DNA of 52,872 nt. Source: an uncultured Actinomycetes bacterium. Lineage in GTDB: Bacteria > Actinomycetota > Acidimicrobiia > Acidimicrobiales > Microtrichaceae. Positions 1 to 52,872 of this stretch are shown here, in pieces. Location: the NCBI GenBank assembly GCA_903873135.1, contig CAIQNH010000134.1, positions 1 to 52,872 of the forward strand, read 5' to 3'. The notes below the pieces were generated by a model, which was not told the origin of the DNA, made no database searches, and was given only the letters and a program-made list of their open reading frames with translations. A program made the translations under genes and the position numbers. Numbering within the stretch: the first letter of the stretch is position 1; each line of letters begins with the position of its first letter.

Positions 1-1765
1 CGAGCACGTTGAGACGGCCGCGGTGCGGCATCCCGAGCACCACCGAGTCCAGCCCGTGGTCGGCGGCGTGGGTGAGGATGCTGTCGAGGATCGGCACCAG
101 GGACTCGGCACCCTCGATCCCGAAGCGCTTCTGACCCAGGTACTTCGTCGCCAGGAACTTCTCGAGCGCCTCGGCCGCGTTGAGGTTGGCGAGGATGTGC
201 TGCTGGTCCTCGGGTGACGGGCGGGCGTCGACCCCCTCGACCTGCTCCTGGATCCACCGCTTCTCGGCCGGGTCCTGGATGTGCATGTACTCGATGCCGA
301 TGGTCCGGCAGTAGGCGTCGCGCAGGAGGTGGAGCAGGTCACCGAGCGTCTGGTGGATCACCCCGCCGACCGGCGAGTAGATCCCGAACTCGCTGCCCGT
401 CAGGAACTCGCGGTCGAGGTCCCAGATGGTCAACCCGTAGGTCGCCGGATCCAGCTCCGCGTGCATCTCGGGGACGCTCGCCGCCAACGGGTCGAGGTTG
501 GCGATCAGGTGGCCGCGGACCCGGTACATGTTGATGAGGGTCGACACCTGCATCTGCTTGGCGGCCTGGGTGTGCTCGCCGTCGTCGTGTCCCGGGTCGT
601 GGTGGTCCTGGCGCCACTGCACCGAGGAGTAGGGCACGCCGAGGTCGCGGAAGATCCCGTCGTAGAAGTGGTGCTCACCGAGCAGCATCTCGTGGACGAT
701 CTTCAGGAAGGTCCCCGACTCGGCGCCCTGGATGATGCGGTGGTCGTAGGTGGACGAGAGCGTGATCACCTTGGACAACCCCAGCTCGGCGATCGTGTGC
801 GGGTCGGCCCCGGCGAACGCCGTGGGGAAGGAGAGCGACCCCACGCCGATGATCGCGCCCTGACCCGGCATGAGCCGGGGAACCGACCGCTCCGTCCCGA
901 TGGTCCCGGGGTTGGTGAGCGTGACCGTTGCCCCCTGGAAGTCGTCCACGCCGAGTCGGTTCGACTTGGCCCGGGCGACCAGGTCGTCGTAGGCGGCGGC
1001 GAACGCGGCGAAGTCGAGCGACTCGGCGCCGCGGATCACGGGGACCAGCAGGGCGCGGGAGCCGTCGGGCTTGGCGAGGTCGATCGCCAGGCCGAGGTTC
1101 ACGTGGGCGTGCCGGACGATCTCGGGTGACCCGGACTCGTCGGTGGCGAAGGCGTTGTTGAGCGCCGGCACGTGGTCGGTCAGGGCGCGCACCACGGCGT
1201 AGCCGATCAGGTGGGTGAAGCTGACCTTCCCACCCGACGTCCGGCCCAGGTGTCCGTTGATGACGGACCGGTTGATCTCGAGCAGCTTGGCCGGGACCTC
1301 CCGGAACGACGTGGCCGTCGGCACCGACCGGCTGGCCTCCATGTTCTCCACGATCCGCTTGGCCACACCGCGGATCGGCTCGACCCGGTCGGTCCCGCCC
1401 TCGTCGCCGGTCGCACCCTCGCCGGCCGTGGTCGCTGGTGTCGGCGTCGCCGGTCGCGGGGCGACCGGCGCCGAGGACGGTGTCGCGTCCGGAGGGGTGG
1501 CTGGGGTCCCGGACGGCGCAGCGGGAGCGTCGACGGTCGGCGCCGGGCCGGTCGACGTGACGATCGGGGAGACGCCGGGCCGGGACCCGTTGCCGCCGCC
1601 GTGGGTCTCGCGTTCGGCGAAGTACGCCCGCCAGCGTTCGCTGACGGAACCGGGATCCCGGAGGTAGGCCTCGTGGAGTTCGTCGACGAGCCAGGCGTTG
1701 GGCCCGACCTCCTCGATCAGCTCGCCGTCGGAGTCACCGGCCGATCCCTGTTCCGAGTCGCTCAC
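1..1765 (-). CDS. kgd: Multifunctional 2-oxoglutarate decarboxylase/dehydrogenase E1-E2, N-terminal part (cut by window edge)
   Basis: About 588 codons are visible; the C-terminal thiamine-diphosphate half lies beyond the left edge. The N-terminus (SERWRAYFAE) resembles the E1 amino-terminal segment. A Pro/Ala/Thr-rich linker follows, then an E2-like acyltransferase domain with no lipoyl domain, containing STYDHRIIQGAESG. The E1 segment opens with GMPHRGRLNVL at the edge. This order is typical of actinobacterial Kgd (about 1,230 aa in mycobacteria), which serves the TCA cycle and carries an E2-like domain in the same chain. The GTG start at 1765 follows a TAGGCT hexamer by six bases, so the transcript is probably leaderless. 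It diverges from xth. Confidence 0.93.
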   Translation of the reverse strand, partial: MSDSEQGSAGDSDGELIEEVGPNAWLVDELHEAYLRDPGSVSERWRAYFAERETHGGGNGSRPGVSPIVTSTGPAPTVDAPAAPSGTPATPPDATPSSAPVAPRPATPTPATTAGEGATGDEGGTDRVEPIRGVAKRIVENMEASRSVPTATSFREVPAKLLEINRSVINGHLGRTSGGKVSFTHLIGYAVVRALTDHVPALNNAFATDESGSPEIVRHAHVNLGLAIDLAKPDGSRALLVPVIRGAESLDFAAFAAAYDDLVARAKSNRLGVDDFQGATVTLTNPGTIGTERSVPRLMPGQGAIIGVGSLSFPTAFAGADPHTIAELGLSKVITLSSTYDHRIIQGAESGTFLKIVHEMLLGEHHFYDGIFRDLGVPYSSVQWRQDHHDPGHDDGEHTQAAKQMQVSTLINMYRVRGHLIANLDPLAASVPEMHAELDPATYGLTIWDLDREFLTGSEFGIYSPVGGVIHQTLGDLLHLLRDAYCRTIGIEYMHIQDPAEKRWIQEQVEGVDARPSPEDQQHILANLNAAEALEKFLATKYLGQKRFGIEGAESLVPILDSILTHAADHGLDSVVLGMPHRGRLNVL

Positions 1766-1771
1766 GGCGGC

Positions 1772-1777
1772 AGCCTA
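1772..1777 (-). promoter_or_regulatory. Leaderless -10 element of kgd
   Basis: TAGGCT on the minus strand ends six bases before the GTG at 1765, with no Shine-Dalgarno site between. It matches the TANNNT pattern repeated at many starts in this window. It is back to back with the xth -10 at 1832, 55 bp away. Confidence 0.6.
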
Positions 1778-1831
1778 CCGGGGCGTCCCTCCGGCCTCGG
1801 TCCACCGACCGGGCCCGGCACCGTCGTGGCC

Positions 1832-1837
1832 TAGATT
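1832..1837 (+). promoter_or_regulatory. Leaderless -10 element of xth
   Basis: TAGATT ends seven bases before the GTG at 1845. There is no SD-like purine tract in the interval and no clear -35 hexamer upstream. Confidence 0.6.
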
Positions 1838-1844
1838 CAGCGTC

Positions 1845-2636
1845 GTGCTCGTCGCGACGTGGAACGTCAACTCCCTGAACGCCCGGATGCCCCGAGTGGA
1901 GGAGTGGCTCGAGGCGGTGCGGCCCGACGTGCTCTGCGTGCAGGAGACCAAGCTCGCCGACTCGGCGTTCCCCGCCCTCGACTTCGAGCGCCTGGGCTAC
2001 GAGTCGGTCCACCACGGCCAGGGTCGGTGGAACGGTGTGGCGATCCTGTCGAGGGTGGGCATCACCGACGTCGTGACCGGGTTCGACGACGGACGGGAGC
2101 CGGACCCGGACGCCCGGGCGATCTGGGCGACCTGCGGGGGGGTCCGGGTGGCGTCGCTCTACGTGCCCAACGGTCGCGAGGTCGATCACGACCACTACCG
2201 CTACAAGCTCGACTGGCTGGGCCGCCTCCGTTCCCACCTCGACGCCCACCACCGGCCCGACGAGTTGCTCGTGGTGATGGGCGACTGGAACGTCGCTCCG
2301 ACCGACCTCGACGTCTGGAGCCCACAGGCGTTCGAGGGCTCGACGCACGTGACGGCGGCCGAGCGGGCGGCGCTCGCAGAGGTCGTCGACTGGGGGCTCG
2401 TCGACACGCTGCGCGCCCGGTACCCGGAGGGTGGCATCTACACCTTCTGGGACTACCGCAACGGCGACTTCCACAAGCGCCGGGGGATCCGGATCGACTA
2501 CCTCCTCGCCACGCGACCGCTCGCGGACGTGGCCACTGCCGACCTCGTGGACCGCAACGCCCGGAAGGGGACCAAGCCCTCGGACCACGCTCCCGTCCTG
2601 GCCTGGTACGACCTGGACGCGGTGGGGGCGGCGTGA
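1845..2636 (+). CDS. xth: Exodeoxyribonuclease III (AP endonuclease, EEP family)
   Basis: The 263-residue protein fits the ExoIII/Xth family, which cleaves abasic sites and trims 3' ends in base-excision repair. Visible motifs are ATWNVNSLNAR at the N-terminus, QETKL with the metal-binding Glu, WNGVAILSR, GDWNVAPTDLDVW, RIDYLLAT and the C-terminal SDHAPV with the catalytic His. The frame stays open upstream, but this GTG aligns with the family N-terminus and sits seven bases after a TAGATT hexamer, so I prefer it. The stop overlaps the GTG of the next gene, implying translational coupling. Confidence 0.93.
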   Translation: MLVATWNVNSLNARMPRVEEWLEAVRPDVLCVQETKLADSAFPALDFERLGYESVHHGQGRWNGVAILSRVGITDVVTGFDDGREPDPDARAIWATCGGVRVASLYVPNGREVDHDHYRYKLDWLGRLRSHLDAHHRPDELLVVMGDWNVAPTDLDVWSPQAFEGSTHVTAAERAALAEVVDWGLVDTLRARYPEGGIYTFWDYRNGDFHKRRGIRIDYLLATRPLADVATADLVDRNARKGTKPSDHAPVLAWYDLDAVGAA

Positions 2637-3463
2637 GCGACGGCGAGGAGCCGACCGACCGGCCGGAGCCGCCGGTGAGCGTCCGGATCGAGGGGTTGCG
2701 CGGACTGCCGCAGACGCACCGTCGCGCCGAGCTCCGCCGACTCGCCGCAGCGGCGAGGCGCCTGATCGAGCACCTGGTCTCGACCACCGCATCGGACGAG
2801 CAGCTCACCGCCGCCGCCGACCAGCTCGACGAGGTCGCGGCGCTGTTCGAGTCGTTGCCCCGGGGGTCGACCTACCTGGGATTCTCCGAGGCGGCGAACG
2901 CCGGCTCCTCCATGCGGGACCACCTCGGGGAGCAGGCGCCGCCGTCCGAGATCGAGGTCCTCGACGGTGAGTCGGTGGTCGACGCCCTGACCCGGGAGTC
3001 CCCCGAGTTCTTCGCCGTGTTCGACCACAGTCCGTTCATCGGACTGGCCAACCCGTTGTCGCCGCCGGTCGAGCTCAGCCAGGAGTCCGAGCGGGTGGTG
3101 GGCCGGGTGACGTTCGGCGCCGCCTACGAGGGCCCGCCCGGCTGCGTGCACGGCGGGTACGTGGCGGCGGTGTTCGACGAGCTCCTCGGCGCCGCCCAGT
3201 CGCTGGCAGGGACGGCGGGCATGACGGCTCGTCTGGAGATCGACTACCGCCGTCCCACACCGCTGCAGCGACCGCTCGTGCTCGAGGGCTGGCTCGACTC
3301 CACCGAGGGGCGCAAGACCTGGGCCACCGGGGTGCTGCGACTCGACGAGCCGGGCCAGGACGGCGGGGCGGTCCTCGCCGAGGCCCGAGCACTGTTCGTC
3401 TCGTTCGACGTGGAGCGGTTCCGTGAGCTGCTCGACGCCCGGGACCGCGACAGCGAGGACTGA
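2633..3463 (+). CDS. PaaI-type hotdog-fold thioesterase with long N-terminal region
   Basis: The last 150 or so residues form a hotdog fold: FDHSPFIGLANP, then GPPGCVHGGYVAAVFDELLG, the usual HGG-xxxxxxDE pattern of PaaI/YbgC acyl-CoA thioesterases, and RLEIDYRRPTPL. The first 120 or so residues are helical and charged (RRAELRRLAAAARRLIEHL) with no domain I recognise. GTG at 2633 overlaps the xth TGA in a GTGA arrangement. The likely role is hydrolysis of an acyl-CoA; the substrate cannot be read from the sequence, and the link to DNA repair may be only co-transcription. Confidence 0.8.
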   Translation: MSDGEEPTDRPEPPVSVRIEGLRGLPQTHRRAELRRLAAAARRLIEHLVSTTASDEQLTAAADQLDEVAALFESLPRGSTYLGFSEAANAGSSMRDHLGEQAPPSEIEVLDGESVVDALTRESPEFFAVFDHSPFIGLANPLSPPVELSQESERVVGRVTFGAAYEGPPGCVHGGYVAAVFDELLGAAQSLAGTAGMTARLEIDYRRPTPLQRPLVLEGWLDSTEGRKTWATGVLRLDEPGQDGGAVLAEARALFVSFDVERFRELLDARDRDSED

Positions 3464-3479
3464 CCGGCACCACCCGGTC
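3462..3479. terminator. Hairpin between convergent genes
   Basis: GACCGG and CCGGTC form a perfect 6-bp stem around a CACCAC loop in the 23-bp gap between two convergent genes. No T-tract follows. It could end transcription in both directions; the inference is weak because GC-rich DNA makes such stems easily. Confidence 0.35.
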
Positions 3480-3486
3480 CCGGGAC

Positions 3487-5679
3487 TCAGGCCGCCCCGG
3501 ACACGATCGCGAGCAGCTCGTCGCCGAAGCGCTCGACCTTGACGGGTCCGATCCCCGGGACGGTGAGCAGCGCGGCCCGGTCGGTCGGGCGTCGACGAGC
3601 GACCTCGCGGAGCACGGCGTCGTTGAAGATCACGTAGGCCGGGACGTCGGCACCCCTGGCCCGTTCGAGGCGCCAGGCCCGGAGCGCCTCGAAGACCGCC
3701 TGGTCCTCGGCTCCGAGCTCGTCGGCCGCGGGCCGGTCGCCGCGCGGTCGGACCAGTCGCCGGGCGTCTGCAGCCCGCCGGGTGCCCCGTGTCCGGTCCA
3801 CCTCGGCGGCCCTCGCACCGGTCGTGGTCGCGATGGGTTCGAGCCACGGGGAGGGGCTGCGTCGTGACGACCGCGACCCGAACGACCGGCGGCGGGCCCA
3901 GTGGCAGTGGAGCTCCTCCCGGGCCCGGGTGAGCGCCACGTAGAGGAGGCGCCGCTCCTCGTCGATCGCAGCGGGTTCGTCCTGTGCGTGGTGGATGGGG
4001 ACGAGGCCGACCTCGAGGCCGGCGACGTGGACCGTCGCCCACTCGAGACCCTTGGCGGCGTGGAAGGTCACGATCTCGACCCGGTCGCGACCGGCACCGT
4101 CCTCGTTGCGCAGCGTCGAGGTGAGCCACGCCAGGAATCCGGGCAGGTCGGCCGTGGGCTCGAGCGCCTGGTACTCGCGACCGAGGCGGACGAGCTCGGC
4201 GACGTTGGCGGCTCGCTCGTCGAGCTCGGGCGCGACGTCGCTCGTCGCAGTGCCCCGCCGTGCTCCGGTGTCCTCGCCGCCAGCGGTGTCCTCGCCGCCA
4301 GCGGTGTCCTCGCCCTCAGCGGTGTCGTCGCCGTCAGCGGTGTCGTCGCCGTCGCCGGTCCGGGCGGCGCCACGTCGGACGACCTCCGACTCGAGGTCGG
4401 CGATGGCCACCTCGAGCGACGGGGCCCGACGGACCCCGTCGAGCGCGGCCCGCACCTCGGGCTGCTCGAGCAGGCTGCCCGCGCCGCGCACGTGGTGGGG
4501 GATGCCTGCGGCCCCGAGCGCCTCCGCCACGGCCGCCGTCTGCGCGTTGGTGCGGACCAGCACCGCCTGCTGGGACCAGGGCACCCCCGGTCGGTGGCCG
4601 TCACGCAGCGCGCGGGCGACGGCCCGGGCCTCGGCCACCTCGTCGTCGTGGGCGGAGATGCTCGGGACCGGCCCGGGGGGTCGGTGGGGGACCAGCGGGA
4701 CGACCGCCCGGGGTCCGGTGGCCAGCACGGCGTTGGCGGCAGCGAGGATCTGCGGGGTCGACCGGTAGTTGTCGGCCAGCGTCACGCTCCCGGCGCCCGG
4801 GAAGAACTCGGCGAAGCGCTCGAGGTACTCGGCGTCGGCGCCGTTCCACGCGTAGATCGCCTGGTTCGGGTCGCCCACCACGCACAGGTCGGACGACGAC
4901 CCGACCCACTGGCGGAGCAGCTCGAACTGCAGTGGGTTGACGTCCTGGAACTCGTCGACGAACAGGTGACGGAACCGCCAGCGTCGCGCCGCTGCGTACT
5001 CGGGGTCGGCGGCCAGGTCGCGCGCCGCGAGCCGGATCAGGTCGTCGAAGTCGACGAGTCGACGCTGGCGCTTCCGCTCGACGAAGGACTCCCAGATCCC
5101 GACGATCTGCTCGGCGGGCAGCGGTGGACGCCGACGGGCGGCGGCGGCGGCCGCCGGGTAGCCGTCCGGTCGCAGCGCCCGGGCCGAGGCCCACTCGATC
5201 TCGGCCAGCACGTCGAGCGCGAGGGTGGAGTTGCTCGAGCTCCGCGGCACCAGCCGGGCGAGGAACCCCAGCTTCCGATCCAGCAGTTCCGGCGGTCGGA
5301 CGCCACGGTCCTGCCAGCGCTGGCGGAGCTGGGCGTAGGCGATGGCGTGGAACGTGCCGGCGTGCACCGACGCGCCCGGCAGGAGCCGACGGAGCCGGTC
5401 GCGGAGCTCGCCCGCCGCCTTGCGGGTGAAGGTGACCGCGAGCGTCCGCTCGGGAGCCAGGTCCAGGACGGCGCTGCGGTGGGCGATGCGGTGGGTGAGG
5501 ACCCGGGTCTTGCCGGACCCGGCCCCGGCGAGGACACGCAGGTGCCGGGACGGGTCGGTGACGGCCCGCCGCTGTTCCTCGTTCAGGCCGGCGAGCAGTC
5601 GGGCCGCCGCGCCCTCGTCGCCGACCAGCGGTCGGTCCCGGCCGGATCCCGGGTGGTCACGGTGCTCGTCGGGCGCCAC
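3487..5679 (-). CDS. uvrD2: UvrD2-like superfamily 1A DNA helicase with C-terminal HRDC domain
   Basis: 730 residues. Helicase motifs appear in order: Walker A AGAGSGKT (51-58), FTRKAAGELRDRL (Ia), VDEFQDVNPLQ (II), GDPNQAIYAWNGA (III), DNYRSTPQIL (IV), VTFHAAKGLEWATVHVAGL (V) and LLYVALTRAREEL (VI). The last 75 or so residues form an HRDC fold ending in PGIGPVKVERFGDELL. This architecture matches mycobacterial UvrD2. The cysteine-rich (tetracysteine) segment known there between helicase and HRDC is absent here. Residues about 441-471 are a hexapeptide repeat encoded by an 18-bp tandem repeat. GTG at 5679 is six bases after a TACGGT hexamer; the frame stays open upstream but loses similarity. 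Confidence 0.92.
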   Translation of the reverse strand: MAPDEHRDHPGSGRDRPLVGDEGAAARLLAGLNEEQRRAVTDPSRHLRVLAGAGSGKTRVLTHRIAHRSAVLDLAPERTLAVTFTRKAAGELRDRLRRLLPGASVHAGTFHAIAYAQLRQRWQDRGVRPPELLDRKLGFLARLVPRSSSNSTLALDVLAEIEWASARALRPDGYPAAAAAARRRPPLPAEQIVGIWESFVERKRQRRLVDFDDLIRLAARDLAADPEYAAARRWRFRHLFVDEFQDVNPLQFELLRQWVGSSSDLCVVGDPNQAIYAWNGADAEYLERFAEFFPGAGSVTLADNYRSTPQILAAANAVLATGPRAVVPLVPHRPPGPVPSISAHDDEVAEARAVARALRDGHRPGVPWSQQAVLVRTNAQTAAVAEALGAAGIPHHVRGAGSLLEQPEVRAALDGVRRAPSLEVAIADLESEVVRRGAARTGDGDDTADGDDTAEGEDTAGGEDTAGGEDTGARRGTATSDVAPELDERAANVAELVRLGREYQALEPTADLPGFLAWLTSTLRNEDGAGRDRVEIVTFHAAKGLEWATVHVAGLEVGLVPIHHAQDEPAAIDEERRLLYVALTRAREELHCHWARRRSFGSRSSRRSPSPWLEPIATTTGARAAEVDRTRGTRRAADARRLVRPRGDRPAADELGAEDQAVFEALRAWRLERARGADVPAYVIFNDAVLREVARRRPTDRAALLTVPGIGPVKVERFGDELLAIVSGAA
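4268..4357. repeat. 18-bp tandem repeat, five copies, inside uvrD2
   Basis: Units begin at 4268, 4286, 4304, 4322 and 4340. The first two are identical (GTGTCCTCGCCGCCAGCG); later copies differ at a few positions. On the coding strand they give an acidic hexapeptide repeat of the DTAGGE/DTADGD type. It lies between helicase motifs IV and V, probably in a disordered loop of subdomain 2B. Copy number is a candidate for strain variation. Confidence 0.9.
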
Positions 5680-5685
5680 GGGCGG

Positions 5686-5691
5686 ACCGTA
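5686..5691 (-). promoter_or_regulatory. Leaderless -10 element of uvrD2
   Basis: TACGGT on the minus strand ends six bases before the GTG at 5679, with no SD-like sequence between (CCGCCC). Confidence 0.55.
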
Positions 5692-5775
5692 CCAGCGGCC
5701 CGTGACGGCGAGGTCGGCCGCGTCCGACCGCCGGTCGGTGCCGCGCAGGTCGGCGACCGGCTGGTCCGCCGCCGG

Positions 5776-5781
5776 TAGGGT
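5776..5781 (+). promoter_or_regulatory. -10 element of the PH/SHOCT gene
   Basis: TAGGGT ends six bases before the GTG at 5788. The spacer GAGGAC also resembles a Shine-Dalgarno site, so this case is less clear-cut than the other leaderless candidates. Confidence 0.5.
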
Positions 5782-5787
5782 GAGGAC

Positions 5788-6525
5788 GTGGCGTTCGATC
5801 CGAAGATGCTGTACGGCGACGAGCAGATCGTCCTCGACACGCACCCGTCCTGGGTCATGATGACCCGCTCGGTGCTCTACGTGGTCGGTGCCACGGTGGC
5901 GGGGGTGCTGCTGCTCCGTCTCGGCGGCGACGGCGTGCTCGGCACGCTCACCAACTGGGTGGCGTTCGCGCTGATCGTCCTGGCGCTCCTGCACCTGGCC
6001 CACCGGCTCGTGGCCTGGTACTCGACGAACTTCGTGGTGACGACGGAGCGGTGCATCTACCGGGAGGGCGTGATCTCCAAGAAGGGTGTCGAGATCCCGC
6101 TCGACCGCATCAACACGATCTTCTTCCACCAGCGGCTCGTCGAGCGGCTGTTCGGCTGCGGCACCCTGCACATCGAGTCCGCCGGCGAGCTCGGGATCCA
6201 GCGGTTCAAGGACGTCCGGGACCCGCTCGGGGTGCAGAACACGATCTACCAGGCCATGGAGGACAACCAGACCCGCCACTACCAGCGGATGGGGGCCTCG
6301 GCGGCGCAGGCCGCGCCGGCGGCCGGAGCGCCGGCCCCGTCGGTCGCGGACGAACTCGCCAAGCTGGCGTCCCTCCACGAGGCGGGCCACCTGACCGACG
6401 ACGAGTTCGCCCGGCAGAAGGCGGTCCTGCTCGGGACGCCCACGCCGTCGGAGCCGACGATCCAGCAGGGCGGCCTCGACGTCCCCGGCAGCGACGGGCC
6501 CGTGACGCCTCCCGGCCCGGCCTGA
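5788..6525 (+). CDS. Membrane protein with bacterial PH (DUF304/YdbS-like) domain and C-terminal SHOCT motif
   Basis: 245 residues. Two hydrophobic segments come early (about 28-50 and 58-78). A bacterial PH-type domain follows, with TNFVVTTERCIYREGVISKK, IPLDRINTIFFHQ and a GCGTLHIESAGE strand. After an Ala/Pro-rich linker, a SHOCT motif (DELAKLASLHEAGHLTDDEF) lies near the C-terminus; SHOCT is a short oligomerisation element. The protein is probably an inner-membrane scaffold facing the cytoplasm; its function is unknown. It ends 12 bp before the convergent galK. Confidence 0.82.
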   Translation: MAFDPKMLYGDEQIVLDTHPSWVMMTRSVLYVVGATVAGVLLLRLGGDGVLGTLTNWVAFALIVLALLHLAHRLVAWYSTNFVVTTERCIYREGVISKKGVEIPLDRINTIFFHQRLVERLFGCGTLHIESAGELGIQRFKDVRDPLGVQNTIYQAMEDNQTRHYQRMGASAAQAAPAAGAPAPSVADELAKLASLHEAGHLTDDEFARQKAVLLGTPTPSEPTIQQGGLDVPGSDGPVTPPGPA

Positions 6526-6537
6526 ACCCGCCGGTCC

Positions 6538-7557
6538 TCAGCTCGTCCGCGCCCCGGCGCTCGGCCTGACCCGTCGGGCCCCGGCCCCGACGTCGTCGAG
6601 TCGGGCACCCGAGCGGGCGAGCACGACGACCGATCCGCCGAATCCCGCGCCCGTCAGCCGGGCGCCGAGCACGCCGGGGCGGGCCTCGACGTCGGCGACC
6701 AGGGCGTCGAGGACCGGGGTCGAGACCTCGGCGTCGTCGCGCAGCGACCGGTGCGACGCCGAGAGCAGCGCGCCGACCTCGTCGAGGTCGCCCCGGTCGA
6801 GCGCCGCAGCGAGGCGCTCCACGCGGTCGCACTCGGTGCGCACGTGGCGCGCCCGGCGACGGAGCCGGTCGTCGGGCAGCTCCTCGATCGCCTCGAGCGG
6901 CACGTCCGGCAGGTGCCCGAGGAGGGCTGCGGCCGCCTCGGCCTCGCGACGCCGCTCGGCGTAGGGCGACTCGCTGAGCTGGCGCGGCTGTCCGGAGTCG
7001 ACCACCCAGACCTCGAGCTCCTCGGGGACCGGCACGGTGCGGTGGGTCTCGGTGGAACAGTCGATCAGGAGCGCGTGGCCCTCGACACCGGCGGCACAAC
7101 AGAGCTGGTCCATGATCCCGCAGGGCACCCCGGTCGCCGTCTCCTCGGCACTCCGGCAGCGTCGGGCGAGTTCCACGGGGTCGTCCTCCGGAGCGCCGAG
7201 GGCGAGCGCGACGGCCAGCTCGAGCGCTGCGGACGACGAGAGACCGCCGCCCGGTGGGACGCTCGAGTCGACGGTGCCGACCAGACCGGTCCGGGCGCCG
7301 ATGACCGCGGCGACCCCGGCCACGTAGCGGGCCCACCCGGGTGTGACCGAGGTGGGGTCCGTGACCGGGACCTCGAAGCGGGCGACGCCGTCGAGCTGGG
7401 CGGAGCTCAGCTCGACGTGCCCGCCGGTCCGGCGACCGCGGACCTCGGTCGAGAGGTCGATCGCCATGGGGAGGACCAGCCCTCCGACGTAGTCGGTGTG
7501 GTCGCCGATCAGCACCACCCGGCCCGGTGCGACGGCACGCACCTCCTCGTCGGTCAC
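6538..7557 (-). CDS. galK: Galactokinase (GHMP kinase)
   Basis: 339 residues. The N-terminus APGRVVLIGDHTDYVGG is the galactokinase signature region (normally GRVNLIGEHTDY), VPPGGGLSSSAALELAVAL is the GHMP ATP-binding motif, GIMDQ carries the catalytic Asp, and RLTGAGFGGSVVVL is the third GHMP motif. It phosphorylates galactose at C1 in the Leloir pathway. The Glu of GEHTDY is Asp here, a conservative change. GTG at 7557 overlaps the galT stop by four bases, so the pair is translationally coupled with galT upstream. Confidence 0.92.
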   Translation of the reverse strand: MTDEEVRAVAPGRVVLIGDHTDYVGGLVLPMAIDLSTEVRGRRTGGHVELSSAQLDGVARFEVPVTDPTSVTPGWARYVAGVAAVIGARTGLVGTVDSSVPPGGGLSSSAALELAVALALGAPEDDPVELARRCRSAEETATGVPCGIMDQLCCAAGVEGHALLIDCSTETHRTVPVPEELEVWVVDSGQPRQLSESPYAERRREAEAAAALLGHLPDVPLEAIEELPDDRLRRRARHVRTECDRVERLAAALDRGDLDEVGALLSASHRSLRDDAEVSTPVLDALVADVEARPGVLGARLTGAGFGGSVVVLARSGARLDDVGAGARRVRPSAGARTS

Positions 7558-8483
7558 GTCCGCGCCCCCGGGAGCTCACGCAGCTCCGCGGCCGCAGCCT
7601 CGGGCACGACGGGGTTGAAGAAGATCCCGCCGCCCAGTTCGGCGGCGGCGACGAACCGGGGAGTGCCCGGAGCCCGCAGGAAGGGGGTGACGAACACGCA
7701 GACCCGGGCGTCGGGCCACTCGCCGCCGTCGGTCGGTCGCTGGTGGATCCAGAGCATGTAGGGCATCGGCGAGTCGAACCGCTGGTCCAGTCGGGCCAGG
7801 ACGTCGACGAGGATCCGGGCGAACCCGTCGAGGTCGCAGCCCGGATCGCTCAGCGCCCCGACGGGGTCCACCGGGGCGATCCGCACCTCGTAGGGCCAGG
7901 TCGCAGCCTCGGGCACCCAGGCCACCCACCGGCCGGCCCGGCCGACGACCAGGTCCTCGGCGACGGCGTCGGGCCGCAGCACGCCGTCGAGCAGCGCCCG
8001 GAGCGGGGTGGGTGGCACCCGGTCGTACGCGTAGATCTGGCCGTGGGGGTGGGCGATGGTCGCGCCCACCTCGGGACCTCGGTTCTCGAACACGAGGACG
8101 TAGTCCACGTCGTCCCGTCCGCCCAGCACCCGGGTCCGCTCGGCCCACAGCTCCACGACCCTCCGGGCGCCGTCGACACCGAGACCCCAGAAGGTCTGGT
8201 GGTGGTCGGGCGTGTAGAGGACCACCTCGCAGCGACCGTCGCCGAGCGCCGGCCACCGGTTGGGGAACGCCCGGACCTCGTAGGGCTCGGGTGCCTCGAG
8301 TCCGCCGACGCAGAACGGGCAGCCGTCGGCCGGGAGGTTCGGTCGCCCCTGTCGGGAGCCGACGACCACCGTGGTGGCCCCGGTCAGGTGGTCCGTCCGT
8401 ACGTCGGGCCCGTCGCCCGCCGGTCCGTCGACCGTGTCGTCGTCGATCGCCTCGCCCACCCGACCGTCCCGTCCGTCGTCCAC
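7554..8483 (-). CDS. galT: Galactose-1-phosphate uridylyltransferase
   Basis: About 309 residues. GCPFC (zinc-binding pair), VRAFPNRWPAL, FENRGPEVGATIAHPHGQ with the HPH nucleophile motif, and WVPEAATWPYEVRI match GalT of the HIT-related superfamily. It exchanges UMP between UDP-glucose and galactose-1-phosphate. Start choice is uncertain: GTG 8483 is preferred because the frame upstream turns into Arg/Gly-rich non-conserved sequence, but GTG 8468 is possible. No clear TANNNT precedes it, unlike nagA on the other strand. No galE is in the window. Confidence 0.9.
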   Translation of the reverse strand: MDDGRDGRVGEAIDDDTVDGPAGDGPDVRTDHLTGATTVVVGSRQGRPNLPADGCPFCVGGLEAPEPYEVRAFPNRWPALGDGRCEVVLYTPDHHQTFWGLGVDGARRVVELWAERTRVLGGRDDVDYVLVFENRGPEVGATIAHPHGQIYAYDRVPPTPLRALLDGVLRPDAVAEDLVVGRAGRWVAWVPEAATWPYEVRIAPVDPVGALSDPGCDLDGFARILVDVLARLDQRFDSPMPYMLWIHQRPTDGGEWPDARVCVFVTPFLRAPGTPRFVAAAELGGGIFFNPVVPEAAAAELRELPGART

Positions 8484-8563
8484 ACCCTCACCGCGGGGCG
8501 CCCCGGGGGCGCTCCGCCCACAGCGTGCCCGCCCCGACGGGACCGGCGCCAGCGGCGGGTGGC

Positions 8564-8569
8564 TACCCT
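8564..8569 (+). promoter_or_regulatory. Leaderless -10 element of nagA
   Basis: TACCCT ends seven bases before the GTG at 8577, with spacer CGGCGAC and no SD site. Confidence 0.55.
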
Positions 8570-8576
8570 CGGCGAC

Positions 8577-9659
8577 GTGGGCGCCGGTCAGCTGCAGCGA
8601 CTGGGAGTGGCCGCCGCCGTCGTCGACGGTCGGGTGGTGACGGGTGACGTGGCGGTCGACCTCGAGCGAGGTGTGGTCGACGGAGTGGGTCTGCTCCCGG
8701 CGGGCCGGGGACTCGCACACCCGGGGTTGGTCGACCTGCAGGTCAACGGTTTCGGTCGACGGGACCTGCGCAGCGCCGAGGTCGACGACGTGCTGGCCGT
8801 GGCGGCCGACCTGGCCGCCGCCGGTGCCACGGCGTTCCAGCCGACCATCCACTCCGCCACGGTCGAGACCTACCTCGTGACGCTCCGCGCCATCGACGCG
8901 GCCCGGTCCGTGGCCGCGTCGGGCGCGGTCGGCGGCGCCCGGATCCTCGGGGCCCACCTGGAAGGGCCCTTCCTCTCGCCGGCCTGGGCGGGTGCGCACG
9001 ACCCGTCGACCCTGGTGCCGGTCGACCTCGACCTCCTCGACGCGCTGCTCGACGCCGGCGAGGTGGGCATGGTGACCCTGGCGCCGGAGCTCGAGGGAGC
9101 CCTGGACCTCGTCGCCCGTCTGCGGGCGCGCGGGGTCGTGGCGTCCGTCGGTCACACCGACGCCGACGTCCGGACCTTCCGGGCGGCGGTCGACGCCGGG
9201 GTCACCCACCTGACCCACTGCTGGAACGCCCACCGTCGGTTCGTGGCCCGCGACCCCGGACCGGCGGGCGCAGCGCTCGCCGACCCCCGGGTGACGGTCG
9301 GTCTCGTCGCGGACCTCGAGCACGTCGCCCCCGAGACGGTCGCGTTCACGCTCGCCGCAGCGGCCGGTCGGGTGGCCGCCACGACCGACGCCGTGGCGGC
9401 GGTGCCCGGTCCGCCCGGTGAGGCTGGTCCGTTGCGGGGAGGTCGGCTCGGCCCGGTGGACGTGCTCGCCCGGCTGCGTTCCCTCGGACTCGGCTGGGAC
9501 GTGGTGTCGGCGGCCTGCTCCGCCACGCCGGCGCGGGTGGTGGGCCTGGGACCTCGCACCCTGGTCCCGGGGACGGTCGCCGACGTGGTGGTGCTCGACG
9601 ACCGGCTCGAGGTGGAACGGACGCTCGTGGCGGGCCGCCAGGTCGCCGGTCGCCGCTGA
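8577..9659 (+). CDS. nagA: N-acetylglucosamine-6-phosphate deacetylase-like amidohydrolase
   Basis: 360 residues. The order fits NagA: HPGLVDLQVNGFGRRD (HP-G-D-Q-NG), GATAFQPTIHS, GAHLEGPFLSP with the metal-binding Glu, SVGHTDAD with a metal His, GVTHLTHCWNAH, and TTDAVAAV with the catalytic Asp. The usual THLFNAM stretch is THCWNAH here, so the substrate loop may differ. NagA removes acetate from GlcNAc-6-P in cell-wall amino-sugar recycling. The start follows a TACCCT hexamer by seven bases. It diverges from galT-galK; no nagB or transporter is nearby. Confidence 0.87.
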   Translation: MGAGQLQRLGVAAAVVDGRVVTGDVAVDLERGVVDGVGLLPAGRGLAHPGLVDLQVNGFGRRDLRSAEVDDVLAVAADLAAAGATAFQPTIHSATVETYLVTLRAIDAARSVAASGAVGGARILGAHLEGPFLSPAWAGAHDPSTLVPVDLDLLDALLDAGEVGMVTLAPELEGALDLVARLRARGVVASVGHTDADVRTFRAAVDAGVTHLTHCWNAHRRFVARDPGPAGAALADPRVTVGLVADLEHVAPETVAFTLAAAAGRVAATTDAVAAVPGPPGEAGPLRGGRLGPVDVLARLRSLGLGWDVVSAACSATPARVVGLGPRTLVPGTVADVVVLDDRLEVERTLVAGRQVAGRR

Positions 9660-9690
9660 CCCCACGCCCGACGAGCCGACGGCGACCGGA

Positions 9691-9720
9691 TTGACCCCCG
9701 GGTGGGTCGCCGAACACACT
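9691..9720 (+). promoter_or_regulatory. Promoter (TTGACC, 18 bp, CACACT) for the alpha/beta hydrolase
   Basis: TTGACC at 9691-9696 and CACACT at 9715-9720 are separated by 18 bp. The -10 ends six bases before the GTG at 9727, so the mRNA is probably leaderless. This is one of the few starts here with a near-consensus -35. Confidence 0.6.
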
Positions 9721-9726
9721 GCTCCC

Positions 9727-10620
9727 GTGCCGACCACCAGCTCCGCTCCGGGCATCGACCTCCACTACGACACGGTCGGGGACGGCCCCGAGACGCTGCT
9801 GCTCGTGTGCGGGCTCGGCGCCCAGTCGATCGGCTACGACGTGGAGCTCTGCGAGCGGCTCGGTGCGCTCGGCGTGCGGGTGGTCCGGTTCGACAACCGC
9901 GACACCGGGCTGAGCACGCACCTGCACGACCGGGAGCCCGACGTGCTGTCGGCCATCGCCGCTGCCGGTTCCGGCGGCACCGTCGACGCTCCGTACGACC
10001 TGAGCGACATGGCGCGCGACGCCGTGGCGGTGCTCGACGCCGTGGGTGCCGACCGGGCCCACGTGGTGGGGGCCTCGATGGGCGGCATGATCGCCCAGAC
10101 CGTGGCGATCGAGCACCCGGACCGGGTGGCGTCGCTCACCTCGATCATGTCGACGACCGGAGAGCCCGACGTCGGCGTCCCGGACCCGGAGGTGCTGCTC
10201 TCGCTCGTCGGGGTCCTGGCGCCGACGGAGGACCGGACGGCCCGCGTCGACGGCATGGTCGAGCTGGCCCGGATCATCGGGACCGGGTGGTGCTTCGACG
10301 AGGTCCGGGCCCGTGAGCGTGCGGTCCAGTCGGTCGAGCGGGCCGACGACGCGCTCGGTGTGGCCCGGCAGCTGACCGCCATCCTGGCCTCCGGTTCCCG
10401 TGCCGCCGACCTGCCGGGCGTCTCGGCCCCGACGGTGGTGCTCCACGGGGACGCCGACCGGTTGGTCGCGCACAGCGGTGGCGTGCGCACCGCCGAGCTC
10501 GTCCCGGACGCGGAGCTGCGCACGCTCGAACGGATGGCGCACGACCTGCCCCCGGAGTACTGGTCGCAGATCGTCGACGGTGTCGCCGCGGCGGTCGCAC
10601 GGGCCGGCGGAGCCGGCTGA
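9727..10620 (+). CDS. Alpha/beta-hydrolase fold protein
   Basis: 297 residues. The nucleophile elbow is [17 protein letters not shown] precedes it as the oxyanion region; [10 protein letters not shown] follows beta-4; [10 protein letters not shown] carries the acid; a His near the C-terminus (MAHDLP) completes the triad. The sequence resembles the RsbQ/3-oxoadipate enol-lactonase-like group, but the substrate cannot be stated. It is followed 56 bp later by a CaiB/BaiF gene with its own Shine-Dalgarno site; the two may be co-transcribed. Confidence 0.85.
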
Positions 10621-10676
10621 GCCACACAACCTCGACCCGGCCGCCCGGTCGGGTCCGACGACGGCGAGGAGGGTCC

Positions 10677-11843
10677 GTGGGACCACTGGACGGAGTGAAG
10701 GTCATCGAGGTGGCGGGGATCGGCCCGGGACCGTTCGTCGCCATGCTGCTCGCCGACATGGGCGCGGACGTGATCCGGGTCGACCGTGCCGACCGGGCGG
10801 CGGGGGGAGATCCGTCGGCCCCGCCCGTGGACGTGCTCAACCGGGGTCGCCGCTCGGTGGCGATCGACCTGAAGTCCCCGGCGGGAGTCGAGGTGCTCCT
10901 CGAGCTCGTCGACCGGGCCGACGCCCTGGTGGAGGGGTTCCGCCCCGGTGTCACGGAGCGTCTCGGGTTCGGACCCGACGTCTGCCTGGAGCGCAACCCG
11001 CGCCTGGTCTACGGGCGGATGACGGGCTGGGGTCAGGAGGGTCCGTACGCCCACACCGCAGGGCACGACATCAACTACATCGCGCTGTCCGGCGTGCTGG
11101 CGCACCTGGGTCGGGCCGGCGAGCCACCCACACCGCCGATCAACCTGGTCGGGGACTTCGGCGGCGGCGCCATGCTGCTGGCGTTCGGTCTGGTGTGCGG
11201 CCTGCTGGAGGCGCAGCGGTCGGGTGAGGGTCAGGTGGTCGACGCGGCCATGGTCGACGGCTCGGCGCTCCTCATGACGATGATGTGGGCGTTCACGGCC
11301 ATGGGGATCTGGAACGAGGAGCGGGGGGCCAACCTCCTCGACACGGGTGCCCACTTCTACGACACCTACCGTTGCAGTGACGGCGAGTACGTCTCCATCG
11401 GCTCCATCGAGTCGCAGTTCTACGCCCAGTTGGTCGAGCTCACCGGCCTGGCCGAGGACTACGCGTCCCGGGGCGAGGAGCTGCCGCACCAGATGGACCG
11501 GGCCCGGTGGGGCGAGCTGCGCGAGCGTCTGTCGGCCATCTTCGCGACCCGCACCCGTGACGAGTGGTGCGAGGTCATGGAGGGCACCGACGTGTGCTTC
11601 GCCCCGGTGCTCACCATGAGCGAGGCCCGACGTCACCCGCACAACGTCGAGCGGGGCACGTTCGTGGAGGTGGCGGGCATCCCGCAGCCGGCCCCGGCCC
11701 CCCGCTTCAGCCGGACGCCGGGTGGGATCCAGCGACCCCCCTCGCACGAGGGACAGCACACCGACGAGGTGCTCTCCGAGTGGCTCGGGATCGACCCCGG
11801 CCGGCTCGCCGCCCTGCGCGGCGACGGCGTCGTCGCCGGCTGA
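10677..11843 (+). CDS. CaiB/BaiF family III CoA-transferase, alpha-methylacyl-CoA racemase-like
   Basis: 388 residues. The N-terminus ([28 protein letters not shown]), then [13 protein letters not shown] and [19 protein letters not shown], match the Mcr/AMACR branch, where His and Asp in the latter segment act in proton exchange at C2 of 2-methylacyl-CoAs. Such enzymes act in branched-chain fatty acid or sterol side-chain breakdown. GTG at 10677 follows a GAGGAGG Shine-Dalgarno run by four bases, so it is leadered, unlike its neighbours. Other family III CoA transferases look similar; racemase is the best guess. Confidence 0.83.
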
Positions 11844-11854
11844 GCGAGCACCGC

Positions 11855-11860
11855 TAGCGT
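11855..11860 (+). promoter_or_regulatory. Leaderless -10 element of the PIG-L gene
   Basis: TAGCGT ends seven bases before the ATG at 11868, spacer CACGGAC, no SD site. Confidence 0.6.
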
Positions 11861-11867
11861 CACGGAC

Positions 11868-12701
11868 ATGGCCACCGTCGTCTCGTTCCACGCCCACCCC
11901 GACGACGAGTGCATCGTCTCCGGAGGGACGCTCGCCGCCGCGCACGCCGCCGGGCACCGCACCGTGCTGGTGGTGGCGACCCGCGGGGAGCTCGGGGAGG
12001 TCGCACCGGACGTGCTCGCCCCGGGTGAGACGCTCGGCGAGCGTCGGACGGGGGAGCTGCTCGAGGCCGCCCGGGTGCTCGGCATCGACCGGGTGGAGTT
12101 CCTCGGGTACACGGACTCGGGTGTGGTCGGCGACGAGGGCAACGACGCTCCGGGCTCGTTCTGGTCCGCTGAGGTGGACGAGGCGGCGGCCCGCCTCTCG
12201 GCGATCCTCGACGAGGAGCGGCCACAGGTGCTCACCGTCTACGACGACCACGGCGGCTACGGCCACCCGGACCACATCCAGGTCCACCGGGTGGGCCACC
12301 TCGCGGCCCGTCGCAGCGGGGTGCCCCGGGTCCTCGAGGTCACCATGAACCGGGACCACATCCGCAACCTGATCGAGGCGCAGGCGGCCGAGGCGGTCGG
12401 CGAGGTCGCCAACGAGCTGCCGGTGGAGGACCCCGGAGCCACGCTGGACGTGCCCGACGTGGACGGCGACGAGCCGTTCGGCTCGCCCGAGGAGATCATC
12501 ACCCACGCCGTCGACGTCTCGGACTGGCTCGCTGCGAAGCGGGACGCCATGCGGGCGCACGCCAGCCAGATCCCCGAGGACTCGTGGTTCCTCCAGCTGT
12601 CCGACGAGGAGTTCGCTGCCGCGTTCGGCACCGAGTGGTACATCGACCCGGCGGCACCGCGGGCCGAGGGCGCGCCCTTCCTCGACTCGATCTGGCGCTG
12701 A
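11868..12701 (+). CDS. PIG-L/LmbE-type zinc deacetylase (mycothiol-pathway family)
   Basis: 277 residues. HAHPDDEC near the N-terminus (residues about 8-15) and GYGHPDHIQVH carry the zinc ligands of the PIG-L fold, the family of the mycothiol enzymes MshB and Mca. The Mca-type HPDDESSKG continuation is replaced by HPDDECIVSGG, so I do not assign it to either. A role in thiol metabolism is plausible for an actinobacterium; removal of other N-acetylglucosaminyl acetyl groups is equally possible. The start follows a TAGCGT hexamer by seven bases. Confidence 0.82.
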   Translation: MATVVSFHAHPDDECIVSGGTLAAAHAAGHRTVLVVATRGELGEVAPDVLAPGETLGERRTGELLEAARVLGIDRVEFLGYTDSGVVGDEGNDAPGSFWSAEVDEAAARLSAILDEERPQVLTVYDDHGGYGHPDHIQVHRVGHLAARRSGVPRVLEVTMNRDHIRNLIEAQAAEAVGEVANELPVEDPGATLDVPDVDGDEPFGSPEEIITHAVDVSDWLAAKRDAMRAHASQIPEDSWFLQLSDEEFAAAFGTEWYIDPAAPRAEGAPFLDSIWR

Positions 12702-12732
12702 GGCGGGGAGCGGTGGTCCCGGTCGGCCGGGG

Positions 12733-12738
12733 TACCGT
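12733..12738 (+). promoter_or_regulatory. Leaderless -10 element of the small membrane protein gene
   Basis: TACCGT ends six bases before the GTG at 12745, spacer GCTGAC, no SD site. Confidence 0.55.
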
Positions 12739-12744
12739 GCTGAC

Positions 12745-13113
12745 GTGACCGCCGAGGTGCAGGGCATCCACGAGTGGTGGGCGTGGGTGACCGTCGTGGC
12801 CAACGGTGTCGCCGGCGTGTGGTGCCTGCTCGCCCACTGGGTCCCGTGGTTCCGGGTCAGGGCGGTGTGGTGGTTCGTGGTCGCGGCCGAGGTGTCGATC
12901 GTCGTGCAGGTCGCCCTCGGCGTCTACCTGCTCGCCGTCGGCGGCCTGCCGGCCCCGGAGTTCCACGTCTTCTACGGCTTCCTCGCCGTCGTGGCGGTGG
13001 CGATCCTCGCCGGGTACCGCCAGCAGCTCGTGGCCTGGCAGTACCTGCTCTACGGGTTCGGCGGCCTGTTCGTGATGGGCCTGCTCATCCGGTCGATGAC
13101 GCTCAACCGCTGA
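12745..13113 (+). CDS. Small integral membrane protein, function unknown
   Basis: 122 residues with about four hydrophobic segments: WWAWVTVVANGVAGVWCLLA, VWWFVVAAEVSIVVQVALGV, FYGFLAVVAVAILAGY and YLLYGFGGLFVMGLL. It is Trp/Tyr-rich, has no signal peptide cleavage site, and ends in a short basic tail. I do not recognise the family. It has its own TACCGT hexamer six bases before the GTG, is followed by a hairpin shared with the convergent pckG, and looks monocistronic. Confidence 0.75.
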   Translation: MTAEVQGIHEWWAWVTVVANGVAGVWCLLAHWVPWFRVRAVWWFVVAAEVSIVVQVALGVYLLAVGGLPAPEFHVFYGFLAVVAVAILAGYRQQLVAWQYLLYGFGGLFVMGLLIRSMTLNR

Positions 13114-13133
13114 GGCCGAGCGCCGTCCTCAGC
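13109..13133. terminator. Hairpin spanning two convergent stop codons
   Basis: GCTGAGG and CCTCAGC form a perfect 7-bp stem with an 11-base loop. Each arm contains the stop codon of one of the two convergent genes. It is a plausible bidirectional terminator, with no T-tract. Confidence 0.4.
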
Positions 13134-14937
13134 CGTTGAGTCGGCGCTCGAGCTCGCTGAGCTCGGTCCGCATCTCCTCGGGCAGCCGCTCACCGATCGA
13201 GTCGAAGTGGGCGTTGATGAGCTCCACCTCGTCCTTCCAGGAGATCGGGTCGACGCCGAGCAGCATCTCGACCGTCTCCTCCGACAGGTCGAGACCGTCG
13301 AGGTCGAGCGAGTCCCGGGTGGGCACCCGACCGATCGGGGTGTCGGTGGCGTCGGCCGTGCCGGCCACCCGCTCGAGGACCCACTTGAGGACCCGGCTGT
13401 TCTCACCGAACCCGGGCCACAGGAAGCTCCCGGTGTCGGACTTGCGGAACCAGTTGACCCAGAACAGGCGCGGCAGCTTGTCGGCGTCGGTCGCCCGGCC
13501 GATCTCCAGCCAGTGTCCGATGTAGTCGCCGACGTTGTAGCCCATGAACGGCAGCATGGCGAAGGGGTCGAACCGCACGTCGCCGATGGCGCCCGCTGCG
13601 GCGGCCGTCTTCTCCGAGGACATGATCGACCCCAGGAAGGTGCCGTGCTGCCAGGACGTCGACTCGGTGACGAGCGGGACGTTCGTGGCCCGTCGCCCGC
13701 CGAAGAGGATCGCCGAGATCGGCACGCCGGCCGGGTCCTCCCACACGGGGGAGATGGACGGGCACTGCGAGGCGGGTGCGGTGAACCGGGCGTTCGGGTG
13801 GGCGGCGGGGGAGTCCGACGCCGGCGTCCAGTCCTGGCCGCGCCAGTCGATCAGGTGGGCGGGCGGCTCGTCGGTCATGTCCTCCCACCACACGTCGCCG
13901 TCGTCGGTGGCGGCGACGTTGGTGAAGATGCTGTTGCCCCACAGGGTGGCCATGGCGTTGCGGTTGGTCGTGTCGGACGTGCCGGGGGCCACGCCGAAGA
14001 ACCCGGCCTCCGGGTTGATCGCGTAGAGGCGACCGTCCTCGCCGAACTCCATCCAGGCGATGTCGTCGCCGACCGTCTCGACCTTCCAGCCCGGGAGCGA
14101 CGGGACGAGCATGGCCATGTTGGTCTTGCCGCAGGCCGACGGGAACGCCGCGGCCACGTAGACCGTCTCACCGTCGGGCGGGGTGATCCCGAGGATCAGC
14201 ATGTGCTCGGCCATCCACCCGCCGTCACGGGCCATGGTCGAGGCGATCCGCAGCGCGAAGCACTTCTTGCCGAGCAGGGCGTTGCCGCCGTAGCCCGACC
14301 CGTACGACCAGATCTCCCGGGTCTCCGGGAAGTGCGAGATGTACTTGTTGTCCCCGTCGCAGGGCCAGGCCACGTCGTCCCGGCGCACGCCGTCGGCGTC
14401 GACGAGCGGGTAGCCGACCGAGTGCACGCAGGGCACGAACTCGCCGTCGGCACCGAGGACGTCGAGCGCTCCCTGGCCCATGCGGGTCATGATCCGCATG
14501 GACACCGCCACGTACGGCGAGTCGGTCAGCTCCACGCCGATGTGGGCGATCGGCGAGCCGAGCGGACCCATGGAGAACGGCACCACGTACATGGTCCGAC
14601 CCCGCATGGCCCCCCGGTACAGCTCGAGCATCTCGGCCTTGAGCTCGGCCGGGTCGCGCCAGTTGTTGGTCGGTCCGGCGTCGATCTCCCGCTCGGAGGC
14701 GATGAAGGTGCGGTCCTCCACCCGGGCCACGTCGGCCGGGTCGGACGTCGCCAGGAAGCTGTTCGGGCGCACGGCGTCGTCGAGGCGCGTGAAGGTGCCC
14801 TGCTCCACGAGGAGGGCGCAGAGTCGGTCGTACTCCTCGTCGGAGCCGTCGCACCACTCCACTGCGTCGGGCTGCAGGATCTCCTGCCACTCCGCGACCC
14901 AGTCGACGAGCTGCTGGTTGGTGGTGACGGACGCCAT
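13129..14937 (-). CDS. pckG: GTP-dependent phosphoenolpyruvate carboxykinase
   Basis: 602 residues, normal for the GTP-type enzyme. [13 protein letters not shown] near residue 265 is the PEPCK P-loop (kinase-1a) with the reactive Cys. [40 protein letters not shown] (metal) and [14 protein letters not shown] follow the family. It interconverts oxaloacetate and PEP, linking the TCA cycle to gluconeogenesis. ATG at 14937 follows a GAGGAG site by four bases. It lies 23 bp downstream of the cold-shock-like gene and is probably transcribed with it. Confidence 0.96.
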
Positions 14938-14960
14938 GTCGCTCCTCAGGGTCGGGTGCC

Positions 14961-15221
14961 TCAGCTCGCGTCCGGCTCGGGGACGGGCTCGGCGTGTGCG
15001 TCGAGGTCGGGTGTGCCCATGTCTCGCTCGGACCCGAGACTCAGCCGGGTCGCCCGGCCGTCGCCGTCGAGCTCGAAGCAGACACGCTGCCCCTGTCGGA
15101 GCATCCGGAACACCGAACCGGTCAGGGCGTCGGCTGCGAGGTCGTACTCGGCGAGGTCGGTGTCGGTCACGACGGTTCCGTCACCCGTGGACGGATCGTA
15201 GGACTTGATGACTCCCTGCAA
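14961..15221 (-). CDS. Small cold-shock-domain-like protein (degenerate CSD), TTG start
   Basis: 86 residues. [20 protein letters not shown], then [20 protein letters not shown], follow the strand order of cold-shock proteins (normally GTVKWFN..KGFGFI...LREGQRVEFEV). The aromatic RNP1 residues are missing (TGDGTVV replaces KGFGFI), as is the RNP2 VFVH motif. The C-terminal 20 residues are acidic and Pro-rich. I chose TTG at 15221 because translation from it begins exactly at the domain and a GAGGAG site lies eight bases upstream. It precedes pckG. Nucleic-acid binding by the usual surface is doubtful. Confidence 0.68.
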
Positions 15222-15291
15222 CCGTCCGGCTCCTCGGTCCTCGTCGCCCCAGCGCTGGCTGGATGCGTCCCCGTGCTCCTCGGGTCCGCGT

Positions 15292-15320
15292 ACGGTACAG
15301 ACCGCCCGCCGGTGCGGCAA
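15292..15320 (-). promoter_or_regulatory. Promoter (TTGCCG, 17 bp, TACCGT) for the CSD-like gene and pckG
   Basis: On the minus strand, TTGCCG at 15320-15315 and TACCGT at 15297-15292 are separated by 17 bp. Transcription would start near 15285, giving a leader of about 60 nt with an SD site before the TTG. It diverges from the leaderless recG promoter. Confidence 0.5.
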
Positions 15321-15377
15321 AGCAGTCCGTCGACCGGGCCCCAGGCGGGTCCGCCCGGTCCGGGAGCGCCGGGTCGG

Positions 15378-15383
15378 TAGGCT
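15378..15383 (+). promoter_or_regulatory. Leaderless -10 element of recG
   Basis: TAGGCT ends seven bases before the GTG at 15391, spacer CCGGATC, no SD site. Confidence 0.6.
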
Positions 15384-15390
15384 CCGGATC

Positions 15391-17553
<2,163 letters not shown>

Positions 17554-17578
17554 GCCGAGCACGCCGGAGGGCCGACTG

Positions 17579-18133
17579 ATGCGGATCGTGGCGGGGACCG
17601 CCCGGGGGCGACGGCTCGAGGCGCCCCGGGGTGCTGCGGTGCGGCCGACGTCGGACCGGGTACGGGAGTCGGTGTTCAACTCGCTGCAGTCCCTCGGTGC
17701 GCTCGACGGGTCCGTCGTGGTCGACCTGTTCGCCGGCACCGGAGCGCTCGGTCTGGAGGCCAGGTCCCGCGGCGCCGCCGAGGTCCACCTGGTGGAGCGC
17801 GACCGCTCCGCCCGGGCCGCCATCGCCCGGAACGTCGAGTCGACCGGGCTGGCCGACGGCGTGCACCTGGTACCCCGGGACGTCCTCGCGGCGGTCGCTC
17901 CGGAGGGGGACCTGGCCGGGGTTGAGGCGACCCTGGTGCTGGCGGACCCCCCGTACGCCTTCGACGACTGGGACCGGCTCCTCGGGGCGATCGCCGAGCG
18001 GTGGCCGGACGCCCTGGTGGTGGTGGAGTCGGACCGGGAGCTGGCCGTCGGTGGGGTCCCCGGGTTGGTCGGTCGGCGTGTGGCCGCGCGACGCTACGGA
18101 ACTACGGTGGTCACGTTCGTCCACCCCCGGTGA
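17579..18133 (+). CDS. rsmD: 16S rRNA (guanine966-N2)-methyltransferase RsmD
   Basis: 184 residues. RIVAGTARGRRLEAPRG and RPTSDRVRESVFNSL at the N-terminus, VVDLFAGTGALGLEARSRGA (SAM-binding motif I), VHLVERDRSARAA, and ADPPYAFDDW with the DPPY catalytic motif are all typical. It methylates G966 in helix 31 of 16S rRNA. The ATG lies 25 bp after recG. The rsmD-coaD pair is conserved across many bacteria. Confidence 0.95.
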   Translation: MRIVAGTARGRRLEAPRGAAVRPTSDRVRESVFNSLQSLGALDGSVVVDLFAGTGALGLEARSRGAAEVHLVERDRSARAAIARNVESTGLADGVHLVPRDVLAAVAPEGDLAGVEATLVLADPPYAFDDWDRLLGAIAERWPDALVVVESDRELAVGGVPGLVGRRVAARRYGTTVVTFVHPR

Positions 18134-18195
18134 TGGAGTCCGCCCGGCGGGGCGGGACCGAGGAGGTTCGCAGTGTCGATGGAGCGGAGCGCGTC

Positions 18196-18675
18196 GTGAC
18201 GGTCGTGCTGTACCCCGGGTCGTTCGACCCGATCCACAACGGCCACGTGGAGATCGTCGAGACCGCGTCCCGGTTGTTCGACCGGGTCGTGGTGGCGGCC
18301 ATGCGCAACCCGCAGAAGGGCGAGCCGCTGCTCTCCCTCGCCGACCGCCAGCAGCTGATCGAGGACTCCCTCAGCCACCTCGGCAACGTCGAGGTGACGA
18401 TGTTCTCGGCGCTGGTCGTGGACCTCGCCCGTGAGCTCGGCGCCGACTTCATCGTCAAGGGGCTCCGTGCGGTCTCGGACTTCGAGTCCGAGTTGCAGAT
18501 GGCCCAGATGAACCGGTCCATCTCCGGGGTCGACACGCTGTTCATCCCCTCGGCGTCGGGGAACTCGTTCCTGGCCTCGAGGCTCATCCGAGAGATCGCC
18601 CGCTTCGGCGGTGACGTCTCCAACATGGTGCCGGCGCCGGTGGCGGCCCGGCTCGCCGACGTCACGCCCGGCTGA
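18196..18675 (+). CDS. coaD: Phosphopantetheine adenylyltransferase
   Basis: 159 residues, the standard length. YPGSFDPIHNGH carries the nucleotidyltransferase HxGH-type motif, DFIVKGLRAVSDFESELQMAQMN is characteristic, and SGNSFLASRLIREIA stands in for the ISSTxIR motif. It makes dephospho-CoA in coenzyme A synthesis. GTG at 18196 follows a GGAGCGGAG stretch; ATG at 18133, overlapping the rsmD stop, would add 21 residues the family lacks. Confidence 0.95.
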   Translation: MTVVLYPGSFDPIHNGHVEIVETASRLFDRVVVAAMRNPQKGEPLLSLADRQQLIEDSLSHLGNVEVTMFSALVVDLARELGADFIVKGLRAVSDFESELQMAQMNRSISGVDTLFIPSASGNSFLASRLIREIARFGGDVSNMVPAPVAARLADVTPG

Positions 18676-18720
18676 CGGTCGACCCCGGCCGGGTGCCGTC
18701 GGTGCGCCCCCGTCGGCGGG

Positions 18721-18726
18721 TAACGT
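18721..18726 (+). promoter_or_regulatory. -10 element (TAACGT) upstream of the sepIVA-like operon
   Basis: TAACGT lies about 88 bp before the start at 18814, so it would give a leadered transcript. No recognisable -35. The leader contains the hairpin at 18729-18754. Confidence 0.35.
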
Positions 18727-18728
18727 GA

Positions 18729-18754
18729 CCGACGCAGCGACCGACCAGCGTCGG
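18729..18754 (+). promoter_or_regulatory. Leader hairpin upstream of the sepIVA-like gene
   Basis: CCGACGC and GCGTCGG form a perfect 7-bp stem with a 12-base loop, starting three bases after the TAACGT hexamer. A 5-bp GTCCG/CGGAC stem follows further downstream. Role unknown; it could be chance in GC-rich DNA. Confidence 0.3.
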
Positions 18755-18813
18755 CGGTCCGAGCGGCCCGTGGTCCGGGTCCGCCGGTTCTCCGGACGGG
18801 TCGGCAGACGTGA

Positions 18814-19428
18814 GTGGAGCAGGTGAGGCCGGTGACGCCACGAGACGACGAGGACGACCGCCGCGACCCAGCACCGGACCCGTACCGCATGCCCGAGAGC
18901 GAGCAGCTGCTGCGCCGGGTGATCGAGATCGTCGAGTCCGCTCCCGGTCTGCCCATGTCGGCCTCGGTCCGGATCAACAAGGACGAGCTCCTCGAGCTCC
19001 TCGACGACGCCGTCGCCTCGCTCCCCGAGGAGATCCGCAACGCCCGGTGGCTGCTGAAGGAACGTGAGGACTTCACGTCCCGGACCAAGCGTGAGGCCGA
19101 CGAGATCGTCGAGGAGGCCCGGCAGCGGGCGGCGTCGATGGTCGACCGCACCGAGCTCGCCAGGGCGGCCGAGGCCCGGGCCCGGCAGATCATCGACGAG
19201 GCCGAGGCCGAGGCCCGTCGGATGCGTCGGGAGACCGAGGACTTCTGCGACCAGAAGCTGGCGAGCTTCGAGATCGTCCTGGAGCGGATCCGCCAGACGG
19301 TCGAGCGCGGCCGTGACCGGCTCGCCGCTCCGACCATCGAGGAGGCCGAGCTGGCCGACTTCGCGGACCCCGAGGGCGGTCGGGATCCCGGCGACGACGC
19401 CGCCGGGGTGTTCGACCAGGACCTGTGA
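18814..19428 (+). CDS. SepIVA-like DivIVA-family coiled-coil protein
   Basis: 204 residues. The central part (MSASVRINKDELLELLDDAV, then PEEIRNARWLLKEREDF and a long EARQRAASMVDRTELARAAEARARQIIDEAEAEA heptad region given here in outline) is a DivIVA/F0-b-like coiled coil. The same protein type precedes the DUF177 gene and rnc in mycobacteria (Rv2927c; SepIVA in M. smegmatis, a septation factor). Gene order supports the match. The N-terminus is acidic and disordered. Start is uncertain: GTG 18814, 18823 and 18832 are all in frame. The stop overlaps the next GTG. Confidence 0.78.
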   Translation: MEQVRPVTPRDDEDDRRDPAPDPYRMPESEQLLRRVIEIVESAPGLPMSASVRINKDELLELLDDAVASLPEEIRNARWLLKEREDFTSRTKREADEIVEEARQRAASMVDRTELARAAEARARQIIDEAEAEARRMRRETEDFCDQKLASFEIVLERIRQTVERGRDRLAAPTIEEAELADFADPEGGRDPGDDAAGVFDQDL

Positions 19429-19946
19429 GGCGACCGAGGGACCTCCTGGTCCCCGTCGCTGAGCTGCGCCGTCGTCCCGGCAACCGGACCGAGGTCGACC
19501 TGGAGGTCCCCGCCGGCGGACTCGCCACCTCGAGCGCCTCGGTGCCGGCGGAGGCCGTGGCCCGGGTGCACCTCGTCCTGGAGTCCCAGTCCGACGGCGT
19601 GACGGTCGCCGGTCGCGTCGGTGTGCCGTGGGAGGGGGCCTGCCGTCGATGCCTCGATCCCTGCGGTGGCGACCTCGAGGTCGAGGTCGCCGAGGTGTTC
19701 TCGGACCATCCGGACGGACTCGACCTCCTCCCCTTCAGCGGGGACGCCGTGGATCTCACCGCCGCCGTGACCGAGGCGATCGTGCTCGGGCTCCCGCTCG
19801 CCCCGTTGTGCCGGTCGGACTGCCCCGGACCCGAGCCCGCAGCGTTCCCGGTGGCGGTGGAGTCCGACGCACCGGCCGAGCGGCGGGATCCCCGCTGGGC
19901 CGCCCTCGACGAGCTCCGCTTCGACCCGGGGGAGCCCGGCGGCTAA
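19425..19946 (+). CDS. DUF177/YceD family protein
   Basis: 173 residues. The pattern WEGACRRCLDP ... PLCRSDCPG ... DPRWAALDEL matches DUF177 (YceD), usually encoded directly before rpmF and linked to 23S rRNA or ribosome metabolism. Two Cys pairs are kept, suggesting metal binding. GTG at 19425 overlaps the preceding stop. The gene ends in TAA, rare in this window, and those bases are also the start of the TAACGT -10 for rpmF. Confidence 0.88.
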   Translation: MRRPRDLLVPVAELRRRPGNRTEVDLEVPAGGLATSSASVPAEAVARVHLVLESQSDGVTVAGRVGVPWEGACRRCLDPCGGDLEVEVAEVFSDHPDGLDLLPFSGDAVDLTAAVTEAIVLGLPLAPLCRSDCPGPEPAAFPVAVESDAPAERRDPRWAALDELRFDPGEPGG

Positions 19947-19949
19947 CGT
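19920..19949 (+). promoter_or_regulatory. Promoter (TTCGAC, 18 bp, TAACGT) for rpmF, overlapping the DUF177 stop
   Basis: TTCGAC at 19920-19925, 18-bp spacer, TAACGT at 19944-19949. The TAA stop of the preceding gene forms the first half of the -10. The leader to rpmF would be about 65 nt. Confidence 0.5.
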
Positions 19950-20020
19950 GTCCCTCCGGTCGATCCGTCGGCCGGGGTTCCCGACCAGGGATCCCGTCCC
20001 CGAACGCTGACGAGCGAGTC

Positions 20021-20200
20021 ATGGCTGTCCCCAAGAAGAAGACGTCGAAGTCCAAGAGCCGGAGTCGCCGGGCGTCCAACTGGCGTCTCGACGCCCCGGC
20101 CCGCAGCACCTGCCCCCGCTGTGGTGCGGTGAAGCTCCCGCACCACGTGTGCGGCAACTGCGGCTGGTACCACGGCCGTCAGGCCCTCGAGCTGGACTGA
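20021..20200 (+). CDS. rpmF: 50S ribosomal protein L32
   Basis: 59 residues: MAVPKKKTSKSKSRSRRAS at the N-terminus, then CPRCGAVKLPHHVCGNCGWY with two CxxC pairs, so this is the zinc-binding form of L32. The DUF177-rpmF order is conserved in bacteria. Only a weak SD (GAGCGAG) precedes the ATG. A 7-bp hairpin follows the stop. Confidence 0.97.
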   Translation: MAVPKKKTSKSKSRSRRASNWRLDAPARSTCPRCGAVKLPHHVCGNCGWYHGRQALELD

Positions 20201-20210
20201 CCGGCCCCCG

Positions 20211-20227
20211 ACCGGCGCTCCGCCGGT
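20211..20227 (+). terminator. Hairpin after rpmF
   Basis: ACCGGCG and CGCCGGT form a perfect 7-bp stem with a CTC loop, ten bases after the rpmF stop. There is no T-tract, as is common in GC-rich actinobacteria. Confidence 0.45.
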
Positions 20228-20265
20228 GGCCGTCCGGCATCCCCCCGCCCGTCGCCTCGGGTGGC

Positions 20266-20271
20266 TAGTGT
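20266..20271 (+). promoter_or_regulatory. -10 element (TAGTGT) for acpP, with a leader of about 115 nt
   Basis: TAGTGT lies about 120 bp before the GTG at 20392. The leader between them holds a CGGGAC/GTCCCG hairpin (20285-20301) and several GCAGG repeats before a strong SD. No clear -35. Confidence 0.4.
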
Positions 20272-20284
20272 CCAACACGCCCTG

Positions 20285-20301
20285 CGGGACGACTGGTCCC
20301 G
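20285..20301 (+). promoter_or_regulatory. Hairpin in the acpP leader
   Basis: CGGGAC and GTCCCG form a 6-bp stem with a GACTG loop near the predicted 5' end of the acpP transcript. Function unknown. Confidence 0.25.
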
Positions 20302-20391
20302 GGTCCGTCGAGCGGCCCGACCGGCCGTGACCCCGGAGCCGCAGGTGGCCGCAGGAACAGGCAGGATCACGCAGGAAGAGGTAGGAGCCTC

Positions 20392-20679
20392 GTGCCCTCC
20401 GAGACACACGTGCAGCAAGGACCGATCTCCCGGGAGGAGGTGCTCCGCATCGTCGTGGAGCGTCTCGCCGAGATCCTCGAGATCGACGCGGGGACGATCT
20501 CCGAGGAACAGTCCTTCGCCGAGGACCTGCGTGCCGACTCGCTCGCCCTGATCGAGCTGGTCGAGGTGCTCGAGGACGAGTTCGGAGAGCGGAGCGTCGG
20601 GTTCCGCATCGAGGACGAGGACCTCGAGGACCTCGTGACCGTCCGGGATGCCGTTGACTACGTCCACGCCCGGCTCTGA
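20392..20679 (+). CDS. acpP: Acyl carrier protein
   Basis: 95 residues, acidic. EDLRADSLALIELVEVLEDE contains the DSL motif; its Ser is the 4'-phosphopantetheine attachment site. GTG at 20392 is preceded by an SD (GGTAGGAG). It lies between rpmF and rnc. In many bacteria that stretch holds plsX-fabH-fabD-fabG-acpP, so only the ACP remains here. It could serve general fatty-acid synthesis or a dedicated pathway. The rnc start lies inside its last 32 bp. Confidence 0.9.
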   Translation: MPSETHVQQGPISREEVLRIVVERLAEILEIDAGTISEEQSFAEDLRADSLALIELVEVLEDEFGERSVGFRIEDEDLEDLVTVRDAVDYVHARL

Positions 20680-21475
20680 CCCGGTCGACGGCCCAGCCGT
20701 CGACGGCGCGCCCCGGACGATCGAGGATCGTCTCGGCCACCGGTTCGCCGACCCCGACCTGCTCGAACTGGCCCTCCGTCACCGGTCCTGGTGCTCCGAG
20801 CACGGCGGCGTCCTGTCCAACGAGCGGCTGGAGTTCCTCGGTGACGCCGTGCTCGGGGTCGTCGTGACCGACCACCTGTACCGGTCCGATCCGGAGCGTC
20901 CCGAGGGTGTGCTGGCCCGGTGCCGGGCCGAGCTCGTCAACGCCGTCGCGCTCGCCGGCGTGGCCCGGGAGATCGACCTCGGGGCCTCCCTGCGCCTCGG
21001 TCGGGGCGAGGACCAGACGGGCGGGCGGAACAAGACGTCCATCCTGGCCGACGGGCTCGAGGCCCTGATCGGCGCGGTGTACCTCGACGGAGGGGTCGAG
21101 GCGGCCACCGAGGTGGTCCTCCGCCTGTTCGGCGACCGGATCGACGCCGTGCTGCGGGGTTCGGTGGACTCCGACGCCAAGTCGAGGTTGCAGGAGCTCG
21201 CCGCCCAGTTCGGCGGAGAACCACCCCGCTACCGACTGACCGAGGAGGGTCCGGAGCACGACAAGCGCTTCACCGCCCGGGTCGAGGTGGCGGGGTGCGC
21301 GGGGACCGGCGTCGGCCGGACCAAGAAGGAGGCCGAGCAGGTCGCCGCCCGCGGCGCCGCCGCCGAACTCCTCGCCAGGTTCGCCGCCGGGGACCAGCCC
21401 GGGGGCGGCCCGCCCGACGACACCCGGTCGACCGCTCCGGTCGACCCCATCCAGACCGGAGGCCACTGTGCCTGA
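20648..21475 (+). CDS. rnc: Ribonuclease III
   Basis: 275 residues. NERLEFLGDAVLG is the RNase III signature; LADGLEALIGAVYLDGG holds the second set of acidic metal-binding residues; SRLQELAAQFGGEPPRY begins the dsRNA-binding domain, ending KKEAEQVAARGAAAELL. It processes rRNA precursors and structured mRNAs. ATG at 20648 is inside the end of acpP, with only a weak SD, so expression is probably coupled. A Pro/Gly-rich tail of about 30 residues follows the dsRBD. Confidence 0.96.
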   Translation: MPLTTSTPGSDPVDGPAVDGAPRTIEDRLGHRFADPDLLELALRHRSWCSEHGGVLSNERLEFLGDAVLGVVVTDHLYRSDPERPEGVLARCRAELVNAVALAGVAREIDLGASLRLGRGEDQTGGRNKTSILADGLEALIGAVYLDGGVEAATEVVLRLFGDRIDAVLRGSVDSDAKSRLQELAAQFGGEPPRYRLTEEGPEHDKRFTARVEVAGCAGTGVGRTKKEAEQVAARGAAAELLARFAAGDQPGGGPPDDTRSTAPVDPIQTGGHCA

Positions 21476-22301
21476 GCTCCCCGAGATCGAACTGCTGCGT
21501 CGGGACCTGGACCGGGACGTGGGTGGTCGCAAGGTCAAGGCCGTCGACGTCCCGGGTGCGGGGCTCGTGTCGCACCCGACCAAGAAGGCCTTCGCCACGG
21601 CGCTGGTCGGGACCAAGCTCACGGGCGCACGTCGACGCGGCACCACGATCCTCGTGGGCGTCGACGGGACCCACGAGATCGTGCTCACGCTCGGCGACCA
21701 GACCCGCCTCCGGCGTCAGGCGGCCAAGGAGCCGACCATCAAGGGGACGGCGATGGTGATCAGCTTCACCCAGGGTCCGCAGCTCCGCCTGATCGACCCG
21801 AAGCGCCAGGGCTCGGTCGAGCTCGTCGCCGTCGAGGAGCTCGCCGAGCGCCACCCCGAGTTCGCCAACCTCGGCCTCGACCCGGCCGACGAGCCCATCT
21901 CCTGGACGACCTTCGGCGAGGCGCTCCTCCGTCGCGACGAGCGGCTCAAGGTGGTGCTCACGGACCCGACGTTCCTGGTCGGGATCGGCCCCGTCTACTC
22001 CGACGAGATCCTGTTCCACGCCGGCCTCCGCTACGACCGGATCGCCTCGGGTCTCAACACCCAGGAGATCCGTCGGCTGTACCGGGCGGTCGTCGAGACG
22101 GTCCACGACGCGATCAAGTACGGGGGCACCTCGATCGGCCCCGACGGGTGGGTCGGACTCGACGGGTCGCCCGGTTCGTACGGCGAGCACCTCACCGTCT
22201 ACAAGCGGGACGGCCAGATGAGCCCCCGGTCACGGGGCCCCATCGTCAAGACGAGGTACGGGAGCGGCTACACCTACTACTGCGAACAGACGCAGGTGTA
22301 G
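21468..22301 (+). CDS. Divergent Fpg/MutM/Nei-family protein with a lost zinc finger
   Basis: 277 residues. The start MPELPEIE keeps the Pro and Glu that act in catalysis, and the helix-two-turn-helix region is recognisable (FLVGIGPVYSDEILFHAGL). Against E. coli Fpg, aligned by eye: the active-site Lys region RRAKYLL is RRRGTTIL, the HLGMSG loop is TLGDQT, the DPRRFG void-filling segment is DPKRQG, and Asn of GNIY is Pro. The C-terminal zinc finger keeps only one of four Cys: GEPCRVCG is GQMSPRSRG and FYCRQC is YYCEQT. The position between rnc and smc is that of mycobacterial fpg. It may be a zinc-less lesion glycosylase or a binding-only protein. Confidence 0.85.
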   Translation: MPELPEIELLRRDLDRDVGGRKVKAVDVPGAGLVSHPTKKAFATALVGTKLTGARRRGTTILVGVDGTHEIVLTLGDQTRLRRQAAKEPTIKGTAMVISFTQGPQLRLIDPKRQGSVELVAVEELAERHPEFANLGLDPADEPISWTTFGEALLRRDERLKVVLTDPTFLVGIGPVYSDEILFHAGLRYDRIASGLNTQEIRRLYRAVVETVHDAIKYGGTSIGPDGWVGLDGSPGSYGEHLTVYKRDGQMSPRSRGPIVKTRYGSGYTYYCEQTQV

Positions 22302-22311
22302 CCCGGAAACG

Positions 22312-22343
22312 GGGTGCGGCGACGGCCCGGCGGGGTCGCACCC
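22312..22343 (+). terminator. Hairpin after the MutM-like gene
   Basis: GGGTGCG and CGCACCC form a 7-bp stem with an 18-base GC-rich loop ten bases after the stop. It may end transcription or belong to the smc leader. No clear smc promoter was found in the 150-bp gap. Confidence 0.35.
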
Positions 22344-22451
22344 AGGGGTGATCCGGGACGGACGAGACCACAACAGACGGACGATCGGCTGGGGAGTCGG
22401 ACGGTGTGCGCACGGCGTGCACGACTGCTCCTCGCCGGGCGAGGGAGCACG

Positions 22452-25400
22452 GTGTTCCTCAAGACACTGCAGATCAAGGGATTCAAGTCGTTCGCCGACC
22501 CGGCGACGATCGCGCTCGAGCCCGGCGTGACCGTGGTGGTCGGACCGAACGGCTCGGGGAAGTCGAACGTGGTCGACGCCATCGGCTGGGTGCTCGGCGC
22601 CCAGGCGCCGTCGGCCGTGCGCTCCCAGAAGATGGACGACGTCATCTTCGCCGGATCGGGCAACCGGACGCCCCTCGGGCGCGCCGAGGTCGCCATCACC
22701 ATCGACAACTCCGCCGGTCTGCTCGACATCGACTTCACCGAGGTGACCATCTCCCGCCTGCTGTTCCGGTCGGGGGAGTCGGAGTACGCCATCAACGGGG
22801 TCCCGTGCCGTCTGCTCGACATCACCGACCTGCTCTCCGACACGGGCGTGGGTCGTCAGCAGCACGTGATCATCTCGCAGGGCAACATCGACGCGGTCCT
22901 GAACTCGCGCCCGGAGGACCGGCGGCTCATCATCGAGGAGGCGGCCGGTGTCCTGAAGTACCGCCGTCGCAAGGAGAAGGCGCAGCGCCGGCTCGCCGAC
23001 ACCGACACCCACCTGACCCGGGTCCAGGACCTCCTCCGCGAGGTCCGGCGCCAGCTCCGCCCGCTCGAGCGCCAGGCCGAGGCGGCCCGTCGCCACGGCG
23101 ACCTGGTCGCCGAGCTGACCTCCCTCCGACTGTTCGTCGCCGGTCGCGAGGTGGAACGGCTGCGTCGGATCCTCGAGCAGTCCTCGGCACGTCAGCACCA
23201 ACTGCGCACCGACGGCGACCGGCTCCGGGCCCAGCTCGGTGATCTCGACGCCCGCATCCTGACGGCCGAGGCTGACCTGGCCGCGCTCGGTGGACGCGAT
23301 CTGTCCGACGCCCTGGTCCGCTACGAGCGGCTCGAGGAGCGGGGTCGGGGCGTGGCGGCACTGCTGGTCGAGCGGGCCGCCGGTGTCGAGCGGGAGCTCG
23401 CTGCCGCCGTCGACGCCGCCGTGGTGGCGTCGCTCGAGTCCGAGCGGGGCACGCTGCAGTCCGAGGCCGAACAGGTCGCCACCGAGCGCCAGGCGCTGGA
23501 GCACGACTCCGACGAGCTCCTCCGTGACGAGGCGACGCTGGCCGACCGTCGCGCCGCGTTCGAGGAGGAGTGGGGCGACGGGGTGGTCGTGCCCGCCGGC
23601 GAGGGTGCCGCCCTGCGTGGCGAGATCGCAGCGTTGCGGACCGCCGGCGAACGGGCGGCGGTCGACGAGCAGCGCCTGACGGGACGTCGGACCTCGATCG
23701 AGTCCCGGCTCCGCCGGCTCGGTGAGGAGCAGTCGGAGCTCGACGCCGCCCTGGCCACGGCCAGCGAGTCCGGCCCGGTGCGTCGCGCCGCTGCCGAGGA
23801 GGCCGGGGCCGCGGCGCGTCGGGCCGAGGAGGAGCTCGCCGCGGCCGAGGCGGCCGCCACGGAGGCCGAGGTGGACCACTCGGCCTGGACGGCCCGGGTG
23901 GAGGCGCTCTCGCTCGCCCTGGACGAGGCCCGGGAGCGCTCCGGTGCCACCACGCTCGCCTCGCTCGACGGCACGCTCGGCACCCTGGCGGAGCTGGTCG
24001 AGGTGGACGACGGCTGGGTCGAGGCGTTCGAGGCCGCCGCGAGCGAGGCGCTGGGTGCCGTGGTCGTCGCCGACGTCTCCGCCGCCCGCCGGGGTCTGCG
24101 GTCGCTCGTCGACGGCGACCACGCCGGGGCCGTGCTCGCACTCGGCCCCGCAGGTGGGGCCGGGCCGCGTCCGGCATTCGGCGAGTCCGTGCGGGACCAC
24201 GTCCGGCCGTCGGATCGTGCGGGCGCGGCTGCCCGCGGGGTCGCCGACCTGCTCGACGCCCTGTTGTCGCGGGCCGTGCTGGTCCGGGGCGGCTGGGAGG
24301 CTGCGGTCGAGGCGTCCCTGCGGGACCCCTCGGCGGTCGTCGTCACCGAGGCCGGCGGCCGGTACGGATCGACCGGGTGGCGACTGCGGGCGGCCGGCTC
24401 GGGTGCCACGGGTGCTGCGCTCGACGAGGCCCGCTCCCGGGTGGACGCCACGGCGGCGGCCCGGGACGCCGCCCGGGCACGACGGGCGACCGCCCGCACG
24501 GCGGTGGATCGGACGAGGACGGAGCTCGTCGCCGCCGAACGGGCGGTCGAGGCCGACCGGGCAGCCGCACGTGAGGCGACCGAGCGCACCGGGCGGATCG
24601 AGCAGGACCGGGCCGAGCTGTCCGAGGAGCTCGAGTCGCTCCTCGTGCACCTGGCCGAGCTCGTGGAGCGCACCCGGGGCGAGTCGGCACGGCTGGCCGA
24701 CCTCGAGCAGCAGCTGCCGGCGGTCGAGGCCGCCGAGCAGGCGGTCGACACGCAGGCCCAGCGGCTCACCACGGCACGGGACGAGCTCGAGGCGGCGGCC
24801 GCCACGATCGCAGCGCGACGGACCGACCTCGAGGTCCGCACCGCGGCGCTCGACGAGCGTCGCCGCTACGTCGAGGAACGGCGCTCGCAGGTCGAGGAGC
24901 GGCTCGGCCGGCTCGAGCAGCACAGCGCCGAGGCAGCCGGTCGCCGGGCCGAGCTCGAGGCTCGCCGGGACGCGATCACCAGGCTCTCCGGAGTCGTCGG
25001 CGGGTTGCAGGACGTGGTGGTGGACCACCTCGGCGCCCTCCGGGAGGAGCGACGGGTGCAGTCCGAGGCGGCCCGCTCCGCCACCGAGCTGCTCGAGGGT
25101 CTCCGCAACCAGCGCTCCACCGACGAGCGCTCGCTCGAGTCGGCCCGGACCGAGCTGCAGCAGGCGGAGGTGTCCGACGCCGAGACACGTCTGCGACTGG
25201 AGACGCTGACCGAGACGCTGCGACTCGACCACGACTGTGGCCCGGACGAGGCCACTGCGGCCGAGTGCCCGCCGCTCGCCGAGGGGGTCACCGCCCCGGC
25301 GAGGATCCGCGAGCTCGAGCGCGAGCTGCGGATCATGGGGCCGATCAACCCGCTGGCGCTGGCGGAGTTCACGGAGCTGAGCGAGCGCCACGAGCTCTAC

Positions 25401-25940
25401 ACCCAGCAGCTCGACGACATCCGTCAGTCCCGACGGGAGCTCTCCAAGGTCATCAAGGCGATCGACGAGGAGATCGTCTCGGTGTTCGCCTCCGCCTACG
25501 CCGACGTGAGCGAGAACTTCACGAAGCTCTTCGAGACGCTCTTCCCCGGCGGCCAGGGTCGTCTCAGTCTGACTGCGCCCGACGACCTCCTCGAGACCGG
25601 CATCGAGCTCGAGGCCCGCCCCTCCGGCAAGAACGTCCGGAAGCTCTCCCTGCTCTCGGGTGGGGAGCGCTCCCTCACGGCGCTCGCGTACCTGTTCGCC
25701 GTGTTCCGGTCGCGGCCGTCGCCGTTCTACGTGATGGACGAGGTCGAGGCCGCGCTCGACGACGTCAACCTGCACCGCTTCCTCGACCTGGTGGCGGAGT
25801 TCCGGGACACGGCGCAGCTCATCATCGTCAGCCACCAGAAGCGGACGATGGAGGCGGCCGACGTGCTCTACGGCGTGACCATGGAGCCGGGCGGATCGAC
25901 CAAGGTGATCTCGGAGCGCGCCGCCTCGGTGCTCGAGTAG
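22452..25940 (+). CDS. smc: Chromosome segregation ATPase SMC
   Basis: 1,162 residues, full length. Walker A GPNGSGKSN (31-39), the FKSFADP N-terminus, RLIIEEAAGV, a first coiled coil, a hinge at about 500-640 (GTLAELVEVDDGWVEAFEAA, VLALGP, TEAGGRYGSTGWRLR), a second coiled coil, LLSGGERSLTALAYLFAVF (signature) and YVMDEVEAALDDVN (Walker B). With ScpAB it organises and segregates the chromosome. GTG at 22452 follows a GAGGGAG site. Coiled coils are Ala/Glu/Arg-rich. The TAG stop is one of only four non-TGA stops in the window. Confidence 0.97.
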   Translation: MFLKTLQIKGFKSFADPATIALEPGVTVVVGPNGSGKSNVVDAIGWVLGAQAPSAVRSQKMDDVIFAGSGNRTPLGRAEVAITIDNSAGLLDIDFTEVTISRLLFRSGESEYAINGVPCRLLDITDLLSDTGVGRQQHVIISQGNIDAVLNSRPEDRRLIIEEAAGVLKYRRRKEKAQRRLADTDTHLTRVQDLLREVRRQLRPLERQAEAARRHGDLVAELTSLRLFVAGREVERLRRILEQSSARQHQLRTDGDRLRAQLGDLDARILTAEADLAALGGRDLSDALVRYERLEERGRGVAALLVERAAGVERELAAAVDAAVVASLESERGTLQSEAEQVATERQALEHDSDELLRDEATLADRRAAFEEEWGDGVVVPAGEGAALRGEIAALRTAGERAAVDEQRLTGRRTSIESRLRRLGEEQSELDAALATASESGPVRRAAAEEAGAAARRAEEELAAAEAAATEAEVDHSAWTARVEALSLALDEARERSGATTLASLDGTLGTLAELVEVDDGWVEAFEAAASEALGAVVVADVSAARRGLRSLVDGDHAGAVLALGPAGGAGPRPAFGESVRDHVRPSDRAGAAARGVADLLDALLSRAVLVRGGWEAAVEASLRDPSAVVVTEAGGRYGSTGWRLRAAGSGATGAALDEARSRVDATAAARDAARARRATARTAVDRTRTELVAAERAVEADRAAAREATERTGRIEQDRAELSEELESLLVHLAELVERTRGESARLADLEQQLPAVEAAEQAVDTQAQRLTTARDELEAAAATIAARRTDLEVRTAALDERRRYVEERRSQVEERLGRLEQHSAEAAGRRAELEARRDAITRLSGVVGGLQDVVVDHLGALREERRVQSEAARSATELLEGLRNQRSTDERSLESARTELQQAEVSDAETRLRLETLTETLRLDHDCGPDEATAAECPPLAEGVTAPARIRELERELRIMGPINPLALAEFTELSERHELYTQQLDDIRQSRRELSKVIKAIDEEIVSVFASAYADVSENFTKLFETLFPGGQGRLSLTAPDDLLETGIELEARPSGKNVRKLSLLSGGERSLTALAYLFAVFRSRPSPFYVMDEVEAALDDVNLHRFLDLVAEFRDTAQLIIVSHQKRTMEAADVLYGVTMEPGGSTKVISERAASVLE

Positions 25941-25949
25941 CCGAGCGGC

Positions 25950-26924
25950 TCAGGGGAGCCGGCTGAACCAGCGGAGCGAGAGTCCGCCGGCGACGAGCAG
26001 CAGCAGCAGGCCGATCCCGACGAACCGGTACGAGACGTCGGTCTCCTCCTCGTCGTAGCCGACCGTCGAACCGAGCTCGGAGTACACCGACTGCAGGTCG
26101 GTGGCGGACTCGGCGGTGTACGCCGTGCCCCCGGTGCCGTCGGCGAGCGACCGGAGCTCCTCGACGTTCACGGGCACCTTGGTGCGCTGCCCGACGCCGT
26201 TGCCGTCCTGGTCGACCGTGATCTCGCCGTCCGGGGTCCCGTAGGCGATGGTCGTGATGGCCACGCCGGCCTCGTTGGCGAGCGGGATCGCATCGGCCGT
26301 GGGCAGACCCACCGTCGTCTCGCCGTCGGAGATGAGGACGACCGCGGCGTCCGGGGTACCGCCGTCCTCCACGCCGATCGACTGGTTCTGGACGACGTCG
26401 AGTGACAGTCGCACGGCGTCGCCGATCGCCGTCGACTTCTGCAGCTCGAGGTTGTCGATCGCGAACTTCACCTGCTCGTGGTCCTGGGTGGGCGGCACCA
26501 GCAGCTGGGCGCTCCCGGCGAACCCGATGAGCCCCACGTTCAGGTTCTCCGGGAGCTGGTCCACGAACTCCTTGGCCGCGGTCTGGGCAGCCTCGAGACG
26601 GTTCGGGGAGACGTCGGTGGCGGCCATGGAGAGCGAGGTGTCGATGGCGAGGACGATCGTGGTGCGCTCCCGGGGAACCCGCTCGATCGCGACGGGCTGG
26701 GCGAAGGCCACCACCAGGCTGGCGAGCGCCAGGACGAAGGCGCCGGCGACCAGGTGCCGTCGCCATCCCGGGCGTCGGGGGGCGACCTGGTCGAGCAGGT
26801 CGAGGCTCGTGAAGCGCACCGTGTACCGGGGGCGGGTGAACTGCACCACCACGTACAGGGCGACCAGCGCCACCACGACGACGGCGAGCCAGAGTCGGGT
26901 GGGTTCGGCGAACCAGTCGGTCAT
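25950..26924 (-). CDS. VWA-domain membrane protein of a MoxR cassette (BatA-like)
   Basis: 324 residues. Two N-terminal membrane segments (WLAVVVVALVALYVVVQF and HLVAGAFVLALASLVVAF), then a von Willebrand A domain with the MIDAS motif DTSLSM, ISDGETTVG as the later metal-binding segment, and a C-terminal membrane helix (GIGLLLLLVAGGLSL). This is the Aerotolerance BatA-like layout. ATG at 26924 overlaps the DUF58 stop (ATGA), with GAGGAG upstream. The cassette MoxR-DUF58-VWA is thought to help assemble or load metals into protein complexes; the client is unknown. Confidence 0.9.
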   Translation of the reverse strand: MTDWFAEPTRLWLAVVVVALVALYVVVQFTRPRYTVRFTSLDLLDQVAPRRPGWRRHLVAGAFVLALASLVVAFAQPVAIERVPRERTTIVLAIDTSLSMAATDVSPNRLEAAQTAAKEFVDQLPENLNVGLIGFAGSAQLLVPPTQDHEQVKFAIDNLELQKSTAIGDAVRLSLDVVQNQSIGVEDGGTPDAAVVLISDGETTVGLPTADAIPLANEAGVAITTIAYGTPDGEITVDQDGNGVGQRTKVPVNVEELRSLADGTGGTAYTAESATDLQSVYSELGSTVGYDEEETDVSYRFVGIGLLLLLVAGGLSLRWFSRLP

Positions 26925-27861
26925 CGGGGGCTCCTCACGGCGACGGTCTCGGCGCGACGTCGGCGCTCGCCGACGTGGCGGGCCAGTTCCATGAGCCAGT
27001 CGCCGTCGGTGCGCAGGACGAGGTGGTCGGCACCTGCGCCCCGGACGGCTCGGGCCACGGCGGCCTGGTGGTCGGCGGCCAGCTGGGCGAACCGGGCCCG
27101 CACGCCGGCGTCGTCCGTGTTCACCTCCCGGGTCGCACCGGTCGTCGGGTCGAGGAACTCCACCACGCCGACCGGGGGCAGTTCGAGCTCCCGGGGGTCC
27201 ACCACGGAGATGCACAGCACGCTGTGCCGGAGGGCGACGGTGCCGAGCGCCGTGCGCCACCGGTCCGGGTGGCCCGCGAAGTCGGAGACGACCACCACGA
27301 GGCCCCGCCGGGGTGCCATCGCCCCGAGGCGGCGGAGCGCGGTGTCGAGCTCGGCCGGGCCCGACTCGTCGGCTCGCGGCGTGGCCTGGATGCGCGACAG
27401 GAGACCCAGCAGGTGCTTGCGGCCCTGGCGGGGCGGCACGGTCTCGGTCGACGCGCCCCGGAGGATCATGCCGCCCACCCGGTTGCCGCCCCGGGCGGTC
27501 ACGAGTCCGACCCCGGCGGCGGCGGCGAGGGCGAGGTCCCGCTTCTCGCAGGTGACCGTGCCGAAGTCGAGGCTCGAGGACCGGTCGACCAGCATCCACG
27601 TCTCGAGCTCGCGGTCGGCGATCGTCTCCCTGATGTGCGGTGACTGCATGCGGGCCGTGACGTTCCAGTCGATCCTGCGGACGTCGTCACCGGGCTCGTA
27701 GGTGCGGGTCTCGCCGAGTTCGCTGCCGCGCCCGGGCACGAGGCCCTCGAAGTCGCCGTGGAGCATGCCGTCGAGCCGGCGCGTGACGTCCAGGGTGAGG
27801 CGCCGGAGCACCTCCTCGGCCGGCCGGTCGCCGACCAGTCCCAGGGTGTCGGACAGCCCGC

Positions 27862-27865
<4 letters not shown>
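26921..27865 (-). CDS. DUF58 protein of a MoxR cassette
   Basis: 314 residues. GRGSELGETRTYEPGDDVRR and IDWNVTARM are the DUF58 hallmark; a VWA-like half follows with the degenerate MIDAS VDRSSSLDFG. In MoxR cassettes this protein partners the AAA+ ATPase. GTG at 27865 overlaps the moxR stop (GTGA). A GTG 18 bp further upstream would sit inside moxR and is less likely. The three genes are tightly coupled. Confidence 0.92.
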
Positions 27866-28941
<1,076 letters not shown>

Positions 28942-29026
28942 CGGTCCTCCGTGTCGTCGCCGCCGCCCCGGGGCGGCGTGCTCGGTCTGGTGCGCCGGGT
29001 CTCGGGCCGGTTCGCTCTGGTCGCCC

Positions 29027-29032
29027 ACGGTA
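29027..29032 (-). promoter_or_regulatory. -10 element (TACCGT) of the moxR cassette
   Basis: TACCGT on the minus strand overlaps a GTG codon at 29028, so transcription from it would begin about 80 nt before the SD-led start at 28941. This argues for the downstream start. Confidence 0.4.
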
Positions 29033-29175
29033 GGCGCACCGACCGACGGTGGCGGCGCAACGGTCCTGTGGGGCTGATCCGACCTTCAGGATGCCCCGTC
29101 GCCCCCGCTGGCCGGCGGCCGCCCCGGGCCGGGCACCGATCAGGGCCGCCGAGTCGCCCTCGACCGGAGGGCCGG

Positions 29176-29181
29176 TAGTGT
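29176..29181 (+). promoter_or_regulatory. Leaderless -10 element of ftsY
   Basis: TAGTGT ends nine bases before the ATG at 29191; the spacer CGACGGGCC has no SD site. Confidence 0.55.
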
Positions 29182-29190
29182 CGACGGGCC

Positions 29191-30459
29191 ATGGAGATCC
29201 TGCTCGTCATCATCCCGATCGTCGTCCTGGTGCTGGTGGTCGTCGCGTCCGTCACCCTCGTCGGTCGACGCCGCGCCCTCGACACCGACTCGGTGGACCT
29301 CGAACTGCCGGTCGAGGTCAGCGACGACCAGCTGTCGACCGCCGTGGAGCCACGAGAGCTCCAGGGCGAGCAGACCGGTCCCGAGGACCTGCTCGAGCCC
29401 GAGGTGCAGGTGACCGAGACCGCCGGTCCGGTGCTCGGGACCTCCGTCGAGATCGTCGGACCGCCGCTGACCGAGGAGGAGGCGGCGGCCAACATCGCTG
29501 CTGCAGAGGCGGCCGAGGCCGAGTGGGAGGCGGAGCACGGCGGCGTCGAGGAACTCGTCCGGCCGACGTTCCGGGACCGCCTGGCCAAGGCCCGCGGCGC
29601 CGTCAGCGGCTACGTCGGTTCGATCCTGTCGCGCTCGACCATCGACGCCGAGACCTGGGACGACCTCGAGGAGGCGCTGCTGCGGGCCGACGTGGGCGCG
29701 GGTCCGACCGCTGAGCTCCTGGACGCAGTGCGCTCGACCGTGCGGGAACGGGGCATCACCACGCCCGAGGCGCTGGTCGAGGCCGTGAAGGACGAGATGA
29801 AGGCGCGCCTCGCCGGGCCGGTGGGGTTGGCGGTCGCCGACACCCCACCCACGATCTGGCTGTTCGTCGGGGTGAACGGGGTGGGCAAGACCACGACGAT
29901 CGGCAAGGTCGGGCGCCGACTCGCCGACCAGGGGTCCTCGGTCGTCATGGCCGCCGGTGACACGTTCCGTGCCGCTGCGGCCGAGCAGCTCGGCACCTGG
30001 GCCGACCGCTGCGGCGCCCACCTGGTGCGCGGCGAGGAGGGGGGCGACCCGTCGGCGATCATCTTCGACGCGGTGGCCTCGGCCTCGGCCCGTGGTGCCG
30101 ACGTGGTGCTCGCCGACACGGCCGGTCGGCTGCACACCAAGAGCAACCTGATGGACGAGCTGTCGAAGGTTCGCCGGGTGGCCGACAAGGGCGACGGGAC
30201 CGTGACCGAGGTGCTCCTGGTCCTGGACGCCACGACCGGTCAGAACGGCCTGCAGCAGGCCCGGCAGTTCACCGAGGCCACCGAGGTCACCGGAGTGGTG
30301 CTGACCAAGCTCGACGGCTCGGCGAAGGGCGGGATCGTGTTCGCGATCCGATCGGAGCTCGGCATCCCGGTGAAGCTGGTCGGTCTGGGCGAGGGTGCGG
30401 CCGACCTCGTCGACTTCGACGCGGACGAGTTCGTCGACGCCCTGTTCGACCGGGACTGA
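29191..30459 (+). CDS. ftsY: Signal recognition particle receptor FtsY
   Basis: 422 residues. An N-terminal membrane helix (LLVIIPIVVLVLVVVASVTL), an acidic linker to about residue 125, then the NG domain: GVNGVGKTTTIGK (G1), AAGDTFRAAAAEQL (G2), LADTAGRLHTKSNLMDEL (G3), LTKLDGSAKGG (G4) and GLGEGAADLVDFD (G5). It docks SRP-ribosome complexes at the membrane. The membrane-anchored form is common in actinobacteria. Its place after smc is conserved, but here the MoxR cassette separates them. Confidence 0.96.
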   Translation: MEILLVIIPIVVLVLVVVASVTLVGRRRALDTDSVDLELPVEVSDDQLSTAVEPRELQGEQTGPEDLLEPEVQVTETAGPVLGTSVEIVGPPLTEEEAAANIAAAEAAEAEWEAEHGGVEELVRPTFRDRLAKARGAVSGYVGSILSRSTIDAETWDDLEEALLRADVGAGPTAELLDAVRSTVRERGITTPEALVEAVKDEMKARLAGPVGLAVADTPPTIWLFVGVNGVGKTTTIGKVGRRLADQGSSVVMAAGDTFRAAAAEQLGTWADRCGAHLVRGEEGGDPSAIIFDAVASASARGADVVLADTAGRLHTKSNLMDELSKVRRVADKGDGTVTEVLLVLDATTGQNGLQQARQFTEATEVTGVVLTKLDGSAKGGIVFAIRSELGIPVKLVGLGEGAADLVDFDADEFVDALFDRD

Positions 30460-30475
30460 GGCCCGGCCCGCTCAG
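30456..30475. terminator. Weak hairpin between convergent ftsY and the DsbA-like gene
   Basis: CTGAG and CTCAG form a 5-bp stem around a 10-base GC loop in the 12-bp gap. Both stop codons are in the arms. Confidence 0.25.
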
Positions 30476-31122
30476 CGGCGCGAACGCTCGGCCTGACGGG
30501 CCAGCACCCGGACCACGGTCTCCACGTCCTGGGCGCCGGGGATGATCGCGGCGCCGTCGACCCGGAACGTGGGGACGCCCGTGACGTCGAGTCGCTCGGC
30601 CTCGGCCCGGTCGGCGAGCACCGCGTCGGTCCCACCGTCGCCGGCGAGCAGCTCGGCGGCGGCGTCGGCCTCCAGTCCGGCGTCCCCGGCGATCCGGACC
30701 AGGGTGGAGTGGTCCGAGACGTCGTCGCCCCGGGTGAAGTACGCCTCGAACAGTCCCTCGGCGAGCGCGTCCTGGCCGGGGGGCTGCGTCGCCGCCCACG
30801 CCATCAACCGGTGGGCGTCGAGTGTGTTCACCCGTCGGGCCAGGTCGAAGCGGTAGTCGATGCCGACCTCGCTGCCGAGCGGGGTGAGGCGGCGGATCGT
30901 GCCGTCGAAGGCCCCCGGTCCGTACTTCCGGTCGATCGCCGTCCTCAGGTCCTGCGCCTCCGGCGGCGCCGACGGGTCGAGCTGGAACGCCCGCCAGCGG
31001 ACCCGGACCGTCGAACGATCCACCACGCCGGTCCGGTCCAGCTCGTCGAGCGCGAGCCCGAGACGCCGGGCGCCGAGGTAGCACCAGGGGCAGACCACGT
31101 CGGAGAAGACCTCGATCTCCAC
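30472..31122 (-). CDS. DsbA-family thiol oxidoreductase (FrnE-like), cytoplasmic
   Basis: 216 residues. EVFSDVVCPWCYLG carries a CPWC redox motif, and the late TGVPTFRVDG contains the cis-Pro loop of the thioredoxin fold. There is no signal peptide, so it acts in the cytoplasm, as FrnE-type proteins do. It may reduce or isomerise mixed disulfides with mycothiol or act in polyketide-like chemistry; the substrate is unknown. GTG at 31122 is seven bases after a TACGGT hexamer. Its promoter overlaps that of ffh. Confidence 0.88.
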   Translation of the reverse strand: MEIEVFSDVVCPWCYLGARRLGLALDELDRTGVVDRSTVRVRWRAFQLDPSAPPEAQDLRTAIDRKYGPGAFDGTIRRLTPLGSEVGIDYRFDLARRVNTLDAHRLMAWAATQPPGQDALAEGLFEAYFTRGDDVSDHSTLVRIAGDAGLEADAAAELLAGDGGTDAVLADRAEAERLDVTGVPTFRVDGAAIIPGAQDVETVVRVLARQAERSRR

Positions 31123-31129
31123 GGCCCCG

Positions 31130-31135
31130 ACCGTA
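31130..31135 (-). promoter_or_regulatory. Leaderless -10 element of the DsbA-like gene
   Basis: TACGGT on the minus strand ends seven bases before the GTG at 31122, with no SD site. The ffh -10 is only about 30 bp away on the other strand. Confidence 0.55.
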
Positions 31136-31165
31136 CCGGCCTCGGCGGCACCCGGTCCCGCCCGG

Positions 31166-31171
31166 TAGCCT
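31166..31171 (+). promoter_or_regulatory. Leaderless -10 element of ffh
   Basis: TAGCCT ends nine bases before the ATG at 31181, spacer CACGGGGCC. Confidence 0.55.
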
Positions 31172-31180
31172 CACGGGGCC

Positions 31181-32671
31181 ATGTTCGAGTCGCTCACCGA
31201 TCGTTTCGAGGGGATCTTCACCCGGCTGCGGGGCAAGGGCCGCCTGTCCGAGGACGACGTCGACGAGGTGCTCCGTGAGATCCGCCTCGCCCTGCTCGAG
31301 GCGGACGTCAACCTCGACGTGACCAAGTCGCTCCAGGCACGGATCCGGGAGCGGGCCGTCGGCGCGGACCTCTCCGCTGCGCTCAACCCGGCGCTGCAGG
31401 TCAAGAAGATCGTCCTCGAGGAGCTGACCGAGACGCTCGGCGGCGAGACGCTCCGCATCCGCTACGCGTCCAAGCCGCCGACCGTGGTGCTGATGGCCGG
31501 CCTCCAGGGTTCGGGCAAGACCACGAACTCGGCCAAGCTCGCCCGGTGGTTCCGCTCCCAGGGGCGCAACCCGATGCTGGTCGGCGCGGACCTCCAGCGC
31601 CCGGCTGCGGTGCAGCAGCTGCGGACGCTCGCCGCGCAGATCGACGTCCCGGTGCACTCCGCCGACGACGAGGTGGTCGCCTCGGGAACCGGGGACCCGG
31701 TCGAGGTCGCCTCCGGCGCCGTCGCAGAGGCCCGACGCCGGGGTCGGGACGTGGTGATCGTCGACACCGCCGGTCGACTCGCGATCGACGCCGAGCTCAT
31801 GGACCAGGTGCGGCGGATCTCCGAGGCCGTGGAGCCCGACTACACGTTCCTCGTCGTCGACGCCATGACCGGCCAGGACGCCGTGACGGTCGCCGAGAAC
31901 TTCCACGCCACCCTCGAGCTCGACGGCGTGATCCTCACCAAGCTCGACGGTGACGCACGGGGCGGTGCGGCGCTCTCGGTCAAGGAGATCGTCGGTCGGC
32001 CGATCGCCTTCGCGTCGACGGTGGAGAAGCTCGAGGACTTCGACCTCTTCCACCCGGACCGGTTGGCCGGCCGGATCCTGGGCGAGGGCGACCTGGCGAC
32101 GCTCATCGAGAAGGCCGAGAGCGCCTTCGAGCAGGAGCAGGCCGAGGAGGCCGCGGCCCGACTCCTCGACGGCACCTTCACCTTCGACGACTTCCTGGAC
32201 CAGATGCAGGCCATCAAGAAGATGGGGCCGATCTCGGGGCTGATGAGCATGATGCCGGGCATCCCCAAGGAGGTCCGGGACGTCGAGATCGAGGACCACC
32301 AGATCGCCCGGATCGAGGCCATCATCCGGTCGATGACCCCGGCCGAGCGTGTCGACCCGGACGTGATCGACCAGTCGCGTCGGGCCCGGATCGCCAAGGG
32401 GTCGGGGACGTCCTCCTCGGACGTCTCGCAGCTGATCACCCAGTTCAAGCAGATGCGTCAGATGATGCAGCAGATGGGCGGCGGGCCGAAGCGCCGGAAG
32501 AAGGGCAAGGGCCGCAGGAACAAGCAGGGCGGCCGGGTGACCCCCAAGGGAGGGGCGCCGGCCCGCAAGGCCGCCTTCACCCTCCCCACGCTCGAGGAGA
32601 TGGAGGCCCAGCTCCCCGGCCCGCTCTCGGGCGGAGGACTCCCCGGGGGTGGGGGCCAGGGCGGGTCCTGA
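31181..32671 (+). CDS. ffh: Signal recognition particle protein Ffh (SRP54)
   Basis: 496 residues. N domain, then GLQGSGKTTNSAKLA (about 107-121), DLQRPAAVQQL, VDTAGRLAIDAELMDQ, LTKLDGDARGG, and a Met-rich M domain (MGPISGLMSMMPGIP, QFKQMRQMMQQMGGG) that binds signal peptides and 4.5S RNA. A Lys/Arg- then Gly-rich tail of about 70 residues follows. It is leaderless by the TAGCCT hexamer nine bases upstream. No 4.5S RNA gene was seen nearby. Confidence 0.97.
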   Translation: MFESLTDRFEGIFTRLRGKGRLSEDDVDEVLREIRLALLEADVNLDVTKSLQARIRERAVGADLSAALNPALQVKKIVLEELTETLGGETLRIRYASKPPTVVLMAGLQGSGKTTNSAKLARWFRSQGRNPMLVGADLQRPAAVQQLRTLAAQIDVPVHSADDEVVASGTGDPVEVASGAVAEARRRGRDVVIVDTAGRLAIDAELMDQVRRISEAVEPDYTFLVVDAMTGQDAVTVAENFHATLELDGVILTKLDGDARGGAALSVKEIVGRPIAFASTVEKLEDFDLFHPDRLAGRILGEGDLATLIEKAESAFEQEQAEEAAARLLDGTFTFDDFLDQMQAIKKMGPISGLMSMMPGIPKEVRDVEIEDHQIARIEAIIRSMTPAERVDPDVIDQSRRARIAKGSGTSSSDVSQLITQFKQMRQMMQQMGGGPKRRKKGKGRRNKQGGRVTPKGGAPARKAAFTLPTLEEMEAQLPGPLSGGGLPGGGGQGGS

Positions 32672-32693
32672 GGGGCCGGCTCCTCGCCGTGGT

Positions 32694-32722
32694 TTGCTCC
32701 GCGGGGTGGTGGCGACCATCAT
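32694..32722 (+). promoter_or_regulatory. Possible promoter for rpsP operon (TTGCTC, 17 bp, CATCAT)
   Basis: TTGCTC at 32694 and CATCAT at 32717 are 17 bp apart, each 4/6 to consensus. The operon may instead be read through from ffh. Confidence 0.35.
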
Positions 32723-32730
32723 GGTGGGCC

Positions 32731-32767
32731 GCCCGGTTCCGGGCAGCCGGGGCCGGTCGCCGACCGG
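32731..32767 (+). promoter_or_regulatory. Two hairpins in the rpsP leader
   Basis: GCCCG/CGGGC with a GTTC loop (32731-32744) is followed by CCGGTC/GACCGG with a GCC loop (32753-32767). They sit in the 133-bp gap before S16 and could be an autoregulatory leader or an attenuator. Confidence 0.35.
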
Positions 32768-32804
32768 GATCCGGCGGCGATGCAACTCGACAGGAAGACA
32801 CGAC

Positions 32805-33077
32805 GTGGCCGTACGACTCCGTCTCATGCGGATGGGCAAGAAGAAGCAGCCGACCTACCGGATCGTGGCGGCCGACGCCCGCTCGCCCCGGGACGGTCGC
32901 TTCCTCGAGATCGTGGGCATCTACGACCCGCGGCAGGAGCCGTCCCTCATCCGCATCGATCAGGAGCGGGCGCTGCACTGGCTGCGTCACGGTGCCCAGC
33001 CGACCGAGCGGGTGGAGAAGCTGCTGAAGATCTCCGGGGCCTGGGACGAGTTCCAGTCCTCCAAGGCCGGCGGCTGA
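32805..33077 (+). CDS. rpsP: 30S ribosomal protein S16
   Basis: 90 residues: VAVRLRLMRMGKKKQPTYRI, then VAADARSPRDGRFLEIVG and YDPRQEP, the S16 signature. GTG at 32805 aligns with the family start; only a weak SD (GGAAGA) is seen. It heads the conserved rpsP-khpA-rimM-trmD operon. Confidence 0.97.
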   Translation: MAVRLRLMRMGKKKQPTYRIVAADARSPRDGRFLEIVGIYDPRQEPSLIRIDQERALHWLRHGAQPTERVEKLLKISGAWDEFQSSKAGG

Positions 33078-33087
33078 GGTCGGCGAC

Positions 33088-33354
33088 GTGAACGACGACG
33101 TGAACCCCGACGGCCCCACGCACGCCGTGGCCGTGCTCGAGCACCTGGCCCGCTCCCTGGTCGACGACCCCGACGGCGTGCGCGTCGAGGTGGTGGACGG
33201 TTCGGGTCGGCCCCAGCTCAACCTCTACGTGACCGAGGGCGACATGGGTCGCATCATCGGCAAGCGCGGCCGCATGGCGAACGCCATCCGGACCGTCACC
33301 CGGGCCGCCGCCGCCCGGGACGGACTCGACGTCGACATCGAGTTCATCGACTGA
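33088..33354 (+). CDS. khpA: KH-domain RNA-binding protein KhpA
   Basis: 88 residues. A single KH domain with the GRIIGKRGRMANAIRTV loop (GxxG motif). Family members bind small and messenger RNAs and affect cell division and elongation with KhpB. It sits between rpsP and rimM as in most Gram-positives. GTG at 33088 has GAGG about eight bases upstream. Confidence 0.95.
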   Translation: MNDDVNPDGPTHAVAVLEHLARSLVDDPDGVRVEVVDGSGRPQLNLYVTEGDMGRIIGKRGRMANAIRTVTRAAAARDGLDVDIEFID

Positions 33355-33373
33355 GCACGGTGCGCTGACCCCC

Positions 33374-33880
33374 GTGCTCGAGGTCGGGCGGATCGCCAAG
33401 GTCCACGGCCTGCGCGGCGAGGTGGTCGTCGACCTCACGTCGGACCGCACCGAGCGGGTGGCCCCGGGTGCCACGCTGACCGCGGCCCCCGTGGGTGGTG
33501 GCGACCCTGCGGCACCCGGCGCGCTCGAGCTGCGGATCCGCTCGGCCCGTCCCCACGGCGGGCGTTGGCTGGTGACGTTCGAGGGTCACGCCGACCGCGA
33601 GTCGGTGGAGGGTCTGCCGGGTCGCACCCTCTTCGGTCCGCCCCTCGACGTCGAGGGCGTGCTGTGGGTCCACGAGCTCGTCGGCGCGACCGTGCGCACC
33701 CCGGACGGTCGGGAGCACGGGGTCGTCGAGTCGGTGCAGGCCAACCCGGCGTCCGACCTGCTGGTCCTGGACTCCGGAGCGCTCGTCCCGGTGGTGTTCG
33801 TCGTCGACGGCCCCACCGACGGCGTGGTCGTGGTGGAGGTGCCCGACGGACTGTTCGAGCTCTTCGAGGAGGGCGGCTGA
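33374..33880 (+). CDS. rimM: 16S rRNA processing protein RimM
   Basis: 168 residues. The N-terminus [20 protein letters not shown] is the RimM beta-barrel, with the PRC-barrel half later ([26 protein letters not shown]-like tail). It helps mature the 30S head with S19. The start is 19 bp after khpA. Confidence 0.95.
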
Positions 33881-33882
33881 CC

Positions 33883-34626
33883 GTGCGGATCGACGTCCTC
33901 ACGATCTTCCCCGAGCTCGTCCGGGGCTTCGCCGGGCACAGCCTCCTCGGTCGGGCCGTGGCCGCCGGCACGGTCGACCTGCACGTCCACGACCTGCGGG
34001 ACGCCACCACCGACGTCCACCGCACGGTCGACGACTCGCCCTTCGGTGGCGGCGCCGGGATGGTCCTGCGTCCCGAGCCGATCGTGGAGACCGTCGAGCG
34101 GGTCGACCCGCCGAGGCCGATCCTGGCGCTCGGGCCCGCCGGTCGGCCGTTCGACCAGGGCGCCGCCGTCCGGCTCGCCGGACTCGACGGCTTCACCCTG
34201 CTCTGCGGACGGTACGAGGGCATCGACCAGCGGGTCCTGGACCACGTGGTCGACGAGGAGCTCTCGATCGGGGACGTCGTGCTGGCGGGCGGGGAGGTGG
34301 GCGCGCTCGTGGTCGTCGAGGCGGTCACGCGTCTGCTCCCGGGGGTGATGGGCAACGAGACCTCGGCGGGTGACGAGAGCTTCACCGACGGGCTCCTCGA
34401 GTACCCGCAGTACACCCGGCCCGCCGAGTACCGGGGCTGGGCCGTGCCGGAGGTGCTCCGATCGGGCGACCACGGGAGGATCGAACGGTGGCGTCGGGCC
34501 CAGTCCCTGCGGCGCACGTTGGATCGCCGCCCCGACCTGATCGAGTCCCGGGGAGGTCTCCGACCCGAGGAGGAGGCGCTGCTCGAGTCCGAACCGGTCG
34601 GCGACGACCCGGGGACGCGGCCCTGA
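33883..34626 (+). CDS. trmD: tRNA (guanine37-N1)-methyltransferase
   Basis: 247 residues. [13 protein letters not shown] at the start, [31 protein letters not shown] and [20 protein letters not shown] form the SPOUT trefoil knot. [11 protein letters not shown] and [13 protein letters not shown] are also conserved. It methylates G37 and prevents frameshifting. GTG at 33883 is two bases after the rimM stop, with an SD (GAGGAGGG) inside rimM. Confidence 0.97.
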
Positions 34627-34682
34627 GATCCGAGGGTTGCGCGGCCCGTCGCGGCGGGTTTCCGGTGGCGCGGGTCCTCCGG

Positions 34683-34688
34683 TACTGT
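34683..34688 (+). promoter_or_regulatory. -10 element (TACTGT) for rplS, with a leader of about 108 nt
   Basis: TACTGT in the gap after trmD; a possible -35 TTTCCG lies 18 bp upstream at 34659. It would separate rplS expression from the rpsP operon. Confidence 0.45.
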
Positions 34689-34697
34689 GTCGGGTCC

Positions 34698-34728
34698 CCA
34701 CCGACGCCCGTGGCGTCGACGCGGGTGG
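34698..34728 (+). promoter_or_regulatory. Leader stem-loop upstream of rplS
   Basis: CCACC/GGTGG encloses GACGCC/GGCGTC with a CGT loop and a 6-base bulge (34718-34723). It starts about three bases after the expected transcription start. It could be an L19 autoregulatory leader, but I cannot match it to a known family. Confidence 0.4.
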
Positions 34729-34802
34729 CCGGCCCCCACACCGGAACGACGGGGGCGGTCGCCGCAGCGTGACGCCGGCCGGGTCGCAGCCCTGGAGCCC
34801 AC

Positions 34803-35147
34803 ATGAAGCCGACCGACCTGATCGACGAGAGCAGCCTGCGAGACGACGTCCCCGACTTCGCTCCGGGTGACACGCTCAAGGTGCACGTGAAGGTCGTCGA
34901 GGGCAACAAGGAGCGGGTGCAGGTGTTCCAGGGGGTCGTGATCGCCCGACAGGGTGGCGGACTCCAGGAGACCTTCACCGTCCGCAAGCTCTCCTACGGC
35001 GTCGGGGTGGAGCGCACGTTCCCGATCCACTCGCCGATCGTCGACCACATCGAGGTCGTGACCCGGGGCGACGTCCGTCGCGCCAAGCTCTACTACCTCC
35101 GCGACCGGGTCGGGAAGGCCGCGAAGGTCAAGGAGAAGCGGGACTGA
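34803..35147 (+). CDS. rplS: 50S ribosomal protein L19
   Basis: 114 residues: [56 protein letters not shown] and [20 protein letters not shown] are all typical. A GGAG SD precedes the ATG by six bases. In mycobacteria lepB and rnhB follow; here yraN follows instead. Confidence 0.97.
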
Positions 35148-35154
35148 TCCGCTC

Positions 35155-35174
35155 CGGCCGGTGACCTCCGGCCG
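35155..35174 (+). terminator. Hairpin after rplS
   Basis: CGGCCGG and CCGGCCG form a perfect 7-bp stem with a TGACCT loop, seven bases after the stop, followed by a mildly T-containing stretch. Confidence 0.5.
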
Positions 35175-35250
35175 CGTCGCTTCCCCACACGGACCCGCTG
35201 GAGCGGGGAGTGCGCCCGCCGAGCACCGGTCGTGGCGCCGAGGAGGCGCT

Positions 35251-35604
35251 GTGTCCGCGTCGCGCTACGACCCCCACCGGCTCGGTCGTCACGGCGAGGA
35301 GGTCGTGGCCCGGTGGTACCGGGCCCGGGGCTACCGCGTGCTCGCCCGCAACTGGCGCTGCGAGCACGGCGAGCTCGACCTCGTCCTGGCGCTCGGTCGG
35401 GCCGTGGTCGTCTGCGAGGTGAAGACCCGCTCGTCGCTGCGGTTCGGTCACCCGGCCGAGGCGGTCGGCGCCGAGAAGCGCCGCAGGCTCCGGCTGCTCA
35501 CCTCGCGCTGGTTGTCCGAGTCGTCGTTCCGGGCCGACTCCGTGCGCATCGACGTGGCGGCCGTGGTCGGCGGCCGGGTCGAGGTGGTCGAGGGCGCCTG
35601 CTGA
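35251..35604 (+). CDS. UPF0102/YraN-family endonuclease-like protein
   Basis: 117 residues. LGRHGEEVVARWYRARGYRVLARNWR at the N-terminus (given in outline), GELDLVLALGRAVVVCEVKTR with the D-x(n)-EVK catalytic pattern of the restriction-endonuclease-like fold. Function is unsettled; it usually sits beside comM/dprA, as here. GTG at 35251 follows GAGGAGG by four bases; upstream in-frame starts lack conservation. Confidence 0.88.
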   Translation: MSASRYDPHRLGRHGEEVVARWYRARGYRVLARNWRCEHGELDLVLALGRAVVVCEVKTRSSLRFGHPAEAVGAEKRRRLRLLTSRWLSESSFRADSVRIDVAAVVGGRVEVVEGAC

Positions 35605-35613
35605 CGCCTCAGC
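35600..35613. terminator. Hairpin across convergent stops of yraN and the zinc-ribbon gene
   Basis: GCTGA and TCAGC form a 5-bp stem with a CGCC loop; each arm contains a stop codon. Confidence 0.3.
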
Positions 35614-35821
35614 GGCGCGGGGCCCGGGTCCGTCGGCGATCCCAGCAGCCCCGGTGCCAGTGGCGACGGAGGTCGGGGGCGTCCCGGGGCACGGCCACCA
35701 CGTGGTGGGTGCCGGGCGGGATGTCCCTGGTGCAGCCCGGGCAGACGTAGGTCTTCGTCGCCTGGTAGGGCTGGACGAAGCGGACGTCGCAGTCGGCGGT
35801 GGCGGTGTGGTCGAGTTCCAC
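35609..35821 (-). CDS. Small zinc-ribbon-like protein, function unknown
   Basis: 70 residues. VQPYQATKTYVCPGCTRDIP followed by GTHHVVAVP and HWHRGCWDRRR gives a CPGC pair plus a HWHxxCW second half, likely one metal site. The same pattern occurs in small actinobacterial proteins annotated only as hypothetical, so it seems conserved. GTG start at 35821, 20 bp downstream of a tiny membrane-protein gene on the same strand; the two probably form an operon. Confidence 0.75.
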   Translation of the reverse strand: MELDHTATADCDVRFVQPYQATKTYVCPGCTRDIPPGTHHVVAVPRDAPDLRRHWHRGCWDRRRTRAPRR

Positions 35822-35841
35822 GGTGCTGCGGTCCCCGCCGC

Positions 35842-35952
35842 TCAGGCGAGGAGGGCCCAGGCCACGACGGCGGCAGCGGCGAGCAGGGCGCCCACGACCA
35901 TGAGCACGTCCCAGCGGTCCGTTCGCTTCGGTCGGGTCGGGTCGAGCCCCAT
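35842..35952 (-). CDS. 36-residue single-pass membrane peptide
   Basis: A very short ORF: a basic N-terminus (MGLDPTRPKRTDRWD) then one hydrophobic helix (VLMVVGALLAAAAVVAWALL) up to the TGA. ATG at 35952 has GGGAG four bases upstream, and a TAGGAT hexamer lies about 46 bp before it. Layout (positive-inside, one helix) suits a small membrane regulator. It precedes the zinc-ribbon gene by 20 bp. The main doubt is length; conservation was not tested. Confidence 0.55.
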   Translation of the reverse strand: MGLDPTRPKRTDRWDVLMVVGALLAAAAVVAWALLA

Positions 35953-35998
35953 GTCGCTCCCGGGTGTGGTCGGTGGACCTCGGTCGTGGCCCGCCCGG

Positions 35999-36004
35999 AT
36001 CCTA
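35999..36004 (-). promoter_or_regulatory. Possible -10 (TAGGAT) for the small membrane peptide operon
   Basis: TAGGAT on the minus strand, about 46 bp before the ATG at 35952; no clear -35. Confidence 0.35.
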
Positions 36005-36065
36005 CGTCGGTGCCCCGGGTCGACCGGCCCGCCCGGCAGCCCCGTCGGCCGCAGCCGGTGGGGGC

Positions 36066-36071
36066 TACCGT
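36066..36071 (+). promoter_or_regulatory. Possible -10 (TACCGT) for comM-dprA
   Basis: TACCGT preceded by GGGGC, about 88 bp before the SD-led GTG at 36160. No start codon lies at leaderless distance. Confidence 0.35.
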
Positions 36072-36159
36072 TCCCGCGCCCGGCCCCGCCGGTCGTTCGC
36101 AGTCACGCTGCCCCGAACCCGACCCGGTGCCGGTGCGCCCCGGGGTCCCCGGAGGACCG

Positions 36160-37677
36160 GTGCTCGCGAACGTCACCTCGGCAGTGCTCATCGGGATCGA
36201 CGGCCACCGGGTCGACGTGGAGGTGCACGTGGCCTCGGGGCTGCCCAGCTTCACCGTGGTCGGACTGCCCGACGCGTCGTGCCGTGAGGCCCGTGACCGG
36301 GTGCGCGCCGCCGTGGTGACCTCGGGGTTCTCGTTCCCACCCAGTCGCATCACGGTGAACCTGGCGCCCACGGATCTCCGCAAGTCCGGCCCGGTGCTCG
36401 ACGTGGCCGTGGCGCTCGGCGTGCTCGCTGCGAGCGAGCAGGTCGAGCCGGGCCTCCTGGACCGGGCGGCCTTCCTGGGCGAGCTCGGGCTCGACGGGAG
36501 GATCCAGCCCGTGCGGGGCGCGCTGCCGCTCGCGGAGGTGCTGGCTGACGGTCCGCTGGTCGTCCCGTCCGGCAACGCCGCCGAGGTCCGGGCGGTCGCT
36601 CCCGGTGCTCGGGCGGCGCGGTCGCTGCGGGGACTCGTCGAGAGTCTCCGCGGGGACGCCCCGTGGCCCGACGTCGACGATCCGGCGCCGCCCCGTCCCC
36701 TCGACGGTGACCGGGCGTCCCCCGACCTGTCCGAGGTCCGTGGGCATCCGCTCGGTCGCCTGGCGGTGGAGGTCGCGGCTGCGGGAGGTCACCACACCCT
36801 GCTCGTCGGCCCCCCGGGCGCCGGCAAGACCATGCTCGCCGAGCGACTGCCGAGCCTGCTGCCCGACCTCGACCGCTCCGAGTCCCTCGCCGTGGCCCGG
36901 GTGCTCTCCGCCGCGGGTCGGAGTGCCGGTGGCGGGGGACTGCCCCAGCGGCCTCCGTTCCGGTCGCCGCACCACACGGCGTCGGTCGTGGCGCTCGTGG
37001 GTGGTGGCAGTCAGCAGCTCCGCCCGGGCGAGATCAGTCTCGCCAGTTCCGGCGTGCTGTTCCTCGACGAGCTGGGCGAGTTCCCCGCAGCCCACCTCGA
37101 CGCCCTGCGTCAGCCGCTCGAGTCGGGGACGGTGGACGTCGTGCGTGCGGCGGTCTCCGCCCGCCTCCCGGCCCGGTTCCTCCTCGTCGGAGCCACGAAC
37201 CCGTGTCCGTGCGGGTGGGCACCCGACCTGCGTTGCCGCTGCTCGCCGGCCCAGCTGTCGCGCTACGCCCGCCGGCTCTCGGGCCCGCTCCTCGACCGCT
37301 TCGACCTCCGCATCCACCTCGACCCGCCCGACCCGTCGGCGTTGTTCGCGCCTCGGGAGCGCACCGAGTCGAGCGTGGAGGTCCGTCGTCGCGTGGCCGG
37401 AGCCCGGGCCCTGGCCAGGGAGCGCGGGGTGTCCACCAACCGGTCCCTCCGGGGCGCAGCACTCGAGCTGCACGCACCGCTCGAGGCCTCGGCGGTGGAC
37501 CTCCTCCGGGCGCGGGTCGAACAGGGTGTCCTGACGGTCCGTGGCGCATCCCGGTTGCGCGCCGTGGCGTTGACCCTGCTCGACCTCGAGGGTCGTCGCG
37601 GTCCACTCGGGGTGGACGACGTCCTGCTCGCCGAGTGCCTCCGGTCCCACGACGTGCTCCCCGGGGTGCCCGGGTGA
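36160..37677 (+). CDS. comM: ComM/YifB Mg-chelatase-like AAA+ helicase
   Basis: 505 residues. ANVTSAVLIGIDGHRVDVEV, GLPSFTVVGLPDASCREARD, LVGPPGAGKTMLAERLPSLL (Walker A), FRSPHHTASVVALVGGG, LFLDELGEF (Walker B) and NPCPCGW are all ComM features. ComM is a branch-migration helicase in natural transformation. GTG at 36160 has GGAGGA just upstream; the frame is open further upstream but Pro/Arg-rich. Its stop overlaps dprA. Confidence 0.94.
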   Translation: MLANVTSAVLIGIDGHRVDVEVHVASGLPSFTVVGLPDASCREARDRVRAAVVTSGFSFPPSRITVNLAPTDLRKSGPVLDVAVALGVLAASEQVEPGLLDRAAFLGELGLDGRIQPVRGALPLAEVLADGPLVVPSGNAAEVRAVAPGARAARSLRGLVESLRGDAPWPDVDDPAPPRPLDGDRASPDLSEVRGHPLGRLAVEVAAAGGHHTLLVGPPGAGKTMLAERLPSLLPDLDRSESLAVARVLSAAGRSAGGGGLPQRPPFRSPHHTASVVALVGGGSQQLRPGEISLASSGVLFLDELGEFPAAHLDALRQPLESGTVDVVRAAVSARLPARFLLVGATNPCPCGWAPDLRCRCSPAQLSRYARRLSGPLLDRFDLRIHLDPPDPSALFAPRERTESSVEVRRRVAGARALARERGVSTNRSLRGAALELHAPLEASAVDLLRARVEQGVLTVRGASRLRAVALTLLDLEGRRGPLGVDDVLLAECLRSHDVLPGVPG

Positions 37678-38816
37678 CGGCCCTGCCGCACGAGGCGTAC
37701 CTGGCCTGCATGGCGGGGCTGCCGTGGGTCGGACCGGTGACGCTCCGTCGCCTGGCCGGGCTCGGCCCGGTGGAACGCACGTGGTCACGACTGGTGCGCG
37801 GACAGGTGCCCACCGAGGTGCTCCCACCGGTGTCGGTCGGTGCTGCGGCCCTGGTCCGATCGTGGGCGCGCGCCGCCGGCGAGGTCGACCCGTCCCGCCA
37901 CTGGGACGAGCTGAGGGCTGCCGGTGTCGGCGTGACCTCGCTCGGCAGCCCGGGCTACCCGGCGGCGCTCACCGAGGACCCGGACCCACCGGTGGTTCTC
38001 TTCCACCTGGGGAATCCGTCGGTGGTGGCGGCGCCCTGCGTGGCGGTGGTGGGCACGCGGCGACCGACCGGGTACGGGCGCGAGGTCGCGCACACGCTGG
38101 GCGCCGGTCTGTCGGCGCTCGGGGTCTGCGTGGTCTCCGGGCTGGCGCTCGGGATCGACGCTGCGGCCCACGCCGGCGCCGTGGGCGGCGGGGCGCCCGT
38201 GGCGCCACCGGTCGCGGTGGTCGGGGCCGGGCTGGACGCCCCCTGTCCGAGCGCCAACCGTCCCCTGGCCCGGCGGGTGGCGGCCTCGGGCATGGTCTGC
38301 TCCGAGGTCCCACTCGGGGTGCCCGCTGCCCCGTGGAGGTTCCCGGTCCGCAACCGGATCGTGGCGGCCCTGGCCAGGGTGGTGGTCGTGGTCGAGTCCG
38401 GGGCGACGGGCGGGTCCATGTCCACCGTCGAGCACGCGCTGCGGCGCGACCGGACGGTGCTCGCCGTCCCCGGCCCCGTGGGTGCACCGACCTCGGAGGG
38501 CACCAACCGGCTGATCGCCGACGGGGCGGGCGTGTGCACCGGCGTCGACGACGTCCTGGCGGCCCTCGGCCGGGACGTGGCTCCGCCCGGTCGGGGGAGT
38601 CGCCCGGCCCTGAGCGCCCCGTCGGGTCTGGCGGGTCGGCTGCTGGACCTGCTCGGGTGGCGACCCGAGACCCCGGACCACCTGGTGCGGGTCTCGGGGG
38701 CGGACCCGAGGGCGGTGGCACGGGCGGTCGAGCAACTCGTCGAGGTGGGCCTGGTGGTCCGCCGGGGCGGGTTCGTGGAGCGGTGCGCCGGTCCGGCACC
38801 GGATCGGCCCACGTGA
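37674..38816 (+). CDS. dprA: DNA-processing protein DprA
   Basis: 380 residues. [20 protein letters not shown] and [14 protein letters not shown] open the Rossmann fold; [19 protein letters not shown] and [21 protein letters not shown] follow. A winged-helix-like DprA_WH region ends the protein. DprA loads RecA on incoming single-stranded DNA. GTG overlaps the comM stop. No comEC/comEA is in the window. Confidence 0.94.
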
Positions 38817-38818
38817 GC

Positions 38819-38834
38819 CCCCGTGCCGTCGGGG
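38819..38834 (+). terminator. Hairpin after dprA
   Basis: CCCCG and CGGGG form a 5-bp stem with a TGCCGT loop, two bases after the dprA stop. Confidence 0.35.
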
Positions 38835-38890
38835 TCGTCCGTGCCCCGTGGTCGACGTCCTCGGTGGATGGCGGAGCCTCGGCCGTTCGG

Positions 38891-38896
38891 TACGCT
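38891..38896 (+). promoter_or_regulatory. Possible -10 (TACGCT) for xerC-whiG
   Basis: TACGCT about 54 bp before the GTG at 38950; preceded by GG, as at other sites here. Confidence 0.35.
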
Positions 38897-38949
38897 GGTC
38901 GCTGCCTGCGCCGTCGGGTGCTGGGCCCATCCCCGGGGAGAACGCTGTC

Positions 38950-39888
38950 GTGGACGAGGACCAGTCACTCGAGTGGGGGGTCGATGCGTTCGCATCGTCG
39001 CTCTCCGTGGCCGAGTCGACCCGCTCCGCGTACCGTTCCGACGTGGAGCGCTTCGTCGACTGGGCCGTCCGCCACGGCGTGGCGACGCCCACGGAGCTGC
39101 AGCGGTCGCACGTGCGGGCGTACCTCGCCGAGCTCACGACCGGGGGGCTCTCGCACCGCACCGTCGGTCGGCGTCTGGCGGCGATCCGGCGCTACGCCGT
39201 CTGGGCGTTGCGGACCCAGCGCACGGCGATCGACCCGACCGTCGGCGTGGTCGCCCCCTCGGGTGCGAGCCGTCTGCCCCGCGTGCTCGGTGCCGACGAG
39301 CTCCACCAGCTGCTGGAGTCTCCTCGTTCGGAACCGGCGGACGACGTCACCGACCTCCGGGACCGCACCGTCGTGGAGCTGCTCTACGGCTCGGGGCTGC
39401 GCGTCGCCGAACTCTGTGGACTCGACTCGAGCGACTGGGACCCCCGGGCGGGCACCGTCACCGTGTGGGGCAAGGGCTCGGTCCAGCGGATGGTCCCGGT
39501 CACCCGGCCCTCGGCCGAGCTCCTCGGGGAGTGGCTCGCCACCGGTCGCTCGGCCTGGCTCGAGCGCCACGCCGCCTGCCCCGACCTGGGGGCAGCGGTG
39601 TTCGTCAACCGCAGGGGTCGCCGTCTGGGGCCGCGGGACGTCCGTCGGATCATCGACGCCAGGTCACCCGTCCCCACCCACCCGCACGCGCTCCGGCACA
39701 CCTTCGCCACCCACCTCCTCGAGGGTGGCGCCGACCTCCGGGTGGTCCAGGAGCTGCTCGGTCACGCCGACGTGGCCACGACGCAGATCTACACCCACGT
39801 CGACCGGCTCCACCTCAAGCGGGTCGTCGAGGGTGCCCATCCACGCCGCCGTCCGGCACGTGCCGCCCGTCCGGGGGACGTCTCGTGA
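38950..39888 (+). CDS. xerC: Tyrosine recombinase XerC
   Basis: 312 residues. An N-terminal SAM-like DNA-binding domain ([18 protein letters not shown]) is followed by a catalytic domain with [12 protein letters not shown] (first Arg), [17 protein letters not shown] (HxxR) and [15 protein letters not shown] (His and nucleophile Tyr). It resolves chromosome dimers at dif with XerD. The start is the GTG after GGGGAG. An Arg-rich tail ends in GTGA overlapping whiG. It looks chromosomal rather than phage-borne because of the conserved context. Confidence 0.93.
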
Positions 39889-40682
39889 GCACCGACCAGC
39901 AGTCCGCCTCGGCCGCTGGCGACGAGCTCGGCCAGCTGTGGGCGAGCTACAAGGCGACGGCCGACGCCGAGGCGAGGGACGCGCTCATCGTCCAGTACTC
40001 GCCGCTGGTCAAGTACGTCGCCGGCCGCGTGGCCGCCGGGCTCCCGCAGAGCGTGGACCAGGCGGACCTGGTGAGCTACGGCATGTTCGGGCTGATCGAC
40101 GCGATCGACAAGTTCGAGCCGGAGCGGGGTTTCAAGTTCGAGACCTACGCCATCAACCGGATCAAGGGAGCGATGCTCGACGAGCTCCGGTCGATCGACT
40201 GGGTCCCACGGTCGGTGCGGGCCAAGGTCCGTCAGATCGAGCAGGCGTACGCCAAGATCGAGGCGGCGCACCACCGGCCACCGACCGATGCCGAGCTCGC
40301 CGAGGAGCTCGAGTGGACCGAGGAGCAGCTCGGCACGGCGCTGCTCCAGATCTCCCAGGTCGGTCTCGCCGCGCTCGACGAGACCGTCGGTGGCCGAGGT
40401 GGCGAGGGTGGCGACACCATGACGCTCGGCGACACCATCCCCGACCGGACGGCCGGTTCGCCGATGGGGGCGTTCGAGGCGGCGGAGTCACGCCAGCTCC
40501 TCGGCGAGGCGATCAACACGCTGCCCGAGCGGGAGAAGCTCGTGCTGACGCTCTACTACTACGAGAACATGACCCTCCAGGAGATCGGTCGGGTGCTCGG
40601 GGTGACCGAGTCCCGGGTCTGCCAGATCCACACCAAGGCGCTCTTCCACCTCCGGGGCCGCATCGACGACGACAGCGTCTGA
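39885..40682 (+). CDS. whiG: WhiG/FliA-family RNA polymerase sigma factor
   Basis: 265 residues. Region 2: [20 protein letters not shown] then [20 protein letters not shown]; region 3: [19 protein letters not shown]; region 4: [20 protein letters not shown] and [20 protein letters not shown]. This is the sigma-28 (WhiG/FliA) group. In Streptomyces WhiG starts spore-chain formation and sits near rpsB, as here. No flagellar genes are in view, so its regulon is open. GTG overlaps the xerC stop, so the two are coupled. Confidence 0.93.
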
Positions 40683-40711
40683 GACCGGGCCCCTGCCCGC
40701 CCGCGCCGGCC

Positions 40712-41260
40712 GTGGCGCTGGCCGTGGCAGCGGTCGTGGCAGCGGTCGTGTGGTGGTGCTCGACGGGCCGGGTGGCGGCCGCCGGCGACGCCGGTGCGGC
40801 CACCCACGCAGCCGAGTCGCCGGGCCGGTACTCGCCTCCGGTGGCTGGTCCAGTGGTGGACCCGTTCCGCCCGCCGCCGCACCCCTACGGTCCGGGCAAC
40901 CGGGGTCTGGAGTACGCCGTGGCCCCGGGCTCGTCGGTGGCGGCGATCGGTACCGGGGTCGTCGCCCACGTCGGGCCGGTCGGTGGACGTCTGGTGGTCA
41001 GCCTGGTGCACCCCGACGGACTCCGGTCCTCGGTGGTGGGGCTCGCCTCCACCCGGGTGGTCCCGGGTCAGGTGGTGGCTCGAGGAGCGGTCCTGGGCAC
41101 GGCCACGGCCCGGGTCCACCTGGGCGTCCGGCGGGGGAGCCGGTACCTGGATCCTGCGGCTCTGTTCCGGTCGGTCCGGCCGACCCGGTCCGTCCTGGTC
41201 CCCGGTCCGGTCGAGGGCGGCGCCCGGGAGCGCTTGGTCCACCCCGCCCCGACCCCGTAG
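40712..41260 (+). CDS. M23/LytM-like protein with degenerate active site
   Basis: 182 residues from GTG 40712. A hydrophobic N-terminus ([15 protein letters not shown], including a duplicated 12-bp unit at 40724-40747) acts as signal or anchor. A LytM fold follows: [15 protein letters not shown], then [14 protein letters not shown] and [19 protein letters not shown]. The catalytic HxxxD is NxxxE here and HLH is RVH, so the zinc site is probably gone. M23 genes beside rpsB are common in actinobacteria. It may act as an activator, as degenerate LytM proteins do. Start is uncertain; no SD. The TAG stop overlaps the rpsB -10. Confidence 0.72.
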
Positions 41261-41263
41261 TGT
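41234..41263 (+). promoter_or_regulatory. Promoter (TTGGTC, 18 bp, TAGTGT) for rpsB-tsf
   Basis: TTGGTC at 41234-41239 and TAGTGT at 41258-41263, 18 bp apart. The TAG stop of the upstream gene is the first half of the -10. The leader to rpsB is about 122 nt. Confidence 0.6.
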
Positions 41264-41271
41264 CTCCCCTC

Positions 41272-41290
41272 GGCCCGGACCACCCGGGCC
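41272..41290 (+). promoter_or_regulatory. 5' stem-loop of the rpsB leader
   Basis: GGCCCGG and CCGGGCC form a perfect 7-bp stem with an ACCAC loop, right at the expected transcript 5' end. A TTCGG/CCGAA pairing is possible further down. S2 autoregulates rpsB-tsf through its leader in E. coli; a parallel here is inference. Confidence 0.4.
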
Positions 41291-41391
41291 CCGGGTCCTC
41301 CCGGAACCACTGTCCACCCTGCCCCTCCTTTCGGTCGCCCTCGTCGGCGTCGGGGCCGGGAGTCGCCGAACCGGAAGGAAAGGAGCAGCGC

Positions 41392-42399
41392 GTGAGCGCC
41401 GTCGTCAGCATCAAGCAACTCCTCGAGGCCGGGGTCCACTTCGGACACCAGACCCGGCGGTGGAACCCCAAGATGAAGCGCTTCCTGCACGGGGAGCGCG
41501 GGGGGATCTACCTGATCGACCTCCACCAGACGCTCTCGGGCATCGAGCGGTCCTACACCTTCATCCGCGACCTCGTCGCCGACGGCGGGACGGTGCTGTT
41601 CATCGGCACGAAGCGTCAGGCGCAGGATCCGATCGAGCGCTACGCACGCGAGTGCAACATGCCGTACATCAACCAGCGCTGGCTGGGCGGCATGCTCACG
41701 AACTTCGAGACCATCTCGAAGCGCGTCAACAAGATGAAGGAGTACCAGCAGATGCGGGACTCCGGTGAGTTCGAGGCCATGCCCAAGAAGGAGGCGCTGC
41801 TCCTCCAGCGTGAGCTGGACAAGCTCGAGCGCAACCTCAACGGCATCCGCAACCTCGAGCGACTCCCCGACGCGGTGTTCATCCTGGACACCAAGAAGGA
41901 GGACATCGCCGTCACCGAGGCCAACAAGCTGGGCATCCCGGTCGTGGCGGTGGTGGACACCAACTGCGACCCGGACCTGATCCAGTTCGTGATCCCCGGC
42001 AACGACGACGCCATCCGCTCCGGTGAGCTGCTCACCCGCGTGATCGCCGACGCCGTCGTCGAGGGTCGCCAGATGCGGGCGCGGCGTGGTGGCGATCCGG
42101 CCCCCGCTCCGGTGCCCGCCGCTCCCCGGGAGCGGACGGTGGAGGAGCAGGCCGAGCACGAGGCCGCGCAGGCCAGGGCCCGGGCCGAGGCGGCCGCTGC
42201 GGCCCAGGAGCGGGAGGCTCGACTCCTGGCTGCCCGTGAGGCCCCGGACGACAGTGCGACGGTCACCTCCGCCGCCGAGGCCGACGCCGACGTCGCCGAG
42301 GCCGAGGCTGCGGTCGAGTCGGCGAACGCCGAGGCCGACGCCGACGCCGTGGTGGCCGCCGAGACGACCGACGCCGAGTCGACCGAGGGAGGAGCGTGA
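41392..42399 (+). CDS. rpsB: 30S ribosomal protein S2 with acidic C-terminal extension
   Basis: 335 residues. [56 protein letters not shown] and [20 protein letters not shown] are S2 hallmarks. S2 usually ends near residue 230-250; here about 105 further residues are rich in Ala, Glu and Asp (from about 42080). GTG at 41392 follows AAGGAG. The stop overlaps tsf in a TGATG arrangement. Confidence 0.96.
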
Positions 42400-43190
42400 T
42401 GGCCGAGTTCACCGCACAGGACGTCAAGGCCCTCCGGGACGCCACGGGCGCCGGGATGATGGACTGCAAGAAGGCCCTCACCGAGGCCGACGGCGACATG
42501 GAGCAGGCCGCGCAGGTCCTCCGGCAGAAGGGCCTGAGCAAGGTCGCCACGCTCGAGGACCGGGAGAACAACCAGGGTGCCGTGGCGATCGCCCGCTCCG
42601 GCAACACCGCGGCGCTCGTCGAGCTGAAGTCCGAGACCGACTTCTCCGCAAAGGCCGAGGACTTCGTGGCGCTCACCCAGGCCCTCGCCGACGCCGTGCT
42701 CGCCGGCGGCCCCGAGGCCGTCGAGTCGCTCCAGTCCCAGCTCGACGACCTCCGGATCGCCAAGAAGGAGAACATCGTGGTGGGGACCGTCGCCCGGTTC
42801 GAGGCCCCCGACGGCCACGTCCTCGACGCCTACCTGCACACCCAGGACGGCCGGGGCACGAACGGCGTGCTCGTCGAGCTCGACGGCGGCGACGAGGCGG
42901 CGGCCCACGAGGTGGCACTCCACGTGGCGTTCGCCCGACCCACGGCGCTCACCCGCGACGAGATCGACGCCGACCTGGTCGAGCGGGCCCGGTCCTCGTT
43001 CGAGGAGCTCACCCGCAAGGAGGGCAAGCCCGAGCAGGCGGTCCCGAAGATCGTCGAGGGTCGTCTCGGCTCCTGGTACGCCGAGCGGGTCCTGCCGGAG
43101 CAGGGGCTCTTCGGCGAGAAGGAGACCGTGGCGCAGCGACTCGGCGACACCTCGATCGTCCGCTTCGCCCAGGCCGTCATCGGGTCCTGA
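42399..43190 (+). CDS. tsf: Translation elongation factor Ts
   Basis: 263 residues. [48 protein letters not shown] (TDF motif that contacts EF-Tu) and the long core repeat are present. EF-Ts recycles EF-Tu-GDP. ATG at 42399 shares its A with the rpsB TGA; GGAGG lies upstream. An in-frame GTG one codon earlier is less likely. Confidence 0.97.
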
Positions 43191-43198
43191 GGTCCGCC

Positions 43199-43939
43199 GT
43201 GGTCGACCCAGGTCCGTCGGACAGGAGCGAGCCGCGCTGGGCGCGCGTGCTCGTCAAGCTGTCGGGCGAGGCCTTCGCCGGGCCGGGTGGCCAGGGGATC
43301 GACGGCAACGTGGTCACCGACATCGCCAGCGAGCTGGTCGAGGTCAAGCAGCGGTTCGTCGTCGACGTGGCCGTCGTCGTCGGCGGCGGGAACATCTGGC
43401 GGGGGCTCTCCGGCGAGGGTGCCGGCATGGACCGGGCGCAGGCCGACTACATGGGGATGCTCGCCACGGTCATCAACGCGCTCGCGCTGCAGGAGACCCT
43501 GGAGCGCCTCGGCCAACCCACCCGGGTGCAGTCGGCGATCCACATGTCCCAGGTCGCCGAGCCCTACATCCGTCGCCGGGCCATCCGACACCTGGAGAAG
43601 GGGCGGGTCGTGATCTTCGCCGGGGGCACCGGCAACCCCTTCATGACCACCGACACCACCTCGGCCCTGCGGGCCGTCGAGATCGACGCCGGAGCCATCC
43701 TCATGGGCAAGCACGGGACCGACGGGGTGTACACGGCCGACCCGAACCTCGACCCGTCGGCCGAGCTGCTCCGGGAGCTCAGCTACATCGAGGTCCTCAA
43801 CCGCGGCCTCAAGGTCATGGACTCGACGGCGATCACGCTCTGCATGGACAACGACCTGCCGATCTGCGTGTTCGACCTGATGGGCCGGAACCTGGCTCCA
43901 CTGCTCGCCGGCGAGCACATCGGGACGGTGGTGTCGTGA
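43199..43939 (+). CDS. pyrH: Uridylate kinase
   Basis: 246 residues. [12 protein letters not shown] (kinase motif), [47 protein letters not shown] and [14 protein letters not shown] are PyrH signatures. It phosphorylates UMP to UDP. GTG at 43199 has GAGGT six bases upstream. It lies 8 bp after tsf in the rpsB operon. Confidence 0.97.
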
Positions 43940-43990
43940 GCGACGAAGCGGCGACCGTCGCCGGTCGGGACCGCAGCGGCCGGGTTGTGC

Positions 43991-43996
43991 GAGGCT
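43991..43996 (+). promoter_or_regulatory. Possible variant -10 (GAGGCT) before frr
   Basis: GAGGCT ends seven bases before the GTG at 44004. It differs from the TANNNT pattern at the first T, so it may be chance or act as a weak SD. Confidence 0.2.
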
Positions 43997-44003
43997 GTCC
44001 GGC

Positions 44004-44573
44004 GTGAGCAGGGAGTACGTCGACGCGGCGCTCGAGGACGCCGGGGACCGCATGGCCAAGGCCGTGGCCCACACGCGCTCGGAGTTCGCCGGCGTCCGCA
44101 CCGGTCGGGCCACGCCGGCGCTGATCGAGAAGCTCCCCGTCGAGTACTACGGCGCGACGGCGCCGATGCAGCAGCTCGCGAGCTTCTCGGTGCCCGACGC
44201 CCGACTGCTGGTCGTGACCCCGTTCGACAAGGGAGCGATGGGCGCCATCGAGCGGGCCATCCAGGACGCCAACCTGGGGCTCAACCCGTCCAACGACGGG
44301 GCCGCCATCCGTCTGGCGTTCCCACCGCTGACCGAGGAACGCCGCAAGGAGTTCGTGAAGCTCGTGAAGCAGCGCGCCGAGGACGGACGGACGGCCGTCC
44401 GTGCCGCCCGCCGCGACGCCCGCAAGGACCTCGAGTCGCTGGAGAAGGACGGCGAACTGTCCGAGGACGACCTCCGGTGGGCCGAGGGTGAGCTCGACAA
44501 GCTGACCAAGACGCACGAGGCCGAGATCGACGCCGCCCTCGAGGTGAAGACCGCCGAGCTGCTCGAGGCCTGA
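44004..44573 (+). CDS. frr: Ribosome recycling factor
   Basis: 189 residues. FAGVRTGRATPALIEKLPVE, YYGATAPMQQLASFSVPDAR, AIERAIQDANLGLNPSNDG, IRLAFPPLTEERRKEFVKL are all RRF features. With EF-G it splits post-termination ribosomes. GTG at 44004; no strong SD. Confidence 0.97.
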   Translation: MSREYVDAALEDAGDRMAKAVAHTRSEFAGVRTGRATPALIEKLPVEYYGATAPMQQLASFSVPDARLLVVTPFDKGAMGAIERAIQDANLGLNPSNDGAAIRLAFPPLTEERRKEFVKLVKQRAEDGRTAVRAARRDARKDLESLEKDGELSEDDLRWAEGELDKLTKTHEAEIDAALEVKTAELLEA

Positions 44574-44587
44574 GCGCGCGGGAACGG

Positions 44588-46552
44588 ATGGCAGACGTGG
44601 GACCGACCGACATGGACGACGAGCAGCACGACGGAGCGCCGGAGGGCACCTCCGGAGCTGCGGACGACGCCTCTCCGGAGTCCGTGCGCCCGGTCGATGG
44701 CGGCGAGGGTGACGGGCCGGTGGAGGACCCACCCCGTCGTCGGGTGGAGCCGGATCCGTCCCGGTCCGCCCGGACCCCCGACGTCGACCTGCCGACGGTG
44801 CGGATCTCGACCTCCGACCTGGCGGTCGGCGACGACCGGGATCCGGACGAGCACCCGACGCGGCGCACCATGCCCGGCGAGCGGTTCGGTGCCGTGCCGG
44901 TGGTCCGGGTCGACGGCCCGCCACCGGAGACCATCGCGACCGACCATCCAGGCCACGCACGGTTGGTCCCGGGCGGCGACGACCAGACCCAGGAGGGTGG
45001 ACCCATGACGAACGACGATCCGACCGGACGTGACGACGACCGGGGCGACCTCGGTCTGAGCTCGGCCGACGGCACCGACTTCGACTCCTCCGAGGAGGCC
45101 TTCGTCCTGCCGCACTGGACCGAGCCCCCGACGGGTCAGGTCCCGAAGGCCGTGGTCACGGGTGACGAGGCCGAGGAGCCCGTCACCGGCTCGCAGCCGC
45201 GCTGGCGCGACGAACGGGAGCGGACCGTCGAGACCGACTTCGACGACCTCCGAGGTGACGGTCCCCAGCTCGGGGCACTCGGCGGGCGCAGCGAGGAGCC
45301 CGGCGAGGACGACTTCTTCTCGGGGGAGACCGACGACGATCCGTTCCAGGCGTTCGCTCCGGCCTCCGAGGACGACCGCCCGCAGCGGGTGAGCCGTCGC
45401 CGTCGCGAGGACTCCCCCGAGCGCAGCTCCGGGGTGGGTCGGGTCCGGGCCGGTCTGGGTCGGCTCGGACGACGGGGGGACGAGGCGCCGGAGGGCGACG
45501 CCGAGGGAGGCGACGTGGAGGAGCAGTTCGAGGAACGGGTCGTGGCCGACGACGAGGGCGCGATCGTGGAGATCGACGAGACCGTGGTGGTCGACGAGGA
45601 CGCTCCGGCAGCGACCGGCGGCGGTGGCTCCGGTCGCTCGGGCGGCGACCGCGACCTGGTGACGGCCGTGGCCGTGGGTGTGGGTCTGGCCGCCCTGGCC
45701 CTCGTGTGCTTCAAGCTCGGCGGCCTGGCCACCACGATCCTCGCCTGCGTGATCGTCGGCGTCGCCGCTGGCGAGTACTTCAACGTCGCCCGAACCCTGC
45801 TGGGGACGCGCGGCCGACAGCCGGGGAGCCCCGTCGAGCTGGACCAGTACTTCCCGACGATCGTCGGGCTGGTGGGCACGGTCGGGCTGCTGCTCGCCAC
45901 CTTCACGTCGGGCCTCGCCGCGTACCCGGTGGTCCTGCCGATCGTGGTCGTCGCCACGCTGGTCTGGTACCTCTGGGTCCCGGACCGACCCGAGCAGCAG
46001 GTGCTCCTCAAGGTCGGACTGACGCTGCTGGGTGTGGTGTGGATCGGTGTGCTCGGCTCCTTCGGCACGCTGTTCCTCGGGCTCGGTCGCCAGATGCAGG
46101 CCGCCGACCCGGCGCTGACGTCGAACCCGGGGATCGGGGTGCTGATCGCCGCCATCCTCGCCTCCGTCGCCAGCGACGTGGGCGGCTACTTCGTCGGTCG
46201 ATCGGTCGGACAGACCCCGCTGTCGGCGGCGAGCCCCAACAAGACGGTCGAGGGCCTGATCGGTGGGTTCATCACGTCGGTGGTGGTGGTCGTGGTCGTG
46301 GTCGGCATCGTCGGGATCGCCCCGATCGGTGGCAGCTTCCCGAGGGTGTTCGTCTTCGCACTGCTGTGCGCCCTGGTGGCGCCGCTCGGCGACCTCGTGG
46401 AGTCGATGGTCAAGCGCGACGTCGGCATCAAGGACATGGGTGGCGTGCTGCCGGGCCACGGCGGTGTGCTCGACCGCTTCGACGGCCTCCTGTTCGTGCT
46501 GCCGGTGGCCTACTTCGCCACGCTCCTGTTCGACGTGTGGTCGGTGGGCTGA
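44588..46552 (+). CDS. cdsA: Phosphatidate cytidylyltransferase with long acidic N-terminal extension
   Basis: 654 residues from ATG 44588. The last 300 residues are an integral membrane CdsA with about eight helices and the family signature (SMVKRDVGIKDMGG then LPGHGGVLDRFDG). It makes CDP-diacylglycerol for phospholipids. Residues 1 to about 355 are acidic, Gly/Pro-rich and apparently disordered. A second start, ATG 45005, has a good SD (AGGAGGG) and gives 515 residues, so the first 139 codons are less certain. Third-position GC stays high in them, so they look coding. Confidence 0.9.
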   Translation: MADVGPTDMDDEQHDGAPEGTSGAADDASPESVRPVDGGEGDGPVEDPPRRRVEPDPSRSARTPDVDLPTVRISTSDLAVGDDRDPDEHPTRRTMPGERFGAVPVVRVDGPPPETIATDHPGHARLVPGGDDQTQEGGPMTNDDPTGRDDDRGDLGLSSADGTDFDSSEEAFVLPHWTEPPTGQVPKAVVTGDEAEEPVTGSQPRWRDERERTVETDFDDLRGDGPQLGALGGRSEEPGEDDFFSGETDDDPFQAFAPASEDDRPQRVSRRRREDSPERSSGVGRVRAGLGRLGRRGDEAPEGDAEGGDVEEQFEERVVADDEGAIVEIDETVVVDEDAPAATGGGGSGRSGGDRDLVTAVAVGVGLAALALVCFKLGGLATTILACVIVGVAAGEYFNVARTLLGTRGRQPGSPVELDQYFPTIVGLVGTVGLLLATFTSGLAAYPVVLPIVVVATLVWYLWVPDRPEQQVLLKVGLTLLGVVWIGVLGSFGTLFLGLGRQMQAADPALTSNPGIGVLIAAILASVASDVGGYFVGRSVGQTPLSAASPNKTVEGLIGGFITSVVVVVVVVGIVGIAPIGGSFPRVFVFALLCALVAPLGDLVESMVKRDVGIKDMGGVLPGHGGVLDRFDGLLFVLPVAYFATLLFDVWSVG

Positions 46553-46609
46553 CCCGGCGCACCTGAGGGTCCGCTCGGGCGGCGGGCCCCGGGTCGGCCC
46601 GCGGGTCGG

Positions 46610-46615
46610 TAGATT
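46610..46615 (+). promoter_or_regulatory. Leaderless -10 element of dxr
   Basis: TAGATT ends eight bases before the ATG at 46624; preceded by TCGG. Confidence 0.6.
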
Positions 46616-46623
46616 CGAGGCGC

Positions 46624-47781
46624 ATGACCTCCGTCGCAGTCCTCGGGTCGACCGGTTCGATCGGCACCCAGACCCTCGAGGTCATCGCCGCCGAGCCGCA
46701 TCGGTACCGGGTGACGGCCATCGGTGCCCACTCCTCGGTCGAGCAGCTGGCCGCCCAGGCTCGGGCGGTGCGCCCGGAGGTGGTCGCCGTCGCGGACGAG
46801 ACGAGGGCGTCCGAGCTCCGCGACCTGCTGCCCACAGGGGTGGCGCTCGAGGCCGGCCCCGGTGCGCTCGCCGCGATCTCGACCGGTGCGGACGTCGTCG
46901 TCAACGGCGTCGTGGGGTTCGCCGGCCTGCCCGTCACCCTGGCGACCCTCCGGGCGGGCCACCGACTGGCGCTGGCCAACAAGGAGTCGCTCATCGCCGC
47001 CGGCCCCGTCGTCGCCGAGGCCCGCCGGACCCCCGGGGCCGAACTGGTCCCCGTGGACAGCGAGCACTGTGCCGTGCACCAGTGCCTCCGGGCCGGTGAG
47101 GGGTCGCGGCGGCTCGACGAGATCGTCCTGACCGCATCGGGCGGGCCGTTCCGCGGTCGGACCGCTGCGGACCTGCGGGACGTGGGGGTGGAGGACGCGC
47201 TGGCCCACCCCACCTGGAGCATGGGGCCGAAGATCACCGTCGACTCCTCGACGCTGGTCAACAAAGGCCTCGAGGTCATCGAGGCCCACGAGCTCTTCGG
47301 TGTCGACTACGACCGCATCGACGTGGTGGTCCACCCGCAGTCGATCGTGCACTCCATGGCCACCTTCTCCGACGGCGCCACGATCGCCCAGCTGTCGCTG
47401 CCCGACATGCGCCTGCCGATCGCCTACGCCCTGGCCCACCCCGACCGCGCTGCGGTCCCGTTCGGTCGCATCGACTTCTCGCAGGCCTTCTCGCTCGGGT
47501 TCGAGCCCCCGGACCGGGACACCTTCCGGGCCCTCGACCTGGCCTACGCGGCCGGTCGGAGCGGCGGGACGGCACCGGCGTGGTTCTCGGCCGCGAACGA
47601 GGTGGTGGTGGAGTTCTTCCTGATGGGTGTGATCCGCTGGAGCGACATCGCAGCGGTCCTCGCCGCGTCGCTCGACCGGTGGGACGGGTCCTCCGCTGAC
47701 TCCCTGGATTCCGTGCTCGCGGCCGACGCCGAGGCCCGGAGGGCGACCACGAGGCTCGTCGCCCTGGGGTCGCGCGCGTGA
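46624..47781 (+). CDS. dxr: 1-deoxy-D-xylulose 5-phosphate reductoisomerase
   Basis: 385 residues. VAVLGSTGSIGTQTLEVI (NADPH-binding), LANKESLIAAG, PVDSEHCAVHQCL with metal-binding Asp and Glu, TASGGPFRG, WSMGPKITVDSSTLVNKGLE are diagnostic. First committed step of the MEP isoprenoid pathway. Leaderless start. The order dxr-rip1-ispG matches mycobacteria; rlmN is not between cdsA and dxr here. Confidence 0.97.
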   Translation: MTSVAVLGSTGSIGTQTLEVIAAEPHRYRVTAIGAHSSVEQLAAQARAVRPEVVAVADETRASELRDLLPTGVALEAGPGALAAISTGADVVVNGVVGFAGLPVTLATLRAGHRLALANKESLIAAGPVVAEARRTPGAELVPVDSEHCAVHQCLRAGEGSRRLDEIVLTASGGPFRGRTAADLRDVGVEDALAHPTWSMGPKITVDSSTLVNKGLEVIEAHELFGVDYDRIDVVVHPQSIVHSMATFSDGATIAQLSLPDMRLPIAYALAHPDRAAVPFGRIDFSQAFSLGFEPPDRDTFRALDLAYAAGRSGGTAPAWFSAANEVVVEFFLMGVIRWSDIAAVLAASLDRWDGSSADSLDSVLAADAEARRATTRLVALGSRA

Positions 47782-49298
47782 CCGTCGACGAGCGGTCCGA
47801 GGAGCGGGCCGAGGTGGGCGGCATCGTCGGTTCGCCCTGGAGCCGGGCGCTCCGGCTCGCCGTCCTCGGTGGGTTGCTGGTCCTGCTGGGCGTCACGCGC
47901 GGGCTGCCCATCCTGGTGGTGATCCTGGCGATCCTGCTCATGGTCGTGCTCCACGAGGTCGGCCACTACGTCGCCGCCCGACGCGCCGGGATGAAGGTGA
48001 CCGAGTTCTTCGTCGGCTTCGGTCCGAGGATCTTCTCGTTCCGTCGGGGGGAGACCGAGTTCGGGTTGAAGGCCATCCCCGCGGGCGCGTACGTACGCAT
48101 CATCGGCATGAACAACCTCGAGGAGGTCGATCCGGCCGACGAGTCGCGCACCTACCGTCAGGCCCCGTTCCGCTCCCGGGCCGGGGTGGCCGTCGCCGGC
48201 TCGGCCATGCACTTCGCGCTCGCACTGGTCCTGCTGGTGGTCCAGTTCGCCCTGATCGGGCGAGCGGATCCGGAGCGCTGGACGGTGGGGGCGGTGACCC
48301 CGGGCAGCGCCGCGGCAGCGGCCGGGCTGCAGCCCGGCGACACGATCGTGTCGATCGACGGCGCACCCGTGGGCTCCTTCCTCGACTTCAGGGAGCGGGT
48401 CGCCACGTCCGAGGGCGGCCGGCTCGAGGTGGAGGTCCGCCGTGAGGGCACGACCGAGGTCGTGCCCGTGGAGCTGTCCCGTCGCGTGAAGGTGATCGGG
48501 ACGGTGGGGGAGGACCTGGACCTGCTCGGCACCGCCGACGGGGTCGTGGTCGGTGCCACCCGCAGCGGCGGCGCCGTCGAGGGGGCCGGCCTGGTCGAGG
48601 GCGACCGCGTGGTCACGATCAACGGTCGTCCGGTCGGTGCGCTCGAGGACGTCGAGGCGGCCGCGGCCGCCGGCGTCGGCGGTGTCGTCGTGGTCGGGAC
48701 CGAGGCCGGCGACCGTCGGATCGACCTGGGGTCCGCGGTCTCGGTGACTCCGCCCGGCTCGTTCTTCGGGGTGGGTCAGGAGGCCGTCCTCGTGACGGAG
48801 CCACCTCACGTGGCGACGGGGACGGCGTTCTCCGAGTTCGGCCGCACCGTGGGTGCGAGCGTCGTCGGCGTCGGTCAGTTCCTGTGGCCGCCCAACCTGC
48901 TCGAGTTCCTGGCCACACCGACGCAGTCCGCCGACCGGGCGGACGCGCCGACCACGGCGGAGCAGACCGCTCCGGACTCCCGGCCGATCTCGATCGTCGG
49001 GGCGGTGCTCTACGGGTCGGACCTGACCGCGGAGAACCTCTCGAACCTCGTCGGCTTCCTGATCGTCCTGAACATCTTCATCGGGGTGTTCAACCTGCTG
49101 CCGCTGCTCCCGTTCGACGGCGGTCACCTGGCCATCGCCTGCTACGAGAAGGCCAGGGAGCTGCGGAACCGCCGTGAGCAGCGCTACATCGCCGACGTCT
49201 CCCGGCTGCTCCCGCTCACCTACGGGGTGGTCATGGTGCTCGTGGTGGTGGGGCTCGTGGCCGTCTACCTGGACCTCACCCGGGGCGTGTCGGCCTGA
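47778..49298 (+). CDS. rip1: Site-2 intramembrane metalloprotease (RseP/Rip1-like)
   Basis: 506 residues. A first membrane helix carries HEVGH (59-63), and NLLPLLPFDGGHLA near the C-terminus supplies the third zinc ligand. Two PDZ-like segments lie between (AAAAGLQPGDTIVSIDGAPV and GAGLVEGDRVVTINGRPVG). Mycobacterial Rip1 cleaves anti-sigma factors and has one PDZ; this protein is longer. GTG overlaps the dxr stop. Confidence 0.93.
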   Translation: MTVDERSEERAEVGGIVGSPWSRALRLAVLGGLLVLLGVTRGLPILVVILAILLMVVLHEVGHYVAARRAGMKVTEFFVGFGPRIFSFRRGETEFGLKAIPAGAYVRIIGMNNLEEVDPADESRTYRQAPFRSRAGVAVAGSAMHFALALVLLVVQFALIGRADPERWTVGAVTPGSAAAAAGLQPGDTIVSIDGAPVGSFLDFRERVATSEGGRLEVEVRREGTTEVVPVELSRRVKVIGTVGEDLDLLGTADGVVVGATRSGGAVEGAGLVEGDRVVTINGRPVGALEDVEAAAAAGVGGVVVVGTEAGDRRIDLGSAVSVTPPGSFFGVGQEAVLVTEPPHVATGTAFSEFGRTVGASVVGVGQFLWPPNLLEFLATPTQSADRADAPTTAEQTAPDSRPISIVGAVLYGSDLTAENLSNLVGFLIVLNIFIGVFNLLPLLPFDGGHLAIACYEKARELRNRREQRYIADVSRLLPLTYGVVMVLVVVGLVAVYLDLTRGVSA

Positions 49299-49321
49299 CG
49301 GGCCGTTCCGCAGGCGACGGG

Positions 49322-49327
49322 TAGCCT
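49322..49327 (+). promoter_or_regulatory. Leaderless -10 element of ispG
   Basis: TAGCCT ends six bases before the GTG at 49334, spacer GCGACC. Confidence 0.6.
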
Positions 49328-49333
49328 GCGACC

Positions 49334-50560
49334 GTGGACACCGGAGTCACCTTCCCCCGCAGGCCGACCCGTCGCATCTCGGTCGGCGACGTCCCCGTGG
49401 GGGGCGACGCCCCCATCTCGGTCCAGTCGATGACGACGACCAAGACCGCGGACGTGGAGGGCACCCTCCAGCAGATCTACGCACTCGCGGCGGCCGGGTG
49501 CGACATCGTCCGCTGCACCTGCAACGAGGTGGAGGCGGCGGAGGGGCTCGCACAGATCGTGCCGCGCAGCCCCATCCCGATCGTGGCCGACATCCACCAC
49601 CAGTACCGGATGGCGCTCGCGGCGCTCGACGCCGGGGTGCACGGCCTGCGGCTCAACCCGGGCAACATCCGCAAGCCCGAGCACATCCAGGCCGTCGCCG
49701 TCGAGGCCCGCGACCGCGGCGTGCCGATCCGGATCGGCGTCAACGGCGGCTCGCTCGACCCGGAGCTCTACGAGCGGTACGGGGGTCGGGTGACGCCGGA
49801 GGCCATGGTGGACTCGGCCATGGCCGAGCTGGCCCTGTTCGAGGAGGTGGGGTTCGACGCGGTCAAGATCTCGGTGAAGGCGTCGAACGTCCCGCTGATG
49901 GTCGAGGCCTACCGCCAGCTCTCCGAGGCGACCGACCACCCGCTCCACCTGGGTGTGACCGAGGCGGGTCCGCTCCCGGAGGGCCTCATCAAGGCGACGG
50001 CCGGGATCGGAGCGCTGCTCACCGAGGGGATCGGCGACACGATCCGGTTCTCGTTGACCGCCGACCCGGTCGAGGAGGCCCGAGCGGGCCGGACCCTGCT
50101 CGAGTCGCTCGGCCTGCGGGAGCGGGAGAACGTCGACCTGATCGCGTGCCCGAGCTGCGGCCGGGCCGAGATCGACGTGATCGCCGTGGCCAGCGAGGCC
50201 CGCGACGCCCTGGCCGACCGCCAGCTGCCGCTGCAGGTGGCCGTCATGGGCTGCGTGGTCAACGGTCCGGGTGAGGCGCGGGACGCCGACCTGGGCATCG
50301 CCGCCGGTCGCCACCGGGGCCACCTGTTCGTCAAGGGGACGAACGTCGCCGTCGTGCCGGAGGACGAGATGGTCTCGACCCTGGTCGAGTGGGCCGAGTT
50401 CATCGCCGAGCACGGCACCGACGCCGCCCTCGAGCGGGTGGACACCGAGAAGGCCCGCCGGGAGGCCGAGAAGGACCGGGCGGAGCTCCTCGAGATCCAG
50501 GGCGACGACGCCAACGCCTCCGGTCAGCGCGTCGAGCTCATCGGCAAGCGGTTCGACTGA
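49334..50560 (+). CDS. ispG: 4-hydroxy-3-methylbut-2-enyl diphosphate synthase
   Basis: 408 residues. VPVGGDAPISVQSMTTTKTA, ADIHHQYRMALAAL, GLRLNPGNIRKPE, and the iron-sulfur ligands in LIACPSCGRAEID (about 272) and MGCVVNGPGEARDADLG (about 305). The sixth step of the MEP pathway, paired with dxr just upstream. Leaderless start. A charged C-terminal tail of about 35 residues follows the core. Confidence 0.97.
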   Translation: MDTGVTFPRRPTRRISVGDVPVGGDAPISVQSMTTTKTADVEGTLQQIYALAAAGCDIVRCTCNEVEAAEGLAQIVPRSPIPIVADIHHQYRMALAALDAGVHGLRLNPGNIRKPEHIQAVAVEARDRGVPIRIGVNGGSLDPELYERYGGRVTPEAMVDSAMAELALFEEVGFDAVKISVKASNVPLMVEAYRQLSEATDHPLHLGVTEAGPLPEGLIKATAGIGALLTEGIGDTIRFSLTADPVEEARAGRTLLESLGLRERENVDLIACPSCGRAEIDVIAVASEARDALADRQLPLQVAVMGCVVNGPGEARDADLGIAAGRHRGHLFVKGTNVAVVPEDEMVSTLVEWAEFIAEHGTDAALERVDTEKARREAEKDRAELLEIQGDDANASGQRVELIGKRFD

Positions 50561-50581
50561 CGACGTCGCCGCCAGCGTCCC

Positions 50582-51571
50582 TCACATCGAGGCGACCAGC
50601 GCGGCGAGTCGGGTCGGAGCCTCCTGCATCACCTGGTGGCCGACGCCGTCGAGGACGTGCAGCTCAGCGCCGGGGACGGCGGCCAGGATCTCCCGGGAGT
50701 GTGCCGGAGGTGTGAGCAGGTCGGCGGAGCCGACGATCACGAGCGTGGGGAGGTCCACGTGCCCGAGGTCGCTCCGGACGTCGTGGTGGGCGATGGCTCG
50801 GCTGGCCTCGGTCGTGGTCCGGGGGTCCACCTCGGCCAGCATCCGGCGCACCTGCTCGACGGCCGCTCCGGAGGCCTGCCGACCGAACGCCGCCCGCACC
50901 AGCAGCGCCGACGCGGTGTTGTCGGGCCAGCTGTAGCGCCACTGCTGGGCCGCCATCCCGGCGCTCGCCGCCCGGTTGACCAGCTCGATCAGTCCGGCCC
51001 CGCCGCCGCTGATCGTGGACAGCGCGACCGGTGCCGCACTCGTGGCCAGGAAGATCAGCGCCCGGCAGCGGTGCTCGAGCATGCGGTGGTGGTCCGTGCA
51101 GAACCGGGCGAGCGCCATGCCGCCCATCGAGTGCCCGACCACGACGGCGTCGTGGACGTCGAGTCGACCCAGGACGAGGGCGAGGTCGTCGGCCACCGCC
51201 CCGAGCGTGAGCTCGCGGCTGCCGTGGCTCGACGCGCCGTGGCCCCGCATGTCCCAGGCCAGGACCCGGTGGTTCGGCGCGAGGAGGTGGAACAGCGGGT
51301 TCCAGATCGACCACTGCAGCGTCACGCCGTGGAGCAGCACCACGGCAGGCCCCTCTCCGGCCTCGGCCACGTGGATCGTGGCGCCGTCGTCGGTCGTCAG
51401 GTGGTGGTGGCGCACGCCGGGGTGCGGCTCGAGGAGCGGGTCGAGGTCGGGGTCGGCGCCGTCGCGGACCCGGCGGCCGAGTCGACGCAGCCCCAGACCG
51501 AGCGCGGCCCCGGCACCGGCGGTGAGGGCGGCGCCCACGAGCAGACGCTGGAGTGCGGGTCGACGCGCCAC
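50582..51571 (-). CDS. Alpha/beta-hydrolase with N-terminal membrane anchor
   Basis: 329 residues. The N-terminus has a basic stretch then LLVGAALTAGAGAALGLGL, a signal or anchor. VLLHGVTLQWSIW (oxyanion), WDMRGHGASSHG, VVGHSMGGMALARF (nucleophile Ser), IVGSADLLTPPAHS (Asp) and DGVGHQVMQEAP (His) complete the fold. Substrate unknown; lipase or esterase-like. It interrupts the conserved ispG-proS order on the opposite strand. GTG at 51571 is leaderless behind TAGCGT. Confidence 0.87.
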   Translation of the reverse strand: MARRPALQRLLVGAALTAGAGAALGLGLRRLGRRVRDGADPDLDPLLEPHPGVRHHHLTTDDGATIHVAEAGEGPAVVLLHGVTLQWSIWNPLFHLLAPNHRVLAWDMRGHGASSHGSRELTLGAVADDLALVLGRLDVHDAVVVGHSMGGMALARFCTDHHRMLEHRCRALIFLATSAAPVALSTISGGGAGLIELVNRAASAGMAAQQWRYSWPDNTASALLVRAAFGRQASGAAVEQVRRMLAEVDPRTTTEASRAIAHHDVRSDLGHVDLPTLVIVGSADLLTPPAHSREILAAVPGAELHVLDGVGHQVMQEAPTRLAALVASM

Positions 51572-51577
51572 GTCCCG

Positions 51578-51583
51578 ACGCTA
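51578..51583 (-). promoter_or_regulatory. Leaderless -10 element of the alpha/beta-hydrolase gene
   Basis: TAGCGT on the minus strand ends six bases before the GTG at 51571, spacer CGGGAC. Confidence 0.6.
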
Positions 51584-51641
51584 GTGCCACCGCCGCGCTG
51601 TGGGACCCCGATGGGGTCCGCCCGGGCGTCGGTGCCGCTGG

Positions 51642-51647
51642 TAGCGT
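51642..51647 (+). promoter_or_regulatory. Leaderless -10 element of proS
   Basis: TAGCGT ends eight bases before the ATG at 51656, preceded by TGG. It is back to back with the hydrolase promoter 58 bp away. Confidence 0.6.
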
Positions 51648-51655
51648 CGCCACCC

Positions 51656-52872
51656 ATGGCAGGCGGCAAGGCTCCGATCCTCACCCCGCGTTCGGAGGAC
51701 TTCCCCCGGTGGTACCAGGACGTCCTCAACAAGGCGGAGCTGGCCGACAACGGCCCCGTCCGCGGGACGATGGTGATCCGTCCCTACGCCTACGCGCTGT
51801 GGGAGCGGATGGTCGCCGAGGTCGACGCCCGCATCAAGGCCGCCGGCGCCGAGAACGCCTACTTCCCGCTCTTCATCCCGGAGTCCTACCTCCAGCGTGA
51901 GGCCGAGCACGTCGAGGGGTTCAGCCCGGAGCTGGCGATCGTCACCGTGGGCGGCGGCAAGGAACTCGAGGAACCGGTGGTGGTTCGACCCACCTCGGAG
52001 ACCGTCATCGGTGAGTTCATGGCCAAGTGGATCCAGTCCTACCGGGACCTGCCGCTGCTGTTGAACCAGTGGGCCAACGTGGTGCGCTGGGAGCTGCGTC
52101 CCCGGGTCTTCCTGCGCACCTCGGAGTTCCTGTGGCAGGAGGGGCACACGGCCCACGCGACGGAGTCCGACGCCCGGGAGTACGCCGAGCACATCCTGCG
52201 GTCGGTGTACCGGGACTTCATGGTCGACGTGCTCGCCATCCCGGTGCTCGTCGGCGCCAAGATCGCCGAGGAGCGCTTCGCCGGGGCGACGAACACCCTG
52301 ACCTGCGAGGCGATGATGGGCGACGGCAAGGCCCTGCAGATGGGCACGAGCCACGAGTTGGGCCAGAACTTCGCCGAGGCGTTCGACATGAGGTACCTCG
52401 ACGAGCACGGCGACCAGCAGGTGTGCTGGACGACCTCGTGGGGCGTGTCGACCCGCATGATGGGCGGCCTGATCATGGCCCACGGGGACGACGCCGGTCT
52501 GCGGCTCCCACCCCGCCTCGCCGCGACCCAGGTGGTCGTGGTGGTGGTCCGTGACGACGACGGTTCCGTGACCCCCGCCGCGGCGGATCTGGTCGCGTCG
52601 CTGGAGCGCGCCGGTGTCCGGGTCCGACTCGACGACCGGGTCTCGACGGGCTTCGGCCGCCGGGCGACGGAGTGGGAGCTCAAGGGGGTGCCGCTCCGGG
52701 TGGAGGTCGGCCCACGGGACCTGGCCGAGGGTCAGGTCGTGGTCGCCCGCCGTGACGACGGCACCAAGTCGCCCCGCGGCGTCGAGGGGCTCGCCGAGGG
52801 CGCGGTCGCGCTGCTCGAGGAGGTGCAGGCGTCCATGCTGGCCGCCGCCACGGCGGCGCGGGACGAGCGGAC
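51656..52872 (+). CDS. proS: Prolyl-tRNA synthetase, eukaryote/archaeal type (cut by window edge)
   Basis: 405 complete codons are visible. SEDFPRWYQDVLNKAELADN, GTMVIRPYAYALWERM, VRPTSETVIGEFMAKWI, RWELRPRVFLRTSEFLWQEG and MGTSHELGQNFAEAF are class II motifs of the ProRS group found in archaea and eukaryotes, which lacks the bacterial editing insertion between motifs 2 and 3. Mycobacteria use the bacterial type. The anticodon-binding domain begins near 52540; the C-terminal zinc-like domain, if present, is beyond the edge. Leaderless start. Confidence 0.94.
   Translation, partial: MAGGKAPILTPRSEDFPRWYQDVLNKAELADNGPVRGTMVIRPYAYALWERMVAEVDARIKAAGAENAYFPLFIPESYLQREAEHVEGFSPELAIVTVGGGKELEEPVVVRPTSETVIGEFMAKWIQSYRDLPLLLNQWANVVRWELRPRVFLRTSEFLWQEGHTAHATESDAREYAEHILRSVYRDFMVDVLAIPVLVGAKIAEERFAGATNTLTCEAMMGDGKALQMGTSHELGQNFAEAFDMRYLDEHGDQQVCWTTSWGVSTRMMGGLIMAHGDDAGLRLPPRLAATQVVVVVVRDDDGSVTPAAADLVASLERAGVRVRLDDRVSTGFGRRATEWELKGVPLRVEVGPRDLAEGQVVVARRDDGTKSPRGVEGLAEGAVALLEEVQASMLAAATAARDER

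Follow-up and report, generated by a model that had tools for sequence, protein, structure and literature searches.

The rnc–smc gene of the window (the whole analysed stretch of DNA, 52,872 nucleotides), from an aquatic actinobacterium of the class Acidimicrobiia, probably encodes a glycosylase-dead pseudo-MutM that is kept by selection for a different role, working through a surface outside the lesion groove. Judging from its residues, the protein appears to have lost 8-oxoguanine excision. Disarmed copies of this kind, defined here as those retaining four or fewer of nine contact residues, are under purifying selection (dN/dS of 0.02–0.21).

Locus, residues and predicted fold

The gene starts with GTG and its 5′ end overlaps the stop of rnc by 8 nt. 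The preliminary description had placed it at the rnc–fpg–smc position, and rnc upstream and smc downstream bear this out. A role together with rnc or smc was weighed; the gene order is ancestral and is no proof of one. Just 5′ of rnc, positions 20392–20679 of the window hold a short ORF resembling an acyl carrier protein by eye. The features are as follows:

20648–21475, + strand: rnc (RNase III), upstream neighbour, with the 8-nt overlap
21458–21462, + strand: Shine-Dalgarno-like GGAGG, 5 nt ahead of the GTG start, read directly
21468–22301, + strand: putative pseudo-MutM gene, MutM/Fpg fold, 277 aa, stop codon within the range
21471–21485, + strand: PELPE, retaining Pro1, Glu2 and Glu5; sister lineages have A, L, F, Y or T at Pro1
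21642–21644, + strand: Thr59, replacing the catalytic/phosphate Lys56
21687–21704, + strand: TLGDQT, standing where HLGMSG was, with H70 and M73 lost
21795–21812, + strand: DPKRQG, standing where DPRRFG was, with intercalation residues R108 and F110 lost
21948–21950, + strand: Lys161, equal to Lys154, retained
21981–21998, + strand: GIGPVY, standing where GVGNIY was, with Asn168 lost
21990–22118, + strand: H2TH helices (residues 175–217), among the best-conserved parts of the disarmed set
22221–22292, + strand: zincless finger; C243, C246 and C266 lost, Cys272 (C263) kept; predicted hairpin strands 258–264 and 267–272
22266–22268, + strand: Gly267, at the finger tip, replacing Arg258
22452–25940, + strand: smc, downstream neighbour

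Aligned to E. coli Fpg in mature numbering, the window protein keeps P1, E2, E5 and K154, and carries the replacements K56T, H70T, M73D, S74Q, G75T, R108K, F110Q, N168P and R258G. The N-terminal Pro1 and Glu2 expected of MutM/Fpg are thus present in the window, although Pro1 is not conserved across the subfamily. The DNA/phosphate contacts Lys56, Asn168 and Arg258 are T, P and G, the wedge residues Met73, Arg108 and Phe110 are D, K and Q, and only one of the four zinc cysteines is left (S, S, C and T at positions 243, 246, 263 and 266). The MPELPE-type N-terminus and the losses listed in the preliminary description (zinc Cys, Lys, HLGMSG, Phe and Asn) are all real by alignment, and the loss of R258 is to be added to them.

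In profile searches, both Pfam domains, Fapy_DNA_glyco and H2TH, scored above their cut-offs, while NCBIfam fpg and PRK01103 covered the protein at full length with scores below theirs (163.4 against 203.3 bits and 178 against 212 bits, respectively), so that the protein falls outside the fpg equivalog for the bifunctional glycosylase. Among solved structures, MutM 1l1t is the closest in sequence (E 3.9e-39). The AlphaFold model (mean pLDDT 94.6, pTM 0.91) best matches MutM 1r2y (Z 34.2, 2.1 Å over 272 residues) and forms a finger hairpin without zinc ligands, its two strands at a pLDDT of about 94. Domains and modelled fold are those of MutM/Fpg, and the model points to an intact fold with a zincless hairpin finger; the comparison with zincless NEIL1 that had been drawn beforehand holds in structural terms. 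Such a fold is nevertheless no proof of activity.

Distribution, independent losses and constraint

The gene is conserved in Acidimicrobiia and, where the flanks could be read, lies nearly always between rnc and smc. Among 77 sampled genomes of the class, the rnc–smc copy is disarmed in 37 and normal in the remaining 40, where it has 9/9 contact residues in 39 cases and 7/9 in one copy that is 5′-truncated in the data. The window's family has the disarmed copy in 17/17 good genomes, and the residue losses are common to all 30 copies found there (one of them partial). Such losses also recur in records from unrelated assemblies, including L055 (IMCC26207, not titled MAG) and L094 (AG-414-N20, probably a single-cell genome), so that they are not due to chance or sequencing error. 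Even close members of the window's family have A or L in place of Pro1, and in other disarmed lineages this residue is replaced or preceded by an N-terminal extension. Several lineages have lost catalytic residues with all four zinc Cys kept, indicating that zinc was lost later, or never, in those lineages.

Two further variations were observed among other MutMs. The rnc–smc copy L152 (genome G127) has 9/9 contact residues with its zinc Cys replaced (C, T, S and a gap in the alignment) and, from its sequence, may be an independent zincless MutM that is active; zinc loss alone thus need not entail loss of catalytic residues. In L231, L240 and L241, from the actinobacterial families f62 and f96, MutM starts with M-E-L-P-E and lacks Pro1, with the other contacts and the zinc Cys intact, and the sequence read contained no upstream start that would restore Pro1.

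In the tree, disarmed copies nest within intact acidimicrobial MutMs. When the scored residue sites were taken out of the alignment, the careful tree required two changes, and two or more were required in 99% of bootstrap trees. One family (f35) holds both intact and disarmed copies. A single loss, as in a first quick tree joining all disarmed copies (support 58), was rejected, the likelihood being better with f35 held together. Since regaining nine residues is implausible, the pattern is taken to reflect separate losses, two or three in number, and not regains.

The window genome encodes five Fpg/Nei proteins. A second canonical mutM, for which a genome search had been proposed beforehand, was found on contig C104 with every contact residue and each of the four zinc Cys in place, and this protein presumably repairs oxidised guanine in the organism; by eye, the remaining three resemble Nei. 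A second MutM of one type (L001-type) occurs in 30/37 disarmed genomes and in 0/40 of the others. Among the seven disarmed genomes without it, three (G004, G010 and G016) carry a different MutM-type copy, G295 has the first 14 residues of a MutM where a contig ends, and no other MutM was found in G165, G208 and G220. The idea that every additional Fpg hit represents a second MutM was dropped, because the 11 such hits read in intact genomes are Fpg2/Nei-like and none is MutM-type. The link between the disarmed state and a second MutM rests on two or three independent losses only, with which an independent-pairs test cannot reach significance. As side observations, a divergent gene that by eye encodes a ParA-like ATPase adjoins the canonical second MutM at L122 2437–3315; the best match to MutY in the window genome (76 bits) is under the curated cut-off and may be Nth-like, but 0/11 genomes searched pass that cut-off, which makes a lack of MutY doubtful.

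Constraint on the disarmed copies is unevenly placed along the protein. Relative to intact copies, column entropy rises by 1.4–2.0 bits at the K56, HLGMSG and DPRRFG loops and by 1.1 bits at residues 221–240, against 0.1 to 0.6 bits elsewhere. The net charge is also lower, with a mean of +1.9 in place of +7.0. The H2TH residues Y177, E180, R191, E200, R202, R203, R206 and K217 are present in 34/34 disarmed sequences, and E2 (31/34) and E5 are nearly invariant. No conserved replacement residue was found in the wedge loop of the disarmed set, and the R258 position, Gly in the window, is variable across it. In 15/18 family genomes, similarity to the counterpart in the window genome is higher for the pseudo-MutM than for the canonical MutM. 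In G165 and G208, where the search gave no further MutM, the copies are kept at a dN/dS of 0.035, suggesting a role seemingly independent of an active MutM and weakening the idea of an obligate partner of the second MutM.

Possible functions of the disarmed copies

The preliminary description had left two options, an active enzyme with altered lesion choice or a non-enzymatic damage binder, of which the non-enzymatic part is now the better supported and the damage binder is left unsupported. The lost residues are ones that cripple Fpg (R108, N168 and R258) or Nei2 (K51) when mutated singly, and sister lineages are also without Pro1. Fpg mutants of E. coli at R108, N168 and R258 have 0.2–9.5% of wild-type specificity on 8-oxoG (PMC4737139). 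Part of the conservation of the pseudo-MutM may be structural.

The main rival reading, that the protein still repairs DNA, either as a zincless MutM of altered specificity or as an AP lyase working through Pro1 and Glu2 as NEIL1 does, is unlikely, even though P1, E2, E5 and K154 remain in the window protein, E2 and E5 hardly vary across the disarmed set and a zincless hairpin is predicted. AP cleavage is far less affected than 8-oxoG excision in the E. coli single mutants and is retained by them (PMC4737139), so that, together with Pro1, Glu2 and Glu5, some lyase activity of the window protein is possible. Nevertheless, K56 is replaced, and the K51A mutant of mycobacterial Nei2, at a position taken as equivalent, loses both AP lyase and glycosylase (PMC11323726). 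Retention of Pro1 in the window also contrasts with its A or L in close relatives and with the N-terminal extensions or replacements in others, constraint is lost in every DNA-contact loop, and the wedge loop offers no conserved residue in place of the old ones.

A non-enzymatic sensor of damaged or distorted DNA, which would recruit repair or shield lesions, seems quite improbable. Such a role would be consistent with the MutM fold, with an H2TH that keeps its conserved basic residues, and with mutant Fpg proteins without eversion residues, which keep their KM where it was measurable (PMC4737139). However, the phosphate contacts K56, H70, N168 and R258 are gone together with the wedge, no new conserved residue has appeared at the lost sites, and residues 221–240, which in MutM form the loop for lesion recognition, are unconstrained. 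Constraint is most relaxed in the loops that contact lesion and DNA, and the net charge of the protein has dropped, which argues against damage binding. A decaying pseudogene or an assembly artefact, as might be suspected from the many missing functional residues and from most of the genomes being MAGs, was rejected, given the open frame, the low dN/dS, the presence of a copy in all good genomes of the family and the repetition of the losses in independent assemblies.

For the preferred reading of a glycosylase-dead protein with another selected role, the history was probably as follows. An ancestral Acidimicrobiia MutM encoded at rnc–mutM–smc would have become a conserved pseudo-enzyme in place, where another, canonical MutM encoded at a different site (here that of contig C104 in G000) had made catalysis at the old locus dispensable. 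Residues for flipping lesions, intercalating and gripping phosphates would then have been lost, followed in some lineages by zinc. The working surface would most likely consist of the H2TH helices (R188, R191, R202, R203, R206 and K217) with the N-terminal frame, as mapped on the window protein through alignment and secondary structure, and the pseudo-MutM could act as a nucleic-acid- or protein-binding factor. More tentatively, and with some doubt on our side, a second MutM might have displaced the resident one independently two or three times in one class, the old copy not disappearing but changing, at its original locus, into a conserved protein that is non-enzymatic and has its own selected role, possibly an ancestral moonlighting role.

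Relationship to known proteins and implications

The window protein resembles bacterial MutM/Fpg (1r2y and 1k82), especially the intact Acidimicrobiia rnc–smc MutM, in fold, domain order, length, position, PELPE and H2TH frame, but differs in lacking K56, H70, M73, R108, F110, N168, R258 and three zinc Cys and in scoring under the fpg cut-offs. With NEIL1, plant FPG (3twl) and Mimivirus MvNei1 (3a42) it shares a finger hairpin without zinc ligands, with Z of 25–26 to 3twl and 3a42. Zincless fingers are known from NEIL1, from plant and fungal Nei and from enzymes of Mimivirus, and are described as taking over the role of the zinc finger (PMC3188539); unlike in these enzymes, the phosphate-binding finger Arg is missing from the window protein, which has Gly at R258, and several related lineages have lost catalytic residues yet keep their zinc Cys.

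Mycobacterial Fpg2 (Rv0944) is likewise an Fpg-family paralogue beside an intact copy, Fpg1. The M. tuberculosis protein is truncated at its N-terminus and that of M. smegmatis is complete (PMC2734929), whereas the window frame is full length and conserved. The NFACT-N domain of Rqc2/RqcH, a MutM-related fold within a ribosome quality-control protein (PMC6514570), is an ancient and distant relative; the window protein matches NFACT_N only at E 0.086, over the H2TH, and at 12.0 bits against a profile cut-off of 31 bits. NFACT-N sets a precedent in that it places such a fold in ribosome quality control. In the open-access papers searched, no description of a disarmed MutM subfamily, no conserved pseudo-enzymes at a bacterial mutM locus, and nothing relevant on Acidimicrobiia formamidopyrimidine enzymes or MutM pseudoenzymes was found.

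If this reading is true, homology-based annotation will list the protein among the MutM-family enzymes of many Acidimicrobiia, even though the repair is done elsewhere. Intact and disarmed orthologues at one locus in related genomes would then constitute a natural experiment on the roles of MutM beyond 8-oxoguanine excision, and such pairs would also bear on how an enzyme is converted into a binding protein.
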